In this document: positions 1 to 37,418 of the stretch, in pieces | Layout of the letters: each line of letters begins with the position of its first letter | Numbering within the stretch: the stretch's first letter is position 1 | NCBI GenBank assembly: GCA_027488935.1 | Contig: JAIYAP010000088.1 | Span: forward strand, 1 to 37,418 | Source: Saprospiraceae bacterium | GTDB taxonomy: Bacteria; Bacteroidota; Bacteroidia; Chitinophagales; Saprospiraceae | Direction of reading: 5' to 3' | Length of the DNA stretch: 37,418 nucleotides | Position numbers and translations under genes: made by a program | The notes under the pieces: generated by a model | Told to the model about the DNA's origin: nothing | Seen by the model: only the letters and a program-made list of their open reading frames with translations | The model's database searches: none

Positions 1-62
1 AGCATAAAGCGGCAAGCGAGCCTGCCGTCATCTTACCAATACCCGATTTTAACATACTTTAA
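1..62 (+). CDS. Possible 3' end of an upstream gene (partial)
   Basis: One frame is open from the window edge to a TAA at 60-62 and reads HKAASEPAVILPIPDFNIL. It ends inside an AT-rich hairpin and just ahead of a second terminator, which is where the end of a plus-strand gene would be expected. The fragment is too short to assign to a family. Another frame also stays open across the terminators, so the choice of frame is an inference. Confidence 0.25.
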   Translation, partial: HKAASEPAVILPIPDFNIL

Positions 63-73
63 AATCGGTTTTT
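43..73 (+). terminator. AT-rich hairpin with T-run
   Basis: A perfect 10-bp stem (CCGATTTTAA at 43-52 pairing with TTAAAATCGG at 59-68) encloses a 6-nt loop and is followed by five T. It looks like an intrinsic terminator for a plus-strand gene that starts before the window. Confidence 0.5.
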
Positions 74-79
74 GGGATG

Positions 80-114
80 GCCTCTCTCCTAATAGTAGGA
101 GGGGGGCTTTTTTT
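80..114 (+). terminator. Intrinsic terminator
   Basis: GCCTCTCTCCT (80-90) pairs with AGGAGGGGGGC (97-107) around the loop AATAGT, giving 11 pairs of which two are G-U. Seven T follow at 108-114. It lies 7 nt beyond the first hairpin, so the upstream transcript appears to be double-terminated. Confidence 0.75.
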
Positions 115-203
115 ATATACCAGGCCTCGGCGGCAAAACCGATTGAGATGGTATATAAATTGGGATGACGCTCGTGAATTTCCAGATTTTAAAAACGAAT
201 CTG

Positions 204-211
204 CTATCTTT
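204..211 (+). promoter_or_regulatory. Bacteroidota -7 box (TATCTTTG) for the DoxX-like gene
   Basis: TATCTTTG matches the TAnnTTTG -7 consensus of Bacteroidota sigma-ABfr promoters and lies 63 nt before the start codon. No good TTTG -33 element is seen at the usual distance of about 20 nt, so this rests on the -7 box alone. Confidence 0.4.
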
Positions 212-274
212 GCATGCACTTTGATTTCCAAGTGTTCTTTCAAAGATCATGTTTTTGCCAAGGAGGCTTAGATT

Positions 275-688
275 ATGCGCGACATTTCAGATTTAATAGG
301 ACGGATTTTCATATCGGCAATATTCATTTTTGAGGCCATTGATTCCAGTTGGTATTACGAAAAGACGAAGGAGACCATGGCTTTATACGGCATTACTTGG
401 CGCCAGGATTTGATGCTGTATGGTGCAATTTTGATCTTGGTATTAGGCGGTCTGATGGTACTTACCGGATACAGAACCAGAACCGGGGCTATTTTACTCT
501 TATTATATTGGACGCCCGTAACCTTTTTAGTACACGCTTTTTGGACCTATCCGAAAGACGAGATCCGCATTCAAAGTATTTTATTCATGAAAGATATTGC
601 CATCATTGGTGGGTTGTTGATGTTGGCAGGCAAAGAAACGGGTCGGTATAGCATCAAACGTTTATTTGCGACGACCCGGGTTAATTAG
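275..688 (+). CDS. DoxX-like integral membrane protein
   Basis: A 137-residue, four-helix membrane protein with hydrophobic segments near residues 5-22, 46-64, 70-88 and 101-118. This is the size and topology of the DoxX/DoxD-like family. The N-terminal R-IFISAIFIFEAID stretch, the GYRTRTGAILLLLYW hairpin and the conserved FMKDIAIIGGLLML helix resemble that family. The start is well supported: AAGGAGG at 260-266 lies 8 nt before the ATG, one of the few clear Shine-Dalgarno sequences in the window. The family is loosely tied to redox or quinone functions, but no catalytic residues are known and the role here is unassigned. It converges on the oppositely oriented SDR gene with only 2 nt between the stops. 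Confidence 0.8.
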   Translation: MRDISDLIGRIFISAIFIFEAIDSSWYYEKTKETMALYGITWRQDLMLYGAILILVLGGLMVLTGYRTRTGAILLLLYWTPVTFLVHAFWTYPKDEIRIQSILFMKDIAIIGGLLMLAGKETGRYSIKRLFATTRVN

Positions 689-690
689 TA

Positions 691-1491
691 TTAGCGGACC
701 TTTGCTTTTCTGATTATTTTAGAGAAATAAGATGGGAAAAGTCGTTTTACAAACACCCCCAAAACTTCTTTGCCGCCAAAGTACACCTCTTCTTTACCTG
801 ATTCGATGGCACTCAAAATTTTGCGCGCCAGGCGTTCAGGCGCCATGCCTTTGTCGGTGGCTTCATCCATGGTGCCCAGGCTTGTGCCAGATCCTGTCAA
901 GGCATTGATACTCACGTTGGTACGAACAAATCCGGGGCACACCAGGGTTACTTTAATATGGGCATCGTGCAGTTCGGCGCGCAAGCTGTCGAAAAAACCG
1001 TGTAAGGCATGTTTGCTGGCTGCATAGGATGAGCGGTAGGGGGAGCCAAATTTACCTGTAAGGCTGGTGATTGTTACGATATGTCCCAATTGATGGGTAA
1101 GCATGGTAGGCAGCACCGCCTTTGTGAGAGCGACAGTTCCGAAATAATTAATGGCCATAATACGCTGATCTACTTCAAGGCTGGTGTCTTTCGCCAAAGA
1201 GCGCTGTGAAATGCCGCCATTATTAATCAGGACATCAATTTTACCCACTTTGCCTAGTACGGTTGCAACAATGTTTGGAATACTGGCATGTGCGGCAAGA
1301 TCCAATACTTGTACGAGTACCGATGCCGCTCCAGATTTTGTGGCTGCGGCGGCCACCCGGTTGAGTTCCTGTTCGTTTCTGGAGGAGAGGATTAAGTGGG
1401 CTTCTTGTTGTGCGCAGGCATAGGCAAGCGCTTCACCGATGCCCGAAGAGGCACCGGTAATCCAGATGCGTTTGTTTTTTAGAAAACTCAT
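691..1491 (-). CDS. Short-chain dehydrogenase/reductase (SDR), DHRS7-like
   Basis: A 266-residue classical SDR. The Rossmann cofactor motif TGASSGIG is at residues 12-19. The catalytic set is Ser143, Tyr156 and Lys160 (YAASK), with the expected 13-residue Ser-Tyr spacing. The NNAG structural motif reads NNGG (90-93), a mild variant. The ASKHALHGFFDSLRAEL stretch and the PGFVRTNVS segment resemble the DHRS7/DltE-type subgroup, which acts on lipid or steroid-like carbonyls. The actual substrate cannot be read from sequence. It is transcribed away from the glycosylase promoter region and lies downstream of that gene on the same strand with a 71-nt gap, so the two could be co-transcribed. Confidence 0.9.
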   Translation of the reverse strand: MSFLKNKRIWITGASSGIGEALAYACAQQEAHLILSSRNEQELNRVAAAATKSGAASVLVQVLDLAAHASIPNIVATVLGKVGKIDVLINNGGISQRSLAKDTSLEVDQRIMAINYFGTVALTKAVLPTMLTHQLGHIVTITSLTGKFGSPYRSSYAASKHALHGFFDSLRAELHDAHIKVTLVCPGFVRTNVSINALTGSGTSLGTMDEATDKGMAPERLARKILSAIESGKEEVYFGGKEVLGVFVKRLFPSYFSKIIRKAKVR

Positions 1492-1562
1492 ATTTAAATT
1501 AACAATTGAATGATTAGGATGAATTCAGAACGAAACAGGAATTGCTCCCCATTGCAACAAGT

Positions 1563-2195
1563 CTACTGCTTTCGGCGGGTACAAAGGTAATAATGCCAGA
1601 GCAATCTTGTGCCTACGCTCCGCCAAGGTCGCCAATGTTCGGTAGCCGCTTCAAAATCGGGGTAAGTGGGCCGTTTTTCCAGTCCTTTTAGTACGCGAAA
1701 GGCTTCTTCCATGGCAATATCCCCTTTGGGAAGGATATCAGGCCGCATTAAACATTCTGACAAATAAATGTCAGCCGTCCAGTCGCCAATTCCTTTGAGT
1801 TTTTTCATTTCAATTTTAATCGCTTCATCGGGCAAGTGGGCGAGTTGCTCGGGTTGAAATTGGCCATTTAGTATGGCTTGTGCAAGGAGTTGGGTATAGT
1901 GGATTTTTTGCCGACTAAAACCGATTTCCCGTAACTGGGGATCAGGAAGTGTGAGAAAAGTAGTGGGCGTAATATTTTCGTCCAATATTTGCCGAAGGCG
2001 GAAAAAGGCTGCATTGGCGGACGCCAGGGATACCTGTTGCTCGAGAATAATATGCACCAGGGTAGAAAATCCGGGTTCACGCGCCCACAAAGGCGGATAC
2101 CCGTGTTGTGCGTACACAAAAGCCAAAGCCGCATCCTTTTCTGCCAAGAAATGGGTGGCGGTACGCAGGTTAGTTTCGTTAAGAATTGTTATCAT
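1563..2195 (-). CDS. DNA-3-methyladenine glycosylase-like protein (HhH-GPD, AlkA type)
   Basis: A 210-residue helix-hairpin-helix DNA glycosylase that would start base excision repair by removing alkylated purines. The HhH motif LKGIGDWTADIYL is at about residues 133-145, and Asp159 (KGDIAM) is in the expected place for the catalytic aspartate. LVHIILEQQVSLASA (46-60) and the C-terminal WRPWRSVGTRLLWHYYL are typical of the AlkA/MAG branch. It lacks the N-terminal AlkA domain, as is common for compact bacterial homologues. A possible -7 box (TAAATTTG, minus strand, 2219-2226) lies just upstream. The family call is firm. Substrate range is inferred. Confidence 0.88.
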   Translation of the reverse strand: MITILNETNLRTATHFLAEKDAALAFVYAQHGYPPLWAREPGFSTLVHIILEQQVSLASANAAFFRLRQILDENITPTTFLTLPDPQLREIGFSRQKIHYTQLLAQAILNGQFQPEQLAHLPDEAIKIEMKKLKGIGDWTADIYLSECLMRPDILPKGDIAMEEAFRVLKGLEKRPTYPDFEAATEHWRPWRSVGTRLLWHYYLCTRRKQ

Positions 2196-2218
2196 TGTCG
2201 GTCAGAAAACAAAAATGG

Positions 2219-2226
2219 CAAATTTA
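2219..2226 (-). promoter_or_regulatory. Candidate -7 box for the glycosylase gene
   Basis: TAAATTTG on the minus strand fits TAnnTTTG and lies 24 nt before the ATG at 2195. No convincing -33 element is seen. Confidence 0.3.
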
Positions 2227-2290
2227 GGTTTTGCTATGCAGGAAGAATGATAAAAACTAGCGCAAAAACCTTTAATTTTATAATAAAACT

Positions 2291-3244
2291 ATGAAAATTG
2301 TTACATTGACCCTCAATCCGGCCCTTGATAAGAGCACCAGCACCGAGCGTTTGGTGCCAGAGCAGAAATTACGTTGTGCCAATCTGCAAATTGATCCGGG
2401 CGGCGGCGGGATCAACGTCAGCAAAGGCATAAAAAAACTGGGTGGTATCAGTACGGCAGTTTTTCCGGCCGGTGGTCGGAATGGCGACCGTTTACAGGAA
2501 CTGTTAGGCGATTGGCAAATTGAAATGTCGGTGCAGGCAGTGGCGGGCGAAACCCGGGAAAATATTTCTGTTACAGAAAATGCGAGTAATATCCAGTATC
2601 GTTTTACCTTAATAGGGCCAGATTTATCGGTTGCAGATGCAGATGCTTGTTTGCAACGAATATCCGATTTGAAGCCGGAATATTTAGTGGTGAGTGGGAG
2701 CCTGCCGAATGGTTTGCCAACAGATTATTACCAACAGGTAGCCGTTTTTTCCAAAAAAATCGGAGCGCGCCTCATTTTAGATACTTCAGGAGCCGCCATG
2801 CAAGCAGCAGTGGGGGAGGGGGTGTTCTTGTTGAAGCCCAATTTAGGCGAATTGAGTGCATTGGTCGGTGAAACCCAATTGGAAATAAATCAAGTAGACG
2901 ATGCTGCGTTGGAAATCATCGGAAAAAACATATGTGAAGTGGTGGTTGTTTCGATGGGTGCGCAAGGGGCTTTGTTGGTCACGAAAGACGGATTTGAGCA
3001 CATACCTGCCCCCATGGTACTGAAAAAAAGCACAGTCGGTGCTGGCGACAGTATGGTAGCTGGGATGGTTTGGGCTTTGAGTGAAAAAAAATCGTATCGT
3101 GAAATGGCACAATTGGGCGTGGCTTGTGGATCGGCGGCAACCATGAACCTGGGGACCCAGTTGTTTAAAGCAGAAGATGCCTGGCGGTTGTTTGAGTGGC
3201 TCAAAGCGTATGGCGATCGGTATAAAATTACCGATTTTGGTTAA
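2291..3244 (+). CDS. pfkB: 6-phosphofructokinase, PfkB family (ribokinase fold)
   Basis: A 317-residue ATP-dependent sugar-phosphate kinase. It follows E. coli PfkB (309 residues) closely along its length: the TLTLNPALDKSTSTERLVPEQKLRC opening, the substrate motif PGGGGINVSKGI, SGSLPNGLP, LDTSG, LKPNLGELSALV, and the anion-hole motif TVGAGDSM with catalytic Asp253. It should phosphorylate fructose 6-phosphate to the 1,6-bisphosphate in glycolysis. 1-phosphofructokinase or tagatose-6-phosphate kinase activity cannot be excluded in this family. It is divergent from the DNA glycosylase gene and no partner gene adjoins it. Confidence 0.9.
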   Translation: MKIVTLTLNPALDKSTSTERLVPEQKLRCANLQIDPGGGGINVSKGIKKLGGISTAVFPAGGRNGDRLQELLGDWQIEMSVQAVAGETRENISVTENASNIQYRFTLIGPDLSVADADACLQRISDLKPEYLVVSGSLPNGLPTDYYQQVAVFSKKIGARLILDTSGAAMQAAVGEGVFLLKPNLGELSALVGETQLEINQVDDAALEIIGKNICEVVVVSMGAQGALLVTKDGFEHIPAPMVLKKSTVGAGDSMVAGMVWALSEKKSYREMAQLGVACGSAATMNLGTQLFKAEDAWRLFEWLKAYGDRYKITDFG

Positions 3245-3437
3245 ATCTTGCGTTATTGACATGTCGCAACTTTCAATATTAGCAATAAAGTGGGCCATCT
3301 TGTGTTGCGTATTCCGAATAAAATTTCTTGAATCCCAATATTTAAAGCCTAAGATTTTAAAATTAGCCTTAAAAGATGTAGTTTGAAGGGCTTTTAAAAT
3401 CCTTCTTTAAAAATTAACATAAAAAATGCATCCTTTC

Positions 3438-3445
3438 TAACTTTG
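3438..3445 (+). promoter_or_regulatory. Bacteroidota -7 box (TAACTTTG) upstream of adk
   Basis: TAACTTTG matches TAnnTTTG and lies 38 nt before the adk ATG. That distance suits a short leader. The 239-nt gap between pfkB and adk is otherwise AT-rich and shows no further gene. A -33 TTTG is not evident. Confidence 0.45.
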
Positions 3446-3483
3446 CCGCTTCATGCCGTGGTTTTAATATCAATTTCAAGACG

Positions 3484-4062
3484 ATGATCAATATAATACT
3501 TTTTGGCCCTCCGGGCTCCGGGAAAGGCACCCAGGCTGCCAAATTGGTGGACCGTTACCAACTTGTACACATCAGTACGGGCGATTTGTTTCGTTACGAA
3601 ATCGGAAATAAAACGCCGTTGGGGCAGGAAGCCAAATCCTACATTGATAAAGGCGAACTGGTACCAGATTCGGTGACAATTGGCATGTTGAACAACAAAG
3701 TGGAGGCGCATCCCGAAGCAAAAGGTTTTATTTTCGATGGTTTTCCACGTACGATTCCGCAAGCCCAGGCATTGGATACTTTGTTGGACGAAAAAGGTAG
3801 TCCAGTGGCTGCATTACTTGCCTTACAAGTAGATGATGCCGAAATTGTAGAACGAATCAAATTGCGCGGCAAGAGCTCTGGCCGGCCGGATGACAACGAC
3901 GAGGCGACCATTCGCAACCGGATTTTTGTGTATAAAAACGAAACAACGCCAGTGTTTGATTACTATAATTTGCAACATAAAAGCCACAGTATCAATGGTG
4001 TAGGCGGTGTGGAGGATATCTTTGAACGGCTTTGTGAATTGATAGACGCAGCGACGAAATAA
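3484..4062 (+). CDS. adk: Adenylate kinase
   Basis: A 192-residue nucleoside monophosphate kinase catalysing ATP + AMP = 2 ADP in the cytoplasm. The P-loop GPPGSGKGT is at residues 8-16. AMP-binding segments STGDLFR and GFIFDGFPRT are intact, and RGKSSGRPDDNDEATIRNRI carries the LID arginines. The LID is the short, non-zinc form, which explains why the protein is about 20 residues shorter than E. coli Adk. It sits alone in front of the FtsB/DivIC-like gene with an 80-nt or 101-nt gap depending on that gene's start. Confidence 0.96.
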   Translation: MINIILFGPPGSGKGTQAAKLVDRYQLVHISTGDLFRYEIGNKTPLGQEAKSYIDKGELVPDSVTIGMLNNKVEAHPEAKGFIFDGFPRTIPQAQALDTLLDEKGSPVAALLALQVDDAEIVERIKLRGKSSGRPDDNDEATIRNRIFVYKNETTPVFDYYNLQHKSHSINGVGGVEDIFERLCELIDAATK

Positions 4063-4163
4063 TTGAAAATAAAAAGTTAGTGGCAGGTTTACACCAATTG
4101 TTAACGGAAAAGCACCTATTTTTGAGCGGCAAAAAATAAACGTTGTCACCAAACCATTGGACT

Positions 4164-4493
4164 ATGGCGCTTGCATCCAATCCTTGGCAATCCCTTTGGG
4201 GAAAGTTACCGGCTCCTTTGCAAAATCGTTATTATCTAACGCTTTTGGTTTTCTTTTTCCTGTTGATTTTTTTAGATCGCCATAGCATGTGGACGCAATG
4301 GCGCCTTTTCCGTGCTCAACGGCGTTTGGAATCCGACAAATCATTTTATCAGGCAAAAATAAAGGAAGCCAAAGACGAAGCGGAAGATTTTGATTTGACG
4401 AAGGAAAAGTTTGCGAGAGAGCACTATTTCATGAAGCAGCGGGATGAGGACGTTTATATTATAGAGCCTGACCCGCTACGCCAAACCAAGTAA
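4164..4493 (+). CDS. FtsB/DivIC-like septum formation initiator protein
   Basis: A small bitopic membrane protein of 109 residues from the ATG chosen here. An in-frame TTG at 4143 would add seven residues. Neither start has a Shine-Dalgarno sequence. A short cytoplasmic N-terminus is followed by one hydrophobic helix (YYLTLLVFFFLLIFL) and then a charged coiled-coil region (about 30 residues rich in R, E and K). It ends with KFAREHYFMKQRDEDVYII, which matches the conserved FARExYxMkxpgE tail of FtsB/DivIC proteins. Family members hold FtsL and FtsQ together at the division site. The call rests on topology and the tail motif. Confidence 0.8.
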   Translation: MALASNPWQSLWGKLPAPLQNRYYLTLLVFFFLLIFLDRHSMWTQWRLFRAQRRLESDKSFYQAKIKEAKDEAEDFDLTKEKFAREHYFMKQRDEDVYIIEPDPLRQTK

Positions 4494-4529
4494 TTCCATT
4501 CATTTCATTTTCAATTTATCTTTTTCCGA

Positions 4530-5405
4530 ATGTCTGTTTTAGTCAATAAGCACTCCAGAATTATTGTACAAGGTTTCACCGGTAAAGAAGGAACCTTTCA
4601 TGCCGAGCAAATGATTGCCTATGGCACCAATGTTGTAGGCGGCGTGACACCAGGTAAAGGTGGTCAAATTCACCTCGAACTTCCTGTTTTTAATTCGGTG
4701 GAAGAAACTGTTCTTCAGGCTGGAGCCGATGTGAGCATCATTTTTGTGCCACCAGCATTTGCTGCAGATGCAATCATCGAAGCTGCTGCGGCAGGAATTA
4801 AAGTGATCGTTGCTATTACGGAAGGTATTCCGATTCAGGACATGGTACGCGCAAAAGCGTATATTGCCGATAAAGGCTGTCGCCTGATTGGTCCTAACTG
4901 TCCGGGTGTTATCACGCCAGAAGAAGCAAAAGTAGGTATCATGCCTGGTTTTGTGTTCAAACGCGGCTCTATTGGCCTGGTTTCAAAATCAGGTACCCTC
5001 ACGTACGAAGCGGCTGATCAAATTGCAAAAGCAGGCCTGGGCATCAGCACTGCTATTGGCATCGGCGGCGACCCAATTATCGGTACAACTACCAAAGAAG
5101 CGGTTGAGTTGTTTATGAATGATCCCGAAACAGAAGGTATCATCATGATCGGTGAAATTGGCGGCGGTCTGGAAGCAGAAGCAGCGCGCTGGATTCATGC
5201 CAATGGTAATAAAAAACCGGTCGTTGGATTTATCGCTGGTCAAACAGCACCTAAAGGCCGCAAAATGGGCCATGCAGGTGCCATCGTTGGAAGTGCTGAT
5301 GATACTGCAGCAGCTAAAATGCGCATCATGGAGGAAAATGGCCTAACAGTGGTTTCTTCTCCTGCACAAATTGGCGCTACGATGAAACGTATTATGGGCA
5401 TATAA
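4530..5405 (+). CDS. sucD: Succinate--CoA ligase, alpha subunit
   Basis: A 291-residue SucD. It has the CoA-binding Rossmann domain at the N-terminus ([23 protein letters not shown]), the IGPNCPGVI segment, and the phosphohistidine His248 in [11 protein letters not shown]. With SucC it converts succinyl-CoA to succinate with substrate-level phosphorylation in the TCA cycle. The beta subunit gene is not next to it, an arrangement common in Bacteroidota. The gene is preceded by a 36-nt gap after the FtsB-like gene and may be read from it. Two strong hairpins follow. Confidence 0.96.
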
Positions 5406-5421
5406 TGATCAAATTATCTTT

Positions 5422-5464
5422 CAATATTCGGTGTTCGAAATCAACTTTCGAACACCAAATATTG
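5422..5464. repeat. Long inverted repeat after sucD
   Basis: CAATATT-C-GGTGTTCGAAA (from 5422) is mirrored by TTTCGAACACC-A-AATATTG (to 5464) around the loop TCAAC, with one internal mismatch in an 18-bp stem. It has no T-run of its own. It probably strengthens termination or protects the 3' end of the sucD transcript. Confidence 0.6.
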
Positions 5465-5479
5465 AAATACCTACTTTTA

Positions 5480-5520
5480 AAATAAGGGCCCGCTTACACA
5501 AGTTGGCCCTTATTTTTTTT
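5480..5520. terminator. Bidirectional intrinsic terminator between sucD and the prohibitin-like gene
   Basis: AAATAAGGGCC (5480-5490) pairs with GGCCCTTATTT (5505-5515) and runs into eight T on the plus strand. On the minus strand the stem is followed by TTTT-rich sequence. It overlaps the stop codon of the minus-strand gene at 5510-5512. Confidence 0.8.
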
Positions 5521-6301
5521 CAGGGTCCAACATCATCGGTATACTGGCCCCATCCGTAATAATTACTTTTGCATTAGGAGACAATGCCAATTGAAGCCAG
5601 GCTTCGATGCTTTTATACTGCAAAATTTGCGGTGTCAAGCCTTCACTGATAATAGAGTTTGCGTCGCGCACCCCTTGCGCCTGCAAACGCTTGCGTTCGG
5701 CTTCCTGTTTTTCGCGCAATAATTCAAATTCCATCCGTTGCGACAACTGTTCCGCTTCCAGTTTGTCCTCTATGGCCTTTGAAAGGCTTTTGGGTAACTG
5801 AATACTTTTTAACAGGACCGACTCTACTTCAATGCCCTTAGGTTTTAAGGTTTTCATCATTAAATCCCGAATGGCCACTTCTATTTCAGCGCGATTGCCC
5901 GAATGCATGTCTTTGGCATAAAAACGGGCAGTTACATCGGCAATAGCCGATCGGAATACTGGTAAAATTACAGTTTCCTCATAGTTTAAGCCAATTTTTC
6001 GCATCAAATTAGGCGCTTCCGAAATCTTAATCTGGTAAAGGATTGAAACTTCTGATCGGATTGTGAGACCTTCCCGCGACGGAATATCTACCTGTACTTC
6101 AATATTTTCCGTTTGGGTTGAAACTTTTACAATCGTAGAGGTAAAAGGGTTGTACCAACGCAGCCCACTGGTGTAGGCTTTGTCATTGTAGGTACCAAAG
6201 GTCCGCCGAACGCCTGCCTCACCCTGGCGTACAACGGTGCAACTTAAAACAGTGAGGACTACGCTGAGTAGTGGCAAATAGAAAAAAAGGTGTTGTTTCA
6301 T
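5510..6301 (-). CDS. Prohibitin/SPFH-domain lipoprotein
   Basis: A 263-residue SPFH (prohibitin-like) protein. Instead of the usual N-terminal anchor helix it has a signal peptide ending in LTVLSC, a lipobox with Cys21 as the acylation site. The PHB domain follows (GEAGVRRTFG... GLRWYNPF... EVQVDIPSREGLTI... VSILYQI... IGLNYEETVILPVFRSAI... AIRDLMMKTLKPKGIEVESVLLKSIQLP). A charged coiled coil at about residues 185-225 (EAEQLSQRMEFELLREKQEAERKRLQAQG region) is typical of ring-forming SPFH assemblies. Family members organise membrane microdomains or regulate proteases. The precise role here is unknown. It is divergent from the large T9SS protein and ends in the shared terminator. Confidence 0.85.
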   Translation of the reverse strand: MKQHLFFYLPLLSVVLTVLSCTVVRQGEAGVRRTFGTYNDKAYTSGLRWYNPFTSTIVKVSTQTENIEVQVDIPSREGLTIRSEVSILYQIKISEAPNLMRKIGLNYEETVILPVFRSAIADVTARFYAKDMHSGNRAEIEVAIRDLMMKTLKPKGIEVESVLLKSIQLPKSLSKAIEDKLEAEQLSQRMEFELLREKQEAERKRLQAQGVRDANSIISEGLTPQILQYKSIEAWLQLALSPNAKVIITDGASIPMMLDPEKK

Positions 6302-6360
6302 ATTAAATTGCGTTTAATGGTTATGCTACCAAAATTAATAGTATAACTATAAATAAAAAA

Positions 6361-6399
6361 TACCTTTTTTTTGTTGTTTAAATTTGTCAAAAAAAGGTA
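6361..6399. repeat. AT-rich inverted repeat in the divergent promoter region
   Basis: TACCTTTTTTT (6361-6371) is mirrored by AAAAAAAGGTA (6389-6399). It lies in the 224-nt gap between two divergently transcribed genes and could be an operator or a leader hairpin. No function can be assigned from sequence. Confidence 0.4.
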
Positions 6400-6483
6400 A
6401 TTTTGTTCGGAGTTTTTTTGTACCAAGTGCTAAAGTGCTCTTTTTTAATCCCGCTTCTGACGCAAGTCGCTGTTATTGAATCT

Positions 6484-6491
6484 TATATTTG
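6484..6491 (+). promoter_or_regulatory. Bacteroidota -7 box (TATATTTG)
   Basis: TATATTTG matches TAnnTTTG and lies 34 nt before the ATG of the large dockerin protein. No -33 TTTG is seen at about 20 nt, so confidence is moderate. Confidence 0.4.
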
Positions 6492-6525
6492 TTAAATATA
6501 TTTTTCATAATAATTCAAAACACGC

Positions 6526-8724
6526 ATGAAAAAATTAATCCCCTTGATGATGGCCCTCCTCGGAGCCGTCTGGGCCAGTGCTCAATCATGCCCTGCTGTG
6601 CTTAACTGCCCACAGGGTACGCAAGTTTTTTGCGATTTTTCCGGCAATGATTCGCTCTTGTGGAATGCCGCTCCTTTAACGTATAGTATTGATCATCAAA
6701 CGAATGACCTGTACGAAGGTGCCGCCAATCTGAGCTTGAATATTTTGGGTTGTAAAGGCGGCGGTGCATTGTATGTTTCTTTTAAATTGTTTCTCGATTT
6801 GAATCAGGACAACCTGGAAGAAACCGTCATTTGTAGCCAATTGCTGCCGCAAACAGGTTATGTGCTGGCTAACAATGCATTTAACCCTGATTATACCGGC
6901 GGTGACTTGTATTTGTTTGACAAGCGCGATGTTTCGGACTCTTTGCTTTATACCTTTGATATACAGTTACTTAACCAAGGGGATACCACAGTTGCCAGTA
7001 TTTATTGGCATAACCTAAAATATCCGAATTCGATTGTGACACCGCGTTTGCCAGAAGGCAAGCATCGGATTGTGTGGACGGTAACGCAAGATAGTATTAG
7101 TACTTCCTGCGAATACCCGGTGCGCATTCGGGACTGCGGGGAGCCGTTGGTATTCTGTAAAGATGCGCTTTCCGTGGATATTGATGAAAGTTTAGGGTAT
7201 GCCATCGTGCCTGTATCCAGTTTGATCGATTACGTGGAGGATAATGTAACGCCCAATGGTTTGTTGCAATACGGTATACGACGCAGTAATTCAGGATTGG
7301 GTTTTCCTGCGGATACCCTTGGGCAAGCGATTCCAGTGCTCAATTTGGGCTGCGAATTTGCAGCAAGTACCCAAACTGCGGAGGTGTGGATTAAGGATAA
7401 ATCGGGCAATACGACTGTATGCGAGTCGGTTATTCAGATTTTACCCAGTCCAATTGCTTGTGCGCTTGCGGTGCCAACCATTTGTTCGGTGCCCTACAAC
7501 AACGTCAACTTAACCTTGGACGGGGTGCATTATGAATTACTTTGGACCCTAAAAGATTCGGAGGAATGCAAATATAATATGCCGAATATCTCGACGGCCT
7601 GCACCGAATTGGATTCTTTTCCAGGAGCCAGTTATTTCAGCATTCAGCCGGTTAAAAATACAAACCCACTCAACGGTGTATCCACTTATGATTTGTTATT
7701 GATGTCGAAGCACATCCTCAATGTGGAGCCGCTCGATGCAGCCTGGAAAATGATTGCGGGTGATGTGAACCGCAGTGGCAGCATCACCAATTTTGATATT
7801 GTGGAGTTGCGCAAATTGTTGCTGGGCTTGCACGATAAACTACCGAACAGTACTTCCTGGCGTTTTTATGCGGCATATTGCCAGTTTCCCCCGAATCCAT
7901 TTGATGGCTGGTGCCCCTGGGTGCTCACCCTTGAAAACCTGCCCCTGGAAAACTACGATGCTACCTATTATTTTTATGGATTGAAGGTGGGCGATGTAAA
8001 TGGCAATGCCCAGTTGGTCGATTCGCTGATCGGAACGGAAACGGAGCCCCGCAGTGTTCAACAATTAGTCACGATCGATCCGTCGATGGAATCGGGTGCC
8101 GTGTTGGATATTCCGGTGTATGTAAAAGATGGCGGCAATTGGTCGGGCTGTCAGCTGGAACTTAATTATCCAGCAGATATGATTAAAATTGAGGGGATTA
8201 TACCTGGAAATTTTGGTAATATGTCGACCGATCATTTTGCACAGCCAGGAGATGGCCGCATTACGATGAGCTGGTTTGAAGTGCAACCGGTCGTAATTGC
8301 TCCAGGAAATCCACTGTTTACCTTGCGGGTGCGTGCGCAAAGCCCCCTGCGATTGTCGGAAGTCCTGAAAATACAAACCGCACGGATTGCCGCAGAAGCT
8401 TATCCGGTGGCGGCAGAAGTACATAATTTAAGCTTGGTTTTTGATCCGGCAGCAGCGAAAATTCAACCGCAGGCCATTTGGGCACCACAACCGAATCCAA
8501 CCCAGGATGGTGCCGAAATTACCCTCGAACTTCAATCGGCCGAAAATGTGCTCCTGACCTTGATGGACATGGCTGGCCGGGAGGTATATCAATCCAAAAC
8601 CAGCCTTGCTGCCGGAACCCACTTGTTGGACGTACCTGCCGCTGCACTTTCTATGGCTGGTGTGTACAGTTGGCGCGTGGTAGCGGGCACAACCACCGCA
8701 AGTGGAAAGCTGGTTCGTTTATAA
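6526..8724 (+). CDS. T9SS-exported dockerin/cohesin-like protein with C-terminal sorting domain
   Basis: A 732-residue secreted protein. A signal peptide (MKKLIPLMMALLGAVWASAQ) precedes cysteine-bearing beta-rich modules. One near residues 205-310 (FCKDALSVDIDES...IPVLNLGC...VWIKDKSGNTTVCES) resembles the HYR domains common in Saprospiria. A dockerin-like block follows: a degenerate first loop NPLNGVSTYD (from 380), a canonical calcium loop DVNRSGSITNFD (413-424), and KVGDVNG ending at about 492. A cohesin-like beta-sandwich (about 515-625) comes next. The last 80 residues form a type A T9SS sorting domain (PNPTQDGAEITL ... LMDMAGREVYQS ... GVYSWRV ... SGKLVRL). The ligand is unknown. The next gene encodes a shorter paralogue with the same last three modules. 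Confidence 0.82.
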   Translation: MKKLIPLMMALLGAVWASAQSCPAVLNCPQGTQVFCDFSGNDSLLWNAAPLTYSIDHQTNDLYEGAANLSLNILGCKGGGALYVSFKLFLDLNQDNLEETVICSQLLPQTGYVLANNAFNPDYTGGDLYLFDKRDVSDSLLYTFDIQLLNQGDTTVASIYWHNLKYPNSIVTPRLPEGKHRIVWTVTQDSISTSCEYPVRIRDCGEPLVFCKDALSVDIDESLGYAIVPVSSLIDYVEDNVTPNGLLQYGIRRSNSGLGFPADTLGQAIPVLNLGCEFAASTQTAEVWIKDKSGNTTVCESVIQILPSPIACALAVPTICSVPYNNVNLTLDGVHYELLWTLKDSEECKYNMPNISTACTELDSFPGASYFSIQPVKNTNPLNGVSTYDLLLMSKHILNVEPLDAAWKMIAGDVNRSGSITNFDIVELRKLLLGLHDKLPNSTSWRFYAAYCQFPPNPFDGWCPWVLTLENLPLENYDATYYFYGLKVGDVNGNAQLVDSLIGTETEPRSVQQLVTIDPSMESGAVLDIPVYVKDGGNWSGCQLELNYPADMIKIEGIIPGNFGNMSTDHFAQPGDGRITMSWFEVQPVVIAPGNPLFTLRVRAQSPLRLSEVLKIQTARIAAEAYPVAAEVHNLSLVFDPAAAKIQPQAIWAPQPNPTQDGAEITLELQSAENVLLTLMDMAGREVYQSKTSLAAGTHLLDVPAAALSMAGVYSWRVVAGTTTASGKLVRL

Positions 8725-8753
8725 AAAACTACTTTTTTATTATAGATTGGTTT

Positions 8754-8798
8754 CAAACCCGACAAGATGCAATATCTGTCGGGTTTGTACATTTTTTT
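8754..8798 (+). terminator. Intrinsic terminator
   Basis: A perfect 11-bp stem (CAAACCCGACA at 8754 with TGTCGGGTTTG ending at 8787) has a 12-nt loop and is followed by a run of seven T. It ends the large dockerin-protein transcript, so the paralogous gene downstream needs its own promoter. That promoter must lie in the AT-rich 8800-8955 stretch, where I see no clear consensus. Confidence 0.85.
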
Positions 8799-8955
8799 AC
8801 CATAGGAAATTGAAAGATAAGTCAGAACTTGCATGCACTTTCGGGTAGCACAAAATTGACGACTTAAATCTAAGTTGCAGTTTTATATTTTATTATAAAA
8901 TTTTATTATTAATAGATGTTTCAATTTGGCTTGAAATGTCACAACAATAAATCTC

Positions 8956-10281
8956 ATGAGAAAAAGACTGCTTTACCTGCTTTTTACCCTCAGCCTTACC
9001 GCACCGTTACTTGCTCAAACCGGTGGACCTGAAGGTAAACCACTAGAACCAACCGTTTGTTTTAAAACCGAAACAGGCGCGAATGTTACGGAAATCGCTG
9101 TGGCGGTAACTGGGTACGGGAACAACATTCCATCTTTCGTCTTTACGATCCCGCCTGGGAATAATTCCTGTGTTGGCCCCTTCAACAGCTTACCGCTGGC
9201 CAGCAGTATCATTATTGAACCTGCCAAATCGGACAATCCACTCAACGGGGTAAGTACCTTTGATTTGGTGTTGATATCCAGACATATTTTAGGAATTCAG
9301 CCTTTAACATCGCCTTACAAGATCATTGCAGCAGACGCAAACAAAAGCAACTCTGTTTCAACGTTTGATATCGTTGAATTGCGGAAGTTGATTTTGGGGA
9401 TTTATGTAAAACTTCCGAATAATCAATCCTGGCGTTTTGTAAAGAGTTCGTATGTATTTCCGAATTTGCAAAATCCGTTTCAGGCCGTTTTCCCGGAAAC
9501 GATCACCATTCAAGAAGTCCCCGCTACGCCCTCCACCGTTTTTATTGCAATTAAAGTAGGTGATGTAAATGGTTCGTCTATTGGCAGTACGTTGACAGCC
9601 ACTGAATCGCGTTCGGCGCAGGCACTATCCATTTCTGATCAAATCCTTGAAGACGGCGCAGTAGTAGATGTTCCGGTTTACAGCAAAGAAATGGTGCAAT
9701 GGCTTGGTTTTCAAGCGGGTATCAACTACAATGAAGATCTGTTGCAACTGGAATTAATAAAGCCAGGCGATTTGCCGGCACTGGATGTCGATAATTTTAT
9801 GGAAACAGCAGGTTCGGTCCGTTGTAGTTGGTCGGTGCCCGTGGCGCAAACAATCGCCTCCAACACCCCCTTGTTTACCATGCGTTTGCGGGCAAAACAA
9901 TCCCTGCGCCTGTCGGATGCGTTGCAACTAGATGAGGCTCAATTACTTCCTGAAGCTTATGATAACGTTTCGCCCTTGCCACTTACTTTGGCTTTTAGTT
10001 CAGAAAAACTTGCCAACGGTGAGGCTTTTAAAGTTTTGGGCGTACAACCGAATCCGACCACAGCAAGTGCAGTATTAAACATATCCATGGAGCAGGCCGC
10101 TGAAGTACAACTGGAATTGTACGATGCGTTGGGTCGGTTGTGTTATCAAAATAACCAACCCTTGGAGTTTGGACAAAATTTGCTCGACATTCCGGCAAAT
10201 GCCATGCCCTTGGCTGGTATGTACACCTGGCGCGTGGTAGCAAATGGCGTTGAAAAAACGGGAAAACTGATCCGGCAATAA
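8956..10281 (+). CDS. T9SS-exported dockerin/cohesin-like protein, shorter paralogue
   Basis: A 441-residue secreted protein with a signal peptide (MRKRLLYLLFTLSLTAPLLAQ) and no HYR-like module. A short N-terminal segment leads into the same dockerin-like block as its neighbour: NPLNGVSTFD from residue 94, DANKSNSVSTFD at 127-138, FDIVELRKLILG, and KVGDVNG from 201. A cohesin-like domain (about 218-320) and a T9SS sorting domain (about 360-441, ending GKLIRQ) follow. Sequence identity to the upstream paralogue is high in these three modules, including ESRS/EPRS linkers and the PLFTMRLRA/PLFTLRVRA strands, which points to tandem duplication. In the second loop the canonical Gly is Asn (KSNS rather than RSGS), so calcium binding may be weaker. 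It converges on the MFS gene 6 nt away. Confidence 0.82.
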   Translation: MRKRLLYLLFTLSLTAPLLAQTGGPEGKPLEPTVCFKTETGANVTEIAVAVTGYGNNIPSFVFTIPPGNNSCVGPFNSLPLASSIIIEPAKSDNPLNGVSTFDLVLISRHILGIQPLTSPYKIIAADANKSNSVSTFDIVELRKLILGIYVKLPNNQSWRFVKSSYVFPNLQNPFQAVFPETITIQEVPATPSTVFIAIKVGDVNGSSIGSTLTATESRSAQALSISDQILEDGAVVDVPVYSKEMVQWLGFQAGINYNEDLLQLELIKPGDLPALDVDNFMETAGSVRCSWSVPVAQTIASNTPLFTMRLRAKQSLRLSDALQLDEAQLLPEAYDNVSPLPLTLAFSSEKLANGEAFKVLGVQPNPTTASAVLNISMEQAAEVQLELYDALGRLCYQNNQPLEFGQNLLDIPANAMPLAGMYTWRVVANGVEKTGKLIRQ

Positions 10282-10287
10282 AAGCGG

Positions 10288-11472
10288 TTAATCTACTCCC
10301 AATCCGGCAGCACGCCCCGCTTTCCAACACCAAAACAGCGCAAAAGTGCCCACTACGCCAAATGCAAACGGCAAACTGGTGGATTTTGCTAAAAAACCAA
10401 TGACAGTGGGTCCTGCTAAAAAAGTACCCATTGCAAAAGTATTCATCGTCGCCAAACCCGCACCAGGCGCCATGCCTGGTGCGCGTGCGGCGCTACCATA
10501 CAACACAGGGGCACCCAATGACACGCCCGCACCAATCATCGCAAAGCCAAGCAGGGTGGCAAAAATGCCTTGTCCTGAAATAGCCAAAGCAAAACCCAAT
10601 GCTACTACCGCGCCACCCACCTGCAAAACCTGTCGATTGCCATACCGTAACAACAATATATCACCGGCCATCCGGCCAGCAGCCATAAAAAAGGCATAAG
10701 CAGCAAAACCCCAACCGACCATCCAGGCAGGTGCCAACACAATATCCCGCATGTACACCGCTGCCCAATCGGCCATCGCACCTTCTGCCAGGTTGGTACA
10801 TAAACTCAACACAATCAATCCCCAAAGTATGGAATTAGGCCATAAAAAAGTGGCACCTTTATCGTCTGCGCGCGGCTCCTCCTGAATGCTCAAAATGGCG
10901 GGCCGCAAACTCAAACCAGAGAACGCCACACCCAGCGCCATAATAGCCATATACACCAGGGGCGCAAGTCCAAAACCAGTCAGCGTACTTCCTAAGGCCG
11001 AACCGGTCATCGCCCCCAGCGACCACATACCATGGCAGGTCGACATGATCCGAATATGATCGCTGCGTTCGATGGAAGTAGCGCAAGTATTCATCGCCAC
11101 ATTTAAAATAGAAAAAAACAGCCCGCATAAAAACAAACTGAGGCCGGTAAGCAATACCGTGGGCATGGCTACCGGTAAAGCAAAGGCTGCTGCTGCAAGA
11201 ACCATCGACACGATGGTCGATTGTCGCATCCCATATCGCTTGATCATCAGGGCCGCCAAAGGATTGGCCAACGTGATGCCCAAAGGCAGGGTAAACAACA
11301 ATAAACCTAGTTGCGCATCGTCAAGGGCAAATTTTGTTTTGATGGTGGGGATCAATGCCGACCAAGAGCCATACAATAATCCGTCGGAAGCAAAGACAAA
11401 ACCAACGGCGCGGCTGCGGGTGTGCGAAAAAAAAGACTGAAAGTGCTGGAAAAAGACAGACATAAGGTGCAT
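10288..11472 (-). CDS. MFS transporter (YbjJ/FucP-like)
   Basis: A 394-residue, 12-helix major facilitator. The N-terminal half has FASDGLLYGSWSALIPTIKTKFALDDAQLGLLLFTLPLG, then the loop 2-3 motif MIKRYGMRQST with the basic residues typical of MFS motif A. GMWSLGAMTGSALG and the second-half loop LRYGNRQVLQVGG are also typical. The pattern resembles the YbjJ/MosC group. The substrate is unknown, and no sugar or efflux genes adjoin it to suggest one. Two ATGs are possible: the one used here and one three codons later (11463). The gene is divergent from rlmK with 89 nt between starts. Confidence 0.85.
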   Translation of the reverse strand: MHLMSVFFQHFQSFFSHTRSRAVGFVFASDGLLYGSWSALIPTIKTKFALDDAQLGLLLFTLPLGITLANPLAALMIKRYGMRQSTIVSMVLAAAAFALPVAMPTVLLTGLSLFLCGLFFSILNVAMNTCATSIERSDHIRIMSTCHGMWSLGAMTGSALGSTLTGFGLAPLVYMAIMALGVAFSGLSLRPAILSIQEEPRADDKGATFLWPNSILWGLIVLSLCTNLAEGAMADWAAVYMRDIVLAPAWMVGWGFAAYAFFMAAGRMAGDILLLRYGNRQVLQVGGAVVALGFALAISGQGIFATLLGFAMIGAGVSLGAPVLYGSAARAPGMAPGAGLATMNTFAMGTFLAGPTVIGFLAKSTSLPFAFGVVGTFALFWCWKAGRAAGLGVD

Positions 11473-11561
11473 TTTGCGGCGTAAAACTACACTTAGGCGC
11501 GCACAAACTTCGATGGTACGTCAAAAAGTGCAAAATTTTACTGAATAATTAAGCACGTTGT

Positions 11562-12503
11562 ATGTCTGGAACTGGAAAATTTGAAATGTTTGCCAATCGG
11601 CTCGATAAGGTAAACCGCCATATAAGTAAGTGGGCGCGTAAACAGGGAATCACTTGTTATCGGGTGTATGATGATGATATGCCGGAGTTTCCGCTGGCCA
11701 TTGATGTATACGAAAGCGTTTTGCACGTATCGGAATACGACCGGCCGCACGGCATGGAGCCCGACGAGCATGTAGCCTGGCTGGAAGGAAGCATGCAGGT
11801 AATGTCGGAAGTGTTGGGGTTTTCGCAGTCGCTTATTTTTTTAAAATACCGACAACGCCAAAAGGGCTTGAGCCAATACGATCATTTTTCCCGGGAAGGG
11901 GCCGAGTTTTTAGTGCGTGAAAATGGATTGCGGTTTGTCATCAAACCCAGCGATTATTTGGATGTGGGGTTGTTTTTGGACCATCGCAACACCCGGCAAA
12001 TGGTGCGCATGGCTTCTGAGGGACGTCGGGTGCTCAATTTATTTGCATATACCGGTTCTTTTACGGTGTATGCAGCGGCCGGCGGAGCGATTGAAACACT
12101 CACGGTTGATATGTCGAATACCTATCTGCAATGGGCCGATCGCAATTTGGCCCTCAATAATTTTACAGAGGAGCACCACCGCTTTTTGCAGGCCGATGTG
12201 TTGCAATGGGTGCGGGATGCCCCCAAGCGCCGTTGGGATTTGATCGTGCTCGATCCGCCTACCTTTTCCAATAGTAAACGGATGCATGGCACCCTCGATA
12301 TTCAGCGTGACCATGTTTGGCTGCTCAATCGTACCCTGGAAATGCTCGCGCCAGGGGGGATGTTGTACTTCTCCACAAATTTTCGAAAATTTAAAATAGA
12401 TCACGCAGAAATTAAGGCAACAATTCAGGACATTAGCGCTCAAACTGTACCCAATGACTTCAGAAATAAAAAGATACACCATTGCTTTTTATTGAAGGTA
12501 TAA
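11562..12503 (+). CDS. rlmK: 23S rRNA (guanine-N7) methyltransferase RlmK-like
   Basis: A 313-residue SAM-dependent methyltransferase that aligns with the C-terminal (RlmK) half of E. coli RlmKL. It has the opening FANRLDKVNRHISKWARKQGITCYRVYD and RQRQKGLSQYD. The substrate/SAM region is DYLDVGLFLDHRNTRQM, motif I is LNLFAYTGSFTVYAAAGGA, and TVDMSNTYLQWADRNL follows. The catalytic-type motif is DPPTFSNSKRM. In E. coli the K half makes m7G2069 in 23S rRNA. The THUMP-containing RlmL half is absent, so this is the stand-alone K form and the partner activity must be elsewhere or missing. The C-terminal IHHCFLLKV matches the family end, so it is complete. Confidence 0.92.
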   Translation: MSGTGKFEMFANRLDKVNRHISKWARKQGITCYRVYDDDMPEFPLAIDVYESVLHVSEYDRPHGMEPDEHVAWLEGSMQVMSEVLGFSQSLIFLKYRQRQKGLSQYDHFSREGAEFLVRENGLRFVIKPSDYLDVGLFLDHRNTRQMVRMASEGRRVLNLFAYTGSFTVYAAAGGAIETLTVDMSNTYLQWADRNLALNNFTEEHHRFLQADVLQWVRDAPKRRWDLIVLDPPTFSNSKRMHGTLDIQRDHVWLLNRTLEMLAPGGMLYFSTNFRKFKIDHAEIKATIQDISAQTVPNDFRNKKIHHCFLLKV

Positions 12504-12557
12504 ACGCTTTTCTCCCTAACCAAGCCGGGTAATCCACGCCCGGGATGCGCTTAATCC

Positions 12558-13271
12558 ATGCAAAACTTACTCACTGGAATTTTATTCCTCTGTTCGCTTA
12601 CAGCTGTTTCAGCCATTTCCAAGTACAAAGCAGGCGATAAATTGTTTGTCCTCTCCACCGCTGGCCTGTCGCTGCGGGAAGCGCCCGATATCAGCAGCGC
12701 CAAAATAATATCTATCAAAAACGGTGCTCCACTGGTTGTATTGAAAGAAGATTTAAACCTATATCCGTTTAGTTTGACAGAATTTGACGGCTATGAACTC
12801 GCAGGATATTGGGTAAAAGTGCTTACCTGGGATAACAAAACGGGTTATGTGTTTGATGGATACCTTTCCCGGTATCAAGCACCCAAGAAGGTGATTTTAA
12901 AAGAACATATCAACGAGCAATACGTTATTGCGGAGCAATATATGATGGTGCACAGCAAACGCAAGGGCAAACGCGTTACATTACCTGCTGCCTCTGCGCA
13001 GTTTATCCACTATAAACAGGCATTTGTAAATGGTGCTTCTGTGGAAGTAAATGCAGGAGAAGGATATGCGTCATATACCATCTTGTTTGATAAAACGACC
13101 ACTTTTGAAGAGGCTTACCTGATTGGACGCGCCCTTTGGTTCGATGGTAAACCTGCTCAATTGGCCTTCGATGATGGTATCATCACAATGTCCAACGCCG
13201 AAAATGTGCTGGTTGCCACCGTAAGTCTCCAAAACAATTTGCCTTTGCTTACGCTTACCAGTGCAGATTAA
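12558..13271 (+). CDS. Secreted SH3-like domain protein, function unknown
   Basis: A 237-residue protein with a signal peptide (MQNLLTGILFLCSLTAVSA). Residues about 25-110 look like a bacterial SH3 (SH3b) domain: GDKLFVLSTAGLSLREAPDISSAKIISIKNGAPLVVL, then GYWVKVLTWDNKTGYVFDGYLS, with the usual LxLRxxP and W-V-V-GYV-xGYLS landmarks. The C-terminal half (about 115-237) is beta-rich and not recognised. Bacterial SH3 domains often bind cell-wall or surface ligands, so an envelope role is plausible but unproven. It follows rlmK by 54 nt. Confidence 0.65.
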   Translation: MQNLLTGILFLCSLTAVSAISKYKAGDKLFVLSTAGLSLREAPDISSAKIISIKNGAPLVVLKEDLNLYPFSLTEFDGYELAGYWVKVLTWDNKTGYVFDGYLSRYQAPKKVILKEHINEQYVIAEQYMMVHSKRKGKRVTLPAASAQFIHYKQAFVNGASVEVNAGEGYASYTILFDKTTTFEEAYLIGRALWFDGKPAQLAFDDGIITMSNAENVLVATVSLQNNLPLLTLTSAD

Positions 13272-13281
13272 GAAACTGGTC

Positions 13282-13314
13282 TTGCCATTTTTTCTCTATT
13301 TTTTGTTAATTTTG
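13282..13314 (+). promoter_or_regulatory. Candidate promoter for the GH27/SMP-30 pair
   Basis: TAATTTTG (13307-13314) fits the TAnnTTTG -7 box, and a TTG at 13282-13284 lies 22 nt upstream, slightly longer than the usual -33 spacing. The GH27 ATG is 33 nt downstream. Confidence 0.45.
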
Positions 13315-13347
13315 GCTTTTATACAAGTCTATTAAACACCACAAACT

Positions 13348-15573
13348 ATGCGCATCCTGTTGGTTTTATGTTGCATCCTGTATTCCTTATTCGCCTCCGC
13401 ACAGGTTGATTTGTCTAGGGGCTGGAAAATCAAGTCCGGAGACGATGCCGCCTATGCTAAAGCCGACTATCCAGATCAGGACTGGGGAACCGTCCAACCG
13501 ACCCACAACTGGGAGCAACAGTCTTTGCCCAATTATGATGGCTTTGCCTGGTACCGGGTGCATTTTAAACTTACAGACGCTGTATTGGCAGATGCGTATT
13601 TAAAAGACAGTCTTCGAATTTTGTTGGGCCCCATTGACGATGTAGAAGCAACTTTTTTAAATGGCGTCTATTTGGGTGGAAATGGTGTATTTCCGGATCA
13701 AAAGGATGGATATCGAACTGCCTGGGATCTTTCCCGGCGCTATGTTATTGCCCGCAATCATCCGGCATTGCGATGGAATGCCGACAATGTGTTGGCGGTG
13801 CGCGTATATGATGGCGGCGGTCCAGGGGGCTTTTTTACCAATACACCGCGTAACATTGGCCCCATTGATTTGCTCGATTTTATCAGCATGGATGTAGAAA
13901 AAACACCCTTTGATTTTTCGAAAAAGGAAATCGTTTCGCAAGAAATTGAAATACGCAACCACTATAAAGCGGCGATTCAAGGAACCTTAACGGTAACCGT
14001 TTTTAATGCAAAAAATGCGGCAAAATCGATCAAGTCCTTTAGTCAACCCATTCAAGTGGCAGCGCACGCGGTACAGGTTTGTCCAATTTCTTTACCCAAA
14101 CTGGAACGCGCCTGGATTCAATACGAATTTAAAGAAAGCAAAACCGGCAAATCGTTTAAAAAGGGACTGGAAACGCCGTATATACTCACGCCACCCGAAC
14201 CTTTAATACCCAAAATCAACAATCCTGCGGTGTACGGCGCACGACCGGGGGTGCCTTTTTTGTATAAAATTGCGGCAACCGGCAAGGCTCCGCTGGCTTA
14301 TGCAGCCAAAGGATTTCCGCCAGGCTTGCGTATGAATGCGGCTACGGGGGTGATTTCGGGTATGGTAAACCAACGCGGTATGTTTTCCGTTTCGATCACC
14401 GCGACCAACAGCCTGGGCGCTGATACCAAAACCATTTTGTTGGTGATTGGCGATAATATTTGCCTGACCCCACCCTTGGGCTGGAACTCCTGGAATTGCT
14501 GGGGACTGAGTGTGAGCGACGACAGGGTGCGCGCTTCAGCAGATGCTTTGGTGAAAAGCGGGCTGATCAACCACGGCTGGACCTATATTAACATCGATGA
14601 TGGTTGGGAGGCACCCAAACGAGATTCGATGATGGGTGCTATTTTTGCAAACGATAAATTCCCGAATATGCCTGCCTTGAGCGATTATTTGCACAAACAA
14701 GGGATGAAAATGGGCATTTATTCTTCGCCCGGGCCGCTCACCTGCGGTTCCTACCTCGGCTCCTGGCAGCATGAAGACCAAGACGCTCAAACCTGGGCCG
14801 ATTGGGGCGTTGATTACCTGAAGTACGACTGGTGCTCTTATGGAACCGTGGCACCTAAAGTATTGCAAAAGGCTGATTTAGAACAACCTTATGCCGTAAT
14901 GCGCGCAGCCCTCAATGCAACCAACCGCGATATTGTTTATAGCCTTTGTCAATATGGTATGGGCAATGTTTGGAACTGGGGAGAAGAAGTGGGCGGCAAT
15001 CTGTGGCGCACCACCGGCGATATTACGGATACCTGGGAAAGCGTGGCTAGTATTGGGTTTTCACAAGATAGTCTGAACGCTTTTGCGCGTCCGGGCCATT
15101 GGAATGATCCCGATATGTTGGTAGTGGGCTGGCTGGGCTGGGGCGATCATTTGCATCCCTCCCGTCTTACCCCATCCGAGCAGTACACCCACATTAGTTT
15201 GTGGGCGATGTTGTCGGCACCGTTGTTGATTGGTTGTGATTTGAGCCGCATCGACGATTTTACCTATAATTTGTTGGCCAATGATGAGGTTATTGCGATT
15301 GATCAAGATCCGGAAGGCAAGCAGGCGGTACGTAAAATTGAACAGCCGGACTACCAAATTTGGGTCAAGGAGTTGAGTGATGGCAGCAAGGCCGTTGCCG
15401 TATTTAATTTGTCTGAAACCGACCAAACGATCTCCATAAACTGGGCTGAATTGGGTTTAAAAGACTACAAAAAGGTGCGCGATGTATGGCGGCAAAAAGA
15501 CCTTGGCAAATTCGGAAAAACACATAAAACTTCGGTTTACAGCCATGGCGTATCTTTATTGCGGGTTTATTAA
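13348..15573 (+). CDS. Alpha-galactosidase, glycoside hydrolase family 27, multidomain
   Basis: A 741-residue exported retaining glycosidase. A signal peptide (residues 1-19) leads into a galactose-binding/GH2-like beta-sandwich (about 20-170: RGWKIKSGDDAAYAKADYPD, DGFAWYRVHF). A linker follows, then a putative Ig (He-PIG) module at about 289-368 (PLAYAAKGFPPGLRMNAATGVISG). The GH27 barrel starts at TPPLGWNSWNCWG. The nucleophile is Asp494 in YLKYDWC and the acid/base is Asp558 in WRTTGDITD. NDPDML and APLLIGCDL complete the family signature. A C-terminal beta domain closes the protein. It would remove terminal alpha-galactose in the periplasm or outside the cell. The SMP-30-like gene follows 12 nt later, so they form an operon. 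Confidence 0.92.
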   Translation: MRILLVLCCILYSLFASAQVDLSRGWKIKSGDDAAYAKADYPDQDWGTVQPTHNWEQQSLPNYDGFAWYRVHFKLTDAVLADAYLKDSLRILLGPIDDVEATFLNGVYLGGNGVFPDQKDGYRTAWDLSRRYVIARNHPALRWNADNVLAVRVYDGGGPGGFFTNTPRNIGPIDLLDFISMDVEKTPFDFSKKEIVSQEIEIRNHYKAAIQGTLTVTVFNAKNAAKSIKSFSQPIQVAAHAVQVCPISLPKLERAWIQYEFKESKTGKSFKKGLETPYILTPPEPLIPKINNPAVYGARPGVPFLYKIAATGKAPLAYAAKGFPPGLRMNAATGVISGMVNQRGMFSVSITATNSLGADTKTILLVIGDNICLTPPLGWNSWNCWGLSVSDDRVRASADALVKSGLINHGWTYINIDDGWEAPKRDSMMGAIFANDKFPNMPALSDYLHKQGMKMGIYSSPGPLTCGSYLGSWQHEDQDAQTWADWGVDYLKYDWCSYGTVAPKVLQKADLEQPYAVMRAALNATNRDIVYSLCQYGMGNVWNWGEEVGGNLWRTTGDITDTWESVASIGFSQDSLNAFARPGHWNDPDMLVVGWLGWGDHLHPSRLTPSEQYTHISLWAMLSAPLLIGCDLSRIDDFTYNLLANDEVIAIDQDPEGKQAVRKIEQPDYQIWVKELSDGSKAVAVFNLSETDQTISINWAELGLKDYKKVRDVWRQKDLGKFGKTHKTSVYSHGVSLLRVY

Positions 15574-15585
15574 AACATCTAAATC

Positions 15586-16458
15586 ATGAATTTGAGAAGT
15601 ATTCCTTGCCTTTTGGGCTTGAGTCTGGCGTTTCTAGCCTGTCATCCAGATTTTTATAAAGTATCCGATCGGACGCCAGAAGGTAGTTTTACCGAAAACT
15701 GTGAAGGTCCGAATGTGGACCGTCAAGGAAACCTGTTTGTGGTCAATTGGCAAAAAGATGGCACCATTGCGCGCATCCCACCCGGAAAACCGGCCGAATT
15801 ATTTGTGGAATTGCCCAAAGGCAGTACCGCCAACAGCATTCAATTCGATTCAAAAGGCGCCTTGTTGCTCGCTGATTTTACCGGACATAATGTGTTAAAG
15901 GTAGATCCGGCAACCAAAGCCGTCACCGTGCATTGCCATGATGCGCGATTTAACCAGCCCAACGATTTGTGTATCACTAAATCGGATGTATTGTACGCAT
16001 CCGACCCCAACTGGGCAAAAGGAACCGGTCAAATCTGGAAAATTACCTCGGATGGACAAGCGCAATTGCTCGCAAAAGACATGGGCACCACCAATGGCAT
16101 TACCTTAAGTCCTGATGAACGTTTCCTGTATGTGAATGAATCAATACAGCGCAATATTTGGGTTTTTGAGGTTACACCTACCGGATTAAGCAACAAACGT
16201 CTGTTTCATTCTTTTGAAAAAGACGGCCTTGACGGGATGAAATGCGATGTAAAAGGCAATCTATACGTGACACGCTGGGGCGCCGGGGAAATCGCCGTTT
16301 TTGCACCAAACGGCCAACTTTTGCGCACCATAACCACCCAAGGGAAAAAAGTAAGCAACCTGAATTTTGGCGGAAAAGATGGCAAAACTGTTTTTGTCAC
16401 CTTGCAAGACCGCAAATGTGTCGAAATGTTTCAAAATGAAATATCCGGCAAGCAGTAG
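15586..16458 (+). CDS. SMP-30/gluconolactonase-type beta-propeller lipoprotein
   Basis: A 290-residue lipoprotein with signal sequence and lipobox LAFLAC (Cys19). The rest is a beta-propeller of the SMP-30/LRE family: EGPNVDRQGNLFVVNW, NSIQFDSKGALLLADF, NQPNDLCITKSDVLYASDP, TNGITLSPDERFLYVNES, and DGLDGMKCDVKGNLYVTRWGAGEIAVF. The metal-binding set expected for lactonases is largely present (the EGP glutamate, N in QPND, N in TNGI and D in DGMK). It may hydrolyse a sugar lactone, which fits its place directly downstream of an alpha-galactosidase. The substrate is not determined. The stop lies 2 nt from the end of the opposing mannosyltransferase gene. Confidence 0.85.
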   Translation: MNLRSIPCLLGLSLAFLACHPDFYKVSDRTPEGSFTENCEGPNVDRQGNLFVVNWQKDGTIARIPPGKPAELFVELPKGSTANSIQFDSKGALLLADFTGHNVLKVDPATKAVTVHCHDARFNQPNDLCITKSDVLYASDPNWAKGTGQIWKITSDGQAQLLAKDMGTTNGITLSPDERFLYVNESIQRNIWVFEVTPTGLSNKRLFHSFEKDGLDGMKCDVKGNLYVTRWGAGEIAVFAPNGQLLRTITTQGKKVSNLNFGGKDGKTVFVTLQDRKCVEMFQNEISGKQ

Positions 16459-16460
16459 GG

Positions 16461-17915
16461 TTATTCAGGATACATTTCATAAATGCTCCAAATATGCGAG
16501 CGTTCCTGCCAATGGTTAAAATTTAAATATTGTACCCACATCGGCAAATATTGGTAAACAGGCACCAATTTTATCTTCGGGATAGTTTGATCCATTTTTA
16601 AGCGCCGGTACAAATACAAATTTCCGGGTTGTGCCAATGCCGACAGGGAATCAAGATCGTTCACTATTTGGACCTGGATATTGGGGTGGCAATATACATA
16701 GGATGCTACATCTACCCGTTTGTAAGGGCTTTCTGTGGCTGCATATAACACAATCGGTCCTTGATTTGCACGGTGGTATAAATAACTAAAATAAGGCATG
16801 AAACTTTGCATCGGCTGGGTGCAAAAATAGATCCACAACAGGGTGTTCATCCCGATGGAAACACCTGCCAGGTATCGTAGCATCCTGTGATTTCGCCATA
16901 GAAGCACCAAATCGCGCCATCCCACCACCGCAAAGAACAATACCACATACATCATGGGGAATAGAAACCGCAATTCCTTGTGTGCCACCACCGAATGGCC
17001 TAGAAAAAAGGGAACAAAGGCCCATGTAAACAAATGATGCGGTTTTTTATAAATGCCCCAGACCATCCCAATAATGATGAAAAAGCTAATCGGGGGCAAG
17101 AGTTTTACTACACCCGCGGGTAAATAAAACCACCAGGGCGCCACACCATATTCGGCCGCTTTTTCCTCTATGATGTTGCGGGTGAAATAGTTGTAAGGGG
17201 CACAAACCCATTCACCATAAAAATAAAAGTCGCTTAAAGTACCCAGGGCCAAACTGAATAGGCCACCGAAGATCAGCCAATACCAGTGGGTTCTGGCCGG
17301 CTTTTTTACCCTGATCAGCCAAGCGCCAACACCCAGCAAAGCAAAGGCCATTTGATACCGCAAACAAAACGAAAGGCCCAGTAATGCGCCAATGAGTGCC
17401 CATTCTCCGCGTTTTTGCGGCGTTTGCAACAACATCAGCGCTGCGCTTAACCAACAAATGGCCGACCAGTTTTCAGAAGAAAAACGCACACTGAGCATGG
17501 GCCCAAACCACAACAATAAACAACTCCAAAACAGCACTTTTTGCCATTTTTCTTCCAAATCCAGCGTCCGAGATAAGGCAAAATAAACCAGCAAACTCAA
17601 AATACCACTCCATACCCGCAGTAACAGAACCTGAAAAAACGGGTCGGTGAGGCCCACGGTATTTAAAATCTGCATCTCTAAGGCAGCCAGCAGGGGTTGT
17701 ATCGTCGGACGAATGCGGTCGCCAAACTCCCAGGCCATATCCGTGGTAGGGGTGCGTCCCAATTTCCAGTTGGCAAATTCAAGGATTTGAAAATGCTCGT
17801 CGGGATGGAAATAACCCGATGTAAACCAGGCAGTTGTGGCATAAATAACCGCTCCTGCCAGCAATATATGCCACCAGGACCAATTGAACAGCCACAAACA
17901 CCATTTTTTTAGCAC
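16461..17915 (-). CDS. GT22-like mannosyltransferase (Alg9/PIG-B type)
   Basis: A 484-residue polytopic membrane protein with a GTG start. Two hallmarks of glycosyltransferase family 22 are visible: the first luminal-loop motif GYFHPDEHFQ (His37-Pro-Asp-Glu) and the HKE-RF motif (His312-Lys-Glu-Leu-Arg-Phe). GT22 enzymes transfer mannose from a dolichol-phosphate-type donor in eukaryotes. Bacterial members presumably use polyprenyl-phosphate sugars on the periplasmic side. Around 9-11 hydrophobic segments are evident. It follows the FKBP gene by 6 nt and is the last gene of the aromatic operon, an unexpected companion. Wider GT-C or ArnT-like assignment is the alternative. The two motifs favour GT22. 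Confidence 0.8.
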   Translation of the reverse strand: MLKKWCLWLFNWSWWHILLAGAVIYATTAWFTSGYFHPDEHFQILEFANWKLGRTPTTDMAWEFGDRIRPTIQPLLAALEMQILNTVGLTDPFFQVLLLRVWSGILSLLVYFALSRTLDLEEKWQKVLFWSCLLLWFGPMLSVRFSSENWSAICWLSAALMLLQTPQKRGEWALIGALLGLSFCLRYQMAFALLGVGAWLIRVKKPARTHWYWLIFGGLFSLALGTLSDFYFYGEWVCAPYNYFTRNIIEEKAAEYGVAPWWFYLPAGVVKLLPPISFFIIIGMVWGIYKKPHHLFTWAFVPFFLGHSVVAHKELRFLFPMMYVVLFFAVVGWRDLVLLWRNHRMLRYLAGVSIGMNTLLWIYFCTQPMQSFMPYFSYLYHRANQGPIVLYAATESPYKRVDVASYVYCHPNIQVQIVNDLDSLSALAQPGNLYLYRRLKMDQTIPKIKLVPVYQYLPMWVQYLNFNHWQERSHIWSIYEMYPE

Positions 17916-17921
17916 CTGGTC

Positions 17922-18380
17922 TTAGAAATTGATCAGGTCTACGTCAAAAATCAATACAGAGTTGGCCGGAACGCCGTTGTAATCATTTGGTCCATAAGCC
18001 AGGCCGGATGGAATAAAGAACTGGCCTGAGCCACCTTTTTTCAATAAAGGAATCGCTTCCTGCCAACCCACGATCACTTCAGTGAGGAAAAATGAAACGG
18101 TTTGGGTGCCTTCAGTTTGGTCAAACACTTTGCCATCCAGGTAATAGCCTTTATATTTTACGTTTACCCTCGACGAAAGGGTAGGATTGCTGCCTGCACC
18201 TTCTTTCGTTATGATGTAGTGTAAGCCCGAAGCTGTTTTTTGAGCCGTCAGGCCTTTGTCAGTCAAATACTGTTCAATTTTTTTAATATCTTCGACCAGT
18301 TGTTCTTCCGGACTCAAAGATTTATCGCAAGAAAGGGCAAAAAGGCTAAGGCACAAAGCCAGGATTGTGAATAGACGCAT
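17922..18380 (-). CDS. FKBP-type peptidyl-prolyl cis-trans isomerase lipoprotein
   Basis: A 152-residue lipoprotein: signal sequence with lipobox FALSC (Cys18), a short helical linker, then one FKBP domain. Landmarks are TASGLHYIITKEGAG, VNVKYKGYYLDGKVFDQTEG, the VIVGWQEAIPLLKKGG core with the active-site tryptophan, IPSGLAYGPNDYNGVPANSVLIFDVDLINF. It would speed prolyl isomerisation of envelope proteins. The ATG at 18380 is chosen because it begins a proper signal peptide. The open frame extends 49 codons upstream into the DAHP synthase gene, but that part is charged and not a leader. It sits 46 nt downstream of the DAHP synthase gene and 6 nt before the GT22 gene. Confidence 0.9.
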   Translation of the reverse strand: MRLFTILALCLSLFALSCDKSLSPEEQLVEDIKKIEQYLTDKGLTAQKTASGLHYIITKEGAGSNPTLSSRVNVKYKGYYLDGKVFDQTEGTQTVSFFLTEVIVGWQEAIPLLKKGGSGQFFIPSGLAYGPNDYNGVPANSVLIFDVDLINF

Positions 18381-18426
18381 CTTTTTATTTTTTTTGAAGG
18401 TCAAAAGTACGGCATGATGTTCGGGA

Positions 18427-19521
18427 TTACACCTTTGCCGGATTGTTTTCTTCTTGCATGATTTTGGTTTGGTGGGCAATGCTTTCCTGATGGACGGCTG
18501 TGAGGAATTTTTCCACAAAAGGATCATTTAAACCGCGTTCCCTGCCTTGCTGGTAGGCCTTTTCCAAAATTTCATTCCAGCGGGCCGTTTGCAGGATGGC
18601 GATGTTGTTGCGTTTTTTATACCGACCAATATCTTCCGCTAGGCGCATGCGGCGTGCCAACAGGTTCATCATCTCCAGGTCTACCTCATCAATTTTATGC
18701 CGCAAGTTTTCAATATGTTCCAAAAAACTGACGTTATCGGTCGTTTCGCGGCGCAGGACCAGTCTTTGGCAAAGTTCATGGTACACCAAGGGCGTAATTT
18801 GTTGTTTGGCATCGCTCCAGGCAGCATCCGGTGTGTGATGTACCTCGGTCATCAGACCATCGTAGTTTAAGTCAAGCGCCTGTTGGGCAATTTCAAGTAA
18901 ATCTACCCGGTTGCCACAAATATGGCTGTTATCGCAAATCAGCGGAATTTCGGGCATTCTTCGGCGCAATTCGATGGGGATTTCCCAGTAAGGCGCATTC
19001 CGAAATTTACTTTTAGCATAAGTTGAAAATCCGCGGTGAATGGCCCCCAACTGGGTGATGCCTGCATTCCCAATCCGTTCGATGGCGCCAATCCACAAAT
19101 CAAGGTCGGGATTAACCGGATTTTTGACCAAAACAGGCACATTTACCCCTTTTAAAGCATCTGCAATTTCCTGCACGGAAAACGGATTGACGGTTGTTCG
19201 CGCGCCAATCCACAATACATCAATGCCAAATTTGAGTGCTTCATATACCTGGTTTGCATTGGCCACTTCAATAGTGGTGCGCAGGCCCGTTTCTTCCTTT
19301 ACCCGGCGCAACCAGGGCAGTGCTTGTGCACCATTCCCTTCGAATGCCCCTGGTCGGGTGCGCGGTTTCCATACACCTGCCCGGTACAAATCAATGGCTT
19401 GTCCGGGATGTTGGGTACTTAAATCTTTCAAATCATGGGCGATTTGGAGTACTTGCGTTTCTGTTTCAGCCGAACATGGGCCTGCGATCAGGAACGGGCG
19501 ATCATTGTGCTTTTGGAACAT
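18427..19521 (-). CDS. Bifunctional DAHP synthase / chorismate mutase
   Basis: A 364-residue fusion. Residues about 1-265 are a type I-beta (KdsA-like) 3-deoxy-7-phosphoheptulonate synthase: FLIAGPCSAE, YRAGVWKPRTRPGAFEG, DVLWIGARTTVNPFSVQEIADAL, PVLVKNPVNPDLDLWIGAIERI, IHRGFS, PLICDNSHICG and the metal-site GLMTEVHHTPDAAWSDAKQQ. Residues about 275-364 are an AroQ-type chorismate mutase (ENLRHKIDEVDLEMMNLLARRMRLAEDIGRYKK). It catalyses both the entry step of the shikimate pathway and the chorismate-to-prephenate branch. The start used is the ATG before FQKHNDRPFLIAGP. A start 19 codons upstream would add an Asn/Lys-rich tail. It lies 120 nt downstream of tyrA in the attenuator-led operon. Confidence 0.93.
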   Translation of the reverse strand: MFQKHNDRPFLIAGPCSAETETQVLQIAHDLKDLSTQHPGQAIDLYRAGVWKPRTRPGAFEGNGAQALPWLRRVKEETGLRTTIEVANANQVYEALKFGIDVLWIGARTTVNPFSVQEIADALKGVNVPVLVKNPVNPDLDLWIGAIERIGNAGITQLGAIHRGFSTYAKSKFRNAPYWEIPIELRRRMPEIPLICDNSHICGNRVDLLEIAQQALDLNYDGLMTEVHHTPDAAWSDAKQQITPLVYHELCQRLVLRRETTDNVSFLEHIENLRHKIDEVDLEMMNLLARRMRLAEDIGRYKKRNNIAILQTARWNEILEKAYQQGRERGLNDPFVEKFLTAVHQESIAHQTKIMQEENNPAKV

Positions 19522-19641
19522 GCTGTTGTCTTTTAGTATGTTTATGTTTTTATTGTTGTCTTTATTAATTGAAAACATTCTTTATTGTCAGTTCAAAGTG
19601 GTTATGAAAGCGGATGGCATTCAATCCATTTAAATCAGGGT

Positions 19642-20484
19642 TTATTGTAAGATGCGTTTAATTTCATTGGCCTGCTCCATTAGGGCATACAAGCCTTGCA
19701 AATCTTTGTTTTCCAACATATTGCGAAACTGAATGGTGTTTGCAATGAACGCGTCCAATACTTCCAGCACATGTTGGCTGTTTTGCTCAAAAATGGGCGT
19801 CCAGGTGGCAGGATTGCTTTTGGCCAAGCGCACGGTGCTGCTAAATCCGCCGCCCGCCAAATCAAAAATACGTTGCTCTTCTTTTTCCTTTTCCAAAACC
19901 GTAAGCGCTAAGGAGAAAGAAGCAATATGCGAAATATGGCTCACATACGCCACATGCAAATCGTGTGCATTGCTTTCCATAAAGGTCATGCGCATGCCCA
20001 GCGCCAGATAAGCGGCCGTTACCATTGCACAAGCTTCCGAACTACTTTGATCGGTATCACACAATACCACACATTTGCCTTGAAACAACCCGCTTAGTGC
20101 TGCTGCAGGACCGGAATATTCGGTCCCCGCCATCGGGTGGGTTGCGACAAATTGTTTTCTAAGTGGGTGGTTTTTAATGGATTGTACGACAGGGTGCTTC
20201 GTAGAACCTGCATCAAACACGACCTGATCTGGACGGATAAGGTCCAAAACGCGCGGCGCCAGTTGAACTAAATGATCTACCGGAGTGGCCAACAAAACCA
20301 GATGACTTTGTGCTAGGGCTGCTTCCAAGGGCAGGATTTTATCCACCAATCCAAGTGCCAATGCTTTTTCGGCATGCGTGCGGGAGGCTTCCACCCCGAT
20401 CAAACTGCTTGCAAACCCGCTTTCCCGCAAACCAATTGCAAAAGAGCCGCCCATTAATCCTAATCCTATAATACAAACGGTCAT
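19642..20484 (-). CDS. tyrA: Prephenate dehydrogenase
   Basis: A 280-residue NAD(P)-dependent enzyme converting prephenate to 4-hydroxyphenylpyruvate for tyrosine. The N-terminal Rossmann motif is GLGLMGGSFAIGL. HPMAGTEYSGPAAA contains the substrate-binding HPM(A/I)G motif, and HISHIASFSLAL carries the helical dimer domain. DLAGGGFSSTVRLAKSNPATW is characteristic of the family. No ACT domain is present, so feedback by tyrosine is not obvious in the enzyme. Its ATG overlaps the aminotransferase stop by 4 nt, showing translational coupling. Confidence 0.95.
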   Translation of the reverse strand: MTVCIIGLGLMGGSFAIGLRESGFASSLIGVEASRTHAEKALALGLVDKILPLEAALAQSHLVLLATPVDHLVQLAPRVLDLIRPDQVVFDAGSTKHPVVQSIKNHPLRKQFVATHPMAGTEYSGPAAALSGLFQGKCVVLCDTDQSSSEACAMVTAAYLALGMRMTFMESNAHDLHVAYVSHISHIASFSLALTVLEKEKEEQRIFDLAGGGFSSTVRLAKSNPATWTPIFEQNSQHVLEVLDAFIANTIQFRNMLENKDLQGLYALMEQANEIKRILQ

Positions 20485-21653
20485 ACTTTTATAGCGTTTA
20501 AAAATGATTGAATGCGTTGGGTGGCTTCGTCAAATATCGTACATTCCGAGCATAAGGCAATTCGAACATAATCTGCGCCGGCAGAACCAAAAATTCCGCC
20601 CGGGGTCACAAAAACATGTGCTTTTTCGAGCAAATCATCGCTCAAAGCATATCCATTTGGATAAGTGTCTGGAATTTTTGCCCACACAAACAAGCCTTGT
20701 TGGTCGCGCTGGTACGTACATCCCAGGGTGTTGAGCAATGCAAATGCGCGTTGTTGTCGGGCTTGGTACTGCGCATTGAGTCCTTCATACCAGGTATCCG
20801 GTAATTGCAGCGCAGCGACGGCGGCTTTTTGTAGCGGGTAAAACTGACCGGAATCCATGTTGCTTTTAAATCGAAGGATCGCTTGAAGGTAGGCTGGATG
20901 CCCTGCAACCATGCCCATCCGCCAGCCCGCCATGTTGTGCGATTTGCTCAAGGAATTAAATTCCAGGGCCCATTCAGATGCTCCCTCCGCAGCCAGGATG
21001 CTTATAGGCGCATCATTTAAAATAAAGCTGTACGGATTGTCATTGACGATTAAGATGTGATTTTCTCGTCCAAAATCGACTAAATCTTGAAAAAATGCCG
21101 CAGTTGCCCTGGCGCCAGTGGGCATGTGCGGGTAATTTACCCACATAATTTTTACCCGGCTCAAATCCTGGGTCGCCAGTGCTTTTAAATCGGGCAACCA
21201 ATGATTGCGCGCATCCAGATCATAATATATAGGTGTGGCACCTGCCAAAACGGTGGCAGCACGGTAAGTTGGATAACCGGGATTGGGCAATAAAGCAACA
21301 TCGCCAGCCTCCAAAAAACTCATCGCAAGGTGCAAAATGCCTTCTTTCGAGCCCATCAAGGGCAATATTTGGGTATTTGGATCCAGCGTCACCCCATACC
21401 AGCGCATATACCATTCGGCCCAGGCCTTGCGTAAATCTGGAATACCCGTGTACGACTGGTACGTATGCGCTAGCGGGTGCGCGAGGGCCGTTGTGAGCGC
21501 CGTTTCTACCTCGGCAGCAGGAGGTAAATCGGGGGAACCAATACCCAGGTTGATGACTGATTTGCCATCGGCCTGCATTTGCGCAATGGCGCGCAATTTT
21601 TGGGCAAAATAATATTCGGAAACGTGGGCTAAACGAGCGGCTGTTTGAATCAT
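20481..21653 (-). CDS. PLP-dependent aminotransferase (class I/II), aromatic operon
   Basis: A 390-residue fold-type I aminotransferase. Landmarks are SVINLGIGSPDLPP, YQSYTGIPDLRKAWAEWY, NPGYPTYRAATVLAGATPIYYDL, MWVNYPHMPTGA, NDNPYSFI, the PLP lysine Lys237 in SLSKSHNMAGWRMG, and the substrate-carboxylate Arg near the C-terminus (YVRIALCS). It overlaps both neighbours by 4 nt, pheA upstream and tyrA downstream. That context makes it the likely transaminase for phenylpyruvate and hydroxyphenylpyruvate, or for prephenate itself. The family also includes LL-diaminopimelate and aspartate aminotransferases, so specificity is inferred from position only. Confidence 0.9.
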   Translation of the reverse strand: MIQTAARLAHVSEYYFAQKLRAIAQMQADGKSVINLGIGSPDLPPAAEVETALTTALAHPLAHTYQSYTGIPDLRKAWAEWYMRWYGVTLDPNTQILPLMGSKEGILHLAMSFLEAGDVALLPNPGYPTYRAATVLAGATPIYYDLDARNHWLPDLKALATQDLSRVKIMWVNYPHMPTGARATAAFFQDLVDFGRENHILIVNDNPYSFILNDAPISILAAEGASEWALEFNSLSKSHNMAGWRMGMVAGHPAYLQAILRFKSNMDSGQFYPLQKAAVAALQLPDTWYEGLNAQYQARQQRAFALLNTLGCTYQRDQQGLFVWAKIPDTYPNGYALSDDLLEKAHVFVTPGGIFGSAGADYVRIALCSECTIFDEATQRIQSFLNAIKV

Positions 21654-22561
21654 CGTGTGGTGTTTAGCGTGTTTTTAGTATTTAAATGGTGGGTTTCCGG
21701 CATTTTGCCCGCTTCATACACCCCTAACACCTGAAGTTGTTGGGTGGTAGCGTCGAGCAATTGCAGCGTAGCGGGAATATGGGCAGGATTCGGATGGATA
21801 AAATCGATAAAAAACTGGTATTCCCAGGCTTTTCCGAGTTTGGGGGCCGATTGAATTTTGGTCAGGTTGGCGCCTTCTGCGGCCAGCATGGTTAAAATAC
21901 GGCTCAAACTGCCGCTTTGATGTGGAATGCCAAACTGGAGCGATACTTTATTTGCGCCGGACAAGGGCTGGGCATCTGTTGCCGGTTTGAGCACTAAAAA
22001 TCGGGTAAAATTGACGGGATCATCTTCAATACCCGGGACTAAAACGGCCAGCCCATACAGCTCTGCCGCTAAAGTACTTGCAATGGCCGCCCGATTGCGC
22101 AGGCCGTTTTTGGCAATTTCGGCGGCACTCATTGCTGTATCTTCTGATTCGACCAATTGAATTTCCGGAAACTGTTTCAAAAACAACTTGCATTGCGCCA
22201 GGGCCATCGGGTGGGAGTGCACCGATGCCAGGTCTTGTAGCGAGACACCCGGCAAGGCCAATAAATTTTGACGAATGGGGAGCAATACTTCCCCAACAAT
22301 GCGCAGTTGACTGCGTTGCAACAGGCTGTAATTGGGCAAGATAGAACCTGCTATGCTGTTTTCAATGGCCATCACCGCAGCGTCGGCATGGGCGGGCAAA
22401 CAAGCCAATTGCACGAGTTCTTCAAACGTTGTGGCAGGCACTAAGGTCGTATTTAAGCCAAAAAATTGCCGGGCCGCAACCGCGTGAAAGGCGCCAGGCA
22501 CGCCCTGAATCACTACCCGAGGGCTATTTTGTTTCGGTAAATCAAAATTCGTTGTGTTCAT
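21650..22561 (-). CDS. pheA: Prephenate dehydratase with ACT domain
   Basis: A 303-residue monofunctional prephenate dehydratase (prephenate to phenylpyruvate). Catalytic domain landmarks are QGVPGAFHAVAARQFFG, AVMAIENSIAGSILPNYSLL, SVHSHPMALAQCKLFL and FTRFLVL with the conserved Thr-Arg-Phe. The ACT domain follows (SLQFGIPHQSGSLSRILTMLAAEGANLTKIQSAPKLGKAWEYQFFIDF). The Phe-binding ESRP motif seen in many homologues reads QSAP here. The ATG at 22561 is chosen: the frame runs on upstream to a GTG at 22648, but that stretch passes straight through the terminator hairpin. It is the first structural gene of the operon and its stop overlaps the aminotransferase start. Confidence 0.94.
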   Translation of the reverse strand: MNTTNFDLPKQNSPRVVIQGVPGAFHAVAARQFFGLNTTLVPATTFEELVQLACLPAHADAAVMAIENSIAGSILPNYSLLQRSQLRIVGEVLLPIRQNLLALPGVSLQDLASVHSHPMALAQCKLFLKQFPEIQLVESEDTAMSAAEIAKNGLRNRAAIASTLAAELYGLAVLVPGIEDDPVNFTRFLVLKPATDAQPLSGANKVSLQFGIPHQSGSLSRILTMLAAEGANLTKIQSAPKLGKAWEYQFFIDFIHPNPAHIPATLQLLDATTQQLQVLGVYEAGKMPETHHLNTKNTLNTTR

Positions 22562-22582
22562 CTGTTCGGATTGGACCAAAAT

Positions 22583-22619
22583 AAAAAAGGAGCCCCTGAC
22601 GTGCAGGAACTCCTTTTTT
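22583..22619 (-). terminator. Attenuator terminator in the pheA leader
   Basis: On the minus strand, AAAAAAGGAGTTCCTG (22619-22604) pairs with CAGGGGCTCCTTTTTT (22598-22583) around the 5-nt loop CACGT. The result is an uninterrupted 16-bp stem with two U-G pairs, whose 3' arm ends in six U. It lies 21 nt before the pheA start codon and 25 nt after the leader-peptide stop. A terminator there only makes sense as a conditional one. Confidence 0.85.
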
Positions 22620-22654
22620 GTGTAAAATAAGTGCTTTTTTATCTTCACTTACAC
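22620..22654 (-). promoter_or_regulatory. Leader hairpin spanning the leader-peptide stop codon
   Basis: GTGTAA (22654-22649) pairs with TTACAC (22625-22620) and the inner GTG (22648-22646) pairs with CAC (22633-22631), leaving a bulge and an A-rich loop. A ribosome finishing the leader peptide (stop at 22647-22645) would sit on the 5' arm and melt this hairpin. That is the behaviour expected of a pause or protector hairpin in an attenuator. Confidence 0.55.
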
Positions 22655-22734
22655 CCAAAGGCTATTCCCGACCCTTTTCTAAAATAGAAAAAGTATCCAA
22701 AATAACCAAAGTAATAAGTGCAGTTCGAATTCAT
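22645..22734 (-). CDS. Phe/Tyr-rich leader peptide of the aromatic operon
   Basis: A 29-codon frame, ATG at 22734 to TGA at 22645. The peptide contains the run TYYFGYFGYFFYF at residues 6-18, so 10 of those 13 residues are Tyr or Phe. In total there are five Tyr codons (three TAT, two TAC) and six Phe codons (five TTT, one TTC) in 29. It ends KGSGIAFGCK. The frame begins 24 nt after a candidate promoter and ends just before a hairpin and a strong U-tailed terminator, followed by pheA. This matches the layout of pheA/trp-type attenuation: stalling on Phe or Tyr codons when charged tRNA is scarce should favour read-through. No such leader is known to me for this group. The peptide itself probably has no other function. 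Confidence 0.85.
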   Translation of the reverse strand: MNSNCTYYFGYFGYFFYFRKGSGIAFGCK

Positions 22735-22757
22735 TGTACTGTTGTACTGTTACGCTG

Positions 22758-22788
22758 CAAATGTGTAGGGTTTGTTTTTAAAAAACAA
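22758..22788 (-). promoter_or_regulatory. Candidate promoter of the aromatic amino acid operon
   Basis: On the minus strand, TTG (22788-22786) and CACATTTG (22765-22758) are separated by 20 nt, the spacing of Bacteroidota -33/-7 promoters. The -7 box differs from TAnnTTTG at its first base. Transcription would start about 10-15 nt before the leader-peptide ATG, giving a very short 5' end. Confidence 0.5.
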
Positions 22789-22866
22789 GCTTTTCATTAA
22801 AATTTTTCAAAGGAACATGAAAATGCTACTTTTGTCCATTCGTACACTCCCTAAAATGAGTTTGAT

Positions 22867-25152
22867 ATGTCAGCTAATCTCCGAAATTGTATTTCGCTTT
22901 CCGTATTCCTGCTTTGTTCGGTGCTGCTTTTGCCGTGTTTTTCTACTGCGCAGCCTGTATCTACGACCTACACGCCCGACTGGGAATCGCTGGATAAGCG
23001 CCCAACGCCAGAATGGTGGACCGATGCCAAATTCGGCATTTTTATTCACTGGGGCGTTTATTCTGTTCCAGGCTACACCGCCAAAGGCAACTATGCTGAG
23101 TGGTACCTTAACTCCTTGACAAACAACGCACACGATGGGAAAGTGCGGGAATTTCATCACATTAATTACGGCGACCGAAATTATTATGACCTGGCTGATG
23201 ATTTTAAAGCAGAGTTGTTCAATCCCGACGAGTGGGCCAAAATGTTTGAAAATGCAGGCGCCAAATACATGGTGCTTACATCCAAACACCACGACGGATT
23301 TTGCTTGTGGCCAAGTCAGGAAGCCGGTAAGACCTGGGGTTTCCCCTGGAGTGCAGATGTACGTGGGCCCAATCGAGACCTGGTAGGTGATTTGTTTAAA
23401 GCCGTGCAAAAAACGCAGGTGAAGCCTGGTTTATATTTTTCTTTATATGAATGGTACAATCCTTTGTGGACATTTGATCCGGGCCGTTTTGCTGCCGATC
23501 ATTCCATGCCACAATTGTACGACCTGGTACAACAATACCAGCCCTGGGTTGTGTGGGCCGATGGCGACTGGGATGCAAGTCCTGAAACCTGGCAATCGCA
23601 GCAATTCCTGAGCTGGTTGTACAACGAAAGCCAAATTAAAGATAAAGTGGTGGTAAATGATCGGTGGGGGAGTGGTACCCGTTTCAAACATGGTGGCGTG
23701 TACACCCCTGAATATCAACCCGATATGGAATTTGAGGACCATGCCTGGGAGGAAAGTCGCGGGATGGGTGCTTCTTACGGATACAATCGGGCGGAAGACA
23801 TCCAGGATTATAATTCATCGCAGGCTTTAGTATTGCACCTGATCGATAAGGTATCGCGTGGCGGTAATTTTTTGCTCGATATTGGTCCGGATGGACATGG
23901 GCAAATTCCGCCCATCATGCAGGAGCGGCTTGCGGATATTGGTAAATGGTTGAATATCAATGGAGAAGCAATTTATAACACCCGTCGGTGGCGTATTACC
24001 AATCAATGGAGTACGGGCAACCGCAATTTTAAACCAGAACTTATAGACGGCTGGAAAACAGGGGGAGATGTATTGCTTAAACAAACCATCGATCCAGAAC
24101 CCGGTTTTGCCGTAAAAGAAGTGTTTTACACCTTTAATCCTAAAACAAAATCGCTGTATGCCATTTTCCCGAAATACCCGGAGAACAAAAAACTCGTGTT
24201 AAAAGGCATCAATTTGCCCCCCAATACCGAGGTAAGCATGTTGGCGACCAAAGAAAAACTGAAATGGGAAAACAGTATGGCCACCAAAGTGCTGTCTGTC
24301 GATCGTCCGGGCGATGATTACCGCGATCCCAAAACACCGAAAAGTACGGCAACTACAGAGGGGCAAGACTTAGTCATTACCCTGCCGGAGTATAAGCCTG
24401 CTATGATCAAAACAGCAAATGCTTATGTTGTGAAAATTGCAAATTATGGCGCTTTTGTAGCAAAACCGAAGATAGAAGTAAAGTACGATCCAAAAACGAT
24501 GGCACCGAGTGTTGTGATGAGTACGCCAACGCAAGGGGGAATTATCCGTTACACCGTAGATGGTTCGGAGCCCAAAGAAAGTTCACTGGAATACAAACAG
24601 CCTTTATTGCCTAAAAGCGCTTGTACGGTGCGGGCTAAAGTCTATAAAACAGGTCTTTTGGAAAGCAATGGGGCCACGGCCACCGTTAAAATCCTTACCT
24701 TGCAGCCTTCCTTGTCTATGTACCGTGCACCCGAGCCTGGCTTGCGGATGGAATTAGTAACAGCCCGTGGTAAATACACGGCGGCGTCTGTTGCCGACGG
24801 TTTGGTCGATAAATCAGCGGATGTTTTCGATTTTACTTTAGATCCAATTTGTGTTGCCGGTACTTGCGGCACTGTTTGGAAGGGATTTATCAATATTCCG
24901 ACCACAACGGGTTATCAATTTTGGACTAATTCGGACGACGGAAGCATCTTATATATTGATAACCAAGTGATTGTGAACAATGATGGTGAACATGGTGCAA
25001 CCGAAGAAACAGGCATGGCCTATTTGCAACAAGGTTGGCATCAAGTAAAACTTGTCTATTTTAACAGTGGTGGTCCGGGCAGTCTGCAGGTAGCATACAG
25101 TCCGCTTGGAGCATCTAAACGTGAAATTCCGGGCGATATGTTTGCGCATTAG
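22867..25152 (+). CDS. Alpha-L-fucosidase, glycoside hydrolase family 29, with CHB_HEX_C-like and PA14 domains
   Basis: A 761-residue exported glycosidase. A signal peptide (MSANLRNCISLSVFLLCSVLLLPCFSTAQ) precedes the GH29 barrel: WWTDAKFGIFIHWGVYSVPGY, YMVLTSKHHDGFCLWPS, and VVWADGDWD with Asp232 as the nucleophile. GGNFLLDIGPDGHGQIPP closes the barrel. A beta domain follows (about 370-525). Next is a chitobiase C-terminal-like module (PTQGGIIRYTVDGSEPKESS, about 545-605), then a PA14 domain (about 620-760: WKGFINIPTTTGYQFWTNSDDGSILYIDNQVIVNNDGEHG). It releases terminal L-fucose. The accessory domains probably bind glycan. It is divergent from the aromatic operon, and the two promoters share the 22735-22866 gap. 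Confidence 0.93.
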   Translation: MSANLRNCISLSVFLLCSVLLLPCFSTAQPVSTTYTPDWESLDKRPTPEWWTDAKFGIFIHWGVYSVPGYTAKGNYAEWYLNSLTNNAHDGKVREFHHINYGDRNYYDLADDFKAELFNPDEWAKMFENAGAKYMVLTSKHHDGFCLWPSQEAGKTWGFPWSADVRGPNRDLVGDLFKAVQKTQVKPGLYFSLYEWYNPLWTFDPGRFAADHSMPQLYDLVQQYQPWVVWADGDWDASPETWQSQQFLSWLYNESQIKDKVVVNDRWGSGTRFKHGGVYTPEYQPDMEFEDHAWEESRGMGASYGYNRAEDIQDYNSSQALVLHLIDKVSRGGNFLLDIGPDGHGQIPPIMQERLADIGKWLNINGEAIYNTRRWRITNQWSTGNRNFKPELIDGWKTGGDVLLKQTIDPEPGFAVKEVFYTFNPKTKSLYAIFPKYPENKKLVLKGINLPPNTEVSMLATKEKLKWENSMATKVLSVDRPGDDYRDPKTPKSTATTEGQDLVITLPEYKPAMIKTANAYVVKIANYGAFVAKPKIEVKYDPKTMAPSVVMSTPTQGGIIRYTVDGSEPKESSLEYKQPLLPKSACTVRAKVYKTGLLESNGATATVKILTLQPSLSMYRAPEPGLRMELVTARGKYTAASVADGLVDKSADVFDFTLDPICVAGTCGTVWKGFINIPTTTGYQFWTNSDDGSILYIDNQVIVNNDGEHGATEETGMAYLQQGWHQVKLVYFNSGGPGSLQVAYSPLGASKREIPGDMFAH

Positions 25153-25182
25153 GCTGGAAGCATTGCGGATTTTTGCCTGATT

Positions 25183-25830
25183 ATGGAAGCAATTTTAAGA
25201 GGCGGATTGGCAGGACTTGCCTATGGTTTTTTGTTGGGGCCCTTGTTTTTTATCGGTTTAAAACTGACCCTTACCAAAGGCGTCCGGCATGGCATGATGT
25301 TGGTATCGGGCGCTTTTGCGAGCGATGTACTGTTGATACTGGCCGCTTGGAGGGGCGCGCAGTATCTTGCTGAATTTGCCCAAGAAGATAAATTTCATAC
25401 CATATTGGGTACGGTGAGTGCCTTATTAATCATTGGTTTTGGTATTTCGGCGATGTGGCCTCGAAAGCCGGGGCGTTTGGTCGGGGCAGTACAAGCCGCT
25501 GATCCTGAAACAGATAAGCATCGGTACAGCATGTTGAAAGGATTTTTGCTCAATATGGCTAATCCGTCCAACTGGCTATTTTGGCTCAGCATGGGCGCAG
25601 CAGCCAATTCGGAGCAAGTTGCGTCCGGGAAAACAAGCCATGCCATGTTATTTTTAATTTCGGCCATGGTTGTGGTATGTGTATCGGATATTTGCAAAGT
25701 TTTAATCATTCACCTGATTGGCCAGCGTATCACCCCCCAATTTATCCGAACCGTTGTTTTTGCTTCTGGCGTTCTGTTGACGGCGGTGGGCATTTGGATG
25801 TTGATTAACCTTTATACCAATTTTGTTTAA
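25183..25830 (+). CDS. LysE/RhtB-family amino acid exporter
   Basis: A 215-residue, six-helix membrane protein. GGLAGLAYGFLLGPLFFIGLKLTLTKGVRHGMMLVSGAFASDVLLI is the LysE N-terminal signature: the GP in helix 1 followed by a TKG-RHG loop and a G-A-xSD helix. KGFLLNMANPSNWLFWLSM matches the conserved NP helix. It begins 30 nt after the fucosidase stop and ends 6 nt before the sterol-desaturase-family gene, so all three may be co-transcribed. The exported compound is not predictable. Homologues export amino acids or related small molecules. Confidence 0.87.
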   Translation: MEAILRGGLAGLAYGFLLGPLFFIGLKLTLTKGVRHGMMLVSGAFASDVLLILAAWRGAQYLAEFAQEDKFHTILGTVSALLIIGFGISAMWPRKPGRLVGAVQAADPETDKHRYSMLKGFLLNMANPSNWLFWLSMGAAANSEQVASGKTSHAMLFLISAMVVVCVSDICKVLIIHLIGQRITPQFIRTVVFASGVLLTAVGIWMLINLYTNFV

Positions 25831-25836
25831 AATTTT

Positions 25837-26757
25837 ATGGAAGCTTTACGCGAGCAATGGATGTTGATGATCTCCACGCCGATTTATGTAGTCGTGATTT
25901 TGGGGGAAATATTCCTGAGCAATTACAAAAAAACACACAGTTATACCACCTGGGATACCCTTACCAACCTGTATTTGATGCTGCTTAACAGTGGTATCGA
26001 CTTGTTATTCAGGAGTGTATATGTAGTGATTCTTACCCTTTGTTTCCAGTTCAGGGTGATCAACTGGACGGTTGGGGTTTGGTACTGGCTTACGCTCATT
26101 ATTGCAGAAGATTTCTTGTTTTATTGGCTACATCGCGTGGATCACCACAGTCGTTTTTTCTGGGCGGTGCATGTTACCCACCATTCTTCGGAGCATTACA
26201 ACCTGACTACCGGCTTCCGGTCTTCGGTTTTCCAGCCTTTATACCGATTTATCTATTTCCTGCCGCTTGCCTTTTTGGGATTTAGCGCGCTGGATATTGT
26301 ATTCATTTTCTCGGCAACCCAAACCTGGGGTATTTTGGTCCACACAGAGCATGTTGGAAAACTTGGCTGGTTGGAATATATCCTGGTCACACCCTCGCAC
26401 CACCGGGTACACCACGCTTCCAACGCCTTGTACCTGGATCGCAATTTGGGCATGTTGTTGATTATCTGGGACCGTATTTTTGGAACCTTTCAACCAGAGT
26501 TGACGGCCAATGACTATCAGCCCATTCGGTATGGCCTTACCAAACCGATGGAAAAAACAACACCTGGTTCGATTGTGTTCCACGAATGGCGCAACATCTG
26601 GAATGACTTTCGAAAAGCCCCTACTTTGCGCCAAAAATTGGGTTATGTATTCGGTCCGCCCGGCTGGAGCCACGATGGCAGCAGCATGACCAGCGATCAA
26701 ATGCGGGCGTACGAGGCGCAGCAAGAGCAGCAAGAAAGGCCCATGAAGCCGGTTTGA
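25837..26757 (+). CDS. Sterol desaturase/fatty acid hydroxylase family membrane protein
   Basis: A 306-residue di-iron membrane oxygenase. The histidine clusters that bind the metal pair are visible: HRVDHH, then HVTHHSSEHYN, and HRVHHASN with a further SHH just before it. They lie between about five hydrophobic segments. Members hydroxylate or desaturate lipids (fatty acids, sterols, carotenoids) from the membrane. Which lipid is used here is unknown. The tail (about 235-306) is hydrophilic and ends in a Gln/Glu-rich stretch. It is coupled closely to the LysE-like gene (6 nt gap). Confidence 0.9.
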   Translation: MEALREQWMLMISTPIYVVVILGEIFLSNYKKTHSYTTWDTLTNLYLMLLNSGIDLLFRSVYVVILTLCFQFRVINWTVGVWYWLTLIIAEDFLFYWLHRVDHHSRFFWAVHVTHHSSEHYNLTTGFRSSVFQPLYRFIYFLPLAFLGFSALDIVFIFSATQTWGILVHTEHVGKLGWLEYILVTPSHHRVHHASNALYLDRNLGMLLIIWDRIFGTFQPELTANDYQPIRYGLTKPMEKTTPGSIVFHEWRNIWNDFRKAPTLRQKLGYVFGPPGWSHDGSSMTSDQMRAYEAQQEQQERPMKPV

Positions 26758-26839
26758 TAGACAAAAACGCTTGCTTTATCGAATGATTTTTGCCAGGCAT
26801 TTTGTGCTTCGGACTTTTACACAAAAGTAACAATCGCTT

Positions 26840-28102
26840 ATGCGCCAAATAATACGCATTCTGGCTGAAGGCGCTGCTCAAGCCTGGCAGCAATTGATGG
26901 GCAACAAACTCCGTTCGTTTTTGTCCCTGCTCGGTGTAACCATTGGTATTTTCTGTATTATTGGCGTAAAAAGCGCAGTCAACTCCTTAGAGGATAACAT
27001 TAGAAATAGCTTATCTAAACTGGGGAATGACGTTATCTACGTGGAGAAATTCTCCTGGGGAGAAGATCCAGGCGTTAATTATTGGAAATGGATGCGCCGT
27101 CCCAATTTTAGCTTTAAAGAATATGAAGCCTTGCACGAGCGGCTGAAAAACGCCGATAAAGTGGGGTTTTGGCAATTTGTTGGTTCTAAAACGGTGAAGT
27201 TTAATACCTCCAATGCGGAGGATGTATTTTTCTTGGGAATCACCGAAGATTGCTGGCAGCTGTTTGGGTTAGAATTTGAAGGCGAAGGCCGCTATTTTTC
27301 CTCTATTGAATACCAAAGTGGCAGTGATGTGTGTATTTTAGGCTACAATATTGCCGATGGTTTGTTTGGTCAAAGTATTGATCCCCTTGGAAAAGAAGTA
27401 AGTGCGGGCGGACGCAAATTGCGGGTAATCGGCGTGTTGAAAAAATCAGGGAAAGACATTTTGAAGCCGTTCAATTTCGATAATGGCGTGCTGGTGAGCA
27501 ATACCCTGGCGCGGCGTGGTTTTAATGTACGGCGCGAAGGCGGTGGTCAGCAAAGCAGTTTGATGGTAAAAGCCAAAACGGGGGTAGACCTCGATGAGAT
27601 GAAAGATGAAATCGTGGGTGTCTTGCGTTCGGAGCGCAGTTTAAAACCCCGGGAAGAGAATAATTTCGCAACCAATACCCTTTCTGTGCTTGCCAGTTTG
27701 TTTGATAGCGTATTTGGGGTGTTGAATATGGCAGGTTTTGTGATCGGCATCTTTGCCCTGGTCGTGGGTATGTTTTCCGTGGCCAATATCATGTTTGTAT
27801 CGGTCAAAGAACGCACCAACCTGATTGGTATCAAAATGGCTTTAGGGGCCAAACGCTGGTTTATTTTGCTGGAAATCCTGTTTGAAGCGATTGTTTTATG
27901 CGCAGTAGGCGGATTAATCGGCCTGATATTGATCTGGGTTACCACCGAAGCGATCACCCAGGCCATCGATTTTGATATTCATTTGTCGCTGGGCAATACG
28001 ATGGTGGGCATCGTGACTTCCATTATTGTGGGGGTGTTGTCGGGTTTGATTCCGGCCTCGCAGGCTAGTCGGATGGATCCGGTAGAGGCCATTCGGAAGT
28101 AA
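26840..28102 (+). CDS. ABC transporter permease, MacB/FtsX type
   Basis: A 420-residue permease of the MacB family. One N-terminal helix (KLRSFLSLLGVTIGIFCIIGVKSAVNSLE) is followed by a large periplasmic MacB-PCD domain (about 50-280). Three C-terminal helices form an FtsX domain (GVLNMAGFVIGIFALVVGMFSVANIMFVSVKERTNLIGIKMALGAKRWFILLEILFEAIVLC...). It ends in the typical GLIPASQASRMDPVEAIRK. MacB-type systems extrude substrates or drive envelope processes. The cognate ATPase is not adjacent in this window. The stop codon lies in one of the two copies of a duplicated junction sequence. Confidence 0.9.
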   Translation: MRQIIRILAEGAAQAWQQLMGNKLRSFLSLLGVTIGIFCIIGVKSAVNSLEDNIRNSLSKLGNDVIYVEKFSWGEDPGVNYWKWMRRPNFSFKEYEALHERLKNADKVGFWQFVGSKTVKFNTSNAEDVFFLGITEDCWQLFGLEFEGEGRYFSSIEYQSGSDVCILGYNIADGLFGQSIDPLGKEVSAGGRKLRVIGVLKKSGKDILKPFNFDNGVLVSNTLARRGFNVRREGGGQQSSLMVKAKTGVDLDEMKDEIVGVLRSERSLKPREENNFATNTLSVLASLFDSVFGVLNMAGFVIGIFALVVGMFSVANIMFVSVKERTNLIGIKMALGAKRWFILLEILFEAIVLCAVGGLIGLILIWVTTEAITQAIDFDIHLSLGNTMVGIVTSIIVGVLSGLIPASQASRMDPVEAIRK

Positions 28103-28122
28103 TTTGCTACATCCGCAAATCC
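28095..28122. repeat. Left copy of duplicated gene-junction sequence
   Basis: GGAAGTAAT-TTG-CTACATCCGCAAATCC. It contains the permease stop codon and the same 16-nt CTACATCC... string that ends lolA on the other side of the repeat block (28412-28427). Confidence 0.8.
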
Positions 28123-28398
28123 GCTAGCGCGGGGTTCCACCCCGTGCACCGATCATTCGGGCTCTGCCCGAACTAAAATATCCTGCAATTTGACGATTTA
28201 CAATTAATTGTACATTTTGATAATTTTAATATTTTTTAGCCTAAAGTTTTGCGGGTAGAACCCGAATGATTGAAACACGGGGTGGAACCCCGCGCTAGCG
28301 AGGTTATAGGGATAATCTGCAATGTTGCGGGTAGAACCCGAAGGATTGGAACACGGGGTAGAACCCCGCGCTAGCAATTTGGAACCCCGCGCTAGCGA
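28122..28398. mobile_element. MITE-like or REP-like palindromic element
   Basis: About 275 nt without a gene. It is bounded by a 17-bp inverted repeat (CGCTAGCGCGGGGTTCC at 28122-28138, its complement at 28381-28397). Inside are paired mini-hairpins of the form CGGGTAGAACCCG and CGGGGTGGAACCCCG, each unit ending GCGCTAGC. There is one copy reading left (28122-28170), two reading right (28252-28300 and 28328-28374) and a partial copy at the right end. The middle (28171-28250) is AT-rich and unrelated. No transposase is present. It sits between convergent stop codons, where REP/MITE elements are usually tolerated, and is flanked by direct repeats. Confidence 0.6.
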
Positions 28399-28427
28399 GG
28401 AAGTAATAAACCTACATCCGCAAATCC
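28399..28427. repeat. Right copy of duplicated gene-junction sequence
   Basis: GGAAGTAAT-AAAC-CTACATCCGCAAATCC. The last 16 nt are identical to 28107-28122, and the first 9 match the permease end at 28095-28103. The copy holds the lolA stop codon (28412-28414). Confidence 0.8.
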
Positions 28428-29086
28428 TCCACCTTCACCCCAGGATATTTCTTTACATCAAACGTAAACTCCCCGGCGCCAAGCGGTTTGTTGGTCGTCA
28501 ACTTGCTAATCACAAAACTATAGCGCGATCCATCTTTTGCAAAAGCTTTAATGGATTTCATTTCATTGGTTTTTTCGTCGATGCTGATGCGCAACTTGGA
28601 ATATTCCGATCCTTTATCTTTCGGCTTAAACTCAATTTGGGTCAATAATTTGCCGCCTTCTGTGGTTTTATTGGTGACAGCGTACAGGTAATCACCCTTT
28701 TGGTAGCGTTTCAATAAATCTTTGGGGGTCAGAAAACCATTGTCGGTTCCTGCAGGGTCGGCATTGTTGATTTGCACTTCATTGTTGCTTTTCAGGTATA
28801 CCCAGGTGGTTTTACCATCGCTTACGATCACTTGTTGGTCCATTTCAAGTCGAAACTTATCGCCTTCCTGGCTGATGCTGCCTTTTTGGAGTTGTTTGGC
28901 TTGCGTGGGCACTTCAATGGAAAGTGTAAAACCGGCTTCAATGGTTTTATAGCCCTCGTATTTTTTGCGGATTTTATCGAGTATTTTCTTGGCTACCGGG
29001 TCGTTTTTTTCAGCGGGTGCGGGCGATTGCGCGTTCAAATTAGCAAAAGCAATCAGGCAAAACAGGGCAAAAAGTAAATTTTTCAT
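28412..29086 (-). CDS. lolA: LolA-like outer-membrane lipoprotein carrier
   Basis: A 224-residue periplasmic protein with signal peptide MKNLLFALFCLIAFANLNAQ. The half-barrel LolA fold is suggested by KYEGYKTIEAGFTLSIEVP, QKGSISQEGDKFRLEMDQQVIVSDGKTTWVYLKSNNEVQINNADP and LLTQIEFKPKDKGSEYSKLRISIDEKTNEMKSIKAFAKDGSRYSFVISKL. The DGKTTWVY strand is the best family landmark. It would ferry lipoproteins from the inner to the outer membrane. The stop codon is inside the right copy of the junction repeat. It is followed by the repeat block and then the convergent permease. Confidence 0.82.
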   Translation of the reverse strand: MKNLLFALFCLIAFANLNAQSPAPAEKNDPVAKKILDKIRKKYEGYKTIEAGFTLSIEVPTQAKQLQKGSISQEGDKFRLEMDQQVIVSDGKTTWVYLKSNNEVQINNADPAGTDNGFLTPKDLLKRYQKGDYLYAVTNKTTEGGKLLTQIEFKPKDKGSEYSKLRISIDEKTNEMKSIKAFAKDGSRYSFVISKLTTNKPLGAGEFTFDVKKYPGVKVEDLRM

Positions 29087-29173
29087 GCGTATTTAGTTCG
29101 TTTGGGCATCAAAACGTAGAAACCCGATGTAAAGTTGTACACCAGGTAGATAATGAAATGCTAAAATGGAAAG

Positions 29174-30376
29174 TTAGTTGCTTGCAGGGAAATTGGCCAT
29201 GGCATCTTCGAGCATGGGCATCAGATCGTTCAGGATCGTCAAGTTAATTTTTGCGATGCTGGTAGCAAATTGGTCCGTATCCCCCAGTTTGGTGTTCACC
29301 GCATTGGTATAGTTTGCTTGTTGCAGGATACACAAATGCTTGATGGCTTTAAACTGGTACAGATCACAGAAATCAATAATCGCATCCAGGGTTTGGATGG
29401 TTCTGTTTTCCTGAATATTAGAATAAATTGTTTTTTCTAAGGCTTTATAGGCCGTATTAATCCGATAACCCAGTTGCTTGCTGTTTTTCAGTTTGTAACT
29501 GTTGGTGATTTTGATCGGATTTAGTTCAATAATGCCTTCATATGGAAGGTGTTGTGGAGCGGGTACATACGATTCCCAGGAATTATCCCAATACCGACCG
29601 GCAATGGATGCGGAGTAATATTGCAATTCATCCCGCAATTGCAGGGTGAGGTTTTGCAATTGTTCGTGCGCGATGGGTAATTCGGCCACCGGACTTACGT
29701 TTTCACTGCTTTCGAGCCACAAAACGAATTCTTTAAACATATAAAAAATACGCTGGCTGTTCATGGGTGGATAAAAACGGATACCCATGTCGTCGTTGGT
29801 ATCTTCCTGAATTATTTCGATGCGTATTTTCGGGATGCCCTTGAAGTTGTGCAAGTAGGCCTCGAAAGAGATAAAGTATTGGCGTATAATATAGTGTAAC
29901 TTTTTGGGAATGCCTCGGAGCAAGTACAACGGGCTGCTATTGTTGGCGTCAGATTCCTTTAAACGGGTCAACAGCGCATATTCAATGGTTTTTTGAATGT
30001 ATGCGCGGTTGGTAAGCCGGGATTTGAAACTGAAAGAACACTGTGGGTACTGCGCCAGCATTTCGGTGATCTCGTCGCTGGCTTTATTGGAAATCGCTAA
30101 AACCGGCGTTTCGATGCCTGCTTGCTTCAAAAATGCCAAAACATTCGTGCCTTGTTTGCCATAAGGCATGTTTGCGAGCGCCAAATCAATGTTGGAAACG
30201 GAAATTTTACACAAAATAAGATCAAGGATGATCATGTCAAATGTATGCATAGTGAGCAGCTCCACCGCAGCATCTGCTGAGTGGGCCTGTTTTACGTCGT
30301 AACCTTCGGATATTAAGTTTTCTGTTAATGCTTCTCGAAAGTTCCGTTCATCATCTATGACTAAAATGCTAAACAT
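29174..30376 (-). CDS. Response-regulator receiver protein with unrecognised C-terminal region
   Basis: A 400-residue protein from the ATG at 30376. An in-frame ATG 13 codons upstream is possible, but MFSILVIDDE is the natural receiver-domain start. The receiver has Asp8/Asp9, phospho-acceptor Asp52 (ILDLIL), Ser96 and Lys118, so it should be phosphorylatable. About 18 extra residues (CKISVSNIDLALANMPYGKQ) follow Asp52. Residues about 145-400 match no output domain I know. They are mostly helical, with no HTH, GGDEF, HD-GYP or kinase motifs, and contain an IRIEIIQEDTNDDMGIRFYP stretch. No histidine kinase adjoins it. It is divergent from rnr. Confidence 0.7.
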   Translation of the reverse strand: MFSILVIDDERNFREALTENLISEGYDVKQAHSADAAVELLTMHTFDMIILDLILCKISVSNIDLALANMPYGKQGTNVLAFLKQAGIETPVLAISNKASDEITEMLAQYPQCSFSFKSRLTNRAYIQKTIEYALLTRLKESDANNSSPLYLLRGIPKKLHYIIRQYFISFEAYLHNFKGIPKIRIEIIQEDTNDDMGIRFYPPMNSQRIFYMFKEFVLWLESSENVSPVAELPIAHEQLQNLTLQLRDELQYYSASIAGRYWDNSWESYVPAPQHLPYEGIIELNPIKITNSYKLKNSKQLGYRINTAYKALEKTIYSNIQENRTIQTLDAIIDFCDLYQFKAIKHLCILQQANYTNAVNTKLGDTDQFATSIAKINLTILNDLMPMLEDAMANFPASN

Positions 30377-30603
30377 TTGTTGGTGTGTGTTGGTCCATAA
30401 TGTACCAAGAATCATACCAGATTTTACTTATATTTAAAAAAGTGGATGTTTATTTGAGAATACGGAAGGTTTTTTTGTGATAAAGGTGGTATTTGCTTTC
30501 TTTTTTTTATCTTTTTGAACACAACTGAACTTTTTATCACATTATCCTGTTTTATCCTCAACTTTGTGTTCAAGATTTGAACATTAATCTTATTTTACTC
30601 AAT

Positions 30604-32991
30604 ATGACCAAAAAAAAGCAAAAAAGCAGTAGAAAGCTCACTGCACAAGACCTCCAGATTGCCATTTTAAAATTGTTGCTCGCCAATCCCAAAAAACAGT
30701 ATGCGCCTCGTCAGATTATTGACCAATTGGGCATCGAAAACAACAAAGATTCGGTAGATCATGCCCTCAACCAACTGGTACAAACCGGTTCGGTGATGGA
30801 ATCCAGCCTTCAAAAATATGGTATCGTGTTGCAACGGCTCATTCAATTGTCGGATGAATCTGATGCGCCCGAAAGGGAGCCCAAACCCCTCAAACGGGTA
30901 AAACACGTGGTGGAAACCAGTATGGAAGACATCGATGAACCCACTGAAAAAGCGCCGGATGCGGAACCGTTTGATTTGAACCGCGTACCCCGTGCCATAG
31001 AAAAACCACGGCGCACCGCCGATAAGGCCCGAAAAGTGATCCAGGGCCGGGTGGATATGACCCGCACGGGCGCAGCGTACATCGTCAGCGAATTACAGGA
31101 TACCGATATTTACGTGCCGAATAAATACGTGAACGGCGCTTTGCACGGCGATACCGTGGAAGTACTGCTTTTCCCCGCGCCCCCGCGGGTGAATCAGCGC
31201 CGGGGACAATCGGTGCGCAAACCGGAAGGCGAAATTTTGCGGGTGCTCAAACGCGCCAACGAGTTTTTTATCGGAACCATCCGCCTGAACCGCAAATACG
31301 CGCTGTTCTACCCCGATAATCCCAATATGCCCATTGATGTGTACATTCCTTTGGAGCAAATCAGCACAGCAAAAGATAATGACAAGGTAGTTATTAAAAT
31401 TACCGATTGGCAGGAAGGCAAAGGCCGGGTACCCGTGGGCGCGGTCACTGAAGTGCTTGGCGTGGTAGGTGGAAACGATTTTGAGATGAAAAAAATCCTG
31501 GTAAATGCCGGATTTGAACTGTCGCACTCCGAAGAATCCATGCGGGAAGCCGATTCCATACCCGAAACGGTGCCCGATCAGGAAATTGAACGCAGACGGG
31601 ATTTCCGCGATGTGCTCACGTTTACCATCGACCCGGAAGATGCCAAAGACTTTGATGATGCCTTGAGTATCCAGGAGTTGGAAAGCGGAAATTTGGAAAT
31701 CGGGATCCACATTGCCGATGTGACGCATTATTTGAAACCCGATTCGCCGATGGATAAAGAGGCTTATCAGCGCAGTACCTCCGTTTATTTAGTGGATCGT
31801 GTAAACCCGATGTTGCCCGAAAAACTATCGAACAACCTGTGTTCTTTGGTGCCGCATCAGGATCGTTTGACGTTTTCCGCCGTGTTTGAATTTGACAAAA
31901 AAGATCAATTGGTGGCGCGTTGGTTTGGTAAAACCGTGATTCACTCCGCCAAACGCTTTAGTTATGAAGAGGCGCAAACGGTGTTGGATGGATTTGCAGC
32001 AGAAACCGTAACCGAACTCGAAATATTTCCAAAATTAGAGTGGGCGCTTAAAACCATGGACCGTATTGCCAAAAAAATGCGCAAGGAACGGACCAAAAAT
32101 GGTGCAATCGGCTTCGAAACCGATGAAGTGCGTTTCAAACTGGCACCCGATGGTACGCCCTTGGAGGCTTATGTGAAAGAGCGCCGGGATACCAACCTGT
32201 TGATCGAAGATTATATGTTGCTGGCAAACAAGGAAGTAGCCTGGTTTGTTGACCAAAAAGCCCAAAGTGCGCAGGAAATTCCGTTCATTTACCGGATACA
32301 CGATTTGCCGGACATGATGAAAGTGGCAGATTTTGCCCGTTTTGCCCTCGAATTAGGGGTAAAACTGAAGGTAGATACGCCCAAACAATTGGCCCACTCG
32401 TTCAATGAGTTGATGATCAAATCGCGCACCGACGAACGCTTGAAACTGTTGGAGCCCTTGGCGATCCGAACTATGGCCAAAGCGGTGTATTCTGCGCAAA
32501 ACATCGGGCATTTTGGCTTGGGATTCACCCATTACAGCCACTTTACCTCCCCGATTCGGCGTTATTCGGATGTATTGGCGCACCGTATTTTGGAAAGAAA
32601 CCTGGATGGAAAAGTGTACCGGGTCGATAAATCCAAACTGGAAGAACAATGCAAACACATTAGCAACATGGAGCGCAAAGCCGCCGATGCAGAACGTGAA
32701 AGCATTAAGTATAAACAGGTTGAATTTATCAAGCAACACGTTGGGGAAGTGATGACCGGCGTGGTGAGCGGCATGGTAGACCGTGGTTTCTTTGTAGAAT
32801 TACCGGGATCGCGTGCTGAAGGGATGGTCGAATTTAAATACCTGGCCGAAGATTACACCCTGGAAGACGGCAATTTGCGTGCGCGTGCGCGGCGATCTGG
32901 CCATACCATTAAAATTGGGGATAAAGTAGAGGTGCGCATTATTGCGGCCGATGTGCAAAAACGACAGATTGAGATGGAACTTGCTCAATAA
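30604..32991 (+). CDS. rnr: Ribonuclease R
   Basis: A 795-residue 3'-5' exoribonuclease. Order of domains: an N-terminal winged-helix region (about 10-80), cold-shock OB domains (about 135-330), the RNB catalytic domain with FTIDPEDAKDFDDAL (Asp343, Asp349, Asp351 and Asp352 as metal ligands), IHIADVTHYL, MLPEKLSNNLCSL and the C-terminal YSHFTSPIRRYSDVLAHRIL. An S1 domain closes it (GEVMTGVVSGMVDRGFFVELPG). It degrades structured RNA and takes part in rRNA and mRNA quality control. ATG 30604 is preferred to an upstream TTG at 30577. The 227-nt gap to the divergent receiver gene is AT-rich and shows only weak promoter-like boxes. Confidence 0.96.
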   Translation: MTKKKQKSSRKLTAQDLQIAILKLLLANPKKQYAPRQIIDQLGIENNKDSVDHALNQLVQTGSVMESSLQKYGIVLQRLIQLSDESDAPEREPKPLKRVKHVVETSMEDIDEPTEKAPDAEPFDLNRVPRAIEKPRRTADKARKVIQGRVDMTRTGAAYIVSELQDTDIYVPNKYVNGALHGDTVEVLLFPAPPRVNQRRGQSVRKPEGEILRVLKRANEFFIGTIRLNRKYALFYPDNPNMPIDVYIPLEQISTAKDNDKVVIKITDWQEGKGRVPVGAVTEVLGVVGGNDFEMKKILVNAGFELSHSEESMREADSIPETVPDQEIERRRDFRDVLTFTIDPEDAKDFDDALSIQELESGNLEIGIHIADVTHYLKPDSPMDKEAYQRSTSVYLVDRVNPMLPEKLSNNLCSLVPHQDRLTFSAVFEFDKKDQLVARWFGKTVIHSAKRFSYEEAQTVLDGFAAETVTELEIFPKLEWALKTMDRIAKKMRKERTKNGAIGFETDEVRFKLAPDGTPLEAYVKERRDTNLLIEDYMLLANKEVAWFVDQKAQSAQEIPFIYRIHDLPDMMKVADFARFALELGVKLKVDTPKQLAHSFNELMIKSRTDERLKLLEPLAIRTMAKAVYSAQNIGHFGLGFTHYSHFTSPIRRYSDVLAHRILERNLDGKVYRVDKSKLEEQCKHISNMERKAADAERESIKYKQVEFIKQHVGEVMTGVVSGMVDRGFFVELPGSRAEGMVEFKYLAEDYTLEDGNLRARARRSGHTIKIGDKVEVRIIAADVQKRQIEMELAQ

Positions 32992-33036
32992 ACAGGGCAA
33001 ATTTGATTTTAAATCTTAAATTAAACTAAAAAATAA

Positions 33037-33065
33037 CTCCGCTCCGGGATAACCTGGTAGCGGAG
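33037..33065. terminator. Hairpin downstream of rnr
   Basis: CTCCGCT (33037-33043) pairs with AGCGGAG (33059-33065), extended by an imperfect inner CCGGG/CCTGG stem around ATAA. No T-run follows on the plus strand. A T-rich stretch follows on the minus strand. It probably ends or protects the rnr transcript, but an orthodox terminator is not certain. Confidence 0.45.
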
Positions 33066-33351
33066 CTTGTGTTCTCATGGTATGCTTCTTTGATTAAAAA
33101 CGGCCGAATGCGTGGATTAAAGTACCAAATCGGTTCTGGTATGGCCGTGTGTGTAAGCGCCTGTTTTTGGGAAAAGTGCTGGTTTGTTTCTTGTTATCTT
33201 TGAAACGGAGCACACCTAAATTGGTAACGGATTTGCAGCATTTTTTAACAAAATATTAAGGATAGGTTATTTCGTTTAATTATTTCTTTTCTTTGGGGCA
33301 CCCAAAATAAATTGGGATTTTGCATCTATACCCACTTAAAAAGTATAAAAA
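33066..33351. other. Gene-free stretch after rnr
   Basis: No coding frame is convincing in this 286-nt stretch, the remainder of the 360-nt gap. It holds a second imperfect hairpin at 33100-33148 (ACGGCC/GGCCGT outside, TACCA/TGGTA inside) and a -7-like TATCTTTG at 33195-33202. The rest is AT-rich leader to the class V aminotransferase-like gene. Confidence 0.5.
33195..33202 (+). promoter_or_regulatory. Bacteroidota -7 box (TATCTTTG)
   Basis: TATCTTTG fits TAnnTTTG. The nearest TTTG upstream (33166-33169) is 25 nt away, longer than usual. It lies 150 nt before the next start codon, so the transcript would have a long leader. Confidence 0.35.
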
Positions 33352-34614
33352 ATGAATAATCGCCGCAGTTTTATTCGCCACACCGCTACCTTGTTAGGCG
33401 CTTTTGCTTTGCATCAAAATTTGTTGGAAGCCTTTCCACTGCAAACTGATAGCGCACAAGTTGGGCATCCTGATGAAGATTTCTGGCGGCAAATTCGGGC
33501 GGCATATGCGGCATCTCCCAATATCACCAATCTCAACAACGGCGGGGTGAGTCCGACGCCCCGCGCTACCATGGATGCGCTCGATTACTACAACCGGATG
33601 TGCAGCGAAGCACCTTCTCATTATATGTGGAGGATCCTGGATGCCGACCGCGAACCACTGCGCAACAACCTGGCTCAATTGGCAGGGGTTTCTCCATTGG
33701 AAATCGCCATCAACCGGAATGCCACCGAATCGCTGAACACCATTATTTTTGGTTTGAATTTGAAAGCGGGGGATGAAATCGTGTTGTCAAAATACGATTA
33801 TCCCAATATGATCAACGCCTGGAAACAACGCGCCTTGCGCGATGGGGTTAAATTGGTGTGGGTGGACCTTGAATTGCCTTCCACTGATGAAACGTACTTG
33901 GTTAAAGCATTTACCGAAAAGTTTACGGATAAAACTAAACTGGTTCACATTACCCACATCATCAACTGGAATGGACAAATTTTGCCAGCGGCTAAAATTG
34001 CGGATGTCGCGCATGCCCGCAACATTGAGGTTTTGGTGGATGGAGCCCATTCGTTTGCCTTGTTAGACTATAAAATACCCGATTTGCACTGCGATTATTG
34101 GGGCACCAGTTTGCATAAATGGCTGTGTGCGCCGTATGGCACCGGGCTCATGTGGATAAAAAAAGATAAAATACCAGGTATTATGCCCCTTTTAGGCAAT
34201 GATAAACCGGATGGCGATAACATCCGAAAATTTGAATCCCTGGGCACCCGGAGTTTTCCGACCGAAATGGCCATTGGGTATTCGCTGGATTTGCACAACC
34301 TGATTGGCACCGAACGCAAGCAAAAACGGCTGCATTTCCTCAAAAATTATTGGATGCAGCAAGTGCAGGATGTAAAAGGGATTCAATTTTATACCCCGAT
34401 AGATTACGCATGGGGCTGTGCTATTGGGACCTTCGGAATTGCAGGGAAAAAGCCCGGCGAAATTGCGGAAAAACTATTTACAGATTATAAAATCCACGCT
34501 GTTTCCATCGAATGGGAAAAAGTGACCGGGGTGCGGGTAACGCCCAATGTGTACACCATGGAGCAAGATTTAGACAAATTAGTACGCGCCATACACGAAA
34601 TTGCTACCACTTGA
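33352..34614 (+). CDS. Class V aminotransferase-fold PLP protein with Tat-type signal
   Basis: A 420-residue fold-type I PLP enzyme of the class V / isopenicillin-N-epimerase-like group. Landmarks are ITNLNNGGVSPTPRATMDAL, INRNATESLNTIIFGL, DEIVLSKYDYPNMINAW, VHITHIINWNGQILP, VLVDGAHSF, and the PLP lysine Lys256 in TSLHKWLCAPYGTG. The N-terminus MNNRRSFIRHTATLLGAFAL has the twin arginines plus hydrophobic stretch of a Tat signal, so the folded holoenzyme is probably exported to the periplasm. The reaction is unknown. Epimerase, desulfurase-like and lyase activities all occur in the group. Confidence 0.85.
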   Translation: MNNRRSFIRHTATLLGAFALHQNLLEAFPLQTDSAQVGHPDEDFWRQIRAAYAASPNITNLNNGGVSPTPRATMDALDYYNRMCSEAPSHYMWRILDADREPLRNNLAQLAGVSPLEIAINRNATESLNTIIFGLNLKAGDEIVLSKYDYPNMINAWKQRALRDGVKLVWVDLELPSTDETYLVKAFTEKFTDKTKLVHITHIINWNGQILPAAKIADVAHARNIEVLVDGAHSFALLDYKIPDLHCDYWGTSLHKWLCAPYGTGLMWIKKDKIPGIMPLLGNDKPDGDNIRKFESLGTRSFPTEMAIGYSLDLHNLIGTERKQKRLHFLKNYWMQQVQDVKGIQFYTPIDYAWGCAIGTFGIAGKKPGEIAEKLFTDYKIHAVSIEWEKVTGVRVTPNVYTMEQDLDKLVRAIHEIATT

Positions 34615-34629
34615 GCACCTTGAATGTGG

Positions 34630-34637
34630 TATCTTTG
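34630..34637 (+). promoter_or_regulatory. Bacteroidota -7 box (TATCTTTG) upstream of the isomerase gene
   Basis: TATCTTTG fits TAnnTTTG and lies 98 nt before the ATG of the PaaG-like gene. A TTG 16 nt upstream is closer than the usual spacing. Confidence 0.4.
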
Positions 34638-34735
34638 CGGCGCTTATGAAACAAATCTGCTGATAGCGGGTAGTTTTATAGTCGTATTGTTTACCTTATT
34701 GATGGACCAAACACCGGGCTTAGCCACTTTTTACC

Positions 34736-35512
34736 ATGGATTATATTTTATTTTCAATTGAAAACAACGTGGCACGCATCACGTTCAACCGCCCTGAAGT
34801 TTATAACTCGATGCACCAGGCCATGCGTCAGGAAATATTAGATGCCCTGGATGTGTGCGCGCAGGATCCGCAAGTACGCGCGGTGTACCTAACAGGCACC
34901 GGAAAAGCCTTTTGTGCCGGGGAAGATTTACAGGAAATTGTTGATCCAAATGGCCCTTCGCTTACCACCATCATTTCCACTGGATACAATCCGATGGTGT
35001 TGAAAATCAGGAATTTAGAAAAACCTGTCGTATGTGCGGTTAATGGTGTTGCTGCAGGCGCAGGTGCCAACATTGCCCTGGCTTGCGATATCACGGTTGC
35101 AACTGCTTCTGCCTCGTTTACCCAGGCGTTTTCTAAAATTGGCTTGATTCCCGACAGTGGTGGTACCTGGACCTTGCCCCGTTTGGTGGGCATACAACGC
35201 GCTGCTGCTTTGATGATGTTGTCGGATAAAATCAGCGCTGCCGATGCGGCTGCCATGGGCATGATCTGGAAAGTTTATGCCGATGAAACCTTTGCCGCCG
35301 ATAGTTTAAAACTCGCAGAAACCCTGGCACAAATGCCCACACGCGGCCTGGCGTTGACCAAAATGGCGCTGAATCAGGCATTTTCCAATGATTTTGCCGC
35401 GCAATTGGCCGTAGAAGATGCGTATCAATCGGCAGCCGGTCAAACCCATGATTATCAGGAAGGTGTTGCTGCATTTCTTGAGAAAAGAAAACCTGTTTTT
35501 AAAGGGGAATAA
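34736..35512 (+). CDS. paaG: Enoyl-CoA hydratase/isomerase family protein, PaaG-like
   Basis: A 258-residue crotonase-fold enzyme. It follows E. coli PaaG closely: ARITFNRPEVYNSM, GTGKAFCAGEDL, the YNPMVLKIRNLEKPVVCAVNGVAAGAGANIALACDI oxyanion-hole region, SKIGLIPDSGGTWTLPRLVG with Asp140 in the catalytic-acid position, GMIWKV, and the DYQEGVAAFLEKRKPVF end. PaaG is the 1,2-epoxyphenylacetyl-CoA isomerase of aerobic phenylacetate breakdown. No other paa gene is in the window, so the function could instead be a general 2,3-enoyl-CoA isomerase. The symbol rests on sequence resemblance. Confidence 0.85.
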   Translation: MDYILFSIENNVARITFNRPEVYNSMHQAMRQEILDALDVCAQDPQVRAVYLTGTGKAFCAGEDLQEIVDPNGPSLTTIISTGYNPMVLKIRNLEKPVVCAVNGVAAGAGANIALACDITVATASASFTQAFSKIGLIPDSGGTWTLPRLVGIQRAAALMMLSDKISAADAAAMGMIWKVYADETFAADSLKLAETLAQMPTRGLALTKMALNQAFSNDFAAQLAVEDAYQSAAGQTHDYQEGVAAFLEKRKPVFKGE

Positions 35513-35584
35513 GCGGGCGTTTCGTGCGTTTTACCAAGCAATTCCGCTACATTCACTGTGAAATTCAAGCCTTTTCAGATCAAA

Positions 35585-36373
35585 ATGCCCCGCAGTCGGC
35601 GTCAGATACGTCGATTGTTTCAGCAAATATTGCTTGTTTTTAGCATCGTCCTGGTGCTGAGCGAGGATGTTCGGTATTATGTGTTTTCCATCTTTGAATA
35701 TCCGTTCCACTACAAAGAATACAAGCATTTTGGCATTCGCATCCCCTCGGGCTATAGCATTCATGGCATTGATGTGAGTAAATACCAGGCACGGGTCGAT
35801 TGGTCGCGGGTAAAACAAATGAAAGTGGGGGGTATTCACATCACGTTTGCCTTCATGAAAGCCACCGAAGGCACCTGGTTGAAGGACGGGCAGTTTGTCA
35901 ACAATTGGGAAAATGCACGTCGGGCGGGCATTGTACGCGGGGCTTACCATTATTTTTTGCCAGATGTGAGTCCCAAAGACCAGGCCACTCATTTTATAAG
36001 GAATGTCCGTTTGCGTGCGGGCGATTTGCCCCCGGTTGTGGATGTAGAAGAGTTGCGCGGCATGAGCAAGCCGCAAGTGCAACGCTACACCCTGGAGTTT
36101 TTACGCATTTTAGAAAAAAATTATAAGGTAAAACCCATATTGTACACCAACCGCGATTTTTACAAAAACTACTTTGCCAATTCTGATGATTTCAAAGACT
36201 ACCGCTTCTGGATTGCCCATTACCACGTAACCGATTTTGATATGCCGGGCGATGCAACGTGGCATTTTTGGCAACACAGCGATCGGGGCAACGTAAATGG
36301 CATCAACGAACAGGTTGATTTCAATGTATTTAATGGGGATAGCCTCGATTTTCGTAAAATATGCATCCCCTAA
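35585..36373 (+). CDS. GH25 lysozyme-like membrane-anchored protein
   Basis: A 262-residue protein from the ATG used here. A GTG nine codons upstream (35558) is the alternative, and neither has a ribosome binding site. A basic N-terminus (MPRSRRQIRR) and one hydrophobic segment (about 13-25) form an uncleaved anchor or signal. The GH25 barrel follows: HGIDVSKYQARVDW with Asp63, FAFMKATEGTWLKDGQF, GAYHYFLPDVSPKDQATHF, PPVVDVEE with Asp153 and Glu155, YTNRDFYKNYF, FWIAHYH, WHFWQHSDRG and VDFNVFNGD. GH25 enzymes cleave the MurNAc-GlcNAc bond of peptidoglycan. In this cell type it may remodel its own wall. It is separated from the isomerase gene by 72 nt. Confidence 0.85.
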   Translation: MPRSRRQIRRLFQQILLVFSIVLVLSEDVRYYVFSIFEYPFHYKEYKHFGIRIPSGYSIHGIDVSKYQARVDWSRVKQMKVGGIHITFAFMKATEGTWLKDGQFVNNWENARRAGIVRGAYHYFLPDVSPKDQATHFIRNVRLRAGDLPPVVDVEELRGMSKPQVQRYTLEFLRILEKNYKVKPILYTNRDFYKNYFANSDDFKDYRFWIAHYHVTDFDMPGDATWHFWQHSDRGNVNGINEQVDFNVFNGDSLDFRKICIP

Positions 36374-36439
36374 TAGCCTGTCGCGGACAATAGCCGTTAA
36401 TCCTTGGTTAATTTAAGCACAAGATTGTTCGGATGCCGT

Positions 36440-36447
36440 TACATTTG
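36440..36447 (+). promoter_or_regulatory. Bacteroidota -7 box (TACATTTG)
   Basis: TACATTTG fits TAnnTTTG and lies 54 nt before the ATG of the TlpA-like gene. A TTG is 12 nt upstream, which is too near for a normal -33, so only the -7 box supports this. Confidence 0.35.
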
Positions 36448-36501
36448 GCCGAATAAAAACATACCATTTTTCTTTTCACCTAACCATTTTTCCAATTTCG
36501 G

Positions 36502-36993
36502 ATGAAAAAAACACTTTTAGTATTGATAGCCGCCTGCATGCTGGCCACCCTTTCTGCCCAAAACCGTTCGCTGCCCAATGCCAATGTAAAAACCATGGAA
36601 GGCCAAACCTTCAATATCCAGGAATTGGGTAAATCCGGTAAAATTACCCTCATCAGTTTTTGGGCGATCTGGTGCAGCCCCTGCCGCAAAGAATTAGACG
36701 CGGTCAATGAAAACTACGAGGAATGGCAAAGCAAATATGGCCTGGAAGTAGTGGCCGTCAGCATCGACGATGCGCGTACAGTCGCGAATGTACGTGGCGT
36801 GGTAGAAAAACACGGCTGGCCTTTCCGCGTGATTTTAGATACCCAACGCGAGTTTATGCAAGCGATGAATGTGAATAACCCGCCTTATACCATGTTGCTC
36901 AACGAAAAAGGCGAAGTGGTATTTGAACACATTGGGTATACACCCGGAGATGAGTTTGAGTTGGAGGAGAAGATAAAAGCGCTTAAGAAGTGA
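36502..36993 (+). CDS. TlpA/ResA-like thioredoxin-fold protein
   Basis: A 163-residue exported thiol-disulfide protein. A signal peptide (MKKTLLVLIAACMLATLSAQ) precedes a TlpA-type thioredoxin fold: GQTFNIQELGKSGKITLISFWAIWCSPCRKELDAV with redox cysteines Cys58 and Cys61 (CSPC), VVAVSIDDARTVANV, and NNPPYTMLLNEKGEVVFEHIGYTPGDE containing the conserved cis-proline. It would reduce or exchange disulfides in the periplasm, possibly for cytochrome maturation. No cytochrome or ccm gene adjoins it. The TGA stop is the first triplet of a heptamer repeat. Confidence 0.9.
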   Translation: MKKTLLVLIAACMLATLSAQNRSLPNANVKTMEGQTFNIQELGKSGKITLISFWAIWCSPCRKELDAVNENYEEWQSKYGLEVVAVSIDDARTVANVRGVVEKHGWPFRVILDTQREFMQAMNVNNPPYTMLLNEKGEVVFEHIGYTPGDEFELEEKIKALKK

Positions 36994-37032
36994 TGAGTGA
37001 TGAGTGATGAATGATGAGTGATGAATGATGAA
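36991..37032. repeat. Heptamer tandem repeat (TGATGAR) at the end of the TlpA-like gene
   Basis: Six consecutive copies of TGATGAG or TGATGAA (36991-37032), beginning exactly with the stop codon. Each heptamer contains TGA, so every forward frame through the array soon meets a stop. Slippage could move the array without changing the protein. Confidence 0.85.
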
Positions 37033-37080
37033 ATGGGCGTTTCACGCTTGGTTTTTCAAAAAAAATAAGGTTATTATGTT

Positions 37081-37124
37081 TCAATCGGCTCATAACCAAC
37101 GTGTTATGGGCCGATTGATTTTTT
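37081..37124 (+). terminator. Strong intrinsic terminator
   Basis: A 16-bp stem (TCAATCGGCTCATAAC at 37081-37096 with GTTATGGGCCGATTGA at 37103-37118, one G-U pair) has the loop CAACGT and is followed by TTTTTT. It ends the TlpA-like transcript. Confidence 0.9.
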
Positions 37125-37152
37125 ATGTATGGTGTGGTGCATGGGGGTAATA

Positions 37153-37230
37153 AATGCGTTCCACCAATGCGTTCCACCAATGCGTTCCACCAATGCGTTC
37201 CACCAATGCGTTCCACCAATGCGTTCCACC
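37153..37230. repeat. 13-bp tandem repeat, six copies
   Basis: Six perfect head-to-tail copies of AATGCGTTCCACC. The period is not a multiple of three, so it is unlikely to be coding. Copy-identical arrays suggest recent slippage expansion. Confidence 0.9.
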
Positions 37231-37418
37231 AATGCGTCTACAAATGCATGACTTCTCCGAAGTCAGGAGGGTGGTGGTGTTTGTTCGTTTTCTACAAATG
37301 CATGACTTCTCCGAAGTCAGGAGGGTATTGGGTATCGTTATTTTTCTACAAATGCGTCTACAAATGCGTCTACAAATGCGTCTACAAATGCGTCTACAAA
37401 TGCATGACTTCTCCGAAG
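37231..37418. repeat. Composite repeat: hairpin units and 12-bp tandem copies, cut by window edge
   Basis: A 31-nt unit beginning AAATGCATGACTTCTCCG occurs at 37242-37272 and 37296-37326, and truncated at 37398-37418. Each contains the hairpin TGACTTC-TCC-GAAGTCA. Four perfect copies of the 12-mer AAATGCGTCTAC (37350-37397) lie between the last two. The 12-mer shares its AAATGC start and CTAC end with the flanks of the 31-nt unit. The 37273-37295 and 37327-37349 gaps differ from each other except for the last TTTTCTAC. No gene is seen. Confidence 0.85.

Follow-up and report, generated by a model that had tools for sequence, protein, structure and literature searches.

A short leader before pheA in the window, the whole 37,418-nt stretch of Saprospiraceae DNA that we analysed, is very probably a ribosome-mediated attenuator. 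Judged from sequence comparison, it would sense the charging of tRNA-Phe and tRNA-Tyr and thereby control an operon of pheA, an aminotransferase, tyrA and a DAHP synthase/chorismate mutase. Attenuation of this Phe/Tyr operon had been proposed in a first-pass annotation of the same DNA, and our analysis supports it: the codon run, the terminator and the antiterminator are conserved, and so is, within the genus, the protector hairpin. What we observe is the parts of the element (Table 1), their conservation, and region 2 and terminator changing in step from family to family.

Table 1. Features of the leader and of the operon that follows it.
Feature	Position	Strand	Basis
Putative promoter: TTG (22788-22786) and -7-like CACATTTG (22765-22758)	22788-22758	minus	read from sequence
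5' leader element CAGTACAACAGTACA, repeated motif between -7 box and leader ATG	22749-22735	minus	genus-conserved
Leader peptide ORF, 29 codons including stop, MNSNCTYYFGYFGYFFYFRKGSGIAFGCK	22734-22645	minus	read from sequence; kind present in 22 same-genus loci
Regulatory Phe/Tyr run, codons 7-18	22716-22681	minus	read from sequence, same-genus comparison
Predicted protector hairpin P1 (region 1 with region 2), -19.7 kcal/mol	22707-22660	minus	7 of 13 pairs changed on both sides, 21 leaders
Region 2 (CGGGAATAGCC): 3' arm of P1 and 5' arm of the antiterminator	22670-22660	minus	pairing comparison
Hairpin over the stop codon, between regions 2 and 3	22654-22620	minus	predicted
Region 3 (GGAGTTCCTG): core of the terminator 5' arm, antiterminator partner of region 2	22613-22604	minus	pairing comparison
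Intrinsic terminator (3:4), 16 pairs, U tail, -20.7 kcal/mol	22619-22583	minus	folding and genus comparison
pheA, prephenate dehydratase (ATG at 22561)	22561-21650	minus	NCBIfam NF008866/NF008865, under curated cut-offs
PLP aminotransferase (LL-DAP aminotransferase-like)	21653-20481	minus	NCBIfam, under cut-off
tyrA, prephenate dehydrogenase	20484-19642	minus	NF006307, exceeds cut-off
DAHP synthase/chorismate mutase fusion	19578-18427	minus	NF009239 and chorismate mutase models, under cut-offs

Leader frame, promoter and operon in the window

The leader peptide holds Phe or Tyr at 10 of the 13 positions from residue 6 to residue 18, and the frame is the Tyr/Phe-rich one of 29 codons that the first-pass annotation had read. 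That annotation had also placed a promoter upstream of it. The 20-nt spacing between TTG and CACATTTG stands; CACATTTG itself differs from TAnnTTTG at one base, and the promoter is putative. A TAnnTTTG box lies at the corresponding place in 9 of 13 genus leaders, the window's own leader being among those that do not have it. Among the four operon genes, tyrA alone exceeds its NCBIfam cut-off.

The element CAGTACAACAGTACA is a possible operator or 5' UTR element. It occurs at one exact place in its own genome; allowing three mismatches adds one more place, and a reversed control also gives one, so that no regulon for CAGTACAACAGTACA was seen in this own-genome search, either exact or with three mismatches. 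A doubled RTAC pattern is found in 11 of 13 genus leaders versus 3 of 130 others. Across the 143 unique leaders of the wider set described below, 45 have a TAnnTTTG box that ends at most 10 nt before the leader ATG, mostly 7 nt (for example L050, L076 and L096), which suggests near-leaderless leader mRNAs.

Alternative folds and the modelled ribosome

The U-tailed 16-bp stem before pheA, noted at first pass, is present as a terminator with a T-rich tail. Covariance folding of aligned leaders, which the first-pass annotation had proposed, supports P1 and the terminator. In 21 genus leaders, whose alignment was fitted to the P1 plus terminator structure, 97.2% of cells were paired and 11 of 26 pairs showed two-sided changes; none of 500 shuffles attained either value, and 5 of 500 did so for one weaker measure. 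A Gly codon within the Phe/Tyr run supplies G residues that pair in P1 (alignment columns 13-14 with 64-65), and this may be why the Tyr/Phe pattern is interrupted. Support for the predicted protector hairpin is confined to the genus. The hairpin across the stop codon, also claimed earlier, is found in the window and was predicted in 21 of 21 genus leaders by a loose criterion; genus-wide its advantage over shuffled linkers is modest (mean z -1.2), and it probably has a supporting role only.

As a competing fold, the strand CTTTTT-C-TATT had been suggested to pair with 22643-22634. Covariation favours another fold, and the suggested pairing was rejected: the strand pairs instead with TAGAAAAGGG in P1. 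The predicted competing fold is region 2 with the 5' arm of the terminator. Among genus leaders this antiterminator has 89.0% of cells paired, versus 29.5-65.7% for slid versions, and each of the 13 same-genus leaders has a GG of region 2 at a distance of 14-16 nt, counted from the first base of the run's last codon; four of them also have an earlier GG. Two-sided changes in the antiterminator amounted to 0 pairs inside the genus versus 1-3 in slid versions, and variation was on one side only, because region 3 barely varies. The shuffle control for antiterminator covariation inside the genus was without discriminating power.

Following this zero count we used a swap test between loci. The leader set consists of 143 unique entries, one of which has too short a region 2 and was left out of the swap test (n=142). 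L173 (score 6), probably a false entry, is counted in the tallies of 143 and 142 leaders and was left out of the alternation and dissimilar-terminator tests. Region 2 and the terminator arm differ together between families: they read GGAAC/GUUCC in the window's genus, GCCGGGAC/GUCCCGGC in family f18 and AGGAUU/AAUCCU in one genus of family f20. The native pairing of region 2 with the terminator arm averaged -15.9 kcal/mol, compared with -10.5 kcal/mol when swapped and -7.3 kcal/mol when region 2 was shuffled (n=142), and it beat the swap mean of its locus in 137 of 142 cases. Only 45% of loci had their native pairing in the top 5% of swaps, since the same terminator recurs in many loci. A control zone upstream of the ATG gave -5.1 kcal/mol, weaker than native in 140 of 141. 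In 20 draws of 13-18 mutually dissimilar terminators, native pairing averaged -14.8 kcal/mol versus -8.3 kcal/mol for swapped pairing; 0 of 2,000 permutations reached native in each of the 20 draws, with native the best of its row in only 6-12 of 13-18. Complementarity between regions 2 and 3 thus appears to be kept between families of differing sequence. As in the attenuator class, the predicted antiterminator would exclude the terminator by taking its 5' arm, with matched change between families and none that is two-sided in the genus.

The antiterminator together with the stop-codon hairpin (22670-22604) is predicted at -19.6 kcal/mol, which puts it near balance with P1 and the terminator (Table 1). 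We modelled the switch by folding only the RNA ahead of the ribosome, whose edge was assumed to lie 14 nt past the first A-site base. With the modelled ribosome at the last run codon, antiterminator probability was 0.97-1.00 in 12 of 12 distinct genus loci; one codon past the run it was 0.07-0.66, within about three codons it was near zero, and at the stop it was 0.00. Without a ribosome the distinct genus loci gave 0.00-0.08, except L007 at 0.50. Likewise, in the wider set the folding model forms the antiterminator over the run in 140 of 142 leaders. Using the 14-nt edge, 75 leaders have the boundary at the last run codon or the one after it, 64 have it later, 2 earlier and 1 nowhere, and edges of 11-15 nt move it by about one codon. 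The antiterminator persists in 13 of 142 leaders of this set when the ribosome is at the stop, and is below 0.5 without a ribosome in only 38 of 142: the protector (1:2) hairpin of the attenuator class is found in the genus and is not general class-wide (38/142). In the complete RNA at equilibrium, terminator probability was 0.99-1.00 in all states tested; therefore the switch must act kinetically, by the order of folding.

We infer that the leader is translated, that ribosomes stall on it and that it responds to each of the two amino acids. A ribosome would trail RNA polymerase through the leader frame. When Phe or Tyr is short, it would stall in the run and open P1, and the freed region 2 would pair with region 3 once this is made, the stop-codon hairpin being folded between them. 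The antiterminator so formed would block the terminator, and the operon would be transcribed. When both amino acids are plentiful, the ribosome would continue and cover region 2, leading to formation of the terminator. In the genus the terminator would form without a ribosome too, P1 then holding region 2.

Occurrence in the genus, the class and the phylum

We searched 40 genomes for pheA, the window's own included (25 same-genus and 15 more distant), and obtained a match in 16, namely 13 of the 25 and 3 of the 15. All 13 same-genus pheA loci carry a leader of 29-33 codons, followed by a U-tailed terminator; the first 20 residues of each leader include 8-12 F/Y, always with F as well as Y. No Phe/Tyr leader was seen upstream of pheA in the 3 more distant genomes by the upstream-stretch scan. 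A covariance model built from 12 genus leaders and run with strict filters on 42 genus genomes matched 23 of them, and 22 were kept; the match in G431 (E 3.1e-4) was discarded, there being no leader ORF. All 13 genomes with pheA matched the model, and 11 of the 12 same-genus genomes with no match to pheA also have no leader. The genome G021 (L220) has no pheA match and carries the leader directly before aminotransferase-tyrA-DAHP synthase; the element therefore belongs to the operon and not to pheA alone. Several of the 12 same-genus genomes (of 25) in which pheA went unmatched are more than 95% complete, which may mean that Phe synthesis was lost repeatedly or that their pheA has diverged.

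What would speak against an attenuator, according to the first-pass annotation, is homologous operons from which the run or the terminator is missing. This check did not refute it: the run is kept in 13 of 13 same-genus loci and, before pheA, in 77 of 80 named loci, the latter being the best 80 of at least 595 pheA loci (L018-L021 and L039 are already in the genus set). Leader and script-found terminator occur together in 75 of the 80. Three named loci are without a leader, L062 (177 nt upstream only), L078 and L088, and two have a leader with no terminator found, L034 and L060. Organisms with the leader include Phaeodactylibacter, Chitinophaga, Hymenobacter, Sediminibacterium and Marinifilum. 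The gene order pheA, aminotransferase, tyrA is seen in 74 of the 80 named loci; of the other six, three have pheA and aminotransferase and three pheA only.

A sample of the phylum yielded pheA in 337 of 392 genomes, and we inspected the upstream stretches in 88 of these 337, chosen non-randomly by score and genus. The leader is present in 55 of the 57 same-class-or-closer genomes among the 88 (L152 being without a terminator found), and in only 5 of the 31 genomes from other classes, 26 of which miss it. In the two same-class misses pheA lies behind other same-strand ORFs, aroA-like by eye. Ten of ten further same-class genomes with a divergent pheA showed no leader before pheA within 1.5 kb. 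In one of these ten, L199 (~2094-2230, reverse complement), a Phe/Tyr leader and terminator stand instead before a gene resembling DAHP synthase, with a short pheA-like ORF lying upstream of them.

Scanning 169 regions, we found 16 loci with two F/Y leaders, each with its own terminator. Fifteen were examined (L023, L026, L027, L030, L031, L033, L049, L053, L063, L064, L066, L072, L085, L086, L099; upstream of pheA); L121 was left out, as its first terminator overlaps the ORF oddly. The tandem lineages are Chitinophaga, Hymenobacter, Phaeodactylibacter and Saprospiraceae MAGs, and no second module was seen in the upstream stretches of the loci of the window's genus. The first peptide ends 1-5 codons past the run, and the second is longer-tailed except in L030. 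Pairing averaged -14.7 kcal/mol within modules versus -9.3 kcal/mol across modules; in L023 and L030 one cross-module pairing rivals the native one.

Read jointly, these data make it fairly probable that in much of Bacteroidia an attenuator reads Phe and Tyr (and in 46 of 143 leaders a Trp codon too) in one interleaved run, setting DAHP synthase and the entire Phe/Tyr branch jointly. The RNA sequence of this attenuator would have been replaced repeatedly with the complementarity of region 2 and terminator kept, several lineages would have two largely independent modules in series, likely acting as a cooperative gate, and many leaders (45 of 143 near TAnnTTTG) may be translated near-leaderless.

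Alternative explanations and known systems

Phe and Tyr codons are common in A+T-rich DNA, and chance could set a frame rich in them beside an unrelated terminator. However, when ATG frames of 10-45 aa were scored in 5,000 dinucleotide shuffles of a 241-nt stretch, none had 9 or more F/Y in 13 residues (0/5,000), the shuffle maximum being 8 versus the 10 observed. We also scanned ATG frames of 10-45 aa on both strands of 686,090 bases, made up of the window and the 80 named loci. Frames with at least 8/13 F/Y/W and a terminator comprised 66 pheA leaders and 9 second leaders before the same pheA, and 0 lay away from pheA in the bases scanned; at 6 or 7/13 there were 25 other frames with a terminator, some of them also second leaders. 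Conservation of the leader across same-genus and named loci refutes a chance origin, to which we assign practically no weight. The leader ORF might instead be translated as a coupling device with control lying elsewhere, the terminator being constitutive or working with Rho or a protein. The genus-specific repeated element between promoter and ORF could then be an operator, and the terminator is thermodynamically dominant; but the 5' element is not found class-wide, and region 2 tracks the terminator across families, for which there would be no reason unless the two compete. We regard control elsewhere as very improbable and retain ribosome-mediated attenuation.

As to what the attenuator would sense, 141 of the 143 unique leaders with a terminator hold both Phe and Tyr, two (Marinifilum) hold Phe only, and 46 also hold Trp. 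Phe/Tyr transitions number 497 versus 418.9 (sd 13.0) in shuffled strings, with 0 of 2,000 shuffles reaching the observed value, in a statistic over 109 distinct strings that ignores relatedness. Together with an operon serving both branches, these codons favour dual sensing. An attenuator responding to Phe only, in which Tyr codons are a U-rich filler aiding the pairing of region 1 with region 2, would fit with the E. coli pheA leader, which uses Phe codons, with the excess of Phe over Tyr (means of 5.2 versus 3.4 per 13-residue window), with the two Marinifilum leaders that are without Tyr, and with the pairing of region 1 and region 2 in the window's genus. In contrast, Tyr is found in 141 of 143 leaders, among them those of families in which region 2 is G+C-rich and needs no U-rich partner, Phe and Tyr alternate beyond the shuffled expectation, and 74 of 80 named loci have tyrA after pheA. 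We consider Phe-only sensing unlikely, and dual sensing of Phe and Tyr is the reading that we keep.

The E. coli pheA attenuator consists of a short ORF with Phe codons, alternative hairpins and a terminator before pheA. The leader described here is alike in each of these points; unlike the E. coli leader (RF01859), it has Tyr codons too, tyrA and DAHP synthase would also be under its control, and its putative promoter is of the Bacteroidota type. Searched at a relaxed threshold with Rfam RF01859 (Phe_leader), it scored 16.2 bits against a cut-off of 55 (E 2.5) and is not a member of that family, and at gathering score Rfam gave 0 matches, to a T-box or any other leader, in the window and in 13 related loci. 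Leaders of E. coli ilvGMEDA and thr hold codons for more than one amino acid. The leader here is similar in that it combines codons for several amino acids made by its operon, whereas those of ilvGMEDA and thr concern branched-chain amino acids or threonine/isoleucine and this one Phe and Tyr. Both E. coli operons are named as attenuated in the accessible text of PMC1183508. Tandem attenuators are described for Salmonella mgtCBR in the accessible text of PMC3641672; the relatives with two modules likewise have two leader ORFs in series, but theirs are two similar Phe/Tyr modules, each with its own terminator.

Within the phylum, the accessible part of Guerin et al. 2021 (PMC9723704) reports clues to leader-peptide attenuation before amino-acid operons of F. 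psychrophilum, as well as a structured, transcribed pheA 5' element that is conserved in other Flavobacteriaceae genera and has no Rfam hits. That element shares phylum and gene with ours; for it, this part of the paper describes no codons, Tyr, antiterminator or distribution beyond Flavobacteriaceae. In B. thetaiotaomicron, sORFs reminiscent of leader peptides are reported in the accessible part of Ryan et al. 2020 (PMC7366714). The first-pass annotation had called a dual Tyr/Phe leader in Bacteroidota undescribed. This holds for the mainly open literature covered, where we found neither a Phe/Tyr leader nor its antiterminator nor tandem modules described for Bacteroidota; it is tempered by the pheA 5' element and the leader-peptide clues already present in F. 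psychrophilum. The kind of control is probably already known from these Flavobacterium features, and the Phe/Tyr attenuator would be a variant of it.

Across a large part of Bacteroidota, attenuation appears to be a common way of controlling the aromatic branch, a single codon run serving to read two amino acids. The system offers a testable dual sensor, and the natural replacements of terminator and antiterminator would show RNA switches keeping their function through sequence turnover. The tandem modules are material for testing cooperativity. If the attenuator works as proposed, transcription and translation would be tightly coupled in a phylum that is reported, in the accessible text of PMC3155529, to be generally without Shine-Dalgarno sequences.

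Other amino-acid loci of the window's genome were viewed for similar frames. At its trpE-like loci, frames held at most 3 Trp in 12. Upstream of hisG (L232, ~2163-2228, minus strand), a 21-codon frame, MLNLFSVVLHHHHGLPPGKRC, contains four consecutive His and begins a few bases after a TATCTTTG box, and a strong U-tailed hairpin stands before hisG. The frame and hairpin are likely a His attenuator.
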